Assembly (NCBI RefSeq): GCF_030732065.1
Contig: NZ_JAVBHX010000009.1
Location: forward strand, 62,001-126,000
Length of the DNA stretch: 64,000 nucleotides
Direction of reading: 5' to 3'
Source: Oceanimonas aquatica
Lineage (GTDB): Bacteria > Pseudomonadota > Gammaproteobacteria > Enterobacterales > Aeromonadaceae
A program made the translations under genes and the position numbers. The notes beneath the pieces are model-generated. The model made no database searches and was not told the origin of the DNA. It worked only from the letters and a program-made list of their open reading frames with translations. Positions 1 through 64,000 of this stretch are shown piece after piece. Each line of letters starts with the position of its first letter. Position 1 is the stretch's first letter.

Positions 1-2
1 AA

Positions 3-107
3 CAAGGCCATCAAAGCTGGCGTTGCGGACAGTGCGGCGAGGAAAATGACGCCAGCTTTGAGATCTGCTGGCGGTGTGGCTCCGGACCCGGAGATCCGGA
101 GCACTGA
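3..107 (+). CDS. C-terminal part of a zinc-ribbon protein (cut by window edge)
   Basis: The third forward frame is open from the window edge to a TGA at 105-107, giving 34 residues. They contain two CxxC pairs, in WRCGQCGEEN and ICWRCGS, spaced like a RanBP2-type or rubredoxin-like zinc ribbon. Small bacterial proteins with an N-terminal DUF2007 domain often end in such a module, but the N-terminal part lies outside the window, so the family is an inference. The stop codon is one base from the stop of the convergent DUF1145 gene. Confidence 0.6.
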   Translation, partial: QGHQSWRCGQCGEENDASFEICWRCGSGPGDPEH

Positions 108-108
108 T

Positions 109-393
109 TCAGCGTTTTTGCTGTTCGTTCAGCTCTTTCAGGCGTGCGCGGTGACGGTGCATGGCAAAGGAGCCAAACACCAGTACTTCCAGATAATCGC
201 CGGCGCTGGGGTTGAGCAGGCTGGATACCTGCTTCAGCATCAGCATTTGCAGCACGTGCATGACCAGTACCACGGCGCCCAGGATCAGCGGCGTGGAGCC
301 GGCTTCTTCAAAACCGGGGCCGAGCAGGGCATAAATGATACCGGCCCAGAACACCAGCATCACCAGCCGCATCAGCAGGTTGAGTACCTTCAT
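109..393 (-). CDS. yhhL: DUF1145 family membrane protein (YhhL-like)
   Basis: A 94-residue protein with two hydrophobic stretches (about residues 5-27 and 34-53) followed by a basic C-terminal tail, so probably a small inner-membrane protein. The sequence and the position directly downstream of rsmD match the DUF1145/YhhL family, which neighbours rsmD in enterobacteria. Its ATG overlaps the rsmD stop by one base, implying translational coupling. No biochemical function is established for the family. Confidence 0.8.
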   Translation of the reverse strand: MKVLNLLMRLVMLVFWAGIIYALLGPGFEEAGSTPLILGAVVLVMHVLQMLMLKQVSSLLNPSAGDYLEVLVFGSFAMHRHRARLKELNEQQKR

Positions 394-989
394 TATTTTA
401 TTTGCTCCCTTTGATAGAGTTGATAACTGACCTGGCCGGCCTGCTTGTCTTTGTGCAGCCGCCAGTGGTCGGGCAGGGTGGGCAGTGCCAGTCCCTGTTC
501 CCGTTCGATATAAATAAGAGCGTCATCGGCGAGCCAGCCGTTTTGTTCCAGCAGTTCACAGACGTTGGGTAACAGCTCCTTGTGAAAGGGCGGATCGAGA
601 AACACCACATCAAAGGGCGTGGCCGGTTGTTGCAGATACTGCACGGCGTCGGCCTGCACCACTGTGCCCGGTGCCGCCGGCAGGGTGGCCAGGTTGCGTT
701 TCAGCTGGCCGGCCACGGCGGCGTCTTTTTCCACCATCACCACCTCGGTGGCATGGCGGGACAGGGCCTCAAACCCCAGGCTGCCACTACCGGCAAACAG
801 ATCGAGGCAACGGCTGCCGCGAATCTCGAACATCAGCCAATTAAACAGGGTTTCCTTTACTCTGTCGGTGGTGGGTCTGAGTCCTTCACTGTGTAACACC
901 GGCAGTTTTCGTCCACGCCACTGGCCGCCGATAAGCCTTATCTGGCCTGTGGCCGCAGTGGTTTTTTTTGCCGGTTTTGCTTTTGCCAT
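393..989 (-). CDS. rsmD: 16S rRNA (guanine(966)-N2)-methyltransferase RsmD
   Basis: 198 residues, the usual length for RsmD, which methylates G966 of 16S rRNA in the 30S subunit with SAM. A basic N-terminus is followed by GGQWRGRKL, the SAM-binding DLFAGSGSLGFEA motif (around residue 63) and the catalytic FLDPPF motif (around residue 131), the family's [ND]PPF signature. It is divergent from ftsY, as in E. coli, and is followed without a gap by the DUF1145 gene. Confidence 0.95.
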   Translation of the reverse strand: MAKAKPAKKTTAATGQIRLIGGQWRGRKLPVLHSEGLRPTTDRVKETLFNWLMFEIRGSRCLDLFAGSGSLGFEALSRHATEVVMVEKDAAVAGQLKRNLATLPAAPGTVVQADAVQYLQQPATPFDVVFLDPPFHKELLPNVCELLEQNGWLADDALIYIEREQGLALPTLPDHWRLHKDKQAGQVSYQLYQREQIK

Positions 990-1121
990 CTCGTTTCGCC
1001 GTCTTTCAATAAAGTGCTAGTATAAGGCGGTTTTGCACCCATTAAGGGGCGAATATTCTAATGAAGCGGCCGATTCACGGCCAGTCCTAATCGTCCCGAA
1101 CAACAGCGAGTATTGGCAATA

Positions 1122-2924
1122 ATGGCGAAAAAAGGTTTTTTCTCCTGGCTGGGCTTTGGCAAAAAGAAAGACGAGCAGCCGGAAGAAACACAGGAACAGC
1201 AGGTCCCCCAGGATGCGGTGGAGTCGGAAGCGGAAGCCGGTCATGGTGCGGAAGTTGAAGCGCAGCTGAAGCAACAGGAAGCCGAGGCCCAGGCGGAAGA
1301 GGCCCGTTTGGCTGCCGAAGCCAGGGCGGCGGAAGAAGCCCGTTTGGTTGCCGAAGCCAGGGCGGCGGAAGAAGCACGTCTGGCGGCCGAAGCCAAGGCC
1401 GCGGAAGAAGCTCACTTGGCTGCCGAAGCCAAGGCGGTGGAAGAAGCGCGTCTGGCTGCCGAAGCCAAAGCGGCGGAAGAAGCGCGCCTGGCCGCCGAAG
1501 CGAAAGCCGCGGAAGAGGCCCGTCTGGCCGCCGAAGCCAAGGCCGCGGAAGAAGCGCGTCTGGCGGCCGAAGCGAAAGCGGCGGAAGAAGCGCGCCTGGC
1601 CGCCGAAGCCAAGGCGGCGGAAGAGGCCCGTCTGGCGGCCGAAGCCAAGGCGGCGGAAGAAGCCCGTCTGGCGGCCGAAGCGAAAGCGGCGAAAGAAGCC
1701 CGTCTGGCGGCCGAAGCGAAAGCGGCGGAAGAGGCCCGTCTGGCTGCCGAAGCGAAAGCCGCGGAAGAAGCCCGTCTGGCAGCCGAAGCGAAAGCGGCGG
1801 AAGAAGCCCGTCTGGCTGCCGAAGCGAAAGCGGCGGAAGAAGCGCGTCTGGCTGCCGAAGAAGAAGCCCGACAGGCAGTGGAAGAAGAGGCTCGTCTGGC
1901 CGCCGAAGCGGAAGCCGCCGAGCAGCAGCGCCTGGCTCAGGAGGCTGAAGAGCAGGAACGTTTGGCCGCCGAGGCAGCGGCTCAGGCTGAAAAAGCCCCC
2001 AAAAAAGGCTTTTTTGCCCGTCTTAAGGCCGGGCTGCTTAAAACCCGGCAAAACCTGGGTTCGGGCTTTTTCGGCCTGTTCCGGGGCAAGAAGATTGACG
2101 ATGATCTGTTCGAGGAGCTGGAAACCCAGCTGCTGACCGCCGATCTGGGCGTGGAAACCACCATGTCGATTATCGACAACCTCACCAGCCAGGCCAGCCG
2201 CAAGCAGCTCAAGGACGGCGAAGCCCTGTATGAACTGCTGAAGGAAGAAATGGGTGACATTCTCGCCAAGGTCGACCAGCCCCTGGAAATCAACAGCGAG
2301 CACAAGCCTTACGTCATTCTGATGGTGGGTGTCAACGGCGTGGGCAAGACCACCACCATCGGCAAGCTGGCCCGCCAGTTCCAGGCCGAGGGCAAGTCGG
2401 TGATGCTTGCCGCCGGTGATACCTTCCGCGCCGCTGCCGTCGAGCAGCTGCAGGTATGGGGTGAGCGCAACGAGATTCCGGTGATCGCCCAGCACACCGG
2501 TGCCGATGCCGCCTCCGTGATTTATGACGCCGTGGAAGCCGCCAAGGCCCGCAAGGTGGACGTGCTGATCGCCGATACCGCCGGTCGCCTGCAGAACAAG
2601 GCGCACCTGATGGAAGAGCTGAAGAAAATCGTGCGGGTGATGCAGAAAATCGATCCCCAGGCACCCCATGAAATCATGCTCACCCTGGATGCAGGCACCG
2701 GCCAGAACGCCCTCAGCCAGGCCAAGATCTTCAACGATGCCGTACCCATTACCGGCATTACCCTGAGCAAGCTGGACGGCACCGCCAAGGGTGGCGTGAT
2801 CTTTGCGGTGGCCGACAAGTTCGGCATTCCCATTCGCTACATCGGCGTGGGCGAGAAAATCGACGATCTGCGTCCCTTCAATGCCTCCGAATTCATCGAG
2901 GCGCTTTTCAGCCGGGAAGACTAA
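1122..2924 (+). CDS. ftsY: Signal recognition particle receptor FtsY with expanded acidic repeat
   Basis: 600 residues, about 100 more than E. coli FtsY. It is the GTPase that docks the SRP-ribosome complex at the inner membrane. The first residues, MAKKGFFSWLGFG, form the usual N-terminal amphipathic membrane-contact segment. Residues of about 60-300 are an Ala/Glu-rich A domain made of roughly fifteen 12-residue repeats. The NG domain follows, with GVNGVGKTTT (about residue 403), DTAGR (about 485) and LSKLDGTAKGG. The ATG at 1122 is preferred to an upstream TTG at 1113 because it gives the conserved MAKKGFF start. ftsE begins directly after the stop. Confidence 0.96.
   Translation: MAKKGFFSWLGFGKKKDEQPEETQEQQVPQDAVESEAEAGHGAEVEAQLKQQEAEAQAEEARLAAEARAAEEARLVAEARAAEEARLAAEAKAAEEAHLAAEAKAVEEARLAAEAKAAEEARLAAEAKAAEEARLAAEAKAAEEARLAAEAKAAEEARLAAEAKAAEEARLAAEAKAAEEARLAAEAKAAKEARLAAEAKAAEEARLAAEAKAAEEARLAAEAKAAEEARLAAEAKAAEEARLAAEEEARQAVEEEARLAAEAEAAEQQRLAQEAEEQERLAAEAAAQAEKAPKKGFFARLKAGLLKTRQNLGSGFFGLFRGKKIDDDLFEELETQLLTADLGVETTMSIIDNLTSQASRKQLKDGEALYELLKEEMGDILAKVDQPLEINSEHKPYVILMVGVNGVGKTTTIGKLARQFQAEGKSVMLAAGDTFRAAAVEQLQVWGERNEIPVIAQHTGADAASVIYDAVEAAKARKVDVLIADTAGRLQNKAHLMEELKKIVRVMQKIDPQAPHEIMLTLDAGTGQNALSQAKIFNDAVPITGITLSKLDGTAKGGVIFAVADKFGIPIRYIGVGEKIDDLRPFNASEFIEALFSRED
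1297..1860 (+). repeat. Tandem 36-bp repeats within ftsY
   Basis: About fifteen to sixteen head-to-tail 36-bp units encode the peptide EARLAAEAKAAE with few replacements (EAHLA, KAVE, KAAK). Copies differ mainly at synonymous third positions (for example gcc/gcg, ggcc/ggct), so the array is old enough to have diverged in DNA but is held constant in protein. It should form a long charged single alpha-helix or coiled coil. Confidence 0.95.
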
Positions 2925-3590
2925 ATGATCCGCTTTGAGCAGGTTAGCAAGGTATACAGTGGCGGCTTTCAGGCGCTGCAAAAAGTCAGCTTTCATTTGC
3001 AGAAGGGTGAAATGGCGTACCTCACCGGCCACTCGGGGGCCGGTAAAAGCACCCTGCTCAAGCTGATCAGCGTGATGGAGCGGCCTACCGACGGCCAGGT
3101 GTATTTCAACGGCCGCAATGTCAGCCGCATTGCCCGGGGCGACATTCCCTTTGTGCGCCGGCGCATCGGCATGATTTTTCAGGACCACCACCTGATCCAG
3201 GGGCGCACCGTGTTCGACAATGTGGCGCTGCCATTGGTGATTGAAGGCTACAGCCATCATGACATTCAGCGTCGGGTATCGGCGGCCCTCGACAAGGTGG
3301 GCCTGCACGGCAAGGACCGTTACTTTCCGCCCATGCTCTCCGGCGGTGAGCAGCAGCGGGTGGGCATTGCCCGGGCCATCGTCAACAAGCCGCTGCTGCT
3401 GCTGGCGGACGAACCCACCGGCAACCTGGACCCCGAGCTCTCCATGGACATTCTGCGCCTGTTCGAGGCCTTTAACCGGGTTGGCGTGAGCGTGCTGATC
3501 GCCACCCACGATACCGGCCTTATCAATGCCCAGCGCTACCGCACCCTGCGGCTGAACGCCGGGCGCATGGAGCAGGAGGTACCGGCATGA
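2925..3590 (+). CDS. ftsE: Cell division ATP-binding protein FtsE
   Basis: 221 residues, the usual FtsE length. It is the ATPase of the FtsEX complex, which sits at the septum and transmits ATP cycling to the periplasmic amidase activator EnvC. It shows Walker [10 protein letters not shown] (about residues 36-44), Q-loop FQDHHL, the ABC signature LSGGEQQR and Walker [14 protein letters not shown]. The ATG follows the ftsY stop directly, and the ftsX ATG overlaps its stop, so the three form one operon. Its partner EnvC is encoded at 11.5-12.7 kb. Confidence 0.97.
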
Positions 3591-4537
3591 GCAGAACCCA
3601 CAAGCTGGCATGGCACCAGCGTCTGGCCATGTACTGGGTGGATCACCTGCGGCAGCTGTTCGCCAGCCTGGGTGAGCTGTGGCGCACGCCCTTAAGCTCC
3701 TTGATGACCATTGCCGTGCTTGGCGTCAGCCTGGCGCTGCCGGCCAGCTTTTACGTGTTGCTGAAAAACGCCGAGTCGGTCAGCAGCTTCTGGCAGAGCC
3801 AGGCCCAGATTAGCCTGTACCTCAAGCAGAATACCGGCGAGAGCCAAGTGAGCGAATTCCGCACCCGGCTCGAGGGCATGGCCGAGATTCGCCAGGTGAC
3901 CTACATCAGCCCCGAGCAGGGGCTGGCGGATTTCAGTGGCGCCGCCGGCTTTGCCGAGGCACTGGACCTGCTTGAGCAAAACCCGCTGCCGGCGGTACTG
4001 ATCCTGAATCTGTCGGAAAGCGGTCGTCAGCCGGAGGCGGCCGAGCTGCTGCTGGCCGACATGAATGCCGAGCCTCTGGTGGCCACGGCCCGGCTCGACA
4101 TGGCCTGGCTGGCGCGGCTGTCGGGCATTGTGGAGCTGCTGCGCCAGGCGGTAGTGGGCATGGCGGTATTGCTGCTGGCCGGCGTGCTGCTGGTGGTCAG
4201 CAATACCCTGCGGCTGAACATTCTCAGCTGCCGTTATGAAATCGAAGTGATGAAACTGGTGGGGGCCACCGATGGTTTTATTCACCGACCCTTTCTTTAT
4301 GTGGGGCTGTGGTATGGCATTATCGGCGGTCTGCTGGCCTGGTGGCTGACCCTAGTGATGGTATTCTGGCTCAGTCACAAGGTCAGCGCCCTGGCGGCCC
4401 TGTACCAGAGCGACTTTGAATTGCTGGGGCTGGGGCTGAACGAAAGCCTGTGGCTGGTGCTGATTGGTACCTCGCTCAGCCTGCTGGCGTCCGGTTTTTC
4501 CGTGCGCCGTCACATAAGAGCCATAGAGCCGGCTTGA
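3587..4537 (+). CDS. ftsX: Cell division protein FtsX
   Basis: 316 residues with the FtsX topology: a cytoplasmic N-terminus, a first membrane segment near residues 38-60, a periplasmic loop of about 110 residues, then three membrane segments (about 185-210, 235-260 and 285-305). It is the permease-like partner of FtsE and lacks transport function; its periplasmic loop recruits Env[23 protein letters not shown] before the second helix is typical of the family. It overlaps ftsE by four bases. Confidence 0.95.
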
Positions 4538-4589
4538 ACCATGGCGCTACACTGTGGTCTTATGGGGGCAGCAAAGCCCGGTGCTTCCC

Positions 4590-4617
4590 TTGACTTTTGA
4601 TGGTGGATCCATAAATT
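4590..4617 (+). promoter_or_regulatory. Candidate rpoH promoter
   Basis: TTGACT (4590-4595) and TAAATT (4612-4617) are separated by 16 bp in the 160-bp gap between ftsX and rpoH, about 80 bp before the rpoH ATG. This fits a vegetative sigma-70 promoter. The rpoH upstream region of E. coli has several promoters; others may be present here. Confidence 0.45.
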
Positions 4618-4697
4618 TTGCTCACCGGCTCAGGCCGGCCGAGTCGACAAAGTCATTGCAGAGCAAGCAACCGAAGCCGTTTACACGGAGTCATGTA

Positions 4698-5570
<873 letters not shown>

Positions 5571-5604
5571 ACCGCAGCGGACATTTGCGGCATTCTTCGG
5601 TGTT

Positions 5605-5630
5605 AAAAGGCCCCCCTCGGGGCCTTTTTT
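5605..5630 (+). terminator. Rho-independent terminator after rpoH
   Basis: AAAAGGCCCC and GGGGCCTTTT pair around a four-base loop and are followed by a T run; the stem starts 35 bp after the rpoH stop. Confidence 0.9.
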
Positions 5631-5675
5631 CCGCCTATTTTATAAATACCGAACGACAACATGGCAGGTAGTACC

Positions 5676-6329
<654 letters not shown>

Positions 6330-6357
6330 TAAGTAACCGAATTGACAGGAAAGAATA

Positions 6358-7365
6358 ATGAGACGTGAACTGGCCATCGAATTCTCCCGGGTCACCGAAG
6401 CCGCCGCACTGGCCGGCTACAAGTGGCTGGGCCGGGGCGACAAGAACATTGCCGACGGCGCCGCCGTGGCGGCCATGCGTCATGTGCTGAACGAGATTGA
6501 GATCAGCGGTGAAGTGGTGATTGGCGAGGGCGAGATCGACGAAGCGCCCATGCTCTACATCGGCGAAAAGGTCGGTCAGGGCGGTGACGAGGTCGACATT
6601 GCTGTTGATCCCATTGAAGGCACCCGCATGACCGCCATGGGCCAGTCCAACGCCCTGGCGGTGATGGCAGTGGGTGAAAAGGGCACCTTTCTGCGCGCGC
6701 CCGACATGTACATGGAAAAGCTCATCGTTGGCGCCGGCGCCAAGGGGGCCATCGATCTGAACAAGTCCATCGAGCAGAACATCAAATCGGTGGCCAAGGC
6801 GCTCAACAAGCCGTTGTCGCGCTTTACCGTGATCACCCTGGCCAAGCCCCGTCACGACAAGGCCATCAAGACCATGCAGGCCCTGGGCGTGCGGGTGTTC
6901 GCCATTCCCGACGGTGACGTGGCCGCCTCCATTCTGGCCTGCATTCCCGAAAGCGAAGTAGACATGCTCTACGGCGTGGGTGGTGCTCCCGAAGGGGTGA
7001 TCTCCGCCGCCGTGGTGCGCTCCCTGGACGGCGACATGCAGGCCCGCCTGCTGCCCCGCTACGAGGTAAAAGGTCCGGACGAGGAAAACCTGGCCGCCGG
7101 CAAGGCCGAGATCGAACGCTGCAAGGAAATGGGCATTGAAGTGGGCACAGTGCTCAAGCTGGAAGACATGGCGCGCACCGACAACGTCATCTTCGCCGCC
7201 ACCGGCATCACCAAGGGCGACCTGCTGGAAGGCATCAGCAGCGACGGCAGCTATGCCCACACCGAGACCCTGGTGATTCGGGGCAAGTCACGCACCGTGC
7301 GCCGCATTCGCTCCACCCATATTCTGTCGCGCAAGGATCCCAGACTGCAGGAAATCATTCTGTAA
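6358..7365 (+). CDS. glpX: Class II fructose-1,6-bisphosphatase GlpX
   Basis: 335 residues, the standard length of bacterial GlpX. It hydrolyses fructose-1,6-bisphosphate to fructose-6-phosphate in gluconeogenesis with a divalent metal. The metal-site signatures are GEGEIDEAPML (about residue 56) and DPIEGTRM (about 83). The start is preceded by caggaaag. It sits outside the glpFKX operon seen in enterobacteria, next to can, and ends at an intrinsic terminator. Confidence 0.95.
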   Translation: MRRELAIEFSRVTEAAALAGYKWLGRGDKNIADGAAVAAMRHVLNEIEISGEVVIGEGEIDEAPMLYIGEKVGQGGDEVDIAVDPIEGTRMTAMGQSNALAVMAVGEKGTFLRAPDMYMEKLIVGAGAKGAIDLNKSIEQNIKSVAKALNKPLSRFTVITLAKPRHDKAIKTMQALGVRVFAIPDGDVAASILACIPESEVDMLYGVGGAPEGVISAAVVRSLDGDMQARLLPRYEVKGPDEENLAAGKAEIERCKEMGIEVGTVLKLEDMARTDNVIFAATGITKGDLLEGISSDGSYAHTETLVIRGKSRTVRRIRSTHILSRKDPRLQEIIL

Positions 7366-7392
7366 CGCTTTGTTCTGAATGACACTCTTCTT

Positions 7393-7422
7393 GAACCCGG
7401 TCTGCGTACCGGGTTCATTTTT
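7393..7422 (+). terminator. Rho-independent terminator after glpX
   Basis: GAACCCGGT and ACCGGGTTC form a 9-bp stem around a 6-base loop, followed by ATTTTTAT. It lies 28 bp after glpX and just before the cryptochrome start. Confidence 0.9.
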
Positions 7423-7436
7423 ATGGGGAGCAAGCC

Positions 7437-8780
7437 ATGCGGCTGCTGTGGCTACGCAACGATCTGCGACTGGACGATCACGCCGGCTGGCAACGGCTGG
7501 CGGATCACCATGGTGAAACGGCGGCGGTTTATATACTGCCGGCCCACTGGCGAGAAACCGACGGGAATGGACTGCACCGGCTGGGAGCGGCCAGGGTAGC
7601 GTATTTGCAGCAGGCGCTGGCGGACTTACGCGAACGCTTGGCCCCCTTTCCGCTCACCCTGCTGGAAGGGGACCCGGTTGACTTGCTGCTGGCCTGGCAT
7701 CAGGTTCAGCCCTTTGAGCTGGTGACTCACGCCGCCCAGGCACCGGAAGAAGTGAACTGGCTGGCTCGGCTGCATGATGCCGGCGTAAATGTGCAAACCT
7801 TCGAGGTGCAGCCGCTTTTTAGCCCGGAGCAGGTGGAGCCGCTTTTCAGCAAGTTTCCCGCCAGCTTTACCGGCTTTCGCAAACAGGTTGAAAAAGCCCC
7901 GGCCTGGCCGGTGCCGGCACCGCAGCCGGCAGTGAATCTCGGCCGGCTTCAGGCGGCGGCGTGTCCCTTAACCACCGGCATTCACTGGCGGGAGATATCA
8001 GGTGAGCCGGCCCATCCTGCCTGGCAGGGGGGTGAATCGGCGGCGCAGACCTGGTTGGGGCATTATCTGTTTGAACAAAAAGCCCTGGCCCATTACAAGG
8101 CCAGCCGCAACGACCTGACCGGCCGCTACTTTTCCAGTCACCTCAGCGCCGCCCTGGCCTGGGGCTGTTTGTCGCCGCGAATGGTGTGGCATCGCATTCT
8201 TGCCTACGAGCAGCAGTGGGGCAGCGACGAGCATAGTTATTGGCTGAAATTCGAGCTGCTGTGGCGGGAGTACTTTCACTGGTCACTGCGGGTGCACGGT
8301 AGGCGGCTGTTCTTGAAAGGTGGTCTTACCGGCAAGGCGGTGCCGGGCGCCTTTAATGCCGAATACTGGCAAGCCTGGTGCAGTGCCAGCACCGGCTGGC
8401 CCATGATCGATGCCGGCCTGAAAGAGCTGATGGCTACCGGATTTTGTTCCAACCGGCTCAGGCAGAACCTGGCCAGCTGTTTTATTCACGAGCTGGGACT
8501 GGACTGGCGGCTGGGCGCGCGTTTTTTTGAGCAGCATCTGGTGGATTTTGATGTGGCCAGCAACTGGGGCAACTGGGCCTACATTGCCGGCGCCGGTCAC
8601 GATCCGCGCCGAGGACGCCACTTCAACCCGCACCGCCAGTGGCGCCAGTACGACCCCAAACTCACCCACCTGCACCAGTGGCTGCCCGAACTGGGCCCGG
8701 TCACCCTGAAGCAGGTAGAAGCCCACCAGCGCGGCGAGCAATTACTGGATTATCCGGCGCCCCTGGTGCCGCTGGATTAG
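7437..8780 (+). CDS. DASH-family cryptochrome/photolyase
   Basis: 447 residues. The N-terminus MRLLWLRNDLRLDDHAG is the photolyase alpha/beta domain start, and the C-terminal FAD-binding domain shows FELLWREYFHW, GWPMIDAGLKELMATGF, NRLRQNLASCF and SNWGNWAYIAGAGHDPR. The last is the DASH-type signature; DASH proteins bind FAD and a folate antenna and repair cyclobutane dimers, mainly in single-stranded DNA, using blue light. The gene is preceded by GGGGAG and overlaps the end of the convergent fumC by four bases. A plain CPD photolyase is less likely. Confidence 0.88.
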   Translation: MRLLWLRNDLRLDDHAGWQRLADHHGETAAVYILPAHWRETDGNGLHRLGAARVAYLQQALADLRERLAPFPLTLLEGDPVDLLLAWHQVQPFELVTHAAQAPEEVNWLARLHDAGVNVQTFEVQPLFSPEQVEPLFSKFPASFTGFRKQVEKAPAWPVPAPQPAVNLGRLQAAACPLTTGIHWREISGEPAHPAWQGGESAAQTWLGHYLFEQKALAHYKASRNDLTGRYFSSHLSAALAWGCLSPRMVWHRILAYEQQWGSDEHSYWLKFELLWREYFHWSLRVHGRRLFLKGGLTGKAVPGAFNAEYWQAWCSASTGWPMIDAGLKELMATGFCSNRLRQNLASCFIHELGLDWRLGARFFEQHLVDFDVASNWGNWAYIAGAGHDPRRGRHFNPHRQWRQYDPKLTHLHQWLPELGPVTLKQVEAHQRGEQLLDYPAPLVPLD

Positions 8781-10153
8781 CCCTGCTGGCTGCCCCGGGT
8801 CAGAGCGGCAGGGTCCAGCAGTTCGCGCAGCTCGGCTTCGGAGAGCTCGGTTTCTTCCAGTGCCACCTCCAGAATGGGCCGACACTCGGCGTAGGCCTTT
8901 TTGGCGATGTCCGCCGCTTTTGAGTAGCCAATTACCGGATTCAGCGCGGTGACCAGAATGGGGTTGCGGGCCAGGTTTTCATTAAGGTGTGACTCGTTCA
9001 GGGTAAAGCCGTCGATGGCCTCGGCCAGCAACGGGGCGCAGTTGGCCAGCAGTTTAATCATGGTGAGCAGATTGCTGGCCACCAGCGGCAGCATGACGTT
9101 GAGTTGAAAGTTGCCCGACTGTCCCGCTACCGTGTTGGCCGCATCCAGGCCGATGACCTGAGCCGCCACCATGGCCACCGCCTCGGGCACCACCGGATTG
9201 ACCTTGCCGGGCATGATGGAGGAGCCCGGTTGCAGCGCCGGCAGCTGGATTTCGGCCAGGCCGGTGAGCGGGCCCGAGTTCATCCAGCGCAGATCGTTGG
9301 CGATTTTCATCAGTGCCACCGCCAGGGTCTTGAGCTGACCCGAGAGTTCCACCGCCGTATCCTGGCAGCTCAGGCCGTAGAAGTAGTCATCCGCCGGGCA
9401 AAAGTCGAGCCCGGTGTGGCGATTGAGGTAGTCGCAGGCCAGCCGGGCCTGGCGCGGATCGGCGTTAATGCCGGTGCCGATGGCGGTGCCCCCCAGCGCC
9501 AGCTGCTGCAGCCGGCTCTGCATGCCCTGCAGCCGGTCGCGGCCATACTGCACCTGGGTAGCCCAGCCCCCCAGCTCCTGATCAAAGCGCAGGGGCATGG
9601 CGTCCATCAGGTGAGTGCGACCGGTTTTTACCTTGCTCTGCAGTTGTTCGCCCTTGCCGAGGATGGTCTGTTCCAGCTGGTACAGGGCCGGCAGCAGCTC
9701 CCGGCTGAAGGCAAGGGCGGCACTGACGTGAATGGCCGACGGGATCACGTCGTTCGAGCTCTGGCCCATGTTGACGTCGTCGTTGGGGTGTACCGGCTGG
9801 CCCAGGTGCTCGCCGGCCAGATGAGCCACCACCTCGTTGACGTTCATGTTGGTGCTGGTGCCCGAGCCGGTCTGGAACACGTCTATCGGAAAGGCGTCGT
9901 CGTGCTCGCCGGCGATCACGCTGTGGGCGGCGTGCAGAATGGCGTCGGCCTTGTCCTGATCCAGCCGGCCCAGCTCGCTGTTGGCATGGGCGCAGGCGGC
10001 CTTGAGCAGGGCCACCGCATGAATAAAGGCCGGCGGCAGGGGCTGGCCCGAAATGGGGAAGTTGTTGATGGCGCGCTGGGTCTGGGCGCCGTAAAGGGCA
10101 TTTTCCGGCACCTCGACCTCGCCCATGGAGTCCCGTTCGATACGTGTTTTCAT
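8777..10153 (-). CDS. fumC: Class II fumarate hydratase FumC
   Basis: 458 residues, the normal length of oxygen-stable, iron-free FumC, which interconverts fumarate and malate in the TCA cycle. Visible family motifs are TGSGTSTNMNVNEV (about residue 97), the catalytic-base region KTGRTHLMDAMP, and the flexible SS loop GSSIMPGKVNP (about 317). The ATG at 10153 gives the conserved MKTRIERDSMGEVEVP start. Confidence 0.96.
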   Translation of the reverse strand: MKTRIERDSMGEVEVPENALYGAQTQRAINNFPISGQPLPPAFIHAVALLKAACAHANSELGRLDQDKADAILHAAHSVIAGEHDDAFPIDVFQTGSGTSTNMNVNEVVAHLAGEHLGQPVHPNDDVNMGQSSNDVIPSAIHVSAALAFSRELLPALYQLEQTILGKGEQLQSKVKTGRTHLMDAMPLRFDQELGGWATQVQYGRDRLQGMQSRLQQLALGGTAIGTGINADPRQARLACDYLNRHTGLDFCPADDYFYGLSCQDTAVELSGQLKTLAVALMKIANDLRWMNSGPLTGLAEIQLPALQPGSSIMPGKVNPVVPEAVAMVAAQVIGLDAANTVAGQSGNFQLNVMLPLVASNLLTMIKLLANCAPLLAEAIDGFTLNESHLNENLARNPILVTALNPVIGYSKAADIAKKAYAECRPILEVALEETELSEAELRELLDPAALTRGSQQG

Positions 10154-10184
10154 TGCCGTTCCCCTCTGTATTCAGACCGTCAGG

Positions 10185-10556
10185 TTACAGGGAACAGCTT
10201 AGCACTCCGTCCTTTTGCTCAAAGCCGTGGGCGATGAAAAAAGCCGCCAGGCCGTTGGCGTCGTCGGCGGGGGCGTCGGTAAGGTGAAACTCCAGCCGGG
10301 TCAGGCCGTCTGCCTTGGCTTCTTGCTGAAGCTGGCGCAACAGCTCACTGCCCACGCCCCGGCGACGGGTGATATCGCGCACCGCGAAAAACGTGATCTG
10401 CTCATGCCGGCGCCAGGCCAGGGCCACGGCCCGGTCGTTAAAGGTGGCCAGCAAAAACGGCTGATCTGCGGGCAGGAGCTGGCCCTGCAATATCAGCCCG
10501 GCGTGGGCACTGTGCCGGTCGGGCAGTTGAGTTAGGTGATGTACGGTGAGACGCAT
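10185..10556 (-). CDS. panM: PanD maturation factor PanM (GNAT family)
   Basis: 123 residues with a GNAT acetyl-CoA-binding motif in VRDITRRRGVGSELLRQL, closely resembling the VREVTRRRGVG segment of E. coli PanM/PanZ. That protein promotes autocleavage of aspartate 1-decarboxylase PanD and links it to CoA levels. A start at 10556 (MRLTVHHL) fits the family better than an upstream one. In E. coli yhhK/panM lies near rpoH, and here too it is within 5 kb of rpoH. A generic GNAT acetyltransferase remains possible. Confidence 0.75.
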   Translation of the reverse strand: MRLTVHHLTQLPDRHSAHAGLILQGQLLPADQPFLLATFNDRAVALAWRRHEQITFFAVRDITRRRGVGSELLRQLQQEAKADGLTRLEFHLTDAPADDANGLAAFFIAHGFEQKDGVLSCSL

Positions 10557-10663
10557 GGTGCCGCTCCTTAGCCATAAAAGCCGGCATTCTACCACGGGGT
10601 GAGTTCGACAAATGGGCCGTTCGGCGGCATTATGGCGCGGTATTTTTCACCACGATCAATTTC

Positions 10664-11236
10664 ATGAGTTTCGACACCCGGGCGCAGAACCGCGCCATGA
10701 CCCATTTTGACGAGCATGACAGCTTCTGGCTGTTTGGCTACGGCTCCCTTATCTGGAAGGCGGACTTTGCCTTTATTGAGCGTCGTCCGGCCTTGATCCA
10801 CGGCTGGGCGCGTCGCTTCTGGCAGGGCTCCCATGATCACCGTGGCACGCCGGTGCGGCCTGGCCGGGTGGCCACCCTGGTGCGCCAGCCGGGGGCCCTG
10901 TGCCATGGCATGGCCTACCGCATTGAGCCCGCCGTGCTGGCCCAGCTCGACCTGCGGGAAAAGAACGGCTACCTGCGCGAAAAGGTGGCGGTGCACTTTG
11001 ACGATGGCGGTGCTGAAGACGGGCTGATCTATCTCGCCACCGAGCATAACGCCGCCTTTCTGGGAGAAGCGCCCCTGGCGGAAATGGCGGCACAGATAGC
11101 CTCGGCCCATGGCCCCAGCGGCAGCAACCGGGAGTATTTGCTTAACCTGGCCCAGGCACTGGCGAGCCAGGGTGTGCACGACGACCACGTGTCCATGCTG
11201 GCGGCCTTGTTGCCGCCCGAAGAAGGAGAATGCTGA
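10664..11236 (+). CDS. chaC: ChaC-type gamma-glutamylcyclotransferase
   Basis: 190 residues. The GYGSLIWK motif (about residue 25) is the substrate-binding signature of the ChaC fold, and the glutamate of DLREKNGYLRE lies where the catalytic acid is found. ChaC proteins release 5-oxoproline from glutathione in the cytosol. The stop codon overlaps the start of the YkgJ gene (TGATG), so the two are translationally coupled. Confidence 0.9.
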   Translation: MSFDTRAQNRAMTHFDEHDSFWLFGYGSLIWKADFAFIERRPALIHGWARRFWQGSHDHRGTPVRPGRVATLVRQPGALCHGMAYRIEPAVLAQLDLREKNGYLREKVAVHFDDGGAEDGLIYLATEHNAAFLGEAPLAEMAAQIASAHGPSGSNREYLLNLAQALASQGVHDDHVSMLAALLPPEEGEC

Positions 11237-11487
11237 TGGAATGTCGGCCACATTGCGGCGCCTGCTGTATTGCGCCCAGCATCAGTGCGCCCTTGCCGGG
11301 CATGCCAAACGGCAAGCCGGCGGGGGTACCTTGTGCCCATTTGCTGGGCGACATGCGTTGCGAGTTGTTCGGCAAACCCGAGCGGCCGGCCTTGTGTGCC
11401 CGTTTTAATCCTGCCGAAGACGTGTGCGGCACCAGCCGCGATAATGCCATCTGGCTTATCAGCGAGCTGGAGGCGGCAACGGCTTAA
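11236..11487 (+). CDS. YkgJ family cysteine cluster protein
   Basis: 83 residues with the cysteine pattern CRPHCGACC near the N-terminus and further cysteines in PCAHL, MRCELF, LCARF and VCGT; this matches the YkgJ (zinc/iron-chelating) family of unknown function. The ATG at 11236 is chosen over one at 11230 because AAGGAG at 11222-11228 is correctly spaced only for the downstream start. It ends convergently with envC, overlapping it by four bases. Confidence 0.85.
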   Translation: MECRPHCGACCIAPSISAPLPGMPNGKPAGVPCAHLLGDMRCELFGKPERPALCARFNPAEDVCGTSRDNAIWLISELEAATA

Positions 11488-12689
11488 CCCCGGCGCAGCC
11501 AGGGCAGGGGATCGATGGCTTTGCCCTGATAGCGAATTTCAAAATACAGGCCGGGTTTGTCTTGGCCGCCGCTTTCACCACTCAGGGCAATGGCCTGACC
11601 GGCCTTGACGCGGTCGCCCGGGCCCAGCAGCAGAGACTGGTTATGGCCGTACAGGCTCAGGTAGCCCTTGCCGTGGTCGATCACCATCACCATGCCAAAA
11701 CCGTTGAGCCAGTCTGCGTATACCACCTGGCCGTTGGCCACGGCACTGACTTCCCGCCCCGCCGGGGCGCCAATCAGCAGGCCCTTCCAGCTCAGCTGGC
11801 TGGTGCGGGCGGCGCCAAAGCGATGCTGCAGCTTGCCCTTGAGCGGCCAGGGCAGGCTGCCCTTGGCCAGACCGCCAAAGTTCCCTTGAGTCTTGGCCAC
11901 CACAGGGGTGTGGCCCGATGGCCCGGGCTGGCGACGGGCGGCGGCTTCACGGCGCTCACGCTCCAGACGCTCCCGTTCGGCCCGCTCGGCGGCGGCCTTG
12001 ATCTGCTGCTCCAGGTGGCTGGCGGCCTGCTTCAGGTTGGCCAGCCGGCGGTTGCCCTGCTCCAGCCGGGCATTGATCTTTTTGGCGGTCTGGTTGCGCT
12101 CACTCTGGCGCTGCTGCAGGGATTGCTGCTGTTGCTGCTGACCGGCCAGCAATTCCTTGAGCCGGGCCCGGCCCCGTTCGGCCTGGCGCCGGTTGTCGGC
12201 GAGCTGGCGGCGAATGCCGGCGAGTTGCTTCAGGGCATCGGCCCGGGCCTGGTTAAGATGGGCGTAGTAATGCAGTAGGCGGTCGATGTCGCTGCTGTCC
12301 TGACCGTTGAGCAGCAGCTTGAGATAATCGTGGCGGCCGTTCTGGTAGGCGGCGCTCACCTGGGTGGCCAGCTGTTGCCGTTGTTCGTCGGCCTGGCGGT
12401 TGAGGGACTGGTGCTCCTGATCGAGCCGGGCCAGTTCCCGTTCGTTATCCTTCAGCTGGTGCTGAGTCTGGTTCAGCTTGCGGGCCAGGTCGGAAATGGC
12501 CTTTTCGTCCTTGGCCAGCTGTTGCTGCAGGGCCTTGAGCTCGCGCTGCTGTGCCTTAATGTCTTTTTGCTGGCTGGCAATCTGACCCTTTACGTTGCTC
12601 AGATCCTTGCTGTCGTCCGCCCATGCGCAAGCACCGGCCATCAGGCCGGTGCTCAGCAATAACGAAACAATCAGTCTTTGTATGCCCAT
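11484..12689 (-). CDS. envC: Murein hydrolase activator EnvC
   Basis: 401 residues: an N-terminal signal peptide ending near ACAWA, a long Gln/Lys/Leu-rich coiled coil (about residues 27-240) and a C-terminal LytM (M23) domain. The LytM domain has YGHN but GLYFEIR where active endopeptidases have a second His motif, so it is a degenerate domain that activates amidases AmiA/AmiB rather than cutting peptidoglycan, as known for EnvC. It is recruited by FtsEX, encoded 8 kb away. It follows gpmI by 9 bp, as in E. coli. Confidence 0.95.
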   Translation of the reverse strand: MGIQRLIVSLLLSTGLMAGACAWADDSKDLSNVKGQIASQQKDIKAQQRELKALQQQLAKDEKAISDLARKLNQTQHQLKDNERELARLDQEHQSLNRQADEQRQQLATQVSAAYQNGRHDYLKLLLNGQDSSDIDRLLHYYAHLNQARADALKQLAGIRRQLADNRRQAERGRARLKELLAGQQQQQQSLQQRQSERNQTAKKINARLEQGNRRLANLKQAASHLEQQIKAAAERAERERLERERREAAARRQPGPSGHTPVVAKTQGNFGGLAKGSLPWPLKGKLQHRFGAARTSQLSWKGLLIGAPAGREVSAVANGQVVYADWLNGFGMVMVIDHGKGYLSLYGHNQSLLLGPGDRVKAGQAIALSGESGGQDKPGLYFEIRYQGKAIDPLPWLRRG

Positions 12690-12698
12690 AGGCTGTGA

Positions 12699-14231
12699 TT
12701 ATTTCAGAACCATCAGGGGCTTGCCAGTCATTTGCGGCGGGATCTCCAGGCCCATCAGGCTCAGCATGGTGGGCGCCAGATCCGACAGCCGGCCACCTTC
12801 CACCGGGGTGGCATTGCGGCCGATGTAGATCAGCGGCACCGGCAGGTTGGTGTGGGCGGTGTGGGCCTGCCCGGTTTGCGGGTTCACCATCTGCTCGGCA
12901 TTGCCGTGATCGGCGGTGATAAGGGCCTCGCCGCCCACTTTTTCCAGGGCCTCGACCACCCGGCCAATGGAGCTGTCCACAGCTTCACAGGCCTTGACCG
13001 CGGCCTCAAAGACCCCGGTGTGGCCCACCATGTCGCCGTTGGGGTAGTTGCAGATAATCACGTCAAACTCACCACCCTCAATGGCCGCTACCAGCTTGTC
13101 GGTGAGCAGCCCGGCGCTCATTTCCGGCTGCAGATCGTAGGTGGCTACCTTGGGGCTGGGGATCAGCTCGCGCTGCTCGCCCTTGAAGCACTCCTCAATG
13201 CCACCGTTAAAGAAGAAGGTCACGTGGGCGTATTTCTCGGTTTCCGAAATGCGCAGCTGGGTCTTGTCGTGATCCGCCAGCCATTCCCCCAGGGTGTTTT
13301 CCAGACGTACCGGCGGGTAGGCGCAGCTGGTATGAATATCGGCGGCGTATTCGGTGAGCATGACAAAGTCGGTCAGCGCCGGGCGTACGCTGCGTTCAAA
13401 GCCGGCGAAGTCGTCTTCAACAAAGGCGCGGGTCAGCTCCCGGGCCCGGTCGGCACGGAAGTTCATAAAGATAATGGCATCGCCGTCCTGCATGGTGACC
13501 GGCTCGCCGATAACGGTGCCGTTGACGAACTCGTCGTTCTCGTCCCGGTCGTAGGCAGCCTGCAGGGCGTCAACACCGGTGGCGGCGCTGAACTCGGCCT
13601 TGCCCTGAGTCAGCAGGTCATAGGCGGTGTGCACCCGTTCCCAGCGGTTGTCTCGGTCCATGGCGTAGTAACGGCCGATGACCGACGCCAGCCGGCCCTT
13701 GCCGAGTTTTGTAAACAAACCATCAAAACGTTCGAGTGTACTCCGGGCCGAGCGGGGGGCCACGTCGCGGCCGTCGAGAAAGGCGTGCAGGTAAATTTCG
13801 GTCGCCCCCCGCTCGGCGGCCATCTTGACCATGGCGGCGATGTGATCTTCGTGGCTGTGCACGCCACCCGGTGACAGCAGGCCCATGATGTGCACGGCAC
13901 GGCCCTGGTTAACGGCACCGTCCACCGCGCCGGTCAGGGCCGGGTTGGTAAAGAAGTCGCCGTCGGCAATGGCCTTGCCGATGCGGGTCAGCTCCTGATA
14001 GACGATGCGGCCGGCACCAATATTGACGTGACCCACCTCGGAGTTGCCCATCTGGCCGTCGGGCAGGCCCACATCATCTCCGGAGGTGGAGATCAGGGTG
14101 GACGGGCGGTTTTTCATCAGGCCGTCGAGCACCGGCGTGCGGGCGGTGTGAATGGCGTTATGTTCGGTTTTTTCGCTGTACCCCCAGCCGTCGAGAATGA
14201 GCAGTACCAGGGGCTTTTTGGTCGAGTTCAT
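12699..14231 (-). CDS. gpmI: 2,3-bisphosphoglycerate-independent phosphoglycerate mutase
   Basis: 510 residues, the normal length. It interconverts 3- and 2-phosphoglycerate in glycolysis with two manganese ions. The N-terminal LLILDGWG holds the first metal-binding Asp, the nucleophilic Ser lies in [14 protein letters not shown] (about residue 63), and [11 protein letters not shown] carries the C-terminal metal ligands. It is the first gene of a gpmI-envC operon and is divergent from yibN across 218 bp. Confidence 0.96.
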
Positions 14232-14377
14232 GGTGTAACCCTATAGTTGTTATTTGAAAGCTTTAAGCGAGCAACTGAAACTTGTGCGTCATATTACTAC
14301 AACTGCCGAATTGGTCACCAGACAAGGGGCAGGGGTATTTGCCATAGGGTGATCCGGGCCTCCCTGAGGGCGCCCAA

Positions 14378-14410
14378 GGCGGCTGTTATTTGACGAGTCC
14401 CCATGTATAC
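14378..14410 (+). promoter_or_regulatory. Candidate extended -10 promoter for yibN-secB-gpsA
   Basis: TGTATACT (about 14403-14410) is a good extended -10 element, with only a weak -35 (CTGTTA) 17 bp before it. It lies about 40 bp before the yibN ATG. This is pattern recognition only. Confidence 0.4.
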
Positions 14411-14449
14411 TCGGGCTTTTCCGTCTTTCGAAACGCAAGAAGTAACATC

Positions 14450-14878
14450 ATGCAAGAGTACCTTGATTTTGCCGCCCGGCACCCGCTGCTGACCATGGTC
14501 TGGCTGGGCCTGGCTTCTGCGGTCGTGTACACCTCGATCATTTCCCGTCTGTCCAAGGTGAAAGTGGTCCCGTCCCAGGAGGCGGTCATGCTGATCAACA
14601 AGCAGAACGCCGCCGTGGTCGACATTCGTTCGGCGGAAGAATTCCGCAAGGGCCATATCGCCGGTGCTGTGAACGTACCTCACGCTCAGCTCAAGGCCAA
14701 CAACCTGAACCTGATCGAAAAATACAAGGACAAGCCGCTGGTGCTGGTATGCGAAAGCGGCATGACCACCGCCAGCGCCGGGCGCCTGCTGAGCAAAGCC
14801 GGTTTTGGCCAGGTGTTCACTCTGCGCGGCGGCATGGCCGACTGGCGCACCCAGAACCTGCCGGTGAGCAAGCGTTAA
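14450..14878 (+). CDS. yibN: Membrane-anchored rhodanese-like protein YibN
   Basis: 142 residues: one N-terminal membrane helix (about residues 13-31), then a rhodanese domain with VDIRSAEEFRKGHIAGA and the active-site loop VCESGMTTAS, so the sulfur-accepting Cys is present. The ATG at 14450 begins the conserved MQEYLDF start. It opens a yibN-secB-gpsA run; E. coli has grxC between yibN and secB, which is absent here. The physiological sulfur acceptor is unknown. Confidence 0.9.
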   Translation: MQEYLDFAARHPLLTMVWLGLASAVVYTSIISRLSKVKVVPSQEAVMLINKQNAAVVDIRSAEEFRKGHIAGAVNVPHAQLKANNLNLIEKYKDKPLVLVCESGMTTASAGRLLSKAGFGQVFTLRGGMADWRTQNLPVSKR

Positions 14879-14911
14879 TTTTTACCACCCATTGAGCAAA
14901 AGGATAGTTTC

Positions 14912-15397
14912 ATGGCCGAAGCAGCAAACGGCGCCGATGCCCAGGCGCAACAGCAGGTAGAATTCCAGATCCAGCGCATTTACCTGAAGGACGTGTCCTT
15001 TGAAGCCCCCGCCACTCCCGTGGTGTTCCAGAAGGAATGGAAGCCAGAGGTCAAACTGGATCTCGACACCAAGAGCGCCCGCCTGGGTGACAATGTGTTT
15101 GAAGTGGTGCTGACCCTGACCGTCACCTGCAACATGGGCGAAAACGAAACCGTTTACCTGTGCGAAATTCAGCAGGCCGGCGTGTTCACCATCGGCAACA
15201 TGGCCGAGCCTCAGCTGGCTCACTGCCTGGGTTCCTTCTGCCCCAACATTCTGTTCCCCTATGCCCGCGAAACCGTGTCCAGCCTGGTGAACAAGGGCTC
15301 CTTCCCGCAGCTGAACCTGGCGCCGGTGAACTTCGACGCCCTGTTTGCTGCTCACGTGCAGCGCGCTCAGCAGCAACAGCCGCAGGCCGACGCCTGA
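14912..15397 (+). CDS. secB: Protein-export chaperone SecB
   Basis: 161 residues, usual SecB length with an acidic, Gln-rich start. It is a cytoplasmic tetramer that keeps precursor proteins unfolded and hands them to SecA. Family blocks are [15 protein letters not shown], the [20 protein letters not shown] strand region and the [11 protein letters not shown] motif. It is 33 bp after yibN, and its stop overlaps the gpsA ATG. Confidence 0.96.
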
Positions 15398-16401
15398 TGA
15401 GCACGGATGCCGCCATTACCGTGCTGGGGGCGGGCTCCTACGGCACGGCCCTGGCCATCGCGCTGGCCCGTAACGGTCATCGTACTCTGCTGTGGAGCCA
15501 CCGGCCCGAGCAGGTGGCGGCATTGGCGGCGGATCGCTGCAACCGAGTATTCCTGCCCGATGCGGTATTTCCCGACAGTCTGGAGCCGGAAGCCGACCTG
15601 CAGCGGGCGGTACAGGCCAGCCCTAATCTGCTGATTGTGGTACCGAGCCATGTGTTTGCCGAGGTGCTGCGCAAGGTGAAGCCATTTCTGCGCCCCGACA
15701 GCCGCATTGCCTGGGCCACCAAGGGCCTGGACCCGGCCACCGGCAACCTGTTGCAGCACGTGGCCGAAGACATTCTCGGCCAGGAGCGTCCGCTGGCGGT
15801 GTTGTCGGGCCCGACCTTTGCTAAAGAGCTGGCCATGGGGCTGCCCACGGCCATTTCGCTGGCCTCCACCGAGGTGGATTTTGCCAAAGAGCTGGCGGAT
15901 CTGGTGCACTGCGATCGTTCATTCCGGGTATACCTGAACGACGACATGGTGGGTCTGCAGCTGGGTGGTGCGGTCAAGAACGTGATCGCCATTGGTGCCG
16001 GTCTGGCCGACGGCCTGGGCTTTGGGGCCAATGCCCGCACCGCGCTGATCACCCGTGGCCTGGTGGAGCTGCAACGCCTGGGTGTGGCCCTGGGTGCCCA
16101 GCAGGAGACCTTTATGGGCATGGCCGGGCTGGGGGATCTGGTGCTCACCTGCACCGACAACCAGTCCCGCAACCGCCGCTTTGGCCTGGCCCTGGGTCAG
16201 GGCAAAAGCGTGGACACCGCCATGGCCGAGATCGGCCAGGTGGTGGAAGGCTACCGCAATGCCGCCGAGGTGCATCAGCTGGCCGGCCGCCACGGCGTGG
16301 AAATGCCCATTTGCGAGCAGGTGTATCAGGTGCTGTATGAAGGCAAGAACGCCAAGGAAGCCGCCATCGCCCTGCTGAGCCGGGATCGCAAGGCAGAGTA
16401 A
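15397..16401 (+). CDS. gpsA: Glycerol-3-phosphate dehydrogenase [NAD(P)+]
   Basis: 334 residues, standard for GpsA, which reduces dihydroxyacetone phosphate to sn-glycerol-3-phosphate for phospholipid synthesis. The NAD(P)-binding [10 protein letters not shown] is at residues 11-20, and the catalytic lysine lies in [12 protein letters not shown] (about 190). The start overlaps the secB stop (ATGA). No cysE follows, unlike E. coli. Confidence 0.96.
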
Positions 16402-16430
16402 GCCTTTTCGTCTGTTGGGCCGCGCAGCAA

Positions 16431-16544
16431 CGTCGGCCAAAGGGCACTGCTTCTCCGGCACGCCGTAAACCCATCCATGGGGGCTCCGTTGCGCCCTCCC
16501 TGGCGCAAAGGGCCGGCGCAGCAGACACCCTTTGCCCTCCTCTG
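16431..16544. repeat. Dispersed intergenic repeat, copy 1
   Basis: This ~115-bp block is nearly the same as 49656-49775 in the same orientation. Shared words include cgtcggccaa, acgccgtaaacccatcc, tgggggctcc, ccctggcgca and ccctttg. An internal hairpin TTGCGCC/GGCGCAA surrounds ctccct. It has no transposase and no clear terminal inverted repeats, so it looks like a non-autonomous repeat family. Confidence 0.85.
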
Positions 16545-16733
16545 TAAACTCGGCGCTGACTGACAGCTTGCAGACAGCGCCTATGTTGCCTGAAGCAGCA
16601 GTGGGGATTGCCGTAGCCGACCATTAAATGCCATGGATGGCATTTTCGAGCGTTACAGGGAGGTACTTGTAGCGTGTCGGCGGAGCGCAACCGCACTGAT
16701 GCTTCACACTGGGTACAATTTGACAGCGTAAAC

Positions 16734-16763
16734 AAAAAGAGGAGCCCTTGTGGCTCCTCTTTT
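16734..16763 (-). terminator. Bidirectional terminator downstream of nfuA
   Basis: AAAAAGAGGAGCC and GGCTCCTCTTTT pair around CTTGT. A-tract and T-tract flank both sides, so it can act for nfuA on the minus strand and for gpsA on the plus strand. Confidence 0.9.
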
Positions 16764-16781
16764 GCGTTCCGGCGGGCGAAC

Positions 16782-17360
16782 TCAGTAGTAGGAGTGGTCG
16801 CCGCGCTCGTGCTCGGTGGCGTCGCGTACGCCGTTGAGCTCGCCCGGGAACAGCTCGAGCAGTTGCTTCTCGATGCCTTCCTTCAGGGTCACGTCCACCA
16901 TCGAGCAACCGTTGCAACCGCCGCCAAACTGCAGAATGGCGAGGCCGTCTTCGGTGATTTCGGTGAGCACCACCTTGCCGCCGTGGCTGGCCAGGCCCGG
17001 ATTGATCTGGGACTGCAGCACGTATTCCACCCGATCGGCCAGCGGCGCATCGTCCGGCACCTTGCTCATCTTGGCGTTGGGGGCCTTCAGAGTCAGCTGG
17101 GAGCCCATCTGATCGGTGACGAAGTCAATTTCGGCCTCTTCCAGAAACGGTGCGCTCTGAGGATCGACCACGGCTTCAAAACCATCAAATTGCAGGTGGG
17201 TATCTTCGGGGTCCACCGCATCGGGAGGACAGTAAGAAACGCCGCACTCGGCATTGGGGGTACCGGGGTTTACCACAAAGACCCGAATATTGGTGCCTTC
17301 CGGCTGCTGCGACAGCAGTTTGCAGAAGTGTCCCTGGGCGGTTTCGGAAATCGTAATCAT
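16782..17360 (-). CDS. nfuA: Fe-S biogenesis protein NfuA
   Basis: 192 residues, as in E. coli. It is an Fe-S carrier that delivers 4Fe-4S clusters under oxidative or iron stress. The N-terminal half is the degenerate A-type domain ([19 protein letters not shown]) and the C-terminal NifU-like domain has the cluster-binding CxxC in [13 protein letters not shown]. The ATG at 17360 ([12 protein letters not shown]) matches the family; an earlier ATG would add non-conserved residues. Next to comF and bioH, as in E. coli. Confidence 0.96.
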
Positions 17361-17431
17361 CGCTATCCTCATAAACCTGACTAAACAACTCAACTTTTAT
17401 CATACTCCTGTTGCCAGGCCTTGAATAGCCG

Positions 17432-18127
17432 TCAGTGCTCAAGAGTGCGGCACACCGCCCACACTTCCACTCGCTCGACGCCTTGCGCGTGCAGCAGCCG
17501 CGTCAGCTCGGCCATGGTGGCGCCTGTGGTGATCACATCGTCGAGCAGTGCCACATGGCGATAGGGGCACGACACCGCGGTAAAGGCACCTCTGAGGTTG
17601 CGCCGGCGCTCCATTTTGCTCAGGTGGGTTTGTGACGGCGTGGCCCGCACCCGGCGCAGCAGGTGGTGGTCCACTTGAATGTTCAGCTCCCGGCCCAGTT
17701 CCCGAGCAATTTCATCGGCCTGGTTATAGCCCCGGCGCAGCCGCCGCCACCAGTACAGCGGCACCGGCAGCACCGCCTCGGGCCAGGGCGGCGCCAGTTG
17801 CTCGGCCAGCAGGCGCCCCAGCAGCCGGCCGTTGAGGAGGCGGCCATGATATTTGAGATCGTGTACCAGCCGGCTGAAGGGGGCTTCAAAGGGTGCCAGT
17901 ACGCGCATGCGTTGCCAGGGCGGCGGTCGTTTCTGGCAGCGGCCACAGTGGGCATCGTCCAGGGGCAGCGGAAACGCACAGCCGGGGCAGGGGTGTTCCA
18001 GTACTGGCAGTTCGGTGCGGCAGTGCCGGCACAACAGCGCGGTATCCTGGCAGTCCTGCCGGCACAGCAAACACTGGCCCCACCACAGCGGACCGGATTG
18101 TAAGCGGGTAAGCAGGGGCCGTATCAT
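17432..18127 (-). CDS. gntX: ComF family phosphoribosyltransferase-like protein (GntX)
   Basis: 231 residues. An N-terminal zinc-finger region has Cys pairs (CLLCRQDC, LCRHC, CPGC, HCGRC) and the C-terminal PRTase fold ends with the PRPP loop VALLDDVITTGATM. In naturally competent bacteria ComF acts in uptake of single-stranded DNA; the role of GntX-type copies is unclear. The ATG at 18127 starts the zinc-finger module; reading further upstream runs antisense to bioH. Divergent from bioH by 27 bp. Confidence 0.92.
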   Translation of the reverse strand: MIRPLLTRLQSGPLWWGQCLLCRQDCQDTALLCRHCRTELPVLEHPCPGCAFPLPLDDAHCGRCQKRPPPWQRMRVLAPFEAPFSRLVHDLKYHGRLLNGRLLGRLLAEQLAPPWPEAVLPVPLYWWRRLRRGYNQADEIARELGRELNIQVDHHLLRRVRATPSQTHLSKMERRRNLRGAFTAVSCPYRHVALLDDVITTGATMAELTRLLHAQGVERVEVWAVCRTLEH

Positions 18128-18154
18128 GGGCCGGTCGTGATAAGGAAACATGCA

Positions 18155-18925
18155 ATGAGTGTATATACAGAACAACACGGGCGCGGCCCGGACCTGGTGC
18201 TGCTCCATGGCTGGGGCATGAACGGTGCCGTATGGCGCGAGCTGGCGGCCCGGCTTGAAAGCGACTTTTGCCTGCATATCGTGGATCTGCCGGGTTTTGG
18301 GCACAGTGTTCCGCTGCCTGCCGGCAGCACGCTGGCCGACTGGGCCGACAGCGTACTGGCGGTGGTGCCGGAGCGGGCCGCCTGGCTGGGCTGGTCCCTG
18401 GGCGGACTGGTGGCCACTCAGGCGGCGTTGCAGGCGTCGGAGCGGATCAGTTCCCTGATCACCCTGGCCAGCTCCCCCCGCTTTGTCAGCGAAGACGGCT
18501 GGCCCGGCATTCGGCCCGAGGTGCTGAGCGGCTTTGAACAGCAACTGGCGGAGGATCATCATCAGGTGGTGAATCGTTTTCTGGCGCTGCAGGCCATGGG
18601 CAGCGAGCACGCCCGGGAAGACATTCGCCGGCTGCGCGACAGCCTGGCCAGCAAGCCGGCGCCGGATCCGCAAGCCCTGGCGGCGGGCCTCGGCCTGCTG
18701 GGCGAGGTGGATTTGCGGGCGCAACTGGCGGAGCTGGAGATGCCCTTGCTGCGGCTGTATGGCCGGCTCGACGGCCTGGTGCCGCGCAAGGCGGCCGTGC
18801 TCACCGACACCCTGGCGCCGGACAGTCGCAGCCATGTTGAAGCCAGGGCCTCTCACGCCCCCTTTATCTCTCATCCCGAGGCCACCGCCGGGCACATTCG
18901 CCGGTTTCTGCAGGGGAAAGACTGA
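18155..18925 (+). CDS. bioH: Pimeloyl-ACP methyl ester carboxylesterase BioH
   Basis: 256 residues. BioH removes the methyl group from pimeloyl-ACP methyl ester to close the pimelate stage of biotin synthesis. The alpha/beta hydrolase triad is visible: Ser in GWSLGG (about residue 83), Asp in YGRLDGLVP (about 208) and His in ASHAPFISHP (about 236). LLHGWGMNGAVW is the oxyanion-hole region. The ATG at 18155 follows AAGGAAAC. Confidence 0.95.
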   Translation: MSVYTEQHGRGPDLVLLHGWGMNGAVWRELAARLESDFCLHIVDLPGFGHSVPLPAGSTLADWADSVLAVVPERAAWLGWSLGGLVATQAALQASERISSLITLASSPRFVSEDGWPGIRPEVLSGFEQQLAEDHHQVVNRFLALQAMGSEHAREDIRRLRDSLASKPAPDPQALAAGLGLLGEVDLRAQLAELEMPLLRLYGRLDGLVPRKAAVLTDTLAPDSRSHVEARASHAPFISHPEATAGHIRRFLQGKD

Positions 18926-19007
18926 ACACAAGGGCGCGGTTCACCCCCGGGCTGGGCTATAGTCAAAGGCACAGTCAGCAAGGCCAACGCCGACCAAGGA
19001 ATGTTGC

Positions 19008-19328
19008 ATGGCGATACCCGTGATTCTGCCCAACCTGCCGCCCAATCTGGCCCAGCCGGCCACCGAGGCGGCCCATGCCGATAACGTGCGCCGGCCGGCC
19101 ATTCCGGTCATTCGGGCGGTGCAGCCCTATGTGGCCATTCGCCAGCGGGACCGCCAACGCCAGCGCAGCCGGCGCGAGGAGGCCTTTGAGGCCTGGCTCA
19201 GCCTGCATCAGGGCGCTGTGTGTCTGATTGGCACCAGCCCGGCCATGAGCCGCCGGCTGGCCGTGATCAACCGGCGTTATCACGACCATGAGGGTCATGG
19301 CGACGCCGTGCTGGATATCGAGGTCTGA
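19008..19328 (+). CDS. Hypothetical protein, 106 residues
   Basis: I do not recognise this family. The protein is soluble, proline-rich at the N-terminus (PVILPNLPPNLAQP), then strongly basic (RQRDRQRQRSRREE), with a C-terminal RRLAVINRRYHDHEG. It lies between bioH and a ferredoxin-reductase-like gene, 19 bp before the latter, and has an aaggaatgttgc leader. Codon use resembles its neighbours, so it is likely real. Confidence 0.65.
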   Translation: MAIPVILPNLPPNLAQPATEAAHADNVRRPAIPVIRAVQPYVAIRQRDRQRQRSRREEAFEAWLSLHQGAVCLIGTSPAMSRRLAVINRRYHDHEGHGDAVLDIEV

Positions 19329-19346
19329 CCAAACGGGGGAGTTTTC

Positions 19347-20057
19347 ATGGCCAGCTACGACATTACCCTCAAGCGCACCGAGCCGGTGGCCGACGGCACC
19401 CTGGCGCTGTATTTCGACAAGCCCGACGGGTTTGCCTTTCGGGCCGGCCAGTGTGTGCGGCTGGTGCTCAAGGACCCGCCGGAAACCGACGACGAGGGCA
19501 ATGGCCGCATGCTGTCGCTGGCTTCTGCGCCGGCCGAGAGCGAGCTGATGGTGGCCACCCGGCTGCGGGATACCGCCTTCAAACGAGTGCTGGGCGGACT
19601 CAAGCCCGGTGCCGTGCTCACCCTCAAGGGGCCTTACGGTGATTTTGTGCTGCCCGCCGAGGGCGATGCCCCTGTGGTGTTTGTGACCGGTGGCATCGGC
19701 ATTACCCCGGTGCGCAGCATGCTGTTGCAGGCCCTGGATGAAGGAGACAACCGCGCCATCACCCTGTTTTACGCCAACCGCAGCCTGGGCGATGCCGCCT
19801 TTTTGTATGAGCTGCAGCAGGCCTGTGCCGGGCGCAGCAACTACGAGCTTGTTACCATTCTGACTCAGGACCCCGGCTGGCAGGGAGAAAAGGGGCGCCT
19901 GGATGAGGCCATGCTGCGCCGCCATGTTATGGATCTGACGGCGCCGTTGTATTACCTGGATGGACCGCCCGGTCTGGTAAGCGCCATGAAGTCGGTGCTG
20001 GCGGGGGCCGGCGTGCCCGAAGACAGAGTGCGTACCGAGGAATTTGCCGGCTACTGA
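19347..20057 (+). CDS. Ferredoxin-NADP reductase-like FAD oxidoreductase
   Basis: 236 residues. The N-terminal FAD domain has RMLSLASAP (an RxxS-type flavin-binding motif, about residue 53) and GPYGDF; the C-terminal NAD(P) domain has VFVTGGIGITPVRSML (about 111-126) and ends near YYLDGPPGLV. The mix resembles FNR-like reductases that serve ferredoxin, flavodoxin or an electron-transfer partner encoded elsewhere. No ferredoxin domain is attached and no partner gene is adjacent, so the electron acceptor is unknown. Start ATG preceded by gggggag. Confidence 0.82.
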   Translation: MASYDITLKRTEPVADGTLALYFDKPDGFAFRAGQCVRLVLKDPPETDDEGNGRMLSLASAPAESELMVATRLRDTAFKRVLGGLKPGAVLTLKGPYGDFVLPAEGDAPVVFVTGGIGITPVRSMLLQALDEGDNRAITLFYANRSLGDAAFLYELQQACAGRSNYELVTILTQDPGWQGEKGRLDEAMLRRHVMDLTAPLYYLDGPPGLVSAMKSVLAGAGVPEDRVRTEEFAGY

Positions 20058-20123
20058 AAATAGACCTGCTTCGGCTCTGTGTGTAAAATTCGTGCTCTTT
20101 TTGTTGAACAACGAGATCACGCC

Positions 20124-20840
20124 ATGGGCAGAGCCTATCAAAACCGCAAAGAATCCATCGCCAAGACCGCCAACGCCAAGAGCAAGGTCTACAGCAAGTA
20201 CGGCCGCGAAATTTACGTGGTCGCCAAGTCCGGCGGTGCCGACCCCGATGGTAACCTGAGCCTGCGTGGCCTGATCGAACGCGCCAAGAAAGACCAGGTG
20301 CCTACTCACGTCATTGAAAAGGCGTTGCAAAAGGCCACCAGCGGCGCCGGCGAAGACTTCTCCCCGGCCCGTTACGAGGGCTTTGGCCCGGGCAACTGCA
20401 TGGTGATCGTGGACTGCCTGACCGACAACCCCAACCGCACCATCGGCGATGTGCGCCAGTGCTTTAACAAGGTCAAGGCCAAGCTGGGCACCTCCGGCAC
20501 CGTGGGTCACATGTTTGATCACTGTGCCATTCTGGTGTTTGAAGGTGATGACGAAGAAGCCGTGCTGGAAGCCCTGATGATGGCCGATGTGGACGTCACC
20601 GATATCGAGCTGGAAGACGGCCACATCACGGTGTTTGCGCCCCACACCGAGTACTCCAAGGCCAAGCAGGCCCTGAGCGACGCCTTTGAAGGCATCGACT
20701 TTGAAGTGGATGCCATTCAGTTTGTGCCCCAGACCACGGTGGAACTCAGTGGCGATGATGTGGCCCAGATGGAACGCTTCCTCGACATGCTCAACGACGT
20801 GGACGACGTACAGAACGTCTATCACAACGCCGAGTACTGA
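20124..20840 (+). CDS. yeeN: YebC/PmpR-family protein, YeeN type
   Basis: 238 residues, starting [16 protein letters not shown], with the family core [37 protein letters not shown] and the end DDVQNVYHN. It resembles E. coli YeeN more than YebC (the ADPDGN and [11 protein letters not shown] blocks). YebC-family proteins act as transcription regulators and, by recent work, in relief of ribosome stalling; YeeN itself is poorly studied. The ATG at 20124 gives the conserved start. Confidence 0.9.
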
Positions 20841-20879
20841 TTCCGACTCGACGAATTTGCCCTCGGGCAAGGCAAAACA

Positions 20880-20906
20880 GGGGGCAGCCGGCAGGCTGCC
20901 CCTTTT
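20880..20906 (+). terminator. Rho-independent terminator between yeeN and the PepSY gene
   Basis: GGGGCAGCC and GGCTGCCCC pair around GGCA and are followed by TTTT. It lies between two converging genes. Confidence 0.85.
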
Positions 20907-20911
20907 GGTTT

Positions 20912-23119
20912 TCAGTACACGTCTTCCCGGTAACGGCCCTGCGTTTTCAGGGTCTGCACGTTCAGCCCCAGGGGCGCCATGACCTGATCCAGGGTGTCCA
21001 TCACGCTGTTGGCCATGTCCCGGCCGCCGCACACCAGAAACTGGGCGCCGGCACTGACAAGCGTGCGCAGTTGCTCGGAATCCGCCCGAATCTTGTCCTG
21101 CACATGGCAGCGGTCGCCTACCCGTGAAAAGGCGGTGTTCAGCCCGGTCAGACGCCGGTCGGCCAGGTAACGCTCCAGTTCCGGCCGGTACAGAAAACCG
21201 GAGTCGGGATCCCGACCGCCCCAGTAAAGGTGCATGGCGCGCTTTTGTGTGTTGTGGCGAATAAAGCTGGCCAGCGGACCTATGCCGGTGCCGGTGCCAA
21301 TCAGCACAACCGGGGCTCGGCCGGCGTTGGGGCGGAAGGCCGGGTGGGTCTGAATAAAGGCCTCGATGGCATCCCCGGGCTGCAGGCCGTGCAAAAAGCC
21401 CGAGCACAGGCCGCCTTCATGCCGGCGCACACATATTTCCAGCTGACCGTCGCTTGAGGCGCTGGCCAGGGAATAGAGCCGGGGCACCGGGCTGTCCGGC
21501 GGATAGATACCCACCAGATCCCCGGCTTCAAACGACGGCCATGCCTCGCGGCCAAACAGCCGGTGCCAGCCGCTGCGGGGCAGGACAAAGCGCAATACGC
21601 TGACCGGAGCATCGGTTTCACTGCCATAGTTCACCCGCTCGGCCAGTTGCAGCCGTAGGGTGGATCGGCGGCGGGGAATGTGGTTTAGGGTCAGCGGGCA
21701 GCCCAGGGCCTTGCCCAGTCGCTGACCCCAGCGCGAGAACGCCTGGGTCGATTGCCGGTCTATGGTGTCCAGCGCCAGCAAGGGCGACCAGCCGGCAGCC
21801 AGCAGGGCCGCATTCACGTCCCGGGCAAAGCGGCAGAACTGCGGAAACTGACTGTCACCAAAGCCCAGCACCGCAAATCCAAGGTCGGGGACGGTGGGCA
21901 GGGTGGCCAGCCGGTCCAGAAAGCGGTCGGCCGAGGCGGGGGCGTCACCGTCGCCGTAGGTGGCGGTCAGGATCAGCAGCCGGCGGGCGCGGGGGTAATG
22001 GGCCAGCCGGTTCATGGGGGCGGTATGCACGCGGTGGCCGGCGTCGGTCAGCGCCCGGTGCAGGGTGCCGGCAAAGCCCCAGGTGCTGTTGGACTCGCTG
22101 CCCACCAGGATCACGGTGTCGGCGGCATCGGCCTTGCGGTTGCCGGCAAGCCCGGGCATGGCCCGGCGCCGTTGCCACCACATGGCAATGCCGGTTACCG
22201 TCAGCACCGGCACCACCAGGGCACCGAGGCCAAGAGCCAGCCCCAGCCACCACCACTGCTCTCCGGTATGCAGCGAGGCAACAAGCGCATTGATGCCCAG
22301 CCGGCAGTCATTTGCCTGCCACGACAGCAGTTCGCCGCTGTAAGGGTCCACATAGCCGGCCCCCTCAGTGGTTTGCAATGAATAGGGTTCGGCCGGATCG
22401 CCGGGATAGGGATACACCAACTCTTTCAGCTCGGTGACGTCGATGGCCTGCAGGGCGGACAGGCCGGCCGCGTCGGTGAGCTGACCCTGCGCGGTAATGA
22501 CGGGCCACTCGGGATTGGCGGCGGTGCCTTCCGGCAGCAGGCCAAAGGTGAGCGCCGACATATAAAGCCCGGTGGCGGCCGATATCAGCAGGCCGGGCAA
22601 GGCGGCACGGCCCAGCCGGGCATGGTGGCTGCGCTGGCCACTGCCCACCGCCGGTGCCAGCAGTCGGCGCCATCCTCCCTGTTGCCGGGCCAGCATCAGC
22701 ACACCGGAAAGGGACAATATCAGCATGGCGAGCGCGGTGATCCCCGCCACCGCCCGGCCGGGGGTGTCCAGCAGCAAGGAGCGGTGCAGCTCCCTGACCC
22801 AGCGAAAAAAAGCCGACGGCCGATAGGGCGCAATGACCTCGCCGGTAAATGGGCTGACCAGATCGGCACCCGCCTGCTCCTGCCCTTGGTAGTAGACCAC
22901 AATGGCGCCCGATGACCGGCGATCAATCTGCTCTACCTGATCATAATGACGGCCGATGCGTCCGGTCAGCTCGGCGACCGTGATTTGACCGGCGGCAGGT
23001 ACCTCAATGGCGGCCCGCTCCAGGGCCGGCTCCACCGACAGCAGGGCACCGGTAACCGCCAGGGTCAGAATAAACAGGGCGGCCAGCAATGCCGACAGTG
23101 AATGCAGTGTGCGCAGCAC
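20912..23119 (-). CDS. PepSY membrane / flavodoxin / NADPH-reductase fusion protein
   Basis: 735 residues. The N-terminal third has PepSY-type membrane helices (about residues 8-30, 122-143, 170-190 and 285-310) with periplasmic loops. Then comes a flavodoxin domain (VGSESNSTWGFAG at about 340, ATYGDGDAP, LGFGDSQFPQF) and a CPR-like FAD/NADPH reductase domain (LYSLASASSDG, GTGTGIGPLASFIR, FLVCGGRDMANSVM). The layout fits a membrane electron conduit from NADPH to the periplasm, possibly a ferric or other metal reductase; this role is inferred. It is followed in transcription order by nothing; upstream lies the broken DUF2271 gene. Confidence 0.85.
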   Translation of the reverse strand: MLRTLHSLSALLAALFILTLAVTGALLSVEPALERAAIEVPAAGQITVAELTGRIGRHYDQVEQIDRRSSGAIVVYYQGQEQAGADLVSPFTGEVIAPYRPSAFFRWVRELHRSLLLDTPGRAVAGITALAMLILSLSGVLMLARQQGGWRRLLAPAVGSGQRSHHARLGRAALPGLLISAATGLYMSALTFGLLPEGTAANPEWPVITAQGQLTDAAGLSALQAIDVTELKELVYPYPGDPAEPYSLQTTEGAGYVDPYSGELLSWQANDCRLGINALVASLHTGEQWWWLGLALGLGALVVPVLTVTGIAMWWQRRRAMPGLAGNRKADAADTVILVGSESNSTWGFAGTLHRALTDAGHRVHTAPMNRLAHYPRARRLLILTATYGDGDAPASADRFLDRLATLPTVPDLGFAVLGFGDSQFPQFCRFARDVNAALLAAGWSPLLALDTIDRQSTQAFSRWGQRLGKALGCPLTLNHIPRRRSTLRLQLAERVNYGSETDAPVSVLRFVLPRSGWHRLFGREAWPSFEAGDLVGIYPPDSPVPRLYSLASASSDGQLEICVRRHEGGLCSGFLHGLQPGDAIEAFIQTHPAFRPNAGRAPVVLIGTGTGIGPLASFIRHNTQKRAMHLYWGGRDPDSGFLYRPELERYLADRRLTGLNTAFSRVGDRCHVQDKIRADSEQLRTLVSAGAQFLVCGGRDMANSVMDTLDQVMAPLGLNVQTLKTQGRYREDVY

Positions 23120-23141
23120 GATGACGCTCCTTGACCAGCAA

Positions 23142-23582
23142 TTACAGCTGATAGGTAAAGGATTTCACATAACCCCGGCCCGCTACCGGCTGGCCGGCGC
23201 CCGCCGTGGTCAGCGGCGCAATCACCTCGGCGCGCTGATCACGCTGATCTTCCACCGCGGTATCCAGGCGCAGCTGATAGCCGGCGTCAAACAGGGCGTC
23301 GTCCAGATCCACTGTGGTGGTCAGGGTGTGGCCGCTTGTCAGGCTGGCGCCGGTTTTGCCGTCATACTCGGCGCGCTGCTTGCGGCTGCCCCGAGCCCAG
23401 TCTTTCAGGTGCTTGTAGTACTTGGACTTTTTGCCGGCAATCCACAGGATGTCCTGATAGCGGCCCTTGGCATCGGTGAGATAGATGGCGACGTAGGCGC
23501 CGTCGCCGTTATAGTTTTTCAGCTCGGTGGTCAGGGTGACTTCCCGGCCCTTGACCTCGTAACAGCCGTCATGCCAGCGAAG
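23142..23582 (-). pseudogene. DUF2271 protein lacking its signal peptide and start
   Basis: About 145 residues of a DUF2271 domain remain (TELKNYNGDGAYVAIYLTD, WIAGKKSKYYKHLKDWARG, the C-terminal GRGYVKSFTYQL). Family members are normally exported with an N-terminal signal peptide. Here the reading frame upstream of WHDGCYEVKG runs antisense into a histidine kinase remnant and encodes a low-complexity Gly/Ala/Gln sequence with no signal peptide. It lies 22 bp upstream of the PepSY fusion gene in the same direction, so it was probably its operon partner. Translation from a start at 23711 is possible but would give an unexported protein. Confidence 0.75.
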
Positions 23583-23774
23583 CAGCTGGCCGGGCTGACC
23601 GCGCGCTTTGCCCGGGGGTCGGGCTCGGGTGCCGCCGGTCCGGGCGCCGGTCTGGGCCTGGCCATTGCCGAGGCCATTGCCAGCGGGGCCGGCACCCGCC
23701 TGAACCTGCACTCTCCGGCACCGGGAAAACCGGACGGCTTTGAGGCCGAGGTGGCGCTGCCCGGCGCCCGTTAA
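23583..23774 (+). pseudogene. 3' remnant of a sensor histidine kinase
   Basis: About 63 codons remain, beginning QLAGLTARFARGSG, containing the G2 box GAGLGLAIAEAIA and ending FEAEVALPGAR before TAA. This matches the last part of QseC-type HATPase domains (QLARLGERF ... GSGLGLSIV ... GGFEAKV). The rest of the kinase and any response regulator are missing. Its own terminator follows directly. Confidence 0.8.
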
Positions 23775-23792
23775 TGCATTTTTTGCCTTTCA

Positions 23793-23816
23793 AACCCTTC
23801 GGCCGAAGGGTTTTTT
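23793..23816 (+). terminator. Terminator of the lost histidine kinase operon
   Basis: AACCCTTCGG and CCGAAGGGTT form a continuous palindromic stem followed by TTTTTT, 18 bp after the kinase stop codon. Confidence 0.9.
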
Positions 23817-24050
23817 ATTGCCTATTTACGTGTTTTGGATCACATAATTGATAACAATTTTGTTTCTTTTTGTGAAGGTGAAACCTCATAAATAGGCTCT
23901 GAATGAATCATTTTTTGCGGGCGTCCCATTGTGCCTTTATTTGTATTTATCCTTTTTGATCAGTGGTTTGTTGTTTTTGTTTCACTGTTTGGCCATGCAG
24001 GGAAGGGGCGTCCAAATCAGGGTGATGAGTGAAGATATAATTCACAGGCA

Positions 24051-24119
24051 TGTTTACAGATCGTTAACGATTGTTCCATAATCCAAATCGTTAACAATTC
24101 ACTCGGTTAGCTGTAAACA
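24051..24119 (+). promoter_or_regulatory. Nested dyad operators upstream of the racemase gene
   Basis: A perfect 9-bp inverted repeat (TGTTTACAG at 24051-24059, CTGTAAACA at 24111-24119) encloses a perfect 12-bp palindrome ATCGTTAACGAT (24060-24071) and a similar site AATCGTTAACAATT (24086-24099). The region ends 10 bp before the ATG. Such spacing suggests binding of a dimeric regulator, and the GTTAAC core recurs upstream of the GntR gene at 31215. Confidence 0.65.
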
Positions 24120-24129
24120 AGGAGTTTGT

Positions 24130-24864
24130 ATGCGGATCAAGATTATCAACCCCAACACCACCCAATCGTTTACCGATGCGCTGCAGCGGCTGGCCGACGA
24201 CGTAGCCCGCCCCGATACTCAGGTGCTGGCGGTCAGCCCGAGCACTGGTCCGGCGTCCATTGAAGGTTTTTACGATGAAGCGCTGGCGGTACCCGGCGTG
24301 CTGGAAGAAGTCGCCAAGGGAGATCGGGAAGAAAATATCGATGCCTATGTGCTGGCCTGTTTTGGCGACCCCGGCCTGTATGCGGCCCGGGAGCTGACCG
24401 ACAAGCCGGTGCTGGGCATTGCCGAAGCGGCCTTTCACATGGCCAGCATGGCCGGCGCCTGCTTCAGCATAGTGACCACCGCGCCTCGGGTGCGCTTTAT
24501 GACCGAGCATCTGGTCAGCCGTTACGGCTTCAGCGAGCACTGTAAAGGTGTTCGTACCACTCCCATGCGGGTGCTGGACCTGGCTACCTCGCCGGACACC
24601 GCCATCGCCAAGGTGATTGCCGAGTGCTGCCTGGCCATGGAAGAAGACAAGGCAGAAGCCATCGTGCTGGGCTGTGCCGGCATGTCGGCACACCGGGAGT
24701 TTATCGAGCAGGAGATCGGTATTCCGGTGATCGATGGTACCGTGGCAGCGCTCAAGCTGTGCGAAGCCATGGTGGAGATGAAACTGGGCACCAGCAAGGT
24801 GCTGACCTTTAACTGGCCACGCCCCGAGCTGGCCCCGCAGGGCAAGGGGCTGAAAATCGCCTGA
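24130..24864 (+). CDS. Hydantoin/allantoin racemase (Asp/Glu racemase family)
   Basis: 244 residues. It starts MRIKIINPNTTQSF, the substrate-site signature of hydantoin and allantoin racemases. Both catalytic cysteines are present: Cys77 in VLACFGDPG and Cys182 in VLGCAGM. Such enzymes interconvert enantiomers of 5-substituted hydantoins or allantoin without cofactors. It is followed after 88 bp by an NCS1 permease, a usual pairing for import and use of ureides or hydantoins. Substrate choice cannot be read from the sequence. RBS AAGGAG lies just upstream. Confidence 0.88.
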   Translation: MRIKIINPNTTQSFTDALQRLADDVARPDTQVLAVSPSTGPASIEGFYDEALAVPGVLEEVAKGDREENIDAYVLACFGDPGLYAARELTDKPVLGIAEAAFHMASMAGACFSIVTTAPRVRFMTEHLVSRYGFSEHCKGVRTTPMRVLDLATSPDTAIAKVIAECCLAMEEDKAEAIVLGCAGMSAHREFIEQEIGIPVIDGTVAALKLCEAMVEMKLGTSKVLTFNWPRPELAPQGKGLKIA

Positions 24865-24952
24865 GCCCACCCGCAATACGCACGGTCAATGACGGCCGTG
24901 CAGGACTGAGGGCGGCAGCGCCCTCACGTGATGGAATACCGAGGACTAAACT

Positions 24953-26341
24953 ATGGCTATTCAGAATGTAAACAGCGAAGCCGCCATTCCCATGAGCACC
25001 GGCAAGGCCGAACCGGCCCAGGCTGCCGGCCACGACAAGAAGGCAGGGGAAGAATCCCTGGCACCGCAAAAGCACCGCATCATGGGCCGGGTGTCCTACC
25101 TGCTGGCCTGGTTCGGTGGTTGCGTGTCGATCGGCACCTTCACCATGGGCTCCAGCATTGTCGGCACCCTTAACCTGGTACAGGCGGTATCGGCCATCGC
25201 CATTGGCTGCTTCGTCATCGGCATAGCTTTGGCCCTGAACGGCGCCGCCGGTTACAAATACGGCATTCCCTTTATGGTGCAGGCCCGTAGTGCCTTTGGC
25301 TTTTCCGGCACCCGTTTTCCCGGTCTGGTGCGGGCTATTCCCGCCATTGTCTGGTACGGCTTTCAGAGCTGGATAGGGGCGGGCGCGCTGAACGCGGTGT
25401 CGGCCACCCTGTTCGGCTTCGACAACCTGGTGCTGTTCTTCGTGCTGTTCCAGTTCCTGCAGATCGGCCTGTCCATCTTTGGTTTCCAGGGCATCAAGTG
25501 GCTGGAAAACGTGGGCAGCGGCTTTATTCTGCTGGCGCTGGTGTACATGTTCTGGAGCGTGATCAACCGCTACGGCGACGAGATCACCGCCAACCTGGTG
25601 AACATGGAAGGCACCTGGGGTGTTCCCTTCTGGGGCGCGACCATGCTGTTCCTTGGTATTTACAGCACCATGATGCTGAACGTGAGTGACTACTCTCGTG
25701 AGCTGAAGGAAGGCACCAAGCCCGGCCTGCTCACCATCATCTATGCCATGTCGATTCTGCCCTGCACCCTGTTTATGGGTCTGATTGGCCTGATGGTGTC
25801 CGGCGCCACCGGTGTGTCCGACCCCATTCAGGTGTTCTCCAGCGCCGTCGACAACACCCCGCTGCTGGTGACTACCCTGCTGTTTATCGCCTTTGCTCAG
25901 GTCACTACCAACGTGCTCAACAACGTAGTACCGCCCACCTACATCCTGATGGACGTGTTCAAGCTGAAGTTCCGTACCTCTACCATTCTGGTGGGTCTGC
26001 TGGCCTTCTGCACCTTCCCCTGGGAACTGGTGAAGGAAGAGTCATCCGCCGGCCTGCAGCTGTTCGTGCAGACCTATTCCGCCTTCCTCGGCCCCATCTT
26101 TGCGGTGATGGTGGTGGACTACTTCATCCTGCGCCGTCGCAAGCTGGATATCGACAAGCTGTATGACGAGAATGGTCCCTACAAGGGTGTGAACTATGCC
26201 GCCGTCATCGCCGCCCTTACCGGTGCCCTGGTGGCCCTGACCTTCACCTCGGTGTCCTGGTACGCCAGCCTGGTACCGGCCGGCCTGACCTACTACCTGC
26301 TGATGCAGTACTGGCAGCCCTGTCAGCGCTTCCGTCAGTAA
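24953..26341 (+). CDS. NCS1-family cytosine/purine/hydantoin permease 1
   Basis: 462 residues with about twelve membrane segments between residues 42 and 455. Family features are the first-helix segment FGGCVSIGTFTMGSS, YGIPFMVQARSAFG, and NVSDYSRELK. NCS1 carriers import nucleobases, allantoin or hydantoins with Na+ or H+. The two hairpins in the 88-bp gap after the racemase (GCACGG/CCGTGC at about 24880-24901 and GAGGGCG/CGCCCTC at about 24909-24926) may set relative expression or stabilise the mRNA. A terminator ends the unit. Confidence 0.9.
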   Translation: MAIQNVNSEAAIPMSTGKAEPAQAAGHDKKAGEESLAPQKHRIMGRVSYLLAWFGGCVSIGTFTMGSSIVGTLNLVQAVSAIAIGCFVIGIALALNGAAGYKYGIPFMVQARSAFGFSGTRFPGLVRAIPAIVWYGFQSWIGAGALNAVSATLFGFDNLVLFFVLFQFLQIGLSIFGFQGIKWLENVGSGFILLALVYMFWSVINRYGDEITANLVNMEGTWGVPFWGATMLFLGIYSTMMLNVSDYSRELKEGTKPGLLTIIYAMSILPCTLFMGLIGLMVSGATGVSDPIQVFSSAVDNTPLLVTTLLFIAFAQVTTNVLNNVVPPTYILMDVFKLKFRTSTILVGLLAFCTFPWELVKEESSAGLQLFVQTYSAFLGPIFAVMVVDYFILRRRKLDIDKLYDENGPYKGVNYAAVIAALTGALVALTFTSVSWYASLVPAGLTYYLLMQYWQPCQRFRQ

Positions 26342-26349
26342 TGACACCG

Positions 26350-26379
26350 GCCCCGCTTGTTACTAGGCGGGGCTTTTTT
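26350..26379 (+). terminator. Rho-independent terminator between the two racemase-permease units
   Basis: GCCCCGC (26350-26356) and GCGGGGC (26367-26373) are followed by TTTTTT. It separates permease 1 from racemase paralogue 2, so read-through or a separate promoter is needed for the second pair. Confidence 0.85.
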
Positions 26380-26403
26380 CGTTTTATCAAGGAGCTGCAA
26401 GCC

Positions 26404-27066
26404 ATGGCCAGACTGGTACTGATCAATCCCAATTCCAATGCTCAGGTCACCGCCGCCATGACGGCACTGGCCCGGCGGGAGGCGGCGGGACGGGTTCAGG
26501 TTGAGGGGCTCAGTAATACAGGCGCACCGGCGCTGCTGACAACCCCCTCCGAGATCGCCACCGCCGCTGCCGGGGTGATTGAACTGGGGGTGGTCGCCGC
26601 CGCCGAAGGGGCTTCGGCGCTGATGGTGGCGGCCTTTGGCGATCCGGCACTGGCCGAGCTGCGCGAGCGGGTAACCATTCCGGTATTCGGTATCGCCGAG
26701 TCGGCCTTTCACGCGGCGGCGGTAAACGGCCGGCGTTTTGGCATTGCCACCATTACCCCGGACGCGGAGCTGCTGGCGTCGTTTGCGCAAAAGGCGCAGC
26801 GTCTTGGCTATGCTCAACAGTACTGTGGTACCCGGGTTACTCCGGGCAATCCGACTGAGCTGGTGCGCGCTCCAGCCGCCCTCGACGCCGCCCTGGCCGA
26901 GGCGGTGCGCCAGGCGGTAACGGAAGATAACGCCACTGCCGTGATCATTGGCGGTGGTCCGCTCACCGAGGCGGCGCTGCGGCTGCAACCCCGTTTTGAT
27001 ATTCCGTTGATTGTGCCGGTACTTGCCGCCACTCAGGCGGCACTGACGGCCATTGACGCCGACTGA
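26404..27066 (+). CDS. Asp/Glu racemase paralogue lacking both catalytic cysteines
   Basis: 220 residues. It keeps the family start (LVLINPNSNAQVT) and the fold blocks FGDPALAEL, VFGIAESAFHAAA and FGIATITPDAE, and aligns colinearly with the racemase at 24130. The two cysteine positions are Ala77 (VAAFGDP) and Gly184 (IIGGGPL); the only Cys in the protein is in QQYCGT. Two-base racemisation is therefore not expected; a binding or decarboxylase-like role, or a different chemistry, is possible. It starts after AAGGAG and pairs with permease 2, 38 bp downstream. Confidence 0.85.
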   Translation: MARLVLINPNSNAQVTAAMTALARREAAGRVQVEGLSNTGAPALLTTPSEIATAAAGVIELGVVAAAEGASALMVAAFGDPALAELRERVTIPVFGIAESAFHAAAVNGRRFGIATITPDAELLASFAQKAQRLGYAQQYCGTRVTPGNPTELVRAPAALDAALAEAVRQAVTEDNATAVIIGGGPLTEAALRLQPRFDIPLIVPVLAATQAALTAIDAD

Positions 27067-27104
27067 CATTATCCTTATTTGCGTTTTCAAGGGAGACAAA
27101 CGCC

Positions 27105-28538
27105 ATGGATGACAAGCAACTCGAAATTACCCATCACGACCCCTTGCTCTACAACGAGGATCTGGCCCCCATCAAGCACAAGGATCGCCGCTGGGGCTGG
27201 TTTGAAATTTTTAACGTCTGGTCCAACGACATACAGAGTCTGTTCGGCTATACCCTGGCCGCTTCCCTGTTTCTGAGTTACGGCCTGAACGGCTGGGCGG
27301 TGATGGCCGCCATTATTCTGGCCGGCTTTATCGTCATGGTGCTGGTCAACCTGAGTGGCAAGCCCAGCGTCAAATACGGCATTCCCTTTCCGGTCATGAT
27401 CCGCTCCAGCATGGGGGTGCGGGGCGCCAATTTTCCGGCCCTGCTGCGGGCCATTATCGGTATCTTCTGGTACGGGGTGCAGACCTACTTCGCCTCCACG
27501 GCGGTCACCCTGCTGCTGACCGCCCTGTGGGGCCCCGGCGATACCGAGTGGCTCGGCATGTCGGGCACCGCCTGGCTGTCGTTCCTGATCGTCTGGGTCT
27601 TTCAGATAGCCTTGTTCTGGCAGGGCATCGAGAAGATCACCGTGTTTCTGAACTGGGCCGGCCCGCTGGTGTATCTGGTGATGCTGGTGCTGATGATGGT
27701 GGTCTGGTATCAGGCCGGTGATCAGCTGCTGCCGGCCGTGGCCACCATCTTTGATGGTGGCGGCGATTATCAGGGCAGTGATCTGGCGGCGTTCAGCGCC
27801 ATTGTGGGCACCATGGTGGCCTATTTTGCCGCCGTGGTGATCAACTTTGGTGACTTTACCCGTTTTGTGCGCAGCGAGCGGCAGATGAAAATCGGCAACC
27901 TGGTGGGCCTGCCCCTGAACGTGGCCTTCTTCTCGTTTATTGCGCTGATCATTACCGCCGGCACTCTGGTGCTGTTTGGCGAGGCGCTGACCAACCCGGC
28001 GGATATTGTGGACAGGGTCGACTCCCTGCCGCTGACCATCATAGCGGCGCTGACCTTCTTTGCCGCTACCGTGGGTATCAACCTGGTGGCCAACTTTATT
28101 CCGCCGGCCTATGACCTGGCCAACCTGTTCCCCAAGGTGATCAGCTTCCGTATCGGTGGCCTGATCACCGCCGTGGTGGCCTTCTTTGTGGGTGGGCTCT
28201 GGGTGTCGGTGATCAGCCAAATCGGTATTTCCGGCTTCGTGAATGCCCTGGGGGCCATAGTCGCGCCCTTCTACGGCATTATCGTGGTGGACTATTACCT
28301 CATTAAACGCCAGAACCTGAACATGCAGCAGCTGTTCTCCCGGGATCCTGAAGGCGCCTATTTCTACCAGAGCGGCTGGAACAAAAAGGCGATTATTGCC
28401 TTTGCCATGGCAGCGGTGTTCTCCATTGCCACCGTCTGGGTGCCGGCGCTCAGCGATTTGAACGGCTACGGCTGGATGATTGGCGCGGCCCTGGGAGGGA
28501 TTTTCTATTACTTCCTGGCGCCCAAAGCCAAAGGCTGA
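27105..28538 (+). CDS. NCS1-family permease 2
   Basis: 477 residues and about twelve membrane segments. It shares the NCS1 pattern (VWSNDIQSLFGYTLAASL, KYGIPFPVMIRSSMGVRGANFPALLRA is the substrate-helix region, VINFGDFTRFVRSE) but differs widely from permease 1, so the two are not a recent duplication. The N-terminal NDIQSLFGY block resembles carriers annotated for allantoin, uracil or cytosine. It follows racemase paralogue 2 and ends at a strong terminator. Confidence 0.88.
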   Translation: MDDKQLEITHHDPLLYNEDLAPIKHKDRRWGWFEIFNVWSNDIQSLFGYTLAASLFLSYGLNGWAVMAAIILAGFIVMVLVNLSGKPSVKYGIPFPVMIRSSMGVRGANFPALLRAIIGIFWYGVQTYFASTAVTLLLTALWGPGDTEWLGMSGTAWLSFLIVWVFQIALFWQGIEKITVFLNWAGPLVYLVMLVLMMVVWYQAGDQLLPAVATIFDGGGDYQGSDLAAFSAIVGTMVAYFAAVVINFGDFTRFVRSERQMKIGNLVGLPLNVAFFSFIALIITAGTLVLFGEALTNPADIVDRVDSLPLTIIAALTFFAATVGINLVANFIPPAYDLANLFPKVISFRIGGLITAVVAFFVGGLWVSVISQIGISGFVNALGAIVAPFYGIIVVDYYLIKRQNLNMQQLFSRDPEGAYFYQSGWNKKAIIAFAMAAVFSIATVWVPALSDLNGYGWMIGAALGGIFYYFLAPKAKG

Positions 28539-28561
28539 CAGCCGACGCGTGACCCTTTCAT

Positions 28562-28590
28562 AAAAAAGCCCTGCACAAGCAGGGCTTTTT
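28562..28590 (+). terminator. Bidirectional terminator between permease 2 and the protease
   Basis: AGCCCTGC and GCAGGGCT pair around ACAA, with AAAAAA on the left and TTTTT on the right, so it can serve both convergent genes. Confidence 0.9.
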
Positions 28591-28606
28591 GCGTTGGGGC
28601 TGTTTA

Positions 28607-30700
28607 TCAGCAGCCTTTTTTCGGATGGCATTTGCCGTTGCCACCCCCGGTGTCACCGCCATCACCACCATCGCCGCCATCACTCTGGCCCTTGGGGCTG
28701 ATGCTGATGTTGAGGGTGGCGGTCGCGGTGAGGTCACCGTCGCTGATGGTATAAGTGACGGTATCGCCGCCGCGCTTGTTGCCACTGCTATATACAAGCT
28801 GGTTATCGATCAGCGCTACCGAGCCCTTGTTGCCCTGGCTGTACTCGACGATGGTGAGCGTATCGTTGTCGGGATCGCTGTCGTTGGCGAGCACGTCTAT
28901 GGTCAGCACACTGTTCAGCTGAACGCTGGCGCTGTCGTCCACCGCCACTGGTGCCTGATTGATCTCGGTAGTGCTCTCCGTAGTGGCCGAGCGCGTTGCC
29001 GACAGAGCGGTTTCGTTACCGGCGGCGTCTCTTGCCTTGACCTGAAAGCTGTAGCCGGTGCCGGCCTGCAGCCCGGTGGCACTAAAGCTGGTGCCATCCT
29101 GCCAGCCGCTGTTGCTGCAGCCGCTGCCACCGGCCACGCACAGGAAGTTGTACTGCACCACACCGGAGTCGTCAGTGGCCGGGTTTGCCGCCATGTCGAT
29201 TTGCGTTGTGCCCTGTGCCGTGGGCGGCGTGGCCCACCAGCCGGCCGGGTTCGGGGTGGGCGCCGTGGTGTCGCCCTGAGCGGGAACCAGACCGCCGGAA
29301 ATGAAATACATGCCCAGGCTGCCGTAGTCGCTGTAGGGGGTCACACTGTTGCCGACGCCGGTGATTTCAAGGTAATAGCGGCCGGCGGCCAGGGACTGAT
29401 CGAGCTGTGCCATGGTGTCGTTCAGCGGGTCGGCACTGGCTACCAGGTTGCCCTGGGCATCGTACAGGCTGGCCTGAATGTCGAGGTTGGCGCCACGGCG
29501 GTTGTCGTTATAAAAGCTGTCCCAGCCCGGCGTGACGGTGAGGGAGACATTGCCCGCGCCGGTCTCGAACCAGAACAGATCTCTGTCGGTGCGGGTTTCG
29601 ATCACCCCCTTGTTGGCCGGCATCAGATTGCCGGGGTCGATTTCCGGCGAGGTGGATTGAATGTTGCCGCCGGCATCGGCCACCAGCGGGGTGGCGCTGG
29701 CCAGGTCATTGCCGTGGTCATCGGTGCGCATGGCCAGCTTGTTGCCGATGATCTGAATATCGTCCTGTGTGTTATTGGCGTCGCTGTATTCGCCCTGGCT
29801 CCACTGGGTGACCTGGGCGTAGTAGCCCACGCCCATGATCGGGCCCCAGGAGACATAACCGGTGCCGTGGCCGCCGTAGTAACCCTGAGTGGAAGTGCCA
29901 TCATGGCTGAGTCCGAGGTTGTGCCCGAACTCGTGGGTGGCCGCTTCGGCGATATAGGAAGCTACCTTCCCCAGATTATTGGCGTAGACCAGCGCCGGTG
30001 AGTAGTACTCGTAGTTGCTGCGACCCCAGACGCCCACATAGGCGACCCCGCCGGCACCCGATGCCGGCATGGGCGTGCCGAACTCATCGGTATCTTCGGT
30101 GATCAGTACATGGCCGACGTTTGGCCCGAACGCACCAGGATCCTCGGTGGTGACGTCAATATCAAACGGCGCCATATCCTCGGCGATACGGTGCCAGATT
30201 TCGGCGATGCGGCCGCGTTCGGTGTCGCTGAAGCTGGCCGGGCTGCCATCGGTATCGTAAGGCCGGGCATGGAAGGTGGCCCCACCCTCCCAGGCGGTTC
30301 CGCTGATCACGTGGCCGTCAAAGTCGAGAAACACGACCTTGCCGGCGCCGGGACGGCTGTGCAGAAAAAAGGTGTCTTCCGGTGCGACCGCCAGCGGCTC
30401 ACCCACCTTGTCGGTGGTGTCGTCCGCGGTGTGTTCCGGCAGCACGGTATCCTCATAAAAAATGGCGCCGTCCTGGTCGGTCCGCAGAAACTCGAAGTCC
30501 TGGTCCGGAATATTGAACTGCTCAAGCCATTCCAGGGCCCGCTGCTGGGCGGGGTAGGGCAGCTTTTCGATCTGGGTTTTCAACCGGCCGGGGGGCAGGT
30601 TGTCGGGGTTGCCGTCGAACTTGGGCGCGGCCTGGGCGGTAAACGTCACCAGCAGTGACATCAGACACCCGGCAAGGGGAGTGTTCGGTTTGAAGTTCAT
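28607..30700 (-). CDS. Secreted metzincin-type zinc metalloprotease with C-terminal Ig/cadherin-like domain
   Basis: 697 residues. A signal peptide ends near AQA at about residue 24. The catalytic domain has the zinc motif HEFGHNLGLSHD (about residue 255) and a metzincin Met-turn in PIMGVGYY. A pre-peptidase C-terminal-like segment (residues 340-460) carries the block DLFWFETGAGNVSLTV. Then comes a fibronectin-III-like stretch (TGYSFQVKARDAAGNE, about 560) and a cadherin-like repeat (VLTIDVLANDSDPDNDTLT, about 610). The tail is Gly/Asp-rich and ends KCHPKKGC. An extracellular protease for nutrient scavenging is the likely role. Confidence 0.85.
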   Translation of the reverse strand: MNFKPNTPLAGCLMSLLVTFTAQAAPKFDGNPDNLPPGRLKTQIEKLPYPAQQRALEWLEQFNIPDQDFEFLRTDQDGAIFYEDTVLPEHTADDTTDKVGEPLAVAPEDTFFLHSRPGAGKVVFLDFDGHVISGTAWEGGATFHARPYDTDGSPASFSDTERGRIAEIWHRIAEDMAPFDIDVTTEDPGAFGPNVGHVLITEDTDEFGTPMPASGAGGVAYVGVWGRSNYEYYSPALVYANNLGKVASYIAEAATHEFGHNLGLSHDGTSTQGYYGGHGTGYVSWGPIMGVGYYAQVTQWSQGEYSDANNTQDDIQIIGNKLAMRTDDHGNDLASATPLVADAGGNIQSTSPEIDPGNLMPANKGVIETRTDRDLFWFETGAGNVSLTVTPGWDSFYNDNRRGANLDIQASLYDAQGNLVASADPLNDTMAQLDQSLAAGRYYLEITGVGNSVTPYSDYGSLGMYFISGGLVPAQGDTTAPTPNPAGWWATPPTAQGTTQIDMAANPATDDSGVVQYNFLCVAGGSGCSNSGWQDGTSFSATGLQAGTGYSFQVKARDAAGNETALSATRSATTESTTEINQAPVAVDDSASVQLNSVLTIDVLANDSDPDNDTLTIVEYSQGNKGSVALIDNQLVYSSGNKRGGDTVTYTISDGDLTATATLNISISPKGQSDGGDGGDGGDTGGGNGKCHPKKGC

Positions 30701-31214
30701 CCTGAGGTTTCCTTGTTCGCCCCGACCATCGAATGGCGGGCGTCGCTGTTATGATGCCACTGTGCCTATCCCCGAGTGGTGCCGTATGGGCCAAACGGGG
30801 TAATTCCTAAGCAGAATGCTAGCGGGGCGGACCTGAGCCTGCCAGTTTCACCTGGGCCTATTGCGGCCTTGCTGCTCGCGTTTGGGGGCTTCTTCCCACG
30901 ACCGCCGGCGGCATTGACTCTGTGCCTGGCGTGCCTCCATGATGATCCCTCCTGCGCCGGCGGCACGTCAGTCAGTGTCGCATGGGCGCCATGCCAGTCC
31001 GGTCCTGCCGGGGGAGCGGGCCTGAGGTGATTCAGAGAGGAGCCGCTGTGGTTTTCACACCTGGCTGCCTTCTTGCTTTTAACGAATGAGTGCATGATTG
31101 TTGACAATGAAAAGCCATGTTAACCTCAGGTTAAACGGCGATGGTTTCGCCGTGGTTAACGGTATGGTGGAGAGGCCATGACCCGCTCGCCCAACCGAGC
31201 ACAAGGACAAGCCC
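30701..31214. other. 514-bp gap with a GC-rich block and GntR promoter region
   Basis: 30776-31060 is GC-rich and full of short repeats (GCCGGCGGCA occurs twice, at 30904 and 30955) without a convincing gene. On the minus strand a 30-codon frame (30848-30940, basic, MEARQAQSQC start) follows a good GGAGGG site, so a leader peptide or structured RNA upstream of the protease is possible. 31061-31214 is AT-richer and holds GTTAAC-type dyads and the GntR start region. Confidence 0.5.
31097..31159 (+). promoter_or_regulatory. Dyad cluster upstream of the GntR gene
   Basis: Three elements lie together: ATTGTTGACAAT (31097-31108, near-perfect dyad), TTAACCTCAGGTTAA (31120-31134, perfect inverted repeat) and GGTTAAC (31153-31159). 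The GTTAAC word is shared with the two operator-like sites before the racemase at 24130. Autoregulation by the GntR protein is inferred. Confidence 0.5.
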
Positions 31215-31913
31215 ATGAATAATAAAAACACGGATCTGGACAAGGTTTATCAGCGTATCTGGGAGGCGATCGTCGCCCACAAGCTGTTGCCGGGCACCCG
31301 GCTGAAGGAAGAAGAGCTGTGCGACACCTTTGGCTTAAGCCGGGGGTTTGTGCGCAAGCTGCTGCTGCAGCTGTCCTATCACAAGCTGGTGAACCTGGTG
31401 CCCAACAGCGGTGCCTTTGTGGCCGAGCCCTCGCCGGAAGAGGCGCGGGATATTTTTCAGGCCCGCCGGCTGATCGAGGCCGAGCTGGTGCGGGAGCTGG
31501 CGAGCAAGTGCACCCTGCGGGAGAAAAAGCTGCTGCAGGAACATCTGGAGCAGGAGCACCAGGCGGCCGAGCGGGGCGATCAGAGCCTGCGCATTCGGCT
31601 CTCCGGTGAGTTTCACCTGCTGATTGGCAAGCTGGCCAACAAGCCGGTGCTGACCTCCTTTTTACATGAAATCATTCCCCGTTCGTCACTGATTGTGGCG
31701 CTGTACCAGAACGGATCCCGCAAGGGCCATCATCATGGCGCCGGACCGTCCTGCAGCGAACATAATGAGCTGCTGGAAGCCATTGCCGGTCATCATACCG
31801 AGCGAGCGGTGCAACTGATGATTGACCACCTCAACGAGATTGAGGCCCGGTTGCAACTGGAGCCGCCAACCGAGGAAGACGTCAACCTCAAGCATATTTT
31901 TGCCGACTTCTGA
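31215..31913 (+). CDS. GntR family regulator with FCD domain
   Basis: 232 residues. The N-terminal winged helix has LPGTRLKEEELCDTFGLSRGFVRKLLLQL (residues 19-47), and the C-terminal FCD domain is all-helical with metal-type His/Asp positions (FHLLIGKLA, SCSEHNELLEAI, HLNEIEARL). FCD regulators usually respond to small organic acids or ureides. It is the nearest regulator to the racemase-permease block and has similar dyads in its own upstream region, so it is a candidate controller of that block. RBS ACAAGGACAA. Confidence 0.85.
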   Translation: MNNKNTDLDKVYQRIWEAIVAHKLLPGTRLKEEELCDTFGLSRGFVRKLLLQLSYHKLVNLVPNSGAFVAEPSPEEARDIFQARRLIEAELVRELASKCTLREKKLLQEHLEQEHQAAERGDQSLRIRLSGEFHLLIGKLANKPVLTSFLHEIIPRSSLIVALYQNGSRKGHHHGAGPSCSEHNELLEAIAGHHTERAVQLMIDHLNEIEARLQLEPPTEEDVNLKHIFADF

Positions 31914-31972
31914 GTCTTGACCGGCTCAGGCGGTGGGCTAAGATGCCAACACACTGATTTTATTAAGCACTG

Positions 31973-31995
31973 ACGGCGGCCACTAGGCCGCCGTT
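31973..31995. terminator. Terminator between the GntR and LysR genes
   Basis: ACGGCGGCC and GGCCGCCGT pair around ACTA, followed by TTT on the plus strand. A second hairpin, GCGGGC/GCCCGC, follows at 32003-32019 just before the end of the minus-strand LysR gene. Confidence 0.75.
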
Positions 31996-32021
31996 TTGCA
32001 TAGCGGGCGCGGTGCCCGCCG

Positions 32022-32891
32022 TTATTGCCGGCAGGTGTCGTTGCAGGCGCTGATCAGCCGCTCCGCCAGCAGCTTGCAGTGAGCCGAGAGCTTGTCCTGA
32101 GCGTGCAGGGTCAACTCAAGATCCGGCACGTCCGGCAGGCCGTCGGCCTCGGAGAGAATGCGGTGGTCGGCGGTGACCAGCCGCCGGGGCAGCAGCGAGA
32201 TGCCAAAGCCCGCTTCCACCGCGCAACAGACGCCCGACAGACTTGTACTCACGTAAGCCAGCCGCCAGCTGCGGCCCAGCCGATCAAAGGTATGGGCCAT
32301 TTCGCCCCGGTACAGGCCGCCGATGGGAAAGGTGACCAATGGCACCGGATGACTGGCCAGGTTATTGCTCTCTAGGCCGTCTATCCAGCACAGGGGTTCG
32401 GGCCAGCTGGCCAGCCCGGGCACGCTGCCCGGGCGCTGCTTGACCAGGGCGAGATCCAGCTCGCCGCGCTGAAACTCCCGCCAGATATCGCTGCACAGGC
32501 CGCTTTTCACTTCCAGCCGAATGCCGGGGTACTGGTCGGCAAAGCCGGACAGGGCCGGCATGATGGCGTGGGTGGCGAAGTCCTCCGGCACCCCCAGGCG
32601 TATTTTCTGCTGCTCTATGCTCAGGCTGGTCTGGGCCACCGCTTCCTGCATCAGCTGCAGAATGCGGCGGGCGTAGTTGAGCACCCGCTCGCCTTCCAGG
32701 GTGGCGGTAATATAGCGCCCCTTGCGATTAAGCAGCTCGCAGCTAAGCTGGGATTCCAGCTTGCGCACCTGCTGGCTGACGGTGGACTGGGTGAGGTGGG
32801 TACTGTCGGCGGCGCGGGTAAAGCTGCCGGTGTCCACCACGGCCACGAAGCTGCGCAGCAGTACCGGATCGAGCGTTGTCAGTTGAGTCAT
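32022..32891 (-). CDS. LysR family transcriptional regulator
   Basis: 289 residues. The N-terminal helix-turn-helix (LLRSFVAVVDTGSFTRAADSTHLTQSTVSQQ, the stretch from residue 12) is typical, followed by a substrate-binding domain. It is transcribed away from the aminohydrolase gene across a 170-bp gap, the usual LysR arrangement, so it probably controls that gene and itself. The gap contains an AT-rich stretch (32930-32945) that could hold the LysR T-N11-A box. The effector is unknown; a ureide is a reasonable guess. Confidence 0.88.
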   Translation of the reverse strand: MTQLTTLDPVLLRSFVAVVDTGSFTRAADSTHLTQSTVSQQVRKLESQLSCELLNRKGRYITATLEGERVLNYARRILQLMQEAVAQTSLSIEQQKIRLGVPEDFATHAIMPALSGFADQYPGIRLEVKSGLCSDIWREFQRGELDLALVKQRPGSVPGLASWPEPLCWIDGLESNNLASHPVPLVTFPIGGLYRGEMAHTFDRLGRSWRLAYVSTSLSGVCCAVEAGFGISLLPRRLVTADHRILSEADGLPDVPDLELTLHAQDKLSAHCKLLAERLISACNDTCRQ

Positions 32892-33061
32892 TTTGTCCTG
32901 GTAGTGGGAAATGCACTGGGTTCCATTGGATTATTTAATTTATAAATCATTCGGCCATGCTCTACAATCCATGTGTTCAGCATTTAAGCAGTGCGGCTCA
33001 CCAGGGTGACCGGGCTGCTTTCGTTGGCAATGTCCAACCATCAAGCATAAAGGACGAAGTA

Positions 33062-33913
33062 ATGGCCCGTAATACCTATTATGCCCCCAAGGGCGGTCTG
33101 CCCCCGCAGACTCAGATGATCCACGATCGTGCCGTGTTCACCGAAGCCTACGCCGTGATTCCGAAAGGCGTTATGAGCGACATCGTGACCAGCTTCCTGC
33201 CGTTCTGGGATGAAACCCGTCTGTGGGTTATCGCCCGTCCGATGAGCGGTTTCTCCGAGACCTTCTCTCACTACATCATGGAAGTGTCTCCCAATGGTGG
33301 CAGCGAGAAGCCCGAGCTGGATGCCGGTGCCGAAGGCGTTATCTTCATCGTTGAAGGTGAAATGACCCTGACTCTGGAAGGCAAAGAGCATCACATGGAG
33401 CTGGGTGGCTACGCCTACCTGCCGCCGGGTGCCAACTGGACCGTTAAGAACAACAGCGGTGAGCCGGTTCGCTTCCACTGGCTGCGCAAGGCCTACGAAT
33501 TTGTAGACGGTATCGACGTGCCGGAAGCCTTCGTAACCAACGAAAACGACATCGAGCCGACTTCCATGCCGGACACCGATGACGTCTGGGCCACCACCCG
33601 CTTCACCGATCCGACCGACCTGCGTCACGACATGCATGTAAACATCGTGACCTTCCAGTCTGGCGGCGTGATCCCGTTCGACGAAACTCACGTAATGGAG
33701 CACGGCCTGTACGTGCTGGAAGGCAAGGCGGTTTACCACCTGAACCAGGACTGGGTTGAAGTTGAAGCCGGTGACTACATGTGGCTGCGCGCCTTCTGCC
33801 CGCAGGCCTGTTACGCCGCTGGCCCGACCCGCTTCCGTTACCTGCTGTACAAGGACGTGAACCGTCACATGGTTCTGAACTCGTCCCCCGCTTACCGCGG
33901 CAACCGTCGCTAA
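33062..33913 (+). CDS. allE: (S)-ureidoglycine aminohydrolase-like bicupin
   Basis: 283 residues with two cupin domains, MARNTYYAPKGGLPPQT at the start, and metal-ligand blocks in the second cupin (HVMEHGLYVLEGKAVY and the ending QACYAAGPTRFRYLLYKDVNRH). This is the pattern of ureidoglycine aminohydrolase, which converts allantoate-derived (S)-ureidoglycine to ureidoglycolate with ammonia release and needs manganese. No allantoinase or allantoate amidohydrolase is in the window, so the rest of the pathway must lie elsewhere or the enzyme works alone. Codon use favours T/A-tolerant abundant codons more than its neighbours, as in highly expressed genes. Confidence 0.87.
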   Translation: MARNTYYAPKGGLPPQTQMIHDRAVFTEAYAVIPKGVMSDIVTSFLPFWDETRLWVIARPMSGFSETFSHYIMEVSPNGGSEKPELDAGAEGVIFIVEGEMTLTLEGKEHHMELGGYAYLPPGANWTVKNNSGEPVRFHWLRKAYEFVDGIDVPEAFVTNENDIEPTSMPDTDDVWATTRFTDPTDLRHDMHVNIVTFQSGGVIPFDETHVMEHGLYVLEGKAVYHLNQDWVEVEAGDYMWLRAFCPQACYAAGPTRFRYLLYKDVNRHMVLNSSPAYRGNRR

Positions 33914-33930
33914 GCAGCAGTTGGAACGAT

Positions 33931-33958
33931 AAAAAGGCAGCCTTCAGGCTGCCTTTTT
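33931..33958 (+). terminator. Rho-independent terminator after allE-like gene
   Basis: AAAAAGGCAGCC and GGCTGCCTTTTT pair around TTCA. Confidence 0.93.
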
Positions 33959-34004
33959 GCGTTTATGGTAGGAAGTAAAACCCCTCACCCCTCACGTTTA
34001 CGTC

Positions 34005-34682
34005 TCACGCTTCCAGCAGCCATTCCTGCAACTGGCCAAGAGAAGTGACCTGGTGGTGCGGGGTGATGCCTTCGGGGGTAGGGGCGCCGAGGGTGTTGAG
34101 CCAGCAGGTGTGCAGGCCGGCGTTCAGGCCGCCGAGAATATCGGAGTGAGGGTTGTCGCCCACCATCAGTACCCGGTCGCGTTCGGGGTTGCCCATCAGG
34201 TCAAGGGCGTGTTCAAAGATGCCCGCGTGGGGCTTGGCCACGCCCACTTCTTCCGATACCACCAGGGGCGAAAAGGCATGCTCCCAGCCGGCCCGCTGCA
34301 GCCGGGCCTGCTGCATGGAAGCAAATCCATTGGTGATGATCCCCAAGCGCGCCTTGCCTTGCAGTGACGCAATCAGCTCGCTGGCGCCGGGCAGCAGGGT
34401 ACACACTTCCACCATGGTGCTCATAAAGGCCTCGTTGAGGTGCTCGGTGGTCACCGCCAGCCGTTCGGCCCAGGGCACAAAGCGGCGGTGACGCAGCTCC
34501 GCGGCACTGATATCACCGTTCTGGTAGGCCACCCACAGTGGCTGGTTCTGAGTCTGATACTGCACAAAGGCCTGTTCATCAAAGTGCACACCAAAGCTGG
34601 CGAACATGCGTTTCAGGCCGGCAAAGGCGTCGAAATGAAACAGGGTGTCGTCGGCGTCGAACAGTATCCAGTCATAGCGCAT
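34005..34682 (-). CDS. yjjG: Pyrimidine 5'-nucleotidase YjjG
   Basis: 225 residues, HAD superfamily. YjjG removes phosphate from dUMP, dTMP and non-canonical pyrimidine nucleotides and so protects DNA. Motif I FDADDTLFHFD (about residue 8), motif II TNGFASMQQ, and motif IV GDNPHSDILGG are all present. The ATG at 34682 (MRYDWILFDADD) matches the family start. Confidence 0.9.
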   Translation of the reverse strand: MRYDWILFDADDTLFHFDAFAGLKRMFASFGVHFDEQAFVQYQTQNQPLWVAYQNGDISAAELRHRRFVPWAERLAVTTEHLNEAFMSTMVEVCTLLPGASELIASLQGKARLGIITNGFASMQQARLQRAGWEHAFSPLVVSEEVGVAKPHAGIFEHALDLMGNPERDRVLMVGDNPHSDILGGLNAGLHTCWLNTLGAPTPEGITPHHQVTSLGQLQEWLLEA

Positions 34683-34840
34683 GTGGTCAAAACTCCGGAG
34701 CAAGTGGCCGTTAAAAGGGGCACAGTGTAGAAAGCCTGATGGGGAAAACTCAATGGCCGCAGTAAATTATGCTTAAAACGGCGGCCTGTTCTGCCCTAAG
34801 ATACGGTCGCAAATGAATATAACCATAACGAGGAAAGAGC

Positions 34841-35449
34841 ATGGAGTTTTCCAGCTGGCTGGCTCTGGCGGCCATCTGCATCATGGGGGCCATGAGTCCC
34901 GGCCCCAGCCTGGCGGTGGTAATCCGCAATACGGTGCGCGGTGGCCAGGGCCACGGCGTGCTCACCGCCCTGGGCCACGGTCTGGGGGTGGGGCTTTATG
35001 CGCTGATCACCGCCCTGGGGCTGGCGCTGCTGATCACCCGCAACCCGCTGCTGTTTGATGTCATTCGTTATGGTGGCGCCGCCTTTCTGGCCTGGCTCGG
35101 CATCAAGGCCTTGCTGGCGCGGCCGCAGCCGGGGGAGATGAATGAGAGCGGCCATGCCGTGTGTGGCCGTCAGGGCGCCTTTGAAGGTTTTATGGTGGCC
35201 TTTCTCAATCCGCAACTGGCCATCTTTTTTGTGGCGCTGTTCAGCCAGTTTGTGCGGGCCGACACCGGCTGGCAGCAGGGCGGCATCATGATGTTGACCG
35301 CCGGCGGCATCGATGCGCTCTGGTATGTGCTGGTGGCGCTGTTGCTGTCCCGGGGGCCCGTGCTGGGCTGGCTGCGTGCCAAGTCGTTTGTGATCGACAA
35401 GCTCAGCGGTCTGGTATTGCTGGCGCTGGCCTGCAAGGTGGTGTGGTGA
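34841..35449 (+). CDS. LysE family amino-acid exporter
   Basis: 202 residues with five to six hydrophobic helices. The LysE/RhtB signature MSPGPSLAVVIRN occurs at about residue 18 and GFMVAFLNPQLAIFFVALF near residue 125. Members export lysine, threonine, homoserine or related compounds. The ATG follows GAGGAAAGAG. It is a single gene; the substrate is not determined by the sequence. Confidence 0.88.
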   Translation: MEFSSWLALAAICIMGAMSPGPSLAVVIRNTVRGGQGHGVLTALGHGLGVGLYALITALGLALLITRNPLLFDVIRYGGAAFLAWLGIKALLARPQPGEMNESGHAVCGRQGAFEGFMVAFLNPQLAIFFVALFSQFVRADTGWQQGGIMMLTAGGIDALWYVLVALLLSRGPVLGWLRAKSFVIDKLSGLVLLALACKVVW

Positions 35450-35585
35450 ATTAACTCAGCCGGCGCGTCATGGTTGTGTGCTGGATCAAAGTTTGGTAGC
35501 CTTTCGCGGTCAAAAAAGCGGCCTTTGTGGTCTGCATCACTCTTTTAATTACACCAGTTACCAACGGAATCAGACCGTGAGCCCG

Positions 35586-35990
35586 ATGTTGCACCTGCCC
35601 ATAGCCGAGAGATGGCACGACCTGGCGTCGTTGTCACGGTCCGGTATGGACGGATTTGGCATTCTCGGCGCCATCATGGTGCTGGAACTGGTGGGCGACT
35701 GGCTGCTGAGCTGGACCGGCCTCTCCGCCGATGTATTTGAATACCAGGCCCAGCTGGCCGATCTGCAACCCATGCAGGCGCTGAAAGCCCTGCTGTGTAC
35801 CAGCCTGCTGGTTTTTGCGCCGCTGTTGCTGCAATGGCTGCTGCTGTTGCTGCACCTGCTGCTGCAAACCCTTAACTGGCCCCGGCTGACTCAGCCAAAA
35901 CCTCCTTTTTCTGCTTCCACCAAGCCGCGCCGTGCCCTGTTAAGAGCGCACAGCTGCCGCGCGCCACCTGTTTGCCCCTGCGGACTCTGA
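35586..35990 (+). CDS. Possible small membrane protein, unknown
   Basis: 134 residues if it starts at the ATG at 35586; a GTG nine bases upstream is also possible. Residues 24-42 and 75-100 are hydrophobic, and the latter is almost pure Leu. The last 35 residues (PKPPFSAST onward) are Pro/Arg/Ser/Cys-rich and look like degraded or frameshifted sequence. I do not recognise it. It lies alone between the exporter and the cyo operon. Confidence 0.4.
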   Translation: MLHLPIAERWHDLASLSRSGMDGFGILGAIMVLELVGDWLLSWTGLSADVFEYQAQLADLQPMQALKALLCTSLLVFAPLLLQWLLLLLHLLLQTLNWPRLTQPKPPFSASTKPRRALLRAHSCRAPPVCPCGL

Positions 35991-36123
35991 CAGCCTGACG
36001 GCGTAACCATCACGCCCGCTCTGCCTGTTCGATCCTCCGCGGTCGGGTCATACCCGATATTCCCAACATGGTCTTGCCGATGAGCGGCAAGATAGCACCC
36101 ATAGGAATAGGGGAAGGTTTCCT

Positions 36124-37032
36124 TTGTTTATTCGAAAGTTAGTTAACCTGCTGCTGGCAGGGGCGGCGTCCGTGATGCTGGCCGGCTGCGAAGGCGGCGT
36201 GCTCGACCCCAAGGGTCAGATCGGCGCCGACGAAAAGTACCTGATTATCGTCGCCACCTGCCTGATGTTGCTGGTGGTGGTGCCGGTGATCGTGATGACG
36301 CTGTACTTTGCCTGGAAATACCGGGAAGGGCGCAACGAGATCTATGAGCCCAAGTGGGCGCACTCCACCAAAATCGAAACCGTGGTGTGGGTCATTCCCA
36401 TCATCATTATCGTGATTCTGGGCACCATCACCTGGCGCTCCACCCATGAGCTGGATCCGTACAAAAAGCTGGACCACGAGAAAGATCACCTGGTGGTGCA
36501 GGTGGTGTCACTGAACTGGAAGTGGCTGTTTATCTATCCGGAGCAGGGCATCGCCACCGTCAACGAGCTGGTGTTCCCGAAAGACGTGCCGGTGGAGTTC
36601 CGCATTACCTCCGACACCACCATGAACTCGTTTTTCATTCCGCAACTGGGTGGCCAGATCTACTCCATGGCGGGCATGGAGACTCAGCTGCACCTGATCG
36701 CCAACGAAGCCGGCCGTTTTGACGGCATCTCCGCCAACTACAGCGGCGAAGGCTTTACCGGCATGCAGTTTGACGCCATTGCCACCGAAGACGAAGCCGG
36801 TTTTGACGCCTGGGTGAACAAGGTGAAGGAAGACCGCCACACCCTCAACATGGCGGCCTACAACCAGCTGGCCGAGCCCAGCGAAAACCATCCGGTGGAA
36901 TACTTCGGCGATGTCAGCCCGGATCTCTTCCACAACGTAGTGATGAAGTTCATGCAGGATCATCACCCCATTGCGGGCGATGAGCACTCCCATCACCTGT
37001 CAGCCAGCGCCATGATGGAGGCTGAGAAATAA
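36124..37032 (+). CDS. cyoA: Cytochrome bo3 ubiquinol oxidase subunit II CyoA (TTG start)
   Basis: 302 residues. An N-terminal lipoprotein signal ends at LAGC (Cys22), followed by two membrane helices and a periplasmic cupredoxin domain ([37 protein letters not shown]) without the CuA cysteines, as expected of quinol oxidases. The start codon is TTG at 36124: it is the only one with a ribosome site in register (AGGGGAAGG, 36108-36116) and yields the complete lipoprotein signal. It opens the cyoABCDE operon; cyoB starts 2 bp after its stop. Confidence 0.93.
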
Positions 37033-37033
37033 T

Positions 37034-39019
37034 ATGTCGTTACTAGGTAAACTCACACTCGACGCCATTCCCTACCATGAGCCCATTATCATGGTGACCC
37101 TGGGTGTGGTGGCCATTGCCGCCATGGTGATCGCCTTCCTGGTCACCCGTCATCAGAAATGGGGCGTGCTCTGGCGCGACTGGATCACTTCGGTGGACCA
37201 CAAGCGACTGGGCATCATGTATATCGTGCTGGCTTTCGTCATGCTGATCCGCGGCTTTGCCGACGCCATCATGATGCGGGCCCAGCTGGCACTGTCGACC
37301 AACGGTGCCGACGGCTACCTGCCGCCGGAGCACTACGACCAGATCTTCACCGCGCACGGTGTCATCATGATCATCTTCATGGCCATGCCATTCATGATCG
37401 GCCTGATGAACATAGTGCTGCCGCTGCAGATCGGTGCCCGCGACGTGGCCTTCCCCTTCCTGAACAACCTCAGCTTCTGGCTGGCGGTGTCCGGCGCCGT
37501 GCTGGTGAACATCTCCCTCGGTCTGGGTGAATTCGCCAAGACCGGCTGGGTGGCTTATCCGCCGCTGTCGGAGACCAGCTTCAGTCCGGGCGTGGGGGTC
37601 GATTACTATATCTGGGCCTTGCAGATATCGGGTATCGGCACCCTGCTTACCGGCGTTAACTTCCTGGTGACCGTGTTCAAGATGCGTACCCCGGGCATGA
37701 AGCTGATGCAGATGCCGATCTTCACCTGGACCTGCACCTGGGCCAACATTCTGATCGTGGCGTCCTTCCCCATCCTGACCGCGGTACTGGGCATGCTGAC
37801 CCTGGACCGTTATCTGGACTTCCACTTCTTTACCAACGCCGCCGGCGGCAACGCCATGATGTACATCAACCTGTTCTGGGCCTGGGGTCATCCCGAGGTG
37901 TACATTCTGATTTTGCCGGCCTTTGGCATTTTCTCCGAGGTGATCTCCACCTTTACCGGCAAGCGCCTGTTTGGCTACAACTCCATGGTGTATGCCAGTG
38001 GCGCCATCTCGGTGCTGGGTTTCATCGTGTGGCTGCACCACTTCTTCACCATGGGCTCCAGCGCCAACGTCAACGCCTTCTTTGGCGTCATGACCATGAT
38101 CATCGCCGTGCCCACCGGGGTGAAGCTGTTCAACTGGCTGTTCACCATCTATCGCGGCCGGCTGCGCATGACGGTACCGGTGCTGTGGACCCTGGGCTTT
38201 ATGACCACCTTTACCATTGGTGGCATGACCGGCGTGCTGTTGGCACTGCCCGGTGCCGACTTCGTGCTGCACAACAGCCTGTTCCTGATCGCCCACTTCC
38301 ACAACACCATCATCGGTGGTGCCGTGTTCGGTTACCTGGCCGGCTTTGCCTTCTGGTTCCCGAAAGCCATGGGCTTCCACCTCAACGAGAAGCTGGGCAA
38401 GGTGTCGTTCTGGTGCTGGCAAATCGGCTTCTACGTGGCCTTTATGCCGCTGTACGTGCTGGGCTTTCTGGGCATGACCCGTCGCCTCAACAGCACCGAC
38501 AACCCGGCCTGGAACTTCTGGCTCTATCTGGCCGCCGTGGGCGCCGTGTTCATTTTTGTCGGCATAGTGGTGCAGTTCTACCAGCTGTATACCGCCTTCC
38601 GTGACCGTGAAGCGAACAAGGACCTGACCGGTGACCCCTGGAACGGCCACACCCTGGAGTGGTCCACCGCGTCACCGCCCCAGTTCTACAACTTTGCCAA
38701 ACTGCCTCACGTCAGCGACATCGACGCCTTTACCGACATGAAGGAAAAAGGCACCGCGCACAAGGCGCAGGGCGACTATCAGCCGATCCACATGCCGAAG
38801 AACACCGCCTGTGGCGTGCTGATCGCCGCCGCTGCCACCGCCGCCGGTTTTGGTGCCATCTGGCATATCTGGTGGATGGTGATTGCCGGTCTGGTGGCCA
38901 GCTTTGTTGTCTTCCTGTGCCGGGCCTATGACACCGACACCGACTATTACGTGCAGCCCGACGAGGTCGAGCGCATCGAGCAGGCACACCTGCGTAACGT
39001 GATGATGAAGGAGGCCTGA
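37034..39019 (+). CDS. cyoB: Cytochrome bo3 ubiquinol oxidase subunit I CyoB
   Basis: 661 residues, matching E. coli CyoB (663). This is the catalytic, proton-pumping subunit with low-spin heme b, heme o3 and CuB. It has about fifteen membrane helices, the [13 protein letters not shown] heme-ligand helix (about residue 106), the cross-linked His-Tyr region [15 protein letters not shown] (about 284) and HHFF (about 334), and the C-terminal heme-ligand helix [10 protein letters not shown] (about 419-421). The stop overlaps the cyoC ATG. Confidence 0.97.
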
Positions 39020-39639
39020 TGGAAGCCGTATCCGTCGATCTCAAACAGGTGCAGGCGCACCACGAAGAAGAGCACCACGACACCGGGGGCAATACCCTGT
39101 TCGGTTTCTGGCTCTACCTGATGACCGACTGCCTGCTGTTCGCGTCTGTATTCGCCACCTATGCGGTGCTCTACATGAACACCGCCGGTGGTCCGGGCGG
39201 CCGTGAGCTGTTTGATCTGAAATTTGTGGCGGTGGAAACCGCCGTGCTGCTGGTGTCCAGCATCACCTACGGCTTTGCCATGCTCGCCGGCCATAACCAC
39301 AAGCGGGGCCTGACCCTGCTGTGGCTGCTGGTGACCTTTGCCCTGGGTGCCACCTTTATCGGCATGGAACTCTATGAGTTCAACCACCTGATCGCCGAAG
39401 GTGCCGGTCCGCAGCGCAGCGCCTTCCTCACCTCCTTCTTTACCCTGGTGGGCATGCACGGTCTGCACGTGACCGCCGGCCTGGTGTGGATGCTGGTGCT
39501 GATGGTGGAGCTGATGAAGCGGGGCACCGGCCCCCGCACCCTGACCCGTCTGGGCTGCCTGAGCATGTTCTGGCACTTCCTCGACGTGGTGTGGATCTGT
39601 GTGTTTACCGTGGTGTATCTGATGGGGGCAATGGCATGA
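39019..39639 (+). CDS. cyoC: Cytochrome bo3 ubiquinol oxidase subunit III CyoC
   Basis: 206 residues, five predicted helices. A His/Glu-rich N-terminus (HHEEEHHD) leads into [19 protein letters not shown], the usual first helix, and [19 protein letters not shown], a strong family block. The stop codon overlaps the cyoD ATG by four bases. Confidence 0.96.
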
Positions 39640-39956
39640 GTCACAACCATGACGCCGTGGATCACGGCAGCGTGAAATCCTATCTCACCGGCTTTGTGCT
39701 GTCGGTGATCCTGACCGCCATTCCGTTTTGGGCGGTGATGACCGGCCAGCTGAGCCCGGGGGCCACCCTGGGCACTGTGGTGTTGTTGGCCATTGTGCAA
39801 ATCGTGGTGCACCTCAAGTACTTCCTGCACCTGAGCTTCAAGCCCGGCAGCCGGGAAAATACCGTGGCCTTTTTGTTCTCCGCCCTCATTATCGTGATGG
39901 TGGTGGGCCTGTCGGTGTGGATCATCATCAGCTCCAACGAAATGATGATGTACTAA
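39636..39956 (+). CDS. cyoD: Cytochrome bo3 ubiquinol oxidase subunit IV CyoD
   Basis: 106 residues with three membrane helices and the family block [11 protein letters not shown] (about residues 60-70). The ATG at 39636 ([16 protein letters not shown]) overlaps the end of cyoC. CyoD assists assembly of the CuB site in subunit I. cyoE follows after 78 bp. Confidence 0.95.
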
Positions 39957-40034
39957 GGCGCTCTGGCCCGGGGTAACCCGGGCCCTTTACAGGCATAAAC
40001 ACGCGAACAACGGGGTCTTCCCAAGGGGCATTTT

Positions 40035-40922
40035 ATGATTCGGCCTTATCTCAAGGTCACCAAGCCGGGCATTATCATGGGCAACCTGATCTCGGTGGCC
40101 GGCGGCTTCTTTATGGCCGCCCGCGGCGATATCGACTGGTCGCTGATGTGGGCTACCGTTATCGGGCTGTCGCTGGTGGTGGCCTCCGGCTGTGCCGTGA
40201 ACAACTGCATCGACCGGGATATCGACGCCCACATGCGCCGCACTCGCAACCGGGTGACCGTGACCGGCGAGCTGCCGGTACGCACGGCGCTGGTTTACGG
40301 GCTGGTGCTGGGCGTGCTCGGCTTTGGCCTGCTGGCCTGGTTCACCAATGCCGTGGCGACCGGCTTTGCCGCCTTTGGCTATGGGGTGTACGTTGGCTTT
40401 TACAGCCTCTGGCTGAAGCGCGCTTCTGTGTACGGCACCCTGGTGGGCAGTCTGTCCGGGGCCGTGCCGCCGGTGGTGGGCTACTGCGCCGTTGCCGGCC
40501 AGTTTGATGCCGGTGCCGCCATTTTGCTGCTGATGTTCAGCTTGTGGCAGATGCCCCATTCCTACGCCATTGCCATTTTCCGCTATGAGGATTATGCGGC
40601 TGCCAACATTCCGGTGCTGCCGGTGGCGGAAGGCATCGCCAAGGCCAAACGGCAGATCGTGCTTTATATTGCGCTGTTCTGCGTGGTAACGGCGTTGCTG
40701 CCGCTCAGTGGTTATACCGGCCTCACCTTTATGACGGTGGCCTGTGCCACCAGTCTGTGGTGGCTGGTGATGGCCTTTAACGGCTATCGCCGGGGGGCCG
40801 AGGAGCTGGGCTGGGCCCGACGCGTGTTTGTGCTTTCCATTGTTACCATCACCGCCATCAGCGTGACCATGGCGCTGGACTTTCGGGCCGCGCCCGACGC
40901 CTGGCTGGCGATGAATTTTTAA
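40035..40922 (+). CDS. cyoE: Protoheme IX farnesyltransferase (heme o synthase) CyoE
   Basis: 295 residues, UbiA-superfamily prenyltransferase with about nine membrane helices. It makes heme o from heme b and farnesyl diphosphate for the oxidase encoded just upstream. The first Asp-rich motif is [15 protein letters not shown] (about residue 55) and YTLWLKR-like SLWLKRAS follows. The C-terminal part carries [16 protein letters not shown]. The ATG follows AAGGGGCATT. Confidence 0.95.
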
Positions 40923-40947
40923 TTTCTTTACCGGTTCTCTCCCATTT

Positions 40948-40982
40948 GGCCGACACGGCAGCCGCCGTCTCGGCCCTTTTTT
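40948..40982 (+). terminator. Terminator after cyoE
   Basis: GGCCGA-C-ACGGC and GCCGT-C-TCGGCC pair around AGCC, followed by CTTTTTT. It abuts the end of the convergent metallo-hydrolase gene. Confidence 0.85.
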
Positions 40983-42337
40983 CAGAGCGTCAGAATGCGC
41001 TCGTATTCCCCGATATTCACCTCAAAGTCCGTGGTCTGGCGCAGGTAATCGCGCATGGCTTCCAGGGCTTCCGGTTCGCCGTGTACCAGCTCGATGGCCG
41101 TGCTCGCCGTCAGCTCGGAGTCCGCTAGCCATTGCCCCAGCTCGGCATAGTCCGCATGTCCCGACAGGCCGTGCAGCCGTTCCACCCGGGCCCGGTTGTC
41201 GAACCAGTCGCCGTGAATGCGCACCTTGTCGCAGCCCTGCAACAGCTTGGCGCCCCGGGTGCCGCCGGCCTGGTGACCGGTGAGCAGCAGGGTGGTGCGG
41301 TGATCTCCCAGCAATCGCTTCATGTGATGAAGAATCCGCCCGCCGGTGACCATGCCGCTGCCGGCGATAATGATATGAGGGTACACCTCGTCGGCCAGGG
41401 CCTTGGAGTCCTCCACGCTGCGCACCAGGGTAATGACCTGCCCCATGCGGTGGCAGTCGGCCCGGCTGAGGCGGTGCTGATCCACGAACCGCTCGTAAAT
41501 TTCTCCCACCTCAATGGCCATGGGGCTGTCGAGAAACACCTTGAGTTTGGGAATGCGCTGTTCATCCATCAGTCGCACCAGCAGGTGTTGCAGGGTCTGG
41601 GCCCGGCCCACGGCAAAGCTCGGGATCAGCATGACGCCGCCGGCGGCCACGGTGTCGTTGACCAGGGTGGCCAGCTGCTCGAGCGGGTCGCCAGGCTCGT
41701 GGCGGCGATCGCCGTAGGTGGACTCCAGCAACAGCAGGTCCAGCGCCGGCAGCGGCCGGGGCGGGCGCATAAAGACATCGTCGGGCCGGCCCACGTCACC
41801 GGAAAAACCCACCTTTTTGCCCTCGCACTCCAGGATCAGGCTGCCGGCGCCGAGAATGTGCCCCACCGGTTGCAGCCAGAAGCGCATGTCGCCCACCTCT
41901 TTGGGCTGGTCAAAGTCCAGTGGCCGGAACAGTTGCATGCTGTGCTCGGCGGTTTTCCGGTCGTACAGGGGCTCGGGTTTTTCATGCTTGCTCAGCCGGT
42001 GCTTGGCCAGATAACCGGCGTCTTCTTCCTGCAGGTGACCGCTGTCCGAGAGCAGAATGTCGCACAGCGCCTGAGTGGCCGGATGGCAATACACCGGGCC
42101 CCGGTAGCCCTGCTTGTAGAGCACCGGAATATAGCCGGAGTGATCCAGATGGGCGTGGGTCAGCACAATGGCGTCGAGCTTGTCGATATCCAGGGGCAGT
42201 GGCTGCCGGTTGCGCCGGCGCAGCCACTTGTAGCCCTGGTACAGGCCGCAGTCCACCAGAATCTGCCGGTGGTTATGGCTGACCAGAAACTTGGAACCGG
42301 TCACCGTCTGGGTGGCGCCGAGAAAGGTGATTTTCAT
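40982..42337 (-). CDS. Beta-CASP metallo-beta-lactamase RNase (Ysh1/CPSF73-like)
   Basis: 451 residues. The zinc-binding MBL motif HAHLDHSG occurs at about residue 62, and the first metal His sets are followed by the beta-CASP domain: GSGMVTGGRILHH (about 327) and TGHQAGGTRG (about 352) contain the motif A-C type residues. Such COG1236 proteins are RNA nucleases related to CPSF73, and the bacterial copies are often fused in operons with nucleotide salvage genes. Here it is last of three overlapping genes (four-base ATGA overlaps) with a PRPP synthetase and an AMP/thymidine phosphorylase. Confidence 0.88.
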   Translation of the reverse strand: MKITFLGATQTVTGSKFLVSHNHRQILVDCGLYQGYKWLRRRNRQPLPLDIDKLDAIVLTHAHLDHSGYIPVLYKQGYRGPVYCHPATQALCDILLSDSGHLQEEDAGYLAKHRLSKHEKPEPLYDRKTAEHSMQLFRPLDFDQPKEVGDMRFWLQPVGHILGAGSLILECEGKKVGFSGDVGRPDDVFMRPPRPLPALDLLLLESTYGDRRHEPGDPLEQLATLVNDTVAAGGVMLIPSFAVGRAQTLQHLLVRLMDEQRIPKLKVFLDSPMAIEVGEIYERFVDQHRLSRADCHRMGQVITLVRSVEDSKALADEVYPHIIIAGSGMVTGGRILHHMKRLLGDHRTTLLLTGHQAGGTRGAKLLQGCDKVRIHGDWFDNRARVERLHGLSGHADYAELGQWLADSELTASTAIELVHGEPEALEAMRDYLRQTTDFEVNIGEYERILTL

Positions 42338-43275
42338 ATGCCTGCTCCTGCCTGGTTGTCTGGAAAGGGGGAGGGGTCATCGGTCAGCCCGGCCAGCCGC
42401 CGTGCCGGGGCCAGCAGCAGTGGAGTGAGGTCCAGCCCGTTGGACGGGTGGGGCACCGAGTTGCTGGTAATCAGCCTTTGCACGCCGGCCTGGTGCAGCC
42501 GGTCTTCAATGCGGTCGGCAAACAGGCCGTGAATGGCGGCGCACTCAATATGTTCAATGCCGGCGGCGGCAAGCGCATAAGCACACTGCAGCATGGTGCG
42601 GCCGCTGGAGATCACATCATCCACCATCACGGCGCTGTGCCCGCGCCAGGCGGACAGGTCCGGCAGTTGAATGTGCACGTCTCTGTCGCCCCGGCGCTGC
42701 TTGCTGCCCACCACAAACGGATGGCCGCTGGCTTCTGCCAAGGCCGACACCCACTGCTCGCTTTCTGCATCGGGCCCCACCAGCAGCAGGGGCTCGGGGC
42801 GGGCGCCGAGCCAGTCTGCGAGCAGGGGAGCGGCGTGCACCGCAGTCGCGGGAATGGTGTAAACCTCGCCGAGGGCATGATAGCGGTGCAGATGTGGATC
42901 CACCGTCAGCAGCCAGTCGAAGCGTTCCGAGAGCAGCCGGGCAAAACTGCGGGAGGTGACGGCTTCGCCGGCATGAAAACGGGTGTCCTGGCGCATGTAG
43001 CACAGATAAGGCGCAATCAGCCCTACCCGGCCGGCGCCCAGCTCCTTTAAGGTCTCGCACAAAAAACACAGGGGCAGCACGCGGTCGTCGGGGTGAGACA
43101 GGTCCGCCAGTATCATCACGCTTTGCCCCGGCTCAATGGTGGAAAGTATCCGCACATAACTTTCGCCATCGGGAAAGCGGCGATATTCCAGCTCGCCCGC
43201 CTCGGCGGGCAGGCTTCGGCACAGGGGCGCCAGCAGGGAGTGACCCTCGGGAAACGCGAACAACAGCGGGGTCAT
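42334..43275 (-). CDS. Ribose-phosphate pyrophosphokinase, archaeal/class III-like
   Basis: 313 residues. It has the PRPP synthetase blocks FPDGESYVRI, YMRQDTRF (ATP loop), TVDPHLHRYH (catalytic His), the flexible loop residues in KQRRGDRD and the PRPP loop MVDDVISSGRTML, so it looks catalytically complete. It differs from the housekeeping Prs (no DLHAEQIQGFF). It overlaps the phosphorylase upstream and the RNase downstream by four bases each, so all three are likely translated together. It would make or consume PRPP within a ribose-phosphate route. Confidence 0.85.
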   Translation of the reverse strand: MTPLLFAFPEGHSLLAPLCRSLPAEAGELEYRRFPDGESYVRILSTIEPGQSVMILADLSHPDDRVLPLCFLCETLKELGAGRVGLIAPYLCYMRQDTRFHAGEAVTSRSFARLLSERFDWLLTVDPHLHRYHALGEVYTIPATAVHAAPLLADWLGARPEPLLLVGPDAESEQWVSALAEASGHPFVVGSKQRRGDRDVHIQLPDLSAWRGHSAVMVDDVISSGRTMLQCAYALAAAGIEHIECAAIHGLFADRIEDRLHQAGVQRLITSNSVPHPSNGLDLTPLLLAPARRLAGLTDDPSPFPDNQAGAGI

Positions 43276-44780
43276 GGCGATTCTCCAATCATGAACAGAT
43301 CGTGATTGTGCTCATAATAGTCGGCGGCGTAGTCCAGCTCGCCCTGGCTGTCGGCATAGAGGGTAAACAGCGGCTGGCCCATGGCCATGGCCTGCCCCAG
43401 CTTGGCGTGCAGCCGCAGCCCGGCGGCAGGGGTGTTGGGGGCCCCGGCCAGCTTGGCCAGCCGGGCCAGACGGCGGTTGTCCATGGCCAGCAGGGTGCCG
43501 CTGTGGCGGGCGCCCAGTTGCAGCGAACAGGCCGCCTCGGGAATGGGCTTGAGCCCGCCCTGAGCCTCGCAAATACGCTGGAACTGCGTCCAGGCCTTGC
43601 CCGAGTCCAGCAGCTCCCGCGCCTGTTTGGCGGTGTCATCGAGGTTGCTCTTGCCCGCCATGTTCAGCAGGTTGCCGGCCAGCAGCAGGGCCCGCTCGCG
43701 CAGATCGGGTGGGGCCTCGGGCTGGTTCTGCAGCACCGCCAGCACGTCTCTGGCTTCCTCGGCCGGACCTATGCCATAGCCGATGGCCTGCTCACCATTG
43801 GTGATCAGGCAGCGCACGTTCAGTTGCAGTGCCCGGCCCACGGTTTCAAACAGCCGGCTCATGGCTTCGGCTTCGGGCTGGCTGCGCACCTTGGCGGTGG
43901 GGCCCACCGGTATGTCGATCAGGGCATGGGTGGAGCCGGCGGCGATCTTCTTCGACAGCACTGAGGCCACCATCTGGCCGGTGCCGTCGATGTCCAGCGC
44001 CCGTTCAATGCGAATGAGCATGTCGTCGGCCGGGCTCAGGTTAACGGCGCCGCCCCAGGCCAGGCAGGCGTTGGCCTGGCGCACAGTGGCCTGGATTTCG
44101 GCCAGATCCAGGTGCACCCGGGTGAGCACCTCCATGGTGTCGGCGGTGCCGGCGGGCGAGGTGATGGCCCGGGACGAGGTTTTGGCCATGATCAGGCCCG
44201 CGGCGCTGGCAATGGCCACCACAATCGGCGTGGTACGGTTTCCGGGAAGGCCGCCAATGCAGTGTTTGTCTACCAGCTGCAGCCGCTTTGGCCAGCTCAG
44301 CTGTTTGCCGCTGTCCACCATGGCCCGGGTGAGAGCGATAATTTCATCGGTATTGAGCCGCTCCACACAGGCGGTCAGAAAGGCGGCGATCTGCATGTCG
44401 GAATAGCGGTGCTGGCTGATGTCGCCGATAATGTCGTTCATTTCCCGTTTCGACAGGGTATGGCCGTACATCTTTTTGCGCACTGCGCTCATGGAATGCA
44501 GCACCGGGCCGTGGCGCACCGTGACCATCTCTTCACCGGTTAGGGCCAGGCGCTCCCAGGCGATGCGGGAAAATCCGATATGACGGGCCGGCAGCACCTC
44601 GTTGGTGACCACGTTCAGGGTGGCGATCAGGCTGCGATCCCCCACGCAAACCTGAATACGGGTGTTGGCAATAAAGCCCTCGGCCCGGCACACTTCGCTG
44701 TCGGCGCGAATAAACACCACCGGTTCCTGGTGAGTGTCGATGCCCATTTGAATGGCAAGCAGGGAATGAACGGCAGACAC
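43272..44780 (-). CDS. Thymidine/AMP phosphorylase family protein, archaeal type
   Basis: 502 residues, with the ~80-residue extra N-terminal domain of the archaeal AMP phosphorylase (AMPpase/TIGR02645) group and the nucleoside phosphorylase core: KHCIGGLPGNRTTPIVVAI (about residue 168), MAKTSSRAITSPAGTADTMEV (long block about 195) and SPADDMLIRIERALDIDG. Archaeal members turn AMP plus phosphate into ribose-1,5-bisphosphate and adenine; bacterial members may act on other nucleotides. The start is GTG at 44780, needed to include the conserved first strand. First gene of the operon. Confidence 0.82.
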   Translation of the reverse strand: MSAVHSLLAIQMGIDTHQEPVVFIRADSEVCRAEGFIANTRIQVCVGDRSLIATLNVVTNEVLPARHIGFSRIAWERLALTGEEMVTVRHGPVLHSMSAVRKKMYGHTLSKREMNDIIGDISQHRYSDMQIAAFLTACVERLNTDEIIALTRAMVDSGKQLSWPKRLQLVDKHCIGGLPGNRTTPIVVAIASAAGLIMAKTSSRAITSPAGTADTMEVLTRVHLDLAEIQATVRQANACLAWGGAVNLSPADDMLIRIERALDIDGTGQMVASVLSKKIAAGSTHALIDIPVGPTAKVRSQPEAEAMSRLFETVGRALQLNVRCLITNGEQAIGYGIGPAEEARDVLAVLQNQPEAPPDLRERALLLAGNLLNMAGKSNLDDTAKQARELLDSGKAWTQFQRICEAQGGLKPIPEAACSLQLGARHSGTLLAMDNRRLARLAKLAGAPNTPAAGLRLHAKLGQAMAMGQPLFTLYADSQGELDYAADYYEHNHDLFMIGESP

Positions 44781-44884
44781 GCTGATGATCCGAAAGTGAG
44801 TGGTGCTTAAAGCCTAGCCGCCGGCCCGAGTTTTCGCCGTCTACACTTTGGCAGGGTTGCCCTGTGCAGGAGGGAACATATGTC

Positions 44885-45619
44885 ATGCTGAGGCCCCGCG
44901 TTACCCCCAGCCGGTTATTGCACCAGCACCAGCCACTGAACGGCGACAGCCTGGGCGTGCTGTGCTGGAACACTCAGAAGCTGACCCAGGATGCACGTTT
45001 TCATCACAGTCTGACCATGCTGACCGAACGCTATGCCACCAGCCTGCTGTTGTTGCAGGAAGCCCGGCTGGCACCCATGGGAGAAGCCTGGCTGGATGGC
45101 TGGTCCTGGGCAGTGTCCCCCAACATGCAGACCCGGGCGCATCTTTTTGGGGTGCTCACCGCCGGGCGCTGCGCCTTTGACGACGTGCTGCCGCTGCTGA
45201 GCCAGAGCCGGGAGCTGCGCTTTGCCACCCACAAGAGCCTGATCCTCACCCGTCATCCACTGCCTGGTGACGGCTCCCTGCTGGTGGTCAACATGCATGC
45301 CATCAACTTTGTGCACGCCGGGTTGTTTATGAACGAGATGGAACTGCTGCGGGCCGAGCTGCTGCGCCACACCGGCCCCCTGATTGTGGCCGGCGACTTT
45401 AATGTTTGGAGCCGCCAGCGCCGGCTTTATCTGCGCCGGTTCTGCCGGGCCACCGGTTTGCGCCAGGCGGTGATGGAAAATGCCCACCATGTGAAAAGCT
45501 ACCTGCGCCAGCCCCTCGACTTCATCTTTTACCGGGATCTTTATCTGCGTTCGGCCGAGGCCATCAATATGCCCGGCATCTCGGATCACAACCCCATCTA
45601 CGCCCGCTTTTTGCTGTAA
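44885..45619 (+). CDS. Endonuclease/exonuclease/phosphatase family protein
   Basis: 244 residues. EEP-fold motifs are LCWNTQKL (residue 25), LLLQEARL with a metal-binding Glu (about 52), IVAGDFNVWS (about 165) and ISDHNPIYARF (about 232). Members act on phosphodiester or phosphate bonds in DNA, RNA or lipids; no signal peptide is present, so it is cytoplasmic. The ATG at 44885 is downstream of AGGAGGG. It is divergent from the phosphorylase-PRPP-RNase operon across about 100 bp and may be regulated with it. Confidence 0.82.
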   Translation: MLRPRVTPSRLLHQHQPLNGDSLGVLCWNTQKLTQDARFHHSLTMLTERYATSLLLLQEARLAPMGEAWLDGWSWAVSPNMQTRAHLFGVLTAGRCAFDDVLPLLSQSRELRFATHKSLILTRHPLPGDGSLLVVNMHAINFVHAGLFMNEMELLRAELLRHTGPLIVAGDFNVWSRQRRLYLRRFCRATGLRQAVMENAHHVKSYLRQPLDFIFYRDLYLRSAEAINMPGISDHNPIYARFLL

Positions 45620-46022
45620 AGCGTGTCTGCTCACAGCCACTCCCTGTGGAATGGCTGCTTTGGGCTCGTTTTTCGCCGTGATTATTTGGTTAAAAAAGTT
45701 ACCAAATCGGTGATAAGTCCCAAGATGACAGGGTTTGACCCAGCACAATTCACTTTTTTTGCCCGAAGGGTCAGGTTTTATCTTCTGCGGTGCATTGGCT
45801 TGTCGTGATCACTGATTTCATCTGTAACCAATGTCGTAAAAATTGCGCGGTTTCACACTTTGGATACAAGATTATTGTGTTTTGTATCCAATTTTTTCGA
45901 GTGTAGGATTTATCCCGTTCGCAGCCAACGACCTTAGGGTCACTCTTAATGCGAACGATTTTTCGCAGTGGTCACGCAAGCGCGGGCCAATACATAAAAT
46001 ACAAAATAAGAAGGTGTATAAA
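45620..46022. other. 403-bp dyad-rich gap before the small secreted protein gene
   Basis: No gene is apparent. Three perfect inverted repeats stand out: ATTTGGT/ACCAAAT (45684-45707), TTGGATACAA/TTGTATCCAA (45860-45891, followed by TTTTTT) and CGTTCGC/GCGAACG (45916-45957, followed by ATTTTTC). The last two look like terminator or attenuator stems in a long 5' leader. Confidence 0.65.
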
Positions 46023-46319
46023 ATGCAAAAAGCCAAATGGGTAATTTCTGCTGCTGCTCTGGTACTCGCCGCTTCCGCCAACGCCGGTTTCGGTGGCAGC
46101 TACTCCTACGACAACAGCTACAGCAACGACTACGCCGATGTTGAAGTTAACAAGACCGTATCTGAAGACGGCTCCGTGTCTTTCACCAAGACTGTGACCA
46201 AGGCCAACGGCGAAACCTACAGCTACACCGTTGACAAGCAGGTTAACGACGATGGCACCGTGACCATCAACAAGAACATCAACGGCAACGAGTACTCTTA
46301 CAAGAGCTTCTACCGTTAA
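46023..46319 (+). CDS. Small secreted protein, unknown
   Basis: 98 residues. A signal peptide (MQKAKWVISAAALVLAASANA) precedes a Gly/Tyr/Ser-rich segment (GFGGSYSYDNSYSND) and a Thr/Val-rich part with SEDGSVSFTKTVTKANGETYSYTVDK-like repeats ending YSYKSFYR. I do not recognise a family; it may be a periplasmic or surface structural protein. Very low number of rare codons and an AAGAAGG site suggest high expression. The gene ends at a strong terminator shared with the porin gene. Confidence 0.75.
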   Translation: MQKAKWVISAAALVLAASANAGFGGSYSYDNSYSNDYADVEVNKTVSEDGSVSFTKTVTKANGETYSYTVDKQVNDDGTVTINKNINGNEYSYKSFYR

Positions 46320-46349
46320 TTCACCGTCACTGAGCTGACGGTTCAAGGA

Positions 46350-46376
46350 GGGTGCTGATAACAGCACCCTTTTTTT
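46350..46376 (+). terminator. Rho-independent terminator after the small secreted protein
   Basis: GGGTGCTG (46350-46357) and CAGCACCC (46362-46369) pair around ATAA, followed by TTTTTTT. Confidence 0.93.
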
Positions 46377-46397
46377 CATGTTTTTCCGGTAACAGTT

Positions 46398-47399
46398 ATG
46401 ACGCGCGCAATCCTTTCCCTTCTTTTTTTCACCAGTTCGGCCATGGCGGTCACCTGGAATACCGACGATCACCAGCAGGTGCTGGAGCTGCATGGCAAAA
46501 TCCAGCAGGAGTTCGGTGCCTTGCGGTATCAGCCGGGTTACAAGGCGGAATCCTTTGGCGGCGATACCATGGCCTCGCTGGGGCTGTCCGGTGCCGGACG
46601 GCTGAACGCGGATCTGATCCTGATTGGTGAACTGAGCTGGGATCTGGTGAACGACTCCCGTTACGGCGACCAAATTTACTCGGACGAAGCCTGGCTGGGG
46701 GTGCGCATCAAGGATGATCTGGAGCTGACCGTCGGGCGCAGTGACAGCACCTTTAACCAGCTGCGGGACAAGACCGATGTCTTTAATCTGTTTGGCGGCA
46801 ATGCCTATGCCTATCTGGTAGACGGCACCCTGGATGATCACCTCAAGCTGACCTGGGCCAGTGATGGCTGGGATCTGCGTGCCGGCTATGCCTTTAACGA
46901 TGCCAATAAACAGGACAACAACGATGATACTAAGGCCCAGTATGGCGGCTCTTTGGGCTATCAGGCGCAAAATGGCCTGGGTGCCGTAGTAGCATATGAG
47001 AACAAGCGGGAAGGCGACCCGAACAGCGATGTCAGCAATATGGCGGTGGGGCTAAGTTACCAGACGCCTGGCGGGTTTTATGCCGCCGTGACCCGGGGAC
47101 GCACCGATTTTCAGAATAACTGGCAGGTGTTTTCCCTGAAGGATAACCGCCTGTACAGCATGAGAAGGGTGGATTACTGGGAGTCGGTGCTTTCCTATTC
47201 CTATGAGAAAGTGGCGTTCGGTGTGGGATACAGCCGGCAAAGCATGCGCGAGAATACGCACCTGCACTGGGTGGATGAGTATATTTTTGCCACCGAGTAT
47301 TACCTGATGCCCAAAGCCAAGATTTATGCCGAGTTTCTGCTCAACAATATGGATGATCAGGACAATCTCTACGGCGTGGGGCTGCAGTATTACTTCTAA
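46398..47399 (+). CDS. Gram-negative outer membrane porin
   Basis: 333 residues. A signal peptide ends near SSAMA, and the mature part is rich in alternating aromatic/hydrophobic beta strands (FGALRYQPGY, LTWASDGWDLRAGYAF, GVGYSRQSM) ending in the C-terminal Phe of YYF, as outer membrane barrels require. Many small-substrate porins look like this. It starts 22 bp after a terminator, so it needs its own promoter or read-through. It overlaps the end of the convergent ygiC-like gene by four bases. Confidence 0.88.
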   Translation: MTRAILSLLFFTSSAMAVTWNTDDHQQVLELHGKIQQEFGALRYQPGYKAESFGGDTMASLGLSGAGRLNADLILIGELSWDLVNDSRYGDQIYSDEAWLGVRIKDDLELTVGRSDSTFNQLRDKTDVFNLFGGNAYAYLVDGTLDDHLKLTWASDGWDLRAGYAFNDANKQDNNDDTKAQYGGSLGYQAQNGLGAVVAYENKREGDPNSDVSNMAVGLSYQTPGGFYAAVTRGRTDFQNNWQVFSLKDNRLYSMRRVDYWESVLSYSYEKVAFGVGYSRQSMRENTHLHWVDEYIFATEYYLMPKAKIYAEFLLNNMDDQDNLYGVGLQYYF

Positions 47400-48562
47400 C
47401 CCAGAATAATATGGGGCAGGTAGCGGGACAGATCCTGAGTAATGGGGCTTTCGTCCTCGCGCATGGCGATGCCGGCGGGGGCGTCGTCCACCAGCCAGCT
47501 GCCCACCAGGGCGTGGCGGCCGCCAAACACCGGCAGCGGATGCCAGGCCTGAATAATAAACCCTTCCTCGCCGTAGGGGCCGTCCACCTCGGCCACCACT
47601 TCGCCGTGGCGCACGATGCGTATATTGGCGCCTTCCCGGGAGAACAGCGGCTTTTGTACGTATTCATGCAGCTGCGAACGGGCGGGATCGTCGCCGAAAT
47701 AGGCGGGTAACAGATTGGGATGGCCGGGAAACTGCTGCCACAGCAGCGGCAGCAAGGCCTTGTTGGAGAGCACCGACTTCCACATCGGCTCCAGCCAATT
47801 CACCCGGCTGGACGTCAGATGGGCGGCGTACTCTTCCTCAAACATGAACTCCCAGGGATAGAGCTTGAACAGCCAGTCGATGGTGTTGTCCCGGCTGTCG
47901 GTCAGCCAGCCACCTTTCCCCAGGCCGATGTCTTCCACAAACACAAAGGCGGTATCGAGCCCGGCTTCCCGGGCACAGTCTTCCAGATACTGCACCGTGC
48001 CCCTGTCTTCATCGGTGTCCTTGCAGCAGGCAAAGTGCAGGGTCTGGCCGGCATGCTCCGGTGCCAGGGCCCGAAAACGGTTCACCAGCCGCTCTTGCAA
48101 CAGATTGAACTGATCCGCATCCCGGCGCAGCCGGCCGGCATCCACGTTGTCTTCCAGCCACAGCCACTGCCAGAAGGCGGTTTCAAACAGACTGGTGGGC
48201 GTGTCGGCGTTGTTTTCATAAAGCTTGGCCGGGCCGCGGCCGTCGTAGGCCAGATCCAGCCGGGAGTAGAGGCTGGGATCGCGCCTGTGCCAGGAGTCGG
48301 CAATCTCCTGCCAGCGGGCCTCGGGCAGGCCGCAGCGGCGCAGCAGTTGCTCGTCGCGCACCACCCGGTCCACCACTTCCAGACACATTCGATGCAGCTC
48401 GGCGGTGGGATCTTCGATGTCCCGCTCTATCTGGGCCAGGGTGAACTGGTAGTAGGCGGTTTCGTCCCAGTAGGGCTCGCCATACATGGTGTGAAAACCA
48501 AAGCCCAGTTGCTCCGCCTGCGCCCGCCAGTGCGGCCGCTCCTTGTGGCCGACCCGCAGCAT
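47396..48562 (-). CDS. Glutathionylspermidine synthase-like ATP-grasp protein YgiC/YjfC
   Basis: 388 residues, closely matching E. coli YgiC in length and in blocks such as FHTMYGEPYWDE, ENNADTPTSLFE, FACCKDTDEDRGTVQYL, KLYPWEFM, WLEPMWKS, SNKALLPLLW and FSREGANI. YgiC/YjfC are ATP-grasp relatives of the synthetase half of glutathionylspermidine synthase; their substrates are not known. The ATG overlaps the ygiB stop. It ends the yjfIJKL-ygiBC operon. Confidence 0.92.
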   Translation of the reverse strand: MLRVGHKERPHWRAQAEQLGFGFHTMYGEPYWDETAYYQFTLAQIERDIEDPTAELHRMCLEVVDRVVRDEQLLRRCGLPEARWQEIADSWHRRDPSLYSRLDLAYDGRGPAKLYENNADTPTSLFETAFWQWLWLEDNVDAGRLRRDADQFNLLQERLVNRFRALAPEHAGQTLHFACCKDTDEDRGTVQYLEDCAREAGLDTAFVFVEDIGLGKGGWLTDSRDNTIDWLFKLYPWEFMFEEEYAAHLTSSRVNWLEPMWKSVLSNKALLPLLWQQFPGHPNLLPAYFGDDPARSQLHEYVQKPLFSREGANIRIVRHGEVVAEVDGPYGEEGFIIQAWHPLPVFGGRHALVGSWLVDDAPAGIAMREDESPITQDLSRYLPHIILG

Positions 48563-49179
48563 CAGCCGCCCCAGCCCCGGGACCGGCTGCTTGAGCGCTT
48601 GCTGCTGCTCCAGCTGCTCTTGGCCTGGGCCGAAGAGCCAAAGCCGCCCCGGGAGATGGTGCGGGTGACCTTGGGTTTGGGCTTGAGGGCCTCCCGGCTC
48701 ACCGGCATGCGCTTGCCATAGCTGGCCTTGCCCAGCCGGTAGCCGCCCGCGGTAGTCCAGTGGCCGTAGTAGGGAGAGTAGGGGTTGTAGGAGGTGTACA
48801 CCGGACGATGAATGTAGCGGTTCTGATCGAGCAGGCGGCCAAACATGAAACCGGCCATGGCGGGCATAAACCAGTTGTTGCCCTGATATTGGTAGGGCAC
48901 GCAGTTGCCGCCGCCGAAGTCGGCTTCACAGTCATGCTCGCGGTTATATTTGGGCGCAGTATCGGCAGATTCGGCCAACGCCTGCTGATAGGCGGCCCGG
49001 CATTGTTCGGCCTGTTCCGGGTGGGCATTGCTGCAGTCTTCCGGTGACTGATAAACCTGCACCTCGGGCTCGTTCTGGCCGCAGGCGGTGAGCAGCACGG
49101 AACCGGCGATGGCGGCACCCACCGGCTTGCCGATGCGTTGGGTCATGCTGGTTAACAGCTGGCGTCGGGAGCGTTTCAT
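48562..49179 (-). CDS. DUF1190 lipoprotein YgiB
   Basis: 205 residues. A Sec-type lipoprotein signal ends near LTAC (residues 30-33). Then comes QVYQSPEDCSN, the family's conserved Cys pairs, NNWFMPAMAGFM and a Tyr/Ser/Arg-rich tail (GFGSSAQAKSSWSSSKRSS). The family is exported and forms part of the yjf/ygi cluster; no function is known. It sits 10 bp after the DUF350 gene and overlaps ygiC by one base. Confidence 0.9.
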   Translation of the reverse strand: MKRSRRQLLTSMTQRIGKPVGAAIAGSVLLTACGQNEPEVQVYQSPEDCSNAHPEQAEQCRAAYQQALAESADTAPKYNREHDCEADFGGGNCVPYQYQGNNWFMPAMAGFMFGRLLDQNRYIHRPVYTSYNPYSPYYGHWTTAGGYRLGKASYGKRMPVSREALKPKPKVTRTISRGGFGSSAQAKSSWSSSKRSSSRSRGWGG

Positions 49180-49188
49180 ATTGCCTCC

Positions 49189-49605
49189 TCAGTAGGTGAT
49201 GCAGGCGGCGTTGAGCAGGCCCACGGCCACCGACAGACCACCGACCACGGCACCGGCGGAGACCTGACCGTCGTTAATGCGCTCGGCCACTTTGGGCAGG
49301 AACACCAGCCGCACGATGGCAAAGGCCAGCAGCTGGGCCACCAGGGCAACAATGCCCCACACCGCGAAGTCGAGCAGCGACACCGAGTTGGCGGCGGCAC
49401 TGGCTACCGCCAGCGAGAAACCGACAAAGGCCCCCACCAGTGCAATGGCCGCGGCCAGGTTTTGATCTTCCTTGATTAACCGCCATTCGTCATAGGGGGT
49501 GATCAGCACATACAGCCACTTGAACAGCAGCAGCATGATGATGGACATGGCGAAATACAGTACAAAGGGGCCCAGGCCCGCAAGAGAAGTTAGCAGAGCG
49601 TCCAT
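49189..49605 (-). CDS. DUF350 inner membrane protein YjfL
   Basis: 138 residues and four hydrophobic helices with the DUF350 pattern (AAAIALVGAFVGFSLAV, AINxxx-type GAVVGGLSVAVGLLNAA). It is the membrane component of the cluster. The start at 49605 gives MDALLTSLAGLG. The 190-bp gap to the upstream yjfK gene holds a dispersed repeat, so the cluster is physically split here. Confidence 0.88.
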   Translation of the reverse strand: MDALLTSLAGLGPFVLYFAMSIIMLLLFKWLYVLITPYDEWRLIKEDQNLAAAIALVGAFVGFSLAVASAAANSVSLLDFAVWGIVALVAQLLAFAIVRLVFLPKVAERINDGQVSAGAVVGGLSVAVGLLNAACITY

Positions 49606-49655
49606 GAATATCCTTTTATTCCGTTGGAAAACAAGTTGTCTGTGGTTGCGGAGTT

Positions 49656-49775
49656 CGTCGGCCAAATGGCCTGCTCCTTCGACACGCCGTAAACCCATCC
49701 GTGGGGGCTCCACTGCGCCATCCCTGGCGCAGAGGGTCGACGGAGCAGTTCCCTTTGTCCTCCTGGTCGGCAGTT
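49656..49775. repeat. Dispersed intergenic repeat, copy 2
   Basis: The same block as at 16431-16544, in the same orientation, with about 80% identity by eye. It lies inside the yjfK-yjfL gap, between genes that are otherwise joined in one operon. It might modulate or end transcription within the cluster; that is an inference. Confidence 0.85.
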
Positions 49776-49795
49776 GTCATGCTCGCCAATGAACA

Positions 49796-50437
49796 TCAGC
49801 TTACAAACCGGAAATCGGTCGGGCCCAGATCGATGCCGGTGGCCAGCACCAGACTGTGCTCGGCCCGGTGGCCGGCGATCTTTTCCTCGCCGGCCACCAT
49901 CAGCATTTCGGCCTCGTCGTTATCCAGCACGCGCTCATAGAGCATCACAAACTGATCGGTATCGCTGCGGCTACCGTTTTGCAGCCAGGTGGTTTCGGTC
50001 ATGGCCACGGGTTTGGTGTTGTCCCAGGCCTTGCTGAACGTTTGTCCGTCCAGATCCCACTCGGGCTGCACCAGCTCCTGCTCCAGCAGGCGGTTCCAAG
50101 CGGCATCGCCATCCACCGGACGAGTCTGATAAAAGTACCAGAGCTTGACCTCGGCCACGCAGTCGTCGCTGGTGCCGCCGCTCAGCAGCACCTGCACAAA
50201 GCCGTCGTCGTCGGTGTAAAAGCGCAGCAGCTGGTGGCTTTCATCGAGCATGACCCGGCCCACCGCCTGAATGATCTGAGTGCTGGCGGCCCCCTCAAAG
50301 GTGACCTTGTCTTCCAGCAGCGACAGCCGCAGGGCATCGAGTTCAATGCCGCCGCCCAGGCGCAGCCCCAGCACTTCCGGGGCCGGCTCACTCTGAGAAG
50401 CCGGGGGCTGCATTTTCCTTTTCAGCCAGTCGAACAT
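49796..50437 (-). CDS. DUF2491 protein YjfK
   Basis: 213 residues. LGLRLGGGIELDALRL and QVLLSGGTSDDCVAEVKLWYFYQTRP are the conserved DUF2491 blocks; the protein is acidic with no membrane segment. It is 2 bp downstream of the PspA paralogue (cotranscribed) and upstream of the repeat. Function is unknown. Confidence 0.88.
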   Translation of the reverse strand: MFDWLKRKMQPPASQSEPAPEVLGLRLGGGIELDALRLSLLEDKVTFEGAASTQIIQAVGRVMLDESHQLLRFYTDDDGFVQVLLSGGTSDDCVAEVKLWYFYQTRPVDGDAAWNRLLEQELVQPEWDLDGQTFSKAWDNTKPVAMTETTWLQNGSRSDTDQFVMLYERVLDNDEAEMLMVAGEEKIAGHRAEHSLVLATGIDLGPTDFRFVS

Positions 50438-50438
50438 G

Positions 50439-51125
50439 TTATTTGCCTAAAATACGGGCCAGCTCGTCTTCGGCTCCCGCCGACTGGCTGCCGGTAATGC
50501 CGGAACTCTTCAGCTTTTGCTCCAGGGCATCGCCGCTTTCCATGGCGGCGCGCTCGGCGGCCACGTCCAGCTCGGCCTGGCGCTGGGTCTGCTTTTGCTT
50601 GATGCGATCCAATGACTCCACCGCGGTTTTCATGCGCGAGTTGGCGCCGGTATGGCGGGATGACACCGATGCCTGGGCCTTTTGCACGCTGTCGGTGGCC
50701 TTGACCACGTCCAGTTGCTGCTCCAGCTGGCGCAGGCGGTTTTTGGCGGTGCTGATGTTGTCTTTCAGGGTCTGCTCGGAGGCGGTGAACTGATCCAGAT
50801 AGGCTTGTTCCGCGTCCTGCTCGTTTTTCAGCTCGCTCACCCGCTGGGCACACTCCAGCGCCAGCTCACGGTTTTCCTTGGCCATGGCGGCCCGGGCATG
50901 GTTTTCGTATTCGGCAATGCTGGCGCCAATGGCGTCCACTTTTTGCTGCGCCAGTTTGCGCTTGGCCATGATACCGGTGAGGGATTCGTCGGAGCGGCGC
51001 AGCTCCTGCTTGGCTTCACGAATTTCCTGCTCGAGAATGCGCAGGGCCTGGCTGTCGGCCACGGCTTCGGCGGCTTCGTTGGCGCTGCCCTTGATGGCGG
51101 TGACCAGTTTTTTCCATACGCTCAT
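50439..51125 (-). CDS. PspA/IM30 family protein YjfJ
   Basis: 228 residues, almost all coiled-coil helix (Lys/Glu/Gln-rich) and acidic, typical of the PspA/Vipp1 membrane-remodelling ESCRT-III superfamily; it lacks a stress-operon partner such as pspB/C. The first residues WKKLVTAIKGSANEAAEA form the amphipathic helix. Its ATG overlaps the stop of yjfI by four bases. In this cluster it is likely a membrane-associated scaffold. Confidence 0.88.
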   Translation of the reverse strand: MSVWKKLVTAIKGSANEAAEAVADSQALRILEQEIREAKQELRRSDESLTGIMAKRKLAQQKVDAIGASIAEYENHARAAMAKENRELALECAQRVSELKNEQDAEQAYLDQFTASEQTLKDNISTAKNRLRQLEQQLDVVKATDSVQKAQASVSSRHTGANSRMKTAVESLDRIKQKQTQRQAELDVAAERAAMESGDALEQKLKSSGITGSQSAGAEDELARILGK

Positions 51126-51523
51126 GAGGTTACTCCTTGCAGATGCTCCTGATAGAGCTCGAGAAAGGCTTCGGTATTGCGGAACAGGGTTTCCACCTCG
51201 ATCAGCACGCTTTCTTCCTTTGAGCCCGATGACAGGGCGCCAAAGGCGATGTAGTAGTCGTCGCCGCTGATGTGGCTGATGCCGACCGTGGTCAGGGGAA
51301 ACAGCTGATGAGTGCGCAGAATGGTGTCGTTAAGAACGGCGGCGTTGGTGACGGCCTCGGCGGGAAACAGCAGGGTTTCGGCGATGATCTGTTCGCCGGA
51401 CACCGCCAGGTAGGCTTCCAGCCCTTCCTCGTTGGTGATCAGCAGCGAGTTGTTCTCAAGTGAACATTGCCAGCCGTGGCGTTTGGCCAGCAGATCGTGC
51501 AGTTGTTCCAGGTTCCAGGACAT
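51122..51523 (-). CDS. DUF2170 protein YjfI
   Basis: 133 residues, with the DUF2170 blocks LEQLHDLLAKRHGW and AAVLNDTILRTHQLFPLTTV. Soluble and acidic. It is the first gene of the yjfIJK-L-ygiBC cluster, which begins with an ATG at 51523 following GGAGCAACC. The promoter lies in the 180 bp between it and the BCCT gene. Confidence 0.88.
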   Translation of the reverse strand: MSWNLEQLHDLLAKRHGWQCSLENNSLLITNEEGLEAYLAVSGEQIIAETLLFPAEAVTNAAVLNDTILRTHQLFPLTTVGISHISGDDYYIAFGALSSGSKEESVLIEVETLFRNTEAFLELYQEHLQGVTS

Positions 51524-51704
51524 GGGTTGCTCCGTATTGGTTGGGCCATAACCCAGACAAGATAGAACAAAGATGGTTCCGAAAGCTACCCGAATCAGGG
51601 AGTTGTTTCGCCACGAAGAGCGGGGGGCTGCGGTGCTGTTGCTTCGTTTGGCAGGCGCCGGAGCGACCAAGGCGAGGGCCGGGAGACCCTCGCCGGGGAT
51701 GGCA

Positions 51705-53267
51705 TTAACGAGCGGCTTCGGCCGCGACCTTGCTGCGCGGAGCCTGGGTCACAATGCCCTGCTCATAGGCCATGGCGTGGGCCATGCGCGGGCCGGTCCA
51801 GAGCACCGGCAGCAGCAGCAGCGATACCGGGGCCGCGGTGATCACGATAAAGGACTGCAGCGCATTGATGCCGCCTTCGCCCATGCGCAGCAGCACCGCC
51901 GCCACCAGACCCATGGTCAGGGCCCAGAAAATGCGCTGGCTGGTACGCGGGGTGTGGTCACCGCTGATGGCCATGGCAATGGAGTAGGCCATGGAGTCAC
52001 CGGTGGTGGCCACGAAGATCACCGTGAGCACCAGAAAGGCGGGCACCATCAGCTCGGCCAGGGGCAGTTGCTGGGTGACGGCCAGCAGGGCGGCGGGCAG
52101 ACCGCTTTCCTGCAGCGGACCGGAGACCACACCGGCAGCGGCCTGCTCATAGAAGATGCCGGCGCCACCGATGCTGGAGAACCAGAAGTTGGTGACCAGC
52201 GGGGCCATCACCGCCACCGCCATTACCAGCTCGCGCAGGGAGCGGCCGCGGGAGATACGGGCGATAAACAGTGCCATCATGGGGCCGTAACCGATAAACC
52301 AGCCCCAGAAGAACACGGTCCACCAGCCCAGCCAGGCGTCGTCCTGACGGTTCAGGGCCATGGGCATAAAGTCCTGCAGGTAGATGCCCATGCCGTTGAG
52401 GAAGGCATCGATGATGAAGTTGCCCGGGCCCGCCAGCAGAATAATGGCCAGCAAAATGACCGCCAGCACCACGTTGGCACTCGACAGCCACTGAATACCC
52501 TTTTCAATGCCGGTAGAGGCCGACAGGGTGTAAATGGCCACCAGGCCGCCCAGAATCGCCAGCTGCAGGCTGTAGTTATTTTCCCAGCCCAGCAGCGCTT
52601 CAAAGCTGAAGCCCAGCTGAGTGGCGAGAAAGCCGATGGGACCTATGGTACCGGCGGCCACGGCAATAATGGAGACCACGTCGGCCAGGGTGCCCAGCCA
52701 GTGGGTTTCCACCTTTTTGCCCAGCAGCGGATAGAGCAGGGTGCGCGGGCGCATGGCCAGACCCTTGTGATAGTGGGCATACACCACCACGATGGCGGAC
52801 AGGGTGCCCAGCGCCGCCCAGGCCAGAAAGCCCCAGTGCATAAAGCTTTGGGCCAGTGCCGCGGAGACCGGTGATACGCCGGATTCGCCGTCGGCAAACA
52901 GCGGCGGCGTGGTGACATAGTGATACATGGGCTCGGCGGCGGACCAGAACACACCGCCCCCGGCCAGCAGGGTGCACATGATCACCGCCAGCCAGCGAAA
53001 GGTGGAGCTGTCGGGGGCCACATTGCCGCCCAGGCGAATATCGCCGTAGCGGGTCAGGCCCAGCACCAGGGCGATGACCAGGTTGGCCAGCATCCATACT
53101 TGCCACAGAGGACCAAATACATCAACGGTCCAGGCAAAGCCCTGGTTGATCCATTGGGTCATCTGTTGCAGGTCAAAAAAGGCGAGGATTACGAAGAGAA
53201 GCAGGAAGCCGCCGCTCAGGCTGGCCACCAGCCTTTGCTCGGTAAAACTGAGGTTGGAAACTTTCAT
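51705..53267 (-). CDS. BCCT family transporter
   Basis: 520 residues, about twelve membrane helices. The hallmark motif region is WTVFFWGWFIGYGPMMALFIARISRGRS, including the tryptophan-rich segment typical of betaine/choline/carnitine carriers. The compounds carried (betaine, choline, DMSP or a sulfonium) are not defined by the sequence. The start at 53267 (MKVSNLSF) is preceded by cacggc and lies after an upstream ATG that is not conserved. Confidence 0.88.
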   Translation of the reverse strand: MKVSNLSFTEQRLVASLSGGFLLLFVILAFFDLQQMTQWINQGFAWTVDVFGPLWQVWMLANLVIALVLGLTRYGDIRLGGNVAPDSSTFRWLAVIMCTLLAGGGVFWSAAEPMYHYVTTPPLFADGESGVSPVSAALAQSFMHWGFLAWAALGTLSAIVVVYAHYHKGLAMRPRTLLYPLLGKKVETHWLGTLADVVSIIAVAAGTIGPIGFLATQLGFSFEALLGWENNYSLQLAILGGLVAIYTLSASTGIEKGIQWLSSANVVLAVILLAIILLAGPGNFIIDAFLNGMGIYLQDFMPMALNRQDDAWLGWWTVFFWGWFIGYGPMMALFIARISRGRSLRELVMAVAVMAPLVTNFWFSSIGGAGIFYEQAAAGVVSGPLQESGLPAALLAVTQQLPLAELMVPAFLVLTVIFVATTGDSMAYSIAMAISGDHTPRTSQRIFWALTMGLVAAVLLRMGEGGINALQSFIVITAAPVSLLLLPVLWTGPRMAHAMAYEQGIVTQAPRSKVAAEAAR

Positions 53268-53449
53268 CAATTCACTTTGTTCAATGCATGAACGCGCCAA
53301 TTGTACAGAAAAGGCGCTAAAAAGTGAAATTTAATTAGAATGCAAAACAAACTGCCGGCATGGCTTCGTACGGTAATATCCCTGTAACAGGCGCGGAAAA
53401 TGCCGGTAACATCTGAATATAAGGCCTGTTCTGCTTTCTGACTTTGGGG

Positions 53450-53869
53450 TTAGCTCAGGGCTTTCTCCATGGAAATATGCACTATGCCGGCATCAAGAAA
53501 TTCGTCCCCGTAAGGAGTGAACCCCAGCTTCCGGTAAAAGCCGGTGGCGTATTTTTGTGCGCCCAGATACACCCGCTCCAGGCCCCGCTGGGCGGCCTCG
53601 TCCACCAGTGCCTGTACCACCTTTGCCCCCAGTCCCAGACCGCGAAACTCCTTGCGCACGGCAATGCGGCCGATATGGCCGTCGTTCAGCATGCGGCCGG
53701 TGCCTGCCCACTGGCCGTCGATGCTCAGCAACACGTGAATGGCGTCGTCGTCCAGGCCGTCGAATTCCAGCTCCGGGCTGATGTGCTGTTCCTCAATAAA
53801 CACGGCGTTGCGCACGGCGCGAATGGCCGGCTGGTGTTCGTTATCAAAGGGAACGAGTTGAATGTGCAT
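53450..53869 (-). CDS. GNAT family N-acetyltransferase
   Basis: 139 residues. The acetyl-CoA binding motif is IAVRKEFRGLGLGAKVVQALVDEA (the RGxGxG type, about residue 75), then VYLGAQKYATGFYRKLGF. Short single-domain GNAT proteins of this kind acetylate small amines or aminoacyl groups; the substrate is not known. The start at 53869 (MHIQLVPF) is within a region overlapping no other gene. Confidence 0.85.
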   Translation of the reverse strand: MHIQLVPFDNEHQPAIRAVRNAVFIEEQHISPELEFDGLDDDAIHVLLSIDGQWAGTGRMLNDGHIGRIAVRKEFRGLGLGAKVVQALVDEAAQRGLERVYLGAQKYATGFYRKLGFTPYGDEFLDAGIVHISMEKALS

Positions 53870-53976
53870 GGCTGGCTCCAACGGTTGATAAAAAGGCTCG
53901 CTCGCATCTTACCCGGGTTTGACGAGGGATGCAGGCTTTCCGCCCGGGAGGAAAGCCCGAGTATAAATGACGCGGT

Positions 53977-54660
53977 TCAGACGCCGTCAATCTCGGTCCG
54001 GGTCAGGGCGCGCCACTGACCCGAGGGCACATTCAGCCGAATGCCGCCAATTTGCTCCCGGTGGAGGTTGACTACCCGGTTGCCCACCGCCGCGAACATG
54101 CGCTTTACCTGATGAAAACGGCCTTCGGTAATGGTCAGCAGCGCCTCGCGGGGGCCGGACGGCACCACGCAGGCGGGATGGGTGGGCGTGGTTTCTCCCT
54201 GTAACAACAGCCCCTGGGCAAAGCGGGCCGCGGTCTGGTCCGACAGCGGATCCCGCAGGCCGACCCGGTATACCTTGGCACATTGCTGCTCGGGCCGCGT
54301 GATATTGAACGACCAGTGGCCATCGTCGGTGAGCAGCACCAGGCCGGTGGTGTCGGCGTCGAGGCGGCCGACGATGTGCAGATCGTCGCGCCGGTCGAGG
54401 TCCAGCCAGCGGAACAGCGACGGATAAACGCCGTCCACGTTCGAGCACAGAGTGCCGGCGGGCTTGTGCATCATGAAATAGCGGGAAGGGCGGGGGATCA
54501 GCCGCTGGCCGGTCAGGGTGACACAGTTGTTTTCATGTACCTGGGCCGCCTCGTTGGTGATCACCTCAGCGTTCACCCGGGCCTTGCCGGCATGAATGGC
54601 CTGCCGTGCCTCGGTACGGCTCAGCTCGGTACTTTTGCAGATGAATTTATCGAGACGCAT
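53977..54660 (-). CDS. rsuA: 16S rRNA pseudouridine(516) synthase RsuA
   Basis: 227 residues. An N-terminal S4 RNA-binding domain (MRLDKFICKSTELSRTEARQAIHAG) precedes the synthase domain with GRLDADTTGLVLLT (catalytic Asp) and the KRMFAAVGNRVVNLHRE block. It converts U516 of 16S rRNA to pseudouridine. The start at 54660 gives the family start; upstream reading is non-conserved. Confidence 0.92.
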   Translation of the reverse strand: MRLDKFICKSTELSRTEARQAIHAGKARVNAEVITNEAAQVHENNCVTLTGQRLIPRPSRYFMMHKPAGTLCSNVDGVYPSLFRWLDLDRRDDLHIVGRLDADTTGLVLLTDDGHWSFNITRPEQQCAKVYRVGLRDPLSDQTAARFAQGLLLQGETTPTHPACVVPSGPREALLTITEGRFHQVKRMFAAVGNRVVNLHREQIGGIRLNVPSGQWRALTRTEIDGV

Positions 54661-54717
54661 AACTGTTGTGGCGCTGGCAAAGAGCGCCATTATCGCACAG
54701 GGGGCGGGGTAAACCGA

Positions 54718-55797
54718 TCAGTCCGGCAACGGTGTGATTTGCAGGGCCAGCGCCCGGCACAGGGGCTGCAACTCGGGAGCGTCGATCAGGCCGGCAATAA
54801 AGCGATCGGGAATACCCGACAGCCCGCACTGCGCTCCGGCCAGGGCGCCGGTGAGCATGGCCCGGGCCTGATTCTGGCCGCCGCCGTTAATGGCGTGCAG
54901 CACCGCCGACTCAAAGTCATCGGCAAAGCGCGCCGCCAGATAATAGACAGCGGGCAGCACATGATAGCTGGCGCAGGGCATGCCATAGACCAGCGACACC
55001 TTCCAGGCCGGCTCAATGCGCACGCCGGCATCAAGCGCGGCCTGGGCCATACAGGACGGAGTGAGCAGGGCGTCTGGAGAAGCAAAGTTGCCGGCCCGGG
55101 ACGGTTCGGCGCCGGTAACGGGCGGATTCAGTCCTTGGGTGGTGACCGCATGAAAGGGCAGAGCGCCCTCCTCAACCAGTTGCATCAACCGGTTTGAGAT
55201 CTGGCCGTCGAGGGTGTGGCCCTGCACCAGCTGGCCGAGCACGGCGCCATAGGCCACCGTCATCGCCAGCATGCTGTCATCGGTCTGGGTGATGGCGGCA
55301 TTGGTCGCTATCGTCTCCGCCAGCCGGGCGGGCTGGGTGGCGTAACGCACCGCCAGTGCCAGGGTTCGCTCAATGGCCTCGGTGGTGTCGGCGTGGCCGC
55401 CGCAGTCGTCCCAGGGCAGCTGTTGCTCCACCCGTTTGTGCCAGGCGTCCCGTATCGACTGACTGGTGTAGCCGCCTGGGCCGACCCTGGGGCTGCCGTC
55501 GATCAGTGGCAGCAGTTGTGTATCGAGCCGGTGGCAGAAGTCGGTGTGGTCATAGCCGTTGCCGTCCACCAGCGACTGCAGCAGCAGTTTGAGAATAAAA
55601 GCGGGCTGAGCGCCGTCACCGGCCTGCAGGCCCTGGTGATAGCGGCCGGGCAGGGGAGCACGATAGTCACTGATCCAGTGGCCGTGATCCCGGCGCAGGG
55701 CCCCGAGATCGTAATACCAGTGCGGGCCCACGCCCAGTGCCTCACCGATAAAGGCCCCCATCAGGGCGCCGGCGGCCCTGTCCTGCAGTGGTGTCAT
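54718..55797 (-). CDS. ADP-ribosylglycohydrolase family protein
   Basis: 359 residues. The N-terminal GAFIGEALGVGPHWYYD and the acidic metal motifs GYTSQ, HADTTEAIERTLALAV, TDDSMLAMTVAYGAVLG and the C-terminal HAINGGGQNQARAMLTGAL match ADP-ribosyl hydrolases (DraG/ARH type), which remove ADP-ribose from proteins or hydrolyse O-acetyl-ADP-ribose. There is no dinitrogenase or toxin partner nearby. Its target is unknown. Confidence 0.8.
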   Translation of the reverse strand: MTPLQDRAAGALMGAFIGEALGVGPHWYYDLGALRRDHGHWISDYRAPLPGRYHQGLQAGDGAQPAFILKLLLQSLVDGNGYDHTDFCHRLDTQLLPLIDGSPRVGPGGYTSQSIRDAWHKRVEQQLPWDDCGGHADTTEAIERTLALAVRYATQPARLAETIATNAAITQTDDSMLAMTVAYGAVLGQLVQGHTLDGQISNRLMQLVEEGALPFHAVTTQGLNPPVTGAEPSRAGNFASPDALLTPSCMAQAALDAGVRIEPAWKVSLVYGMPCASYHVLPAVYYLAARFADDFESAVLHAINGGGQNQARAMLTGALAGAQCGLSGIPDRFIAGLIDAPELQPLCRALALQITPLPD

Positions 55798-55870
55798 GGC
55801 AATGTCCTTGTGCCGGAATGAATGCTCTCACTATAGCCAGCGCCGCCGGGGTTGCCCCGCCGCAACAATG

Positions 55871-55895
55871 AAAAACGCGGGCCTGAGCCCGCGTT
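55871..55895 (-). terminator. Terminator after tex (minus strand)
   Basis: AACGCGGGC and GCCCGCGTT pair around CTGA; on the minus strand the second arm is followed by TTTTT. Confidence 0.88.
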
Positions 55896-55916
55896 GCTGT
55901 CATGACGGCAAGCGCC

Positions 55917-58241
55917 TTACTTTTGCTTCTGCAATGCCGCTGCCAGAGCCGCACCCATGGCGCCTTGCGGTGCCGGCTGCTCTCGGCGGGCCGGACGCTG
56001 CTGGCGCTGGCCCTTGTTACTGTCGTTGCGGCTGCGCTCATTGCGGCGCGGCGCGCTCTTGCCCTCGGCGTGCTCGGCGGCACTCTGATCCAGGCGCATG
56101 GTCAGGGCAATGCGGTTACGTGGCAGATCCACCTCCAGCACCTTGACCCGGACGATGTCGCCGGCCTTCACCACTTCGCGCGGGTCCTGCACAAAGCGGT
56201 CGGTGAGCGCCGAGATATGCACCAGGCCGTCCTGATGCACGCCGATATCCACAAAGGCGCCGAAGTTGGTGACATTGGTCACCACCCCTTCCAGCACCAT
56301 GTCGGGAATGAGATCGGCGGGCTTTTCCACCCCGTCCATAAAGCGGGCAGTCTTGAACTCGGGGCGGGGATCCCGGCCCGGTTTGTCCAGCTCCTTCAGA
56401 ATGTCCTGCACCGTGGGTAGGCCGAAATGCTCGTCGGTGTAGTCTTTCGGGTTCAGGGTCTTGAGCAGGCCGGCATTGCCCAGCACCTCCTTCACCGGTT
56501 GCTGCAGTCGCTCCAGCATGCGCTTGACCACCGGGTAGGCTTCCGGGTGCACCGCCGAGGCATCCAGCGGGTTTTTGCCACCCTGAATGCGCAAAAAGCC
56601 GGCGCACTGCTCAAAGGCCTTGGGACCAAGGCGCGGCACCTTGAGCAGCTGCTTGCGATCGGCAAACACGCCCTGCTCGTTGCGCCAGGCGACAATGTTC
56701 TGGGCCAGAGTGGGGGTCAGGCCCGACACCCGGGCCAGCAGCGGCGCCGAGGCCATGTTCACGTCCACGCCCACGGCGTTCACGCAGTCTTCCACCACCG
56801 CATCCAGATTACGGGCCAGCTGGGTCTGGGACACATCGTGCTGATACTGGCCCACTCCTATGCTCTTGGGATCGATCTTCACCAGCTCCGCCAGCGGGTC
56901 CTGCAGCCGGCGGGCGATGCTGACGGCGCCACGCAATGACACATCGAGATCCGGAAACTCATGGGCGGCCAGCTCGGAGGCAGAATAGACGGAGGCGCCG
57001 GCCTCGCTCACCACCACCTTCTGCAGCTTGAGCTCCGGGCTTTGTTTCATCAGGGTTTCCACCAGCCGCTCGGTTTCCCGCGAAGCGGTGCCGTTACCGA
57101 TGCTCACCAGGCTGACACTGTGTTTGCGGCACAGCGCTTCCAGGGTGCGTAGGCTCTGCTCCACCTTGTTGTGGGGCTGAAACGGATACACGGTGGCGTG
57201 TTCCAGCAGCTTGCCGGTATTGTCCACCACCACCACCTTGACCCCGGTACGAATGCCCGGATCCAGCCCCATGGTGACGCGGGCGCCGGCGGGGGCGGCC
57301 ATCAGCAGATCCTGAAGGTTAAGGGCAAACACCTTGATGGCCTCTTCCTCGGCCCGCTCCCGGGCCTGGCCCAGCAGCTCGGTTTCCATCTGCAGCGACA
57401 GCTTGACCCGCCAGGTCCAGCTGAATACCCCGGCCAGCCACTTGTCGGCGGGGCGGCCTCGGTCCTGCCAGCCGGCATGGCGGGCGATAATGGTCTCGCA
57501 GGGGTGACGTTCGGCTTCGCTGTCGACCACCAGCCCCAAGGACAGCACGCCCTCGTTGCGGCCACGCAGCATGGCCAGCACCCGGTGCGACGGGGCCTTG
57601 GCAATGGCTTCCTGGTGCTCGAAGTAGTCCTTGAACTTGGCGCCGGCCTGCTCCTGACCTTCGATCACCCGGGCCTGCAGCAGGCCGTGCTGTTGCAGGT
57701 AAGTACGCACCGCTTCCAGCAGATCCGCCTGCTCGGCCAGGCGCTCCATCAGTATGTATTTGGCGCCGTCCAGGGCCGCCTTGGCATCGGTCACGCCGGC
57801 CTCGGCGTTGACGAACTGCTCGGCCAGGGTTTGCGGATCCTGGCTCGGGTCGTCAAACAGGGTGTCGGCCAGGGGAGCCAGGCCGGCTTCAATGGCAATC
57901 TGGCCCTTGGTGCGGCGCTTGGGTTTAAAAGGCAGGTAGAGATCTTCCAGCCGGGTTTTGGTGTCGGCGGCCAGCAGCTCGGCTTTCAGTTCCGGGCTCA
58001 GCTTGCCCTGCTCGTCCACGGATTTGAGGATCACCGCGCGTCTGTCTTCCAGCTCGCGCAGATAGCCCAGCCGGCTGTCGAGGTTGCGCAGCTGAGTGTC
58101 GTCCAGGCCGCCGGTCACTTCCTTGCGATAGCGGGCAATAAAGGGAACCGTGGCGCCTTCGTCGAGCAGGCCCACGGCGGCATTTACCTGCGCCTGGGCC
58201 ACGCCCAGTTCCTGCGCCAGAATATGGTTGATCTTGGTCAT
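55917..58241 (-). CDS. tex: RNA-binding transcription accessory protein Tex
   Basis: 774 residues. Tex_N (residues 1-200) precedes a YqgF-like RNase H fold ([15 protein letters not shown], about 330), a helix-hairpin-helix region ([28 protein letters not shown]) and a C-terminal S1 domain ([17 protein letters not shown], about 660-677), then a basic tail. Tex binds RNA and associates with transcription and decay. It starts 3 bp after greB, so the two are cotranscribed, as in E. coli (yhgF). Confidence 0.95.
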
Positions 58242-58244
58242 AAG

Positions 58245-58727
58245 TCAGTCTTCAAACGGGGTGTAGCGAATGTGGTTGACGTACCATTCCTTAACGCCCG
58301 AGGGCGTGCGGACCTGAACTTCGTCGTCCACCTGCTTGCCGATCAGCGCCCGGGCCATGGGCGAGTCGATGGTGATGTGATTGTTTTTGGTGTCGATTTC
58401 GTCGGGGCCGACAATGCGATAGCGCACGATCTCGCCCTCTTCGTTTTCCAGCTCGACCCAGGCGCCAAAGAACACTCGGCCGTTCTGGCGCGGGTCGTGA
58501 TCGATGATTTTCACCGCTTCCAGCCGCTTCATCAGGTAGCGCACACGGCGGTCGATTTCCCGCAGCCGCTTTTTGCCGTAAATGTATTCGGCGTTCTCAC
58601 TGCGGTCGCCGAGGGCGGCGGCTTCCGACACCGACTGGGTCACGGCGGGGCGCTCCACCTTCCACAGGTGCTTGAGCTCGTCGTCCAGCTTGTGCCAGCC
58701 GGCGCGGGTGATCAGATTGGTTTTCAT
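58245..58727 (-). CDS. greB: Transcription elongation factor GreB
   Basis: 160 residues (E. coli GreB 158). GreB stimulates the cleavage of backtracked transcripts by RNA polymerase. The N-terminal coiled coil includes LGDRSENAEYIYGKKRLREIDRRVRYL, which carries the GreB-type acidic tip (DRSENAEY), and the C-terminal domain has ITIDSPMARALIGK. It is the first gene of the greB-tex operon, divergent from the region before the catalase gene. Confidence 0.95.
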   Translation of the reverse strand: MKTNLITRAGWHKLDDELKHLWKVERPAVTQSVSEAAALGDRSENAEYIYGKKRLREIDRRVRYLMKRLEAVKIIDHDPRQNGRVFFGAWVELENEEGEIVRYRIVGPDEIDTKNNHITIDSPMARALIGKQVDDEVQVRTPSGVKEWYVNHIRYTPFED

Positions 58728-58780
58728 TGAACGGACTCGTGGCTCAACAATGGCGGTTATTGTGCGTCAGCGGTGAGGAA

Positions 58781-58808
58781 GAAGAAAGCCCCGGGCAGAG
58801 CCGGGGCT
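58781..58808 (-). terminator. Terminator after the catalase-like gene (minus strand)
   Basis: AGCCCCGG and CCGGGGCT pair around GCAGAG; the minus-strand reading is followed by a T-rich stretch (TTTCTTCTTCC). It lies between the catalase-like gene and greB. Confidence 0.65.
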
Positions 58809-58839
58809 GGTGGTGTGTGCCGTGAGTCTCGGGCGATGT

Positions 58840-59847
58840 TTATTCCTTCTGGCTGGCTTCCTGGCTGCGCTTGCCAAAGGAAATGGCATAGGCCGGGGAG
58901 CGGGCCTGCAACACGGGGTCGTCCGAGGCTTTCACCCCGTCCGACAGCCGCAGCGGATCAAAGTTGATGGAGCGGCAGGCGGCATCGGCGTCGGTATGCA
59001 CCGCCTGCAGTTGCAGGGTGCCGGCTTCAATCACCTTGTGGGTGCCATTCCAGGGCTGGCTGGGATCGGTGAGCGGGTCGCCGTCGTTGGCCAGGGTGAT
59101 GTTCATGTGCCAGCGAATGTCACTGTCCTTCAGTCCGGTCTCCAGGGCCTGCAGCAGATAGTTGTCATCGAGGGATGCGGCCTGCTCCACACTCAGGTAG
59201 GCAGGCTGATCTTCGGCGGGCACAAAGGACCAGCGCACCGGTGTGGCCTGGCCTTCGGTGTTTTCCAGCATAAAGGTATGAATGCTGTTGTAGGTCAGCC
59301 GGTGATAGCCGGCGGGAATGCGGGACTGACCCGCCAGTGCCTGCCCGAGCCGTCGGGTTTCGGGAAAGGCGTTCTTGAAGGCCTGAACCTTGGCGGGATC
59401 CGGTTTGCCGGTGGCCGGGTCCGGGGTAGTGGCCAGCTGTTTTTGCAGAAAGCCTTCCGGAGTGGCGACGTCAAAGAAGGGAATGTCGAGCATGGCCATC
59501 TGGTGCAGCTGGCCGTCCGGCAGGGTAAAGCGCAGCGCCATGCCGTGCGCGTTGGGGGTGTTGTCGGCAATGTGCAGGTTGCCGCCTGCCTGAGAGAAAC
59601 GACCCACTACGGTAACCGGCTCGCCCTGAAACAGCGGGCTGCGGCTCAGCTCGGCGGCCTCCGGCGTAGCCTTAAACTCGCCGCTAAAGCAGATGCCCTT
59701 GGTGTGATTGCGGCGCTCGCCCGGGTAAACGCCGAACTTGTTTTCCAGTGCCGAAACGATTTGATCGGGTGTGGCCTGCGCGTGCACATCAGCGGCCTGA
59801 CCGGCTCCCAGGGTTGCCAGCGCCAGGCACACTATGGACTTCTTCAT
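58840..59847 (-). CDS. Catalase-family periplasmic heme peroxidase (SrpA-like)
   Basis: 335 residues, about half the usual catalase length. A signal peptide ends near VHA (MKKSIVCLALATLGAGQAADVHA). The small heme-catalase core includes HTKGICFSGEF (distal region), LTYNSIHTFML and the proximal block FDPLRLSDGVKASDDPVLQARSPAYAISF, in which the Tyr of AYAISF is the expected heme ligand. SrpA-type proteins are exported and remove peroxide. Terminator-like sequence follows. Confidence 0.86.
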   Translation of the reverse strand: MKKSIVCLALATLGAGQAADVHAQATPDQIVSALENKFGVYPGERRNHTKGICFSGEFKATPEAAELSRSPLFQGEPVTVVGRFSQAGGNLHIADNTPNAHGMALRFTLPDGQLHQMAMLDIPFFDVATPEGFLQKQLATTPDPATGKPDPAKVQAFKNAFPETRRLGQALAGQSRIPAGYHRLTYNSIHTFMLENTEGQATPVRWSFVPAEDQPAYLSVEQAASLDDNYLLQALETGLKDSDIRWHMNITLANDGDPLTDPSQPWNGTHKVIEAGTLQLQAVHTDADAACRSINFDPLRLSDGVKASDDPVLQARSPAYAISFGKRSQEASQKE

Positions 59848-60011
59848 ACATCTTCCTTGTTTTGATGGTTGGTCGAGGGCTGATGTGACATGCAGGGTGT
59901 AAATTAAATTTCCATAAAATGTTAATATTTTGTTTTTCTTGCCGGTATGGTGACGACGATCTCATTTCGCAGGGCTCTGTTGCGTAGCCATGAGCCCATC
60001 AGTTCTGGCAC

Positions 60012-61211
<1,200 letters not shown>

Positions 61212-61254
61212 GGTGTTTGCTCCGCTTGCTTGCCATGGGTTATGATTATCTTGT

Positions 61255-61269
61255 TGTTATAACATAACA
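61255..61269. promoter_or_regulatory. Candidate Zur box
   Basis: TGTTATAACATAACA differs at one base from the gammaproteobacterial consensus core TGTTATAnTATAACA, and its flanks are T-rich (ttgttgttataac). It lies 43 bp before zigA and 39 bp before the DUF1826 gene, so one site could repress both when zinc is sufficient. Confidence 0.7.
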
Positions 61270-61308
61270 TAATCTCTTTACTCCGTGTATCAGCAAGGAA
61301 CCCTGATC

Positions 61309-61935
61309 ATGAGCATTACCGAAGCCCCCATGTCTCACTTCACCCCCGCCAGTAAGCAGGGCAGTGGGCCCGCCGTTTTCACCCATATCTACCAGCCCGA
61401 CTGCAACTTGGCGGTGTGGCAGCGGCCTCTGCCGGCCGGGGTGGGCGATTATGTGCAGCGGCTGTTGCAAGCGGGCAATCGGGTCAGCGTGCGCGAGCTG
61501 GCGCCGCCCGAGACGGTGGCGGAGATACTGGCCGGTCAGCTGCCGGATCGGCCGGGCCGCCAGGCCCTGGCCGACGACGTGCAGCAACTGGCGGAGATGT
61601 TCGCCTGCCTGTTCGATCTCAAGCGGGTGGGGTTGCGTCTGGCCAGCCTGCAAACCGCCATGTGCCCGCGTTTTCATGTGGACCGGTTGCCCTGCCGGCT
61701 GGTGAGCACCTATTCCGGACCGGGCACCCACTGGCTAACCACGCCGCAGCGGGACCAACTGCTGGCAGAAGGGGGCAAGGAGCCGGAGCAATGGCAGCAA
61801 CTGGCGGTGGGCGACGTGGCGCTGATGAAGGGTGACGGCTGGCAAGGCGAGGAAGGCCGGGGCCTGTGGCATCGCTCACCGCCGGTACCCACCGGCTACC
61901 GCCGTTTGTTTTTATCGCTGGATTTTGGGGAGTGA
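61309..61935 (+). CDS. DUF1826 protein, predicted zinc-starvation gene
   Basis: 208 residues. LTMxxx-type blocks of DUF1826 are present (CNLAVWQRPLPAG, RVGLRLASLQTAMCPRFHVD, VSTYSGPGTHW, GDVALMKGDGW). The MCPRFHVD and TYSGPGTHWL segments contain Cys and His that could bind metal. DUF1826 genes are commonly next to ZigA and Zur boxes. Start at 61309 (MSITEAPMSHF), which follows a CAAGGAA site and the Zur box. Confidence 0.85.
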   Translation: MSITEAPMSHFTPASKQGSGPAVFTHIYQPDCNLAVWQRPLPAGVGDYVQRLLQAGNRVSVRELAPPETVAEILAGQLPDRPGRQALADDVQQLAEMFACLFDLKRVGLRLASLQTAMCPRFHVDRLPCRLVSTYSGPGTHWLTTPQRDQLLAEGGKEPEQWQQLAVGDVALMKGDGWQGEEGRGLWHRSPPVPTGYRRLFLSLDFGE

Positions 61936-62032
61936 AAATAATAATGGCGGAAGCAGGTTATGAATCCTGTACTTCCGCCATTAATTTATTCTGAATTCTG
62001 ACCGTGCAGCCAGGTCAAGAGGTTGGTTTTGC

Positions 62033-62389
62033 TTAGCCTCTATTGCAGCCGGGCTGAGTGGTGTCAATGATTTGATCACCCTCGACTCTGAAACCAATTG
62101 AGCCAACAATAAATGCGTGGTTCAGCTGAGTGACAACTACATCGCTCAGACCAACTGCACACTTGTCAGTTTCAATAGCTTTGTCCATTGCGGTCTTAAC
62201 ATTAGGAATGCCAAGCGGAAAGAGAATTACCGGATAGGTATCTTCACCTTTAACCCGCTTCCCTTTGACAAATTTTGCAGCGTTGATGTTGTAGTTCTTG
62301 GTGCTGCCTACAGTCATGTCTGCAACGCGCATGGAACATGCCGAAAGAGTAAGTGCGGAGAGCGCAGCTACAATTATTGCTTTTTTCAT
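62033..62389 (-). CDS. Hypothetical lipoprotein
   Basis: 118 residues, starting MKKAIIVAALSALTLSAC, a typical lipoprotein signal with lipobox LSAC. The mature part (MTVGSTKNYNINAAKFVKGKRVKG, IPNVKTAMDKAIE, CAVGLSDVVVTQL) is unlike any family I know with certainty; it has features seen in small TRL-like or phage-borne outer-membrane lipoproteins. The region is AT-richer than its neighbours, consistent with acquisition. Confidence 0.7.
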   Translation of the reverse strand: MKKAIIVAALSALTLSACSMRVADMTVGSTKNYNINAAKFVKGKRVKGEDTYPVILFPLGIPNVKTAMDKAIETDKCAVGLSDVVVTQLNHAFIVGSIGFRVEGDQIIDTTQPGCNRG

Positions 62390-62649
62390 TAGTCGCCACC
62401 TGCTATGTAATTGTTGTCGATTTTGAATGCTCATTTCAGCGACAGGTCAGTCGGATATTGTCGCTAGCCCCGAAGGGTAACAGTTTTATGTAAATCATAA
62501 AGATGGAATTCAGTGCGAGGTCATATTTCTTTCTTGCTCGGTAGTATTGGAATAGTTAGTGAGAAGTTTTTGCTCCCGGCTTATGTCTTTACATCCCTAT
62601 TCACCGCCTTACAATGGCTCGCTTTGTGTCGAAAATGGAGACAAAGCCT

Positions 62650-62754
62650 ATGCAGTGTTCTCATTGTAAGGAGCCGGGCGGTATCAGCCTGGCGGCGCGG
62701 CCGCTGTTGTGCGTGGCCACCGGTGAATACAGCGAGAAAGGGTGGTTTACATAA
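62650..62754 (+). CDS. Small CxxC peptide overlapping the next gene
   Basis: A 34-codon reading frame begins MQCSHCKEPGGISLAARP and ends EYSEKGWFT. It contains a CxxC pair plus one more Cys (LLCVATG), a GGAGACA site upstream, and its TAATG stop-start overlap couples it to the 265-residue gene at 62754. It is too short to assign, but coupling and the Cys pattern support it as real. It may be only a leader. Confidence 0.45.
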   Translation: MQCSHCKEPGGISLAARPLLCVATGEYSEKGWFT

Positions 62755-63551
62755 TGACTGCCCAACGCCAACGCCGGCGGGTGGCCGCCGAGACTTATCC
62801 CCTGTTTAAACACCTCAAACATACCTTTGTCCGCGAGGCCAGTCACCTCAAGCGCGGCCACTGGACCCTTAATCACCTGCTGGACTACACCCGGCTGCGT
62901 GACGAATTTTCCGAATACCCCTGGTTGCTGCCCGAATGGCTCGACCGGCTCTCTCTCGATCTCATGGACTGGCACCATCCCGAACATCAGCCGCTGTTTG
63001 AGCACTTTCGCCATCGCGCCCTGAATGAACACGAGGATATTTACGCCCCCCGGCCGCTGTTCTGGGGCGAAACCCAGCCCAAAAAACAGTGGGCCGACGC
63101 GGCCCCGCGCATTCACGACTTCGGCATGGACTATCGCTGCAATGTGGCACTGCTGGACCATAATGCCGAAACACCCCGCATGGTGGGTAACTGGGTGCTG
63201 AGCTTTGCCGTCGAGATCCCCGAAGCGCGCCCGGCCCCGGCGCTGGAAATGACCCTGAACAGCCTGTATCTGCTGCCGGAATGGCAGGGTTATGGCGTCG
63301 GCTCGGTGGTCAACCGGGTGGTGAGCGAGCTGGTGTGCCGGGTGCTGTCGCCGCCCCTGGCCGAGGCGTTGCCCGAACAGCTGCCGGCACCACCGGCCAT
63401 GCAGTTCGATGCCGATTATACCAGCCGCAACGGCCAGCGCATGGGCCGGCAAATCGCCCGCCGGCTGGCGCCCCTGGCCCGTCATCATGGCCTGCTGTAT
63501 TACGACAGCAGCCGTTTCTGCAATCAGGGCAGCGCCCGCAATCTGGTGTAA
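62754..63551 (+). CDS. Possible GNAT-fold protein, unknown
   Basis: 265 residues. I recognise no full-length family. The segment MTLNSLYLLPEWQGYGVGSVVNRVVSELV (residues 162-190) has the Q/RxxGxG acetyl-CoA motif layout of GNAT proteins, so an acetyltransferase-like fold is possible. The first 70 residues are basic and Trp-rich (SEYPWLLPEWLDRL). It is coupled to the 34-codon frame by an overlapping TAATG. Confidence 0.55.
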   Translation: MTAQRQRRRVAAETYPLFKHLKHTFVREASHLKRGHWTLNHLLDYTRLRDEFSEYPWLLPEWLDRLSLDLMDWHHPEHQPLFEHFRHRALNEHEDIYAPRPLFWGETQPKKQWADAAPRIHDFGMDYRCNVALLDHNAETPRMVGNWVLSFAVEIPEARPAPALEMTLNSLYLLPEWQGYGVGSVVNRVVSELVCRVLSPPLAEALPEQLPAPPAMQFDADYTSRNGQRMGRQIARRLAPLARHHGLLYYDSSRFCNQGSARNLV

Positions 63552-63555
63552 CCGC

Positions 63556-63801
63556 TCAGTTGAAGTCGACCTGAACGAAGTGCGGATTGGGCTGCACCGC
63601 CGTCATGCGGGCCAGGCTCGCCAGGGGCAGCAACCGCACTTCGTTGCCGATAAGTAGCGTCAGGCACTCTTCCTTGTCTGTATTACGGGTGGTGTTGAGG
63701 GCCATGCCGCTGACCTGTTCGCCCGAGACCAGGGTCAGGGTGACGGCATAACGGTACAGGCAGGCGATCTCGATATAGTCGTGCTGTTCGCAACTCATCA
63801 T
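63556..63801 (-). CDS. Rho-binding antiterminator-like protein (Rof family)
   Basis: 81 residues resembling E. coli Rof: DYIEIACLYRYAVTLTLVSGEQVSG and CLTLLIGNEVRLLPLASLARM match the OB/Sm-like fold blocks that bind Rho. Rof inhibits Rho-dependent termination. It is a small gene, 4 bp from the stop of the convergent unknown gene. Start at 63801 follows an AGGAGAACCA site. Confidence 0.75.
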   Translation of the reverse strand: MMSCEQHDYIEIACLYRYAVTLTLVSGEQVSGMALNTTRNTDKEECLTLLIGNEVRLLPLASLARMTAVQPNPHFVQVDFN

Positions 63802-63863
63802 TTATGGTTCTCCTGTTTCGAGTCGTCTGCTGTTGGAATTCGTTCCTCATTCCAACCTACGCT

Positions 63864-63905
63864 CCCCAGTCCCCAGTCCCCAGTCCCCAGTCCCCAGTCC
63901 CCAGT
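63864..63905. repeat. Six tandem copies of a 7-bp repeat
   Basis: Six exact copies of CCCCAGT lie between the Rof-like gene's upstream region and the end of the AsnC gene. A seventh, partial copy (CCC) follows. Being outside coding sequence and about 60 bp from the Rof-like start, it could vary by slippage and alter promoter spacing. Confidence 0.9.
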
Positions 63906-63913
63906 CCCTGCTT

Positions 63914-64000
63914 TTAAGCCAGGTGATCCAGCGGCAGGGCGGTGTCGTGCTTGATGCGCCTGAGTACAAAGCTCGAGCGCACCCCGGTGACCCCGCCCAG
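63914..64000 (-). CDS. Lrp/AsnC family regulator, C-terminal end (cut by window edge)
   Basis: 29 codons read to the window edge, giving LGGVTGVRSSFVLRRIKHDTALPL before the stop at 63914. This is the tail of the Lrp/AsnC ligand-binding (RAM) domain; it fits AsnC-type regulators that end with ..SSFALRxVKxTTALPL. The DNA-binding half and the start are outside the window. Confidence 0.7.
   Translation of the reverse strand: MGGVTGVRSSFVLRRIKHDTALPLDHLA

Follow-up and report, generated by a model that had tools for sequence, protein, structure and literature searches.

A conserved bacterial operon pairing a predicted NMP phosphorylase with a PRPP-synthetase-like protein: a plausible way of reusing nucleotide sugar

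A conserved gene trio with four-base overlaps

A gene set coding for a predicted NMP (AMP-type) phosphorylase, a PRPP-synthetase-like protein and, in part of the genomes, a beta-CASP nuclease is conserved in many bacteria and plausibly gives these organisms a new means of recycling the sugar part of nucleotides. With moderate confidence, we read it as a nucleotide-breakdown operon that would take RNA to NMPs, NMPs to base and ribose-1,5-bisphosphate (R15P), and R15P to the PRPP/R5P pool. In the window, the whole 64-kb stretch of DNA analysed, the ORF list places the three genes on the minus strand at 44780-40982. The phosphorylase gene (43272..44780, 502 aa, GTG start; PRK04350/TIGR02645) overlaps the PRPP-synthetase-like gene (42334..43275, 313 aa; PRK07199) at 43272..43275, and this in turn overlaps the gene for the beta-CASP metallo-beta-lactamase nuclease (40982..42337, 451 aa; TTHA0252-like) at 42334..42337, so that each neighbouring pair shares exactly 4 bases, and the ORF coordinates confirm the arrangement given in the preliminary description. 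A divergent EEP nuclease, proposed there as a possible fourth member, was matched in 3 of the 60 loci compared, two from Oceanimonas (L003, L004) and one from Zobellella (L006), and was rejected as part of the operon. A tRNA scan and an Rfam scan of the window gave no matches.

The phosphorylase is of the archaeal AMP type

In profile searches, the phosphorylase passed NF003338/PRK04350 (651 bits, cut-off 434) and TIGR02645 (584 bits, cut-off 434.6), the latter a check suggested in the preliminary description, but scored under the cut-off of TIGR03327, the equivalog model for AMP phosphorylase proper (468.6, cut-off 535), and far below those of the DeoA-type TIGR02643 (134.8, cut-off 570.7) and the PYNP-type TIGR02644 (199.7, cut-off 409). 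Its nearest solved structures by sequence, 4ga5 (329 bits) and 4ga4 (325 bits), were deposited as putative thymidine phosphorylase, and we take both to be AMP phosphorylase. In a comparison with two archaeal and four thymidine phosphorylase rows, the residues R182, K200, S203, T207, S208, W242, P291 and K297 were present in 56/56 non-fused and 6/6 fused bacterial rows and in both haloarchaeal AMP phosphorylases, whereas all four thymidine phosphorylases differed. I256, E259 and Q269, which we infer to lie near the putative base site, are as in archaea in at least 53 of the 56 non-fused bacterial rows and different in all six fused rows. In the tree, a branch with support 100 splits the phosphorylase from thymidine phosphorylase; both tree and residue counts were made without L086 (partial) and L012 (a copy of L011). 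Scores, tree and signature residues thus bear out the earlier view of an archaeal AMP-type enzyme distinct from DeoA, at the level of PRK04350/TIGR02645 though not of TIGR03327.

The partner keeps its catalytic residues and has an altered loop

The second gene product passed both NF005537/PRK07199 (374 bits, cut-off 322) and the general PRPP synthetase model TIGR01251 (170.5 bits, cut-off 113), so ordinary PRPP synthesis by PRK07199 stays compatible with its sequence, and its closest solved structure is PRPP synthetase 1u9y (123 bits), presumably the class III enzyme of Methanocaldococcus jannaschii. The PRK07199 proteins keep the residues invariant in housekeeping PRPP synthetases (RQD, H128, K192, R194, D219, D220, T227). 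The loop with the housekeeping consensus PDxG(G/A), which we take to be the pyrophosphate loop of PRPP synthetase, reads PDxE(S/A) in all 53 PRK07199 rows (GPDxES in the window), with E171 in 53/53 as against G in 9/9 housekeeping enzymes and in the 7/7 solved sequences with alignments; an extra HLHR motif is also present. The alignment left out L007 and L067 (partial), L012, the second L081 gene and rows under the coverage limit, and retained near copies. The preliminary description had an intact but non-housekeeping PRPP synthetase: the catalytic residues agree with this, but the loop is specific to the clade, and PRK07199 may be something other than a usual PRPP synthetase.

The phosphorylase occurs with PRK07199 or PhnN

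In a first sample of 398 genomes of the phylum, the phosphorylase was over cut-off in 44, PRK07199 in 40 and both in 39. PRK07199 was therefore found in 39/44 phosphorylase genomes and 1/354 others (Fisher p 2e-47, genomes counted as independent), which indicates that the association is not due to chance, and it lies directly after the phosphorylase gene at 39 of 47 places (38/44 genomes), so the co-conservation anticipated earlier is seen for these two genes. G383 has PRK07199 with no phosphorylase match at E 1e-60. A presumed PRPP-forming partner was present in all 44 genomes: PRK07199 in 39, an adjacent PRK07199-type gene below cut-off in one (G285, 299.6 bits, cut-off 322), and a fusion to PhnN (ribose-1,5-bisphosphate kinase), beside nadC, in the four others. 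This did not extend to a universal partner rule. A second sample of 240 genomes, searched with the fused protein and with E 1e-60 as criterion in place of the PRK04350 cut-off, gave 35 genomes with a phosphorylase match (3 shared with the first sample), among which PRK07199 was over cut-off in 16, PhnN in 5 further genomes (2 fused, 1 adjacent, 2 elsewhere) and neither in 14, suggesting that the phosphorylase can work without either partner.

All seven fusions found (L088-L091, L100, L101, L124) adjoin nadC, and in G542 a separate PhnN gene stands next to the phosphorylase gene. Since it is fused to the phosphorylase, PhnN probably acts on the phosphorylase product, and the fusion independently ties this phosphorylase family to R15P; together with the altered PRK07199 loop, it points to R15P as the shared intermediate. 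The fused clade was nested among PRPP-synthetase-linked rows with support 95 (97 and 96 with a simpler model), but a single clade of all 56 non-fused bacterial rows also withstood an AU test (p 0.128), leaving the nesting unsure; the linked rows of the trees and residue counts include L072, a second G304 copy without an adjacent PRPP-synthetase-like gene, and in the simpler-model tree L133, L137, L153 and L170, whose gene lies elsewhere in the genome.

Nuclease, fate of the sugar and regulation

The third gene product passed the Pfam models Beta-Casp (108.7, cut-off 27.7) and RMMBL (49.2, cut-off 21.6) and carries the motifs HAHLDH, GHILG, SGDVGR, GGRILHHM and SGHAD; these domains and metal motifs uphold its earlier identification as a beta-CASP RNase. 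Its closest solved structure is the RNase TTHA0252 (2dkf, 247 bits, over residues 1-432), and it passed neither the aCPSF1 model (249.6, cut-off 580.2) nor the Cas14 model of type VII CRISPR (351.1, cut-off 800).

The genome from which the window comes gave no match to R15P isomerase (TIGR00511) or Rubisco (PF00016) at E 1e-10, extending the earlier remark that neither was seen to the whole genome. R15P isomerase was rejected as the fate of the sugar, with none over the TIGR00511 cut-off in 80 and 35 genomes (3 shared); matches below cut-off occurred in 38/80 and 16/35, the window's genome having none. Rubisco is commoner in phosphorylase genomes (21/44 against 6/36, p 0.004), a count in which related genomes repeat, and it was likewise set aside, the window's genome being without a match. 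Phosphoketolase was found at E 1e-40, a limit that misses divergent relatives, in 11/44 phosphorylase genomes against 40/354 others (p 0.016, genomes counted as independent) and was not matched at that limit in the window's genome, so it was treated as context only and not as a general partner. In a gene cluster shared by five loci (c18), the phosphoketolase assignment holds firmly for L050. Of the remaining four loci, L074 was tested: it is over the Pfam XFP cut-offs but reaches 117.5 bits with the best NCBIfam phosphoketolase model, against 962.

The operon type is already in print in a FixK2-dependent version from Bradyrhizobium. The same three annotated genes of B. diazoefficiens, bll3117-bll3116-bll3115, form one predicted operon in the accessible parts of two reports (PMC9104804, PMC6515984). 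In a fixK2 mutant, bll3117 was down 6.6-fold and bll3115 30.6-fold; the operon is listed as FixK2-dependent with a motif at -74, no function being given in the part available, and bll2518-2517, coding for phosphoketolase and acetate/propionate kinase, appear in the same FixK2 table (PMC9104804). Across our operons, excluding L010, L086-L093 and the window, oxygen-regulator boxes with at most 1 mismatch were weakly enriched in upstream regions (9/51 against 52/587 controls, p 0.04), and perfect boxes occurred in 3/51 against 22/587 (p 0.32). The window's own upstream gap (44780-44884) holds no such box with two or fewer mismatches.

Proposed pathway and alternatives

Judging from its family, the beta-CASP nuclease would degrade RNA to 5'-nucleoside monophosphates. 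The phosphorylase, predicted from its family, its active-site signature and the PhnN fusion to catalyse NMP + Pi -> base + R15P, would then cleave these with phosphate to free base and R15P. The PRPP-synthetase-like enzyme would act on R15P and most likely channel it to the PRPP/R5P pool in one of two ways: by doing the work of PhnN (R15P + ATP -> PRPP + ADP) or by PRPP-synthetase chemistry run in reverse with one phosphate less (R15P + AMP -> R5P + ADP). The ribose phosphate would afterwards be used again for nucleotide synthesis or in central metabolism. Certain lineages other than that of the window show low-oxygen expression or nearby phosphoketolase/acetate kinase genes, which would fit an emergency supply. 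A more specific proposal, put forward tentatively, is that PRK07199 would have arisen from PRPP synthetase through the rewriting of its pyrophosphate loop and would be a new enzyme, a phosphotransferase specific for R15P. Together with the NMP phosphorylase it would lead in bacteria from RNA nucleotides to PRPP or R5P, and the phosphate taken up in phosphorolysis might be kept as ADP. Within the fusion clade, NadC, NMP phosphorylase and PhnN would make up a cycle in which PRPP is regenerated and quinolinate is decarboxylated to nicotinate.

It is rather unlikely, though worth weighing, that the phosphorylase makes R15P while PRK07199 works as a conventional, class III-like PRPP synthetase that turns R5P and ATP into PRPP for the re-salvage of the released bases, with R15P removed by PhnN or a phosphatase. 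The conserved catalytic residues and the TIGR01251 score are what such an enzyme would show, a number of new PRPS classes from bacteria, their catalytic residues conserved, are described in the available part of a report (PMC13252144), and PhnN, sought in the window's genome as suggested earlier, was found there in a C-P lyase (phn) gene run. However, the loop is altered in every PRK07199 row, this genome already has a housekeeping PRPP synthetase, the alternative partner PhnN uses R15P and not R5P, and a PhnN match over cut-off is no more frequent with the phosphorylase (14/44 genomes) than in 36 other genomes (11/36), chosen by hand for their completeness out of 100 drawn at random. Far less probable is housekeeping pyrimidine/thymidine nucleoside salvage by a thymidine phosphorylase, as the database name has it: K172, H173, S202, R204, S273 and K277 are indeed common to both enzymes, but profile scores, the fully supported branch and the signature residues led us to reject this identity, and in one clade the phosphorylase is joined to an R15P kinase, for which a nucleoside phosphorylase would make no substrate.

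The place of the nuclease is a separate matter. The phosphorylase and the PRPP-synthetase-like protein might by themselves be the functional unit, with the nuclease a frequent but dispensable passenger serving, for example, rRNA/mRNA turnover under stress, which we consider somewhat improbable. The nuclease was not seen in the gene run of 26/44 phosphorylase genomes, at least three of which (G036, G086, G236) reach a contig edge beside the pair, and where found it stands before or after the pair. Against this, it shares the gene run in 18/44 genomes, lies within 1.5 kb in 17/30 second-sample loci (2 of these loci are in genomes counted before), and adjoins the phosphorylase gene in G608, G516, G603 and G479, which have no PRK07199 over cut-off.

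Significance and comparison with known systems

In bacteria, R15P is recognised as a metabolite but has no well-defined place. If the nucleotide-breakdown reading is correct, a conserved operon in which its probable producer stands with a remodelled PRPP synthetase, PhnN being an apparent substitute for the latter, would provide it with a function in bacteria beyond the C-P lyase pathway. This would also explain the microoxia-regulated Bradyrhizobium operon, for which the parts available name no function. Database labels may be wrong in two families, PRPP synthetase for PRK07199 proteins and thymidine phosphorylase for PRK04350 proteins. Of the first interpretation, the AMP-type phosphorylase, the co-conservation and the lack of isomerase and Rubisco matches in the window's genome have stood; the EEP nuclease has not, and the PRPP-synthetase-like partner may not be a plain PRPP synthetase.

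The likeness to the B. diazoefficiens operon, for which a low-oxygen box is reported upstream whereas the window has none, rests on annotation and on the presence of an identical 14-base box at the loci L058 and L060. The window's nuclease shares its metal motifs with TTHA0252, but the operon partner differs. Like the class III PRPP synthetase 1u9y, PRK07199 has the FxxGE motif, the catalytic H, K-x-R and DD..T; the loop is APDKGA in 1u9y and GPDxES in PRK07199, and HLHR is on the PRK07199 side. PhnN of the C-P lyase pathway, which forms PRPP, belongs to a sequence family unrelated to PRK07199. The window's phosphorylase belongs to the same family as archaeal AMP phosphorylase over the full profile length and in its signature residues. 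In the archaeal pentose bisphosphate pathway of Thermococcus kodakarensis, AMP phosphorylase works with R15P isomerase and type III Rubisco, whereas here the partner of the phosphorylase is a PRPP-synthetase-like enzyme or PhnN.

Gene layout and identity of the phosphorylase

The window carries three minus-strand open-reading frames, encoding an AMP-phosphorylase-like protein (43272-44780), a PRPP-synthetase-like protein (42334-43275) and a beta-CASP nuclease (40982-42337), and their coordinates bear out the preliminary description of three genes overlapping by 4 bases at each of the two junctions. A plus-strand gene run, which by sequence reading appears to be of the cytochrome o oxidase type, converges with the trio, its last ORF ending at 40922. 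A divergent EEP-family nuclease (44864-45619; NF003842, 228.7 bits) had been proposed as a possible operon member, but was matched in just three of the 60 loci compared (L003 and L004 from Oceanimonas, L006 from Zobellella), which speaks against that proposal. The genome is 3.45 Mb in size, and the nearest named relatives by phosphorylase identity are Oceanimonas baumannii (91%) and O. marisflavi (86%).

The phosphorylase scored above cut-off with both PRK04350 (651 bits) and TIGR02645 (584 bits), and its closest solved structures were 4ga5 and 4ga4, which we take to be the AMP phosphorylase of Thermococcus kodakarensis. In the alignment, R182, K200, S203, T207, S208, W242, P291 and K297 were common to all 56 non-fused bacterial rows, all six rows fused to PhnN and both haloarchaeal AMP phosphorylases; thymidine phosphorylases had other residues at these sites (4/4). 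A thymidine or pyrimidine phosphorylase identity was rejected, as the protein scores far below those models' cut-offs. The reading as an archaeal-type AMP/thymidine phosphorylase thus holds for family and AMP-phosphorylase residues, but the score against the model for AMP phosphorylase proper (468.6) lies under the cut-off of 535. At one compared locus (L092, G255:C142), the phosphorylase match spans only ~300 positions and has an internal stop, with a nuclease gene in the opposite direction, and looks like decay.

Co-conservation of the three genes

Among 398 genomes of the phylum, PRK04350 was found above cut-off in 44 and PRK07199, the model for the PRPP-synthetase-like gene, in 40; both were present in 39, the phosphorylase alone in 5, PRK07199 alone in 1 and neither in 353. 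The PRK07199 gene directly follows the phosphorylase gene in 39 of 47 places. The third gene encodes a TTHA0252-like beta-CASP nuclease carrying the expected motifs. In 18 of the 44 phosphorylase genomes, the nuclease gene lies close by in the run of genes around the pair, on either side of it; at least 3 of the other 26 loci stop at a contig edge. One genome (L093, G383:C9) has PRK07199 with the loop GPDAES, yet no phosphorylase match at E 1e-60.

The trio is also present on four annotated plasmids (Methylophaga thalassica, Sphingobium amiense, Roseovarius mucosus and Shinella sp. HZN7), where acetate kinase, phosphoketolase, copper ATPase, CBS-domain and F0F1-ATPase genes lie nearby, each on one or two of the four. 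Plasmid records matching the phosphorylase at E 1e-40 numbered 116, counting haloarchaeal AMP phosphorylases and fusions. A divergent phosphoketolase-like protein was present in four phosphorylase loci (L073, L074, L075, L079), of which only that of L074 was scored, lying above Pfam's XFP cut-offs and reaching 117.5 bits versus 962 for the NCBIfam model.

The PRPP-synthetase-like enzyme

The second gene scored 374 bits with PRK07199 (cut-off 322). An alignment of 53 operon-type sequences, near copies included, with nine housekeeping PRPP synthetases showed that PRK07199 retains F34, D36, E38, R95-Q96-D97, H128, K192, R194, D219-D220, T227 and H249, all invariant in 9/9 housekeeping enzymes. 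The housekeeping loop SPD(I/V)GG, presumably the pyrophosphate loop, is replaced by GPDxES (E171 in 53/53, S172 in 50/53, W175 in 52/53), while all seven distinct solved sequences with printed alignments have G at position 171. H130-R131 is invariant in the operon type only. In keeping with the preliminary description, the enzyme retains its catalytic residues, but with this altered loop it may not be an ordinary PRPP synthetase. A second PRPP synthetase of the same genome, at G000:C21, has the canonical loop.

Fusion of PhnN to the phosphorylase

As to the fate of the sugar in the genome holding the window, no match to ribose-1,5-bisphosphate (R15P) isomerase or Rubisco was found at E 1e-10, in agreement with the preliminary description, nor to phosphoketolase at E 1e-40. 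PhnN, which that description had named with the isomerase as worth seeking elsewhere in the genome, was found; PhnH, PhnM and PhnP are encoded in the same gene run.

Five phosphorylase genomes of the phylum sample had no PRK07199 above cut-off; G285 has an adjacent match of 299.6 bits (cut-off 322). In G249, G308, G382 and G392, PhnN is encoded in frame, N-terminal to the phosphorylase, with hmmscan scores of 164-186 for the PhnN half (cut-off 156) and 544-590 for the PRK04350 half (cut-off 434). Further fusions are found on plasmids of Variovorax sp. SRS16 and Pacificitalea manganoxidans, as annotated, and in genome G454. A nadC gene directly precedes the fusion in 7/7 cases, nadC and fusion together occupying L088 7970-10933, L089 9119-12116, L090 9159-12181, L091 7925-10580, L100 10159-13154 and L101 10125-13091, with the same order in L173 (G454). 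NadC of L088 scored 313 (cut-off 198), and its gene cluster also precedes the fusion in L089, L090 and L091. Also encoded near the fusion are, in L100, a Bug27-like binding protein (2qpq, 457 bits), in L090, NicC (5eow, 571 bits) and, in both L101 and L173, TAXI-TRAP transporters.

According to the accessible text of PMC11452294, PhnN turns R15P into PRPP and quinolinate is a ligand of Bug27. Because PhnN acts in this way, the fusion argues that the phosphorylase family makes R15P. The gene content of the fusion loci suggests that quinolinate would be converted to NaMN, and NaMN to nicotinate and R15P, the latter yielding PRPP, a PRPP-recycling decarboxylation that would feed nicotinate catabolism. 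In G542 (L154, G542:C7), a divergent PhnN is a separate gene next to the phosphorylase; the protein next to this PhnN looks like a phosphoribosyltransferase, with no NCBIfam match at 1e-10.

Lone phosphorylases

In a second sample of 240 genomes from the class of G382, 35 had a phosphorylase match at E 1e-60 (G382, G087 and G075 being shared with the first sample). PRK07199 was above cut-off in 16 of the 35 and PhnN in 6 (2 fused, 1 adjacent and 3 elsewhere, one of the last also having PRK07199); neither was above cut-off in 14. Nine of these 14 lone phosphorylases group together with 100 support and come from genomes of at most 2.3 Mb, and three of the nine (L161, L166, L169) adjoin grpE and/or dnaK, the dnaK of L166 being assigned from sequence reading only, as does L155 outside the clade; these four genomes are 1.4-2.5 Mb and have neither PRK07199 nor PhnN above cut-off. 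The lone phosphorylases of G479 and G603 adjoin the nuclease. Under a simple model, a single clade of 48 rows, supported at 97, holds the lone and fused phosphorylases, except for L171, whose row is long and whose position is uncertain. Of the 45 bacterial rows not in this clade, 44, that of the window among them, belong to genomes or loci that have the PRPP-synthetase-like gene. The nesting of the fusion is uncertain, as an earlier AU test did not reject one clade of all 56 non-fused bacterial rows (p 0.128).

Comparison with known systems

The operon is real and widespread. The phosphorylase step is likely the predicted phosphorolysis of NMP to R15P; that the PRPP-synthetase-like enzyme acts on R15P is a specific possibility, and one that can be tested. 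Among the open-licence papers listed, going by titles, abstract starts and the passages covered, none assigns a function to the operon or describes a PhnN-phosphorylase fusion. A 2026 preprint on PRPS classes describes, in its accessible portion, new bacterial classes (PMC13252144); the word 'phosphorylase' is absent from its main text. In Bradyrhizobium diazoefficiens, the accessible passages of PMC9104804 present bll3117-bll3116-bll3115 as an annotated trio and predicted operon with a motif at -74, bll3117 being down 6.6-fold and bll3115 down 30.6-fold in a fixK2 mutant. The same 14-base box is present in L058 and L060, with a one-base variant in L061; the enrichment of such boxes across 51 loci is weak, and none was found in the window. 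The three B. diazoefficiens genes are also listed, as is a phosphoketolase, in a protein/gene expression table in the available part of PMC6515984.
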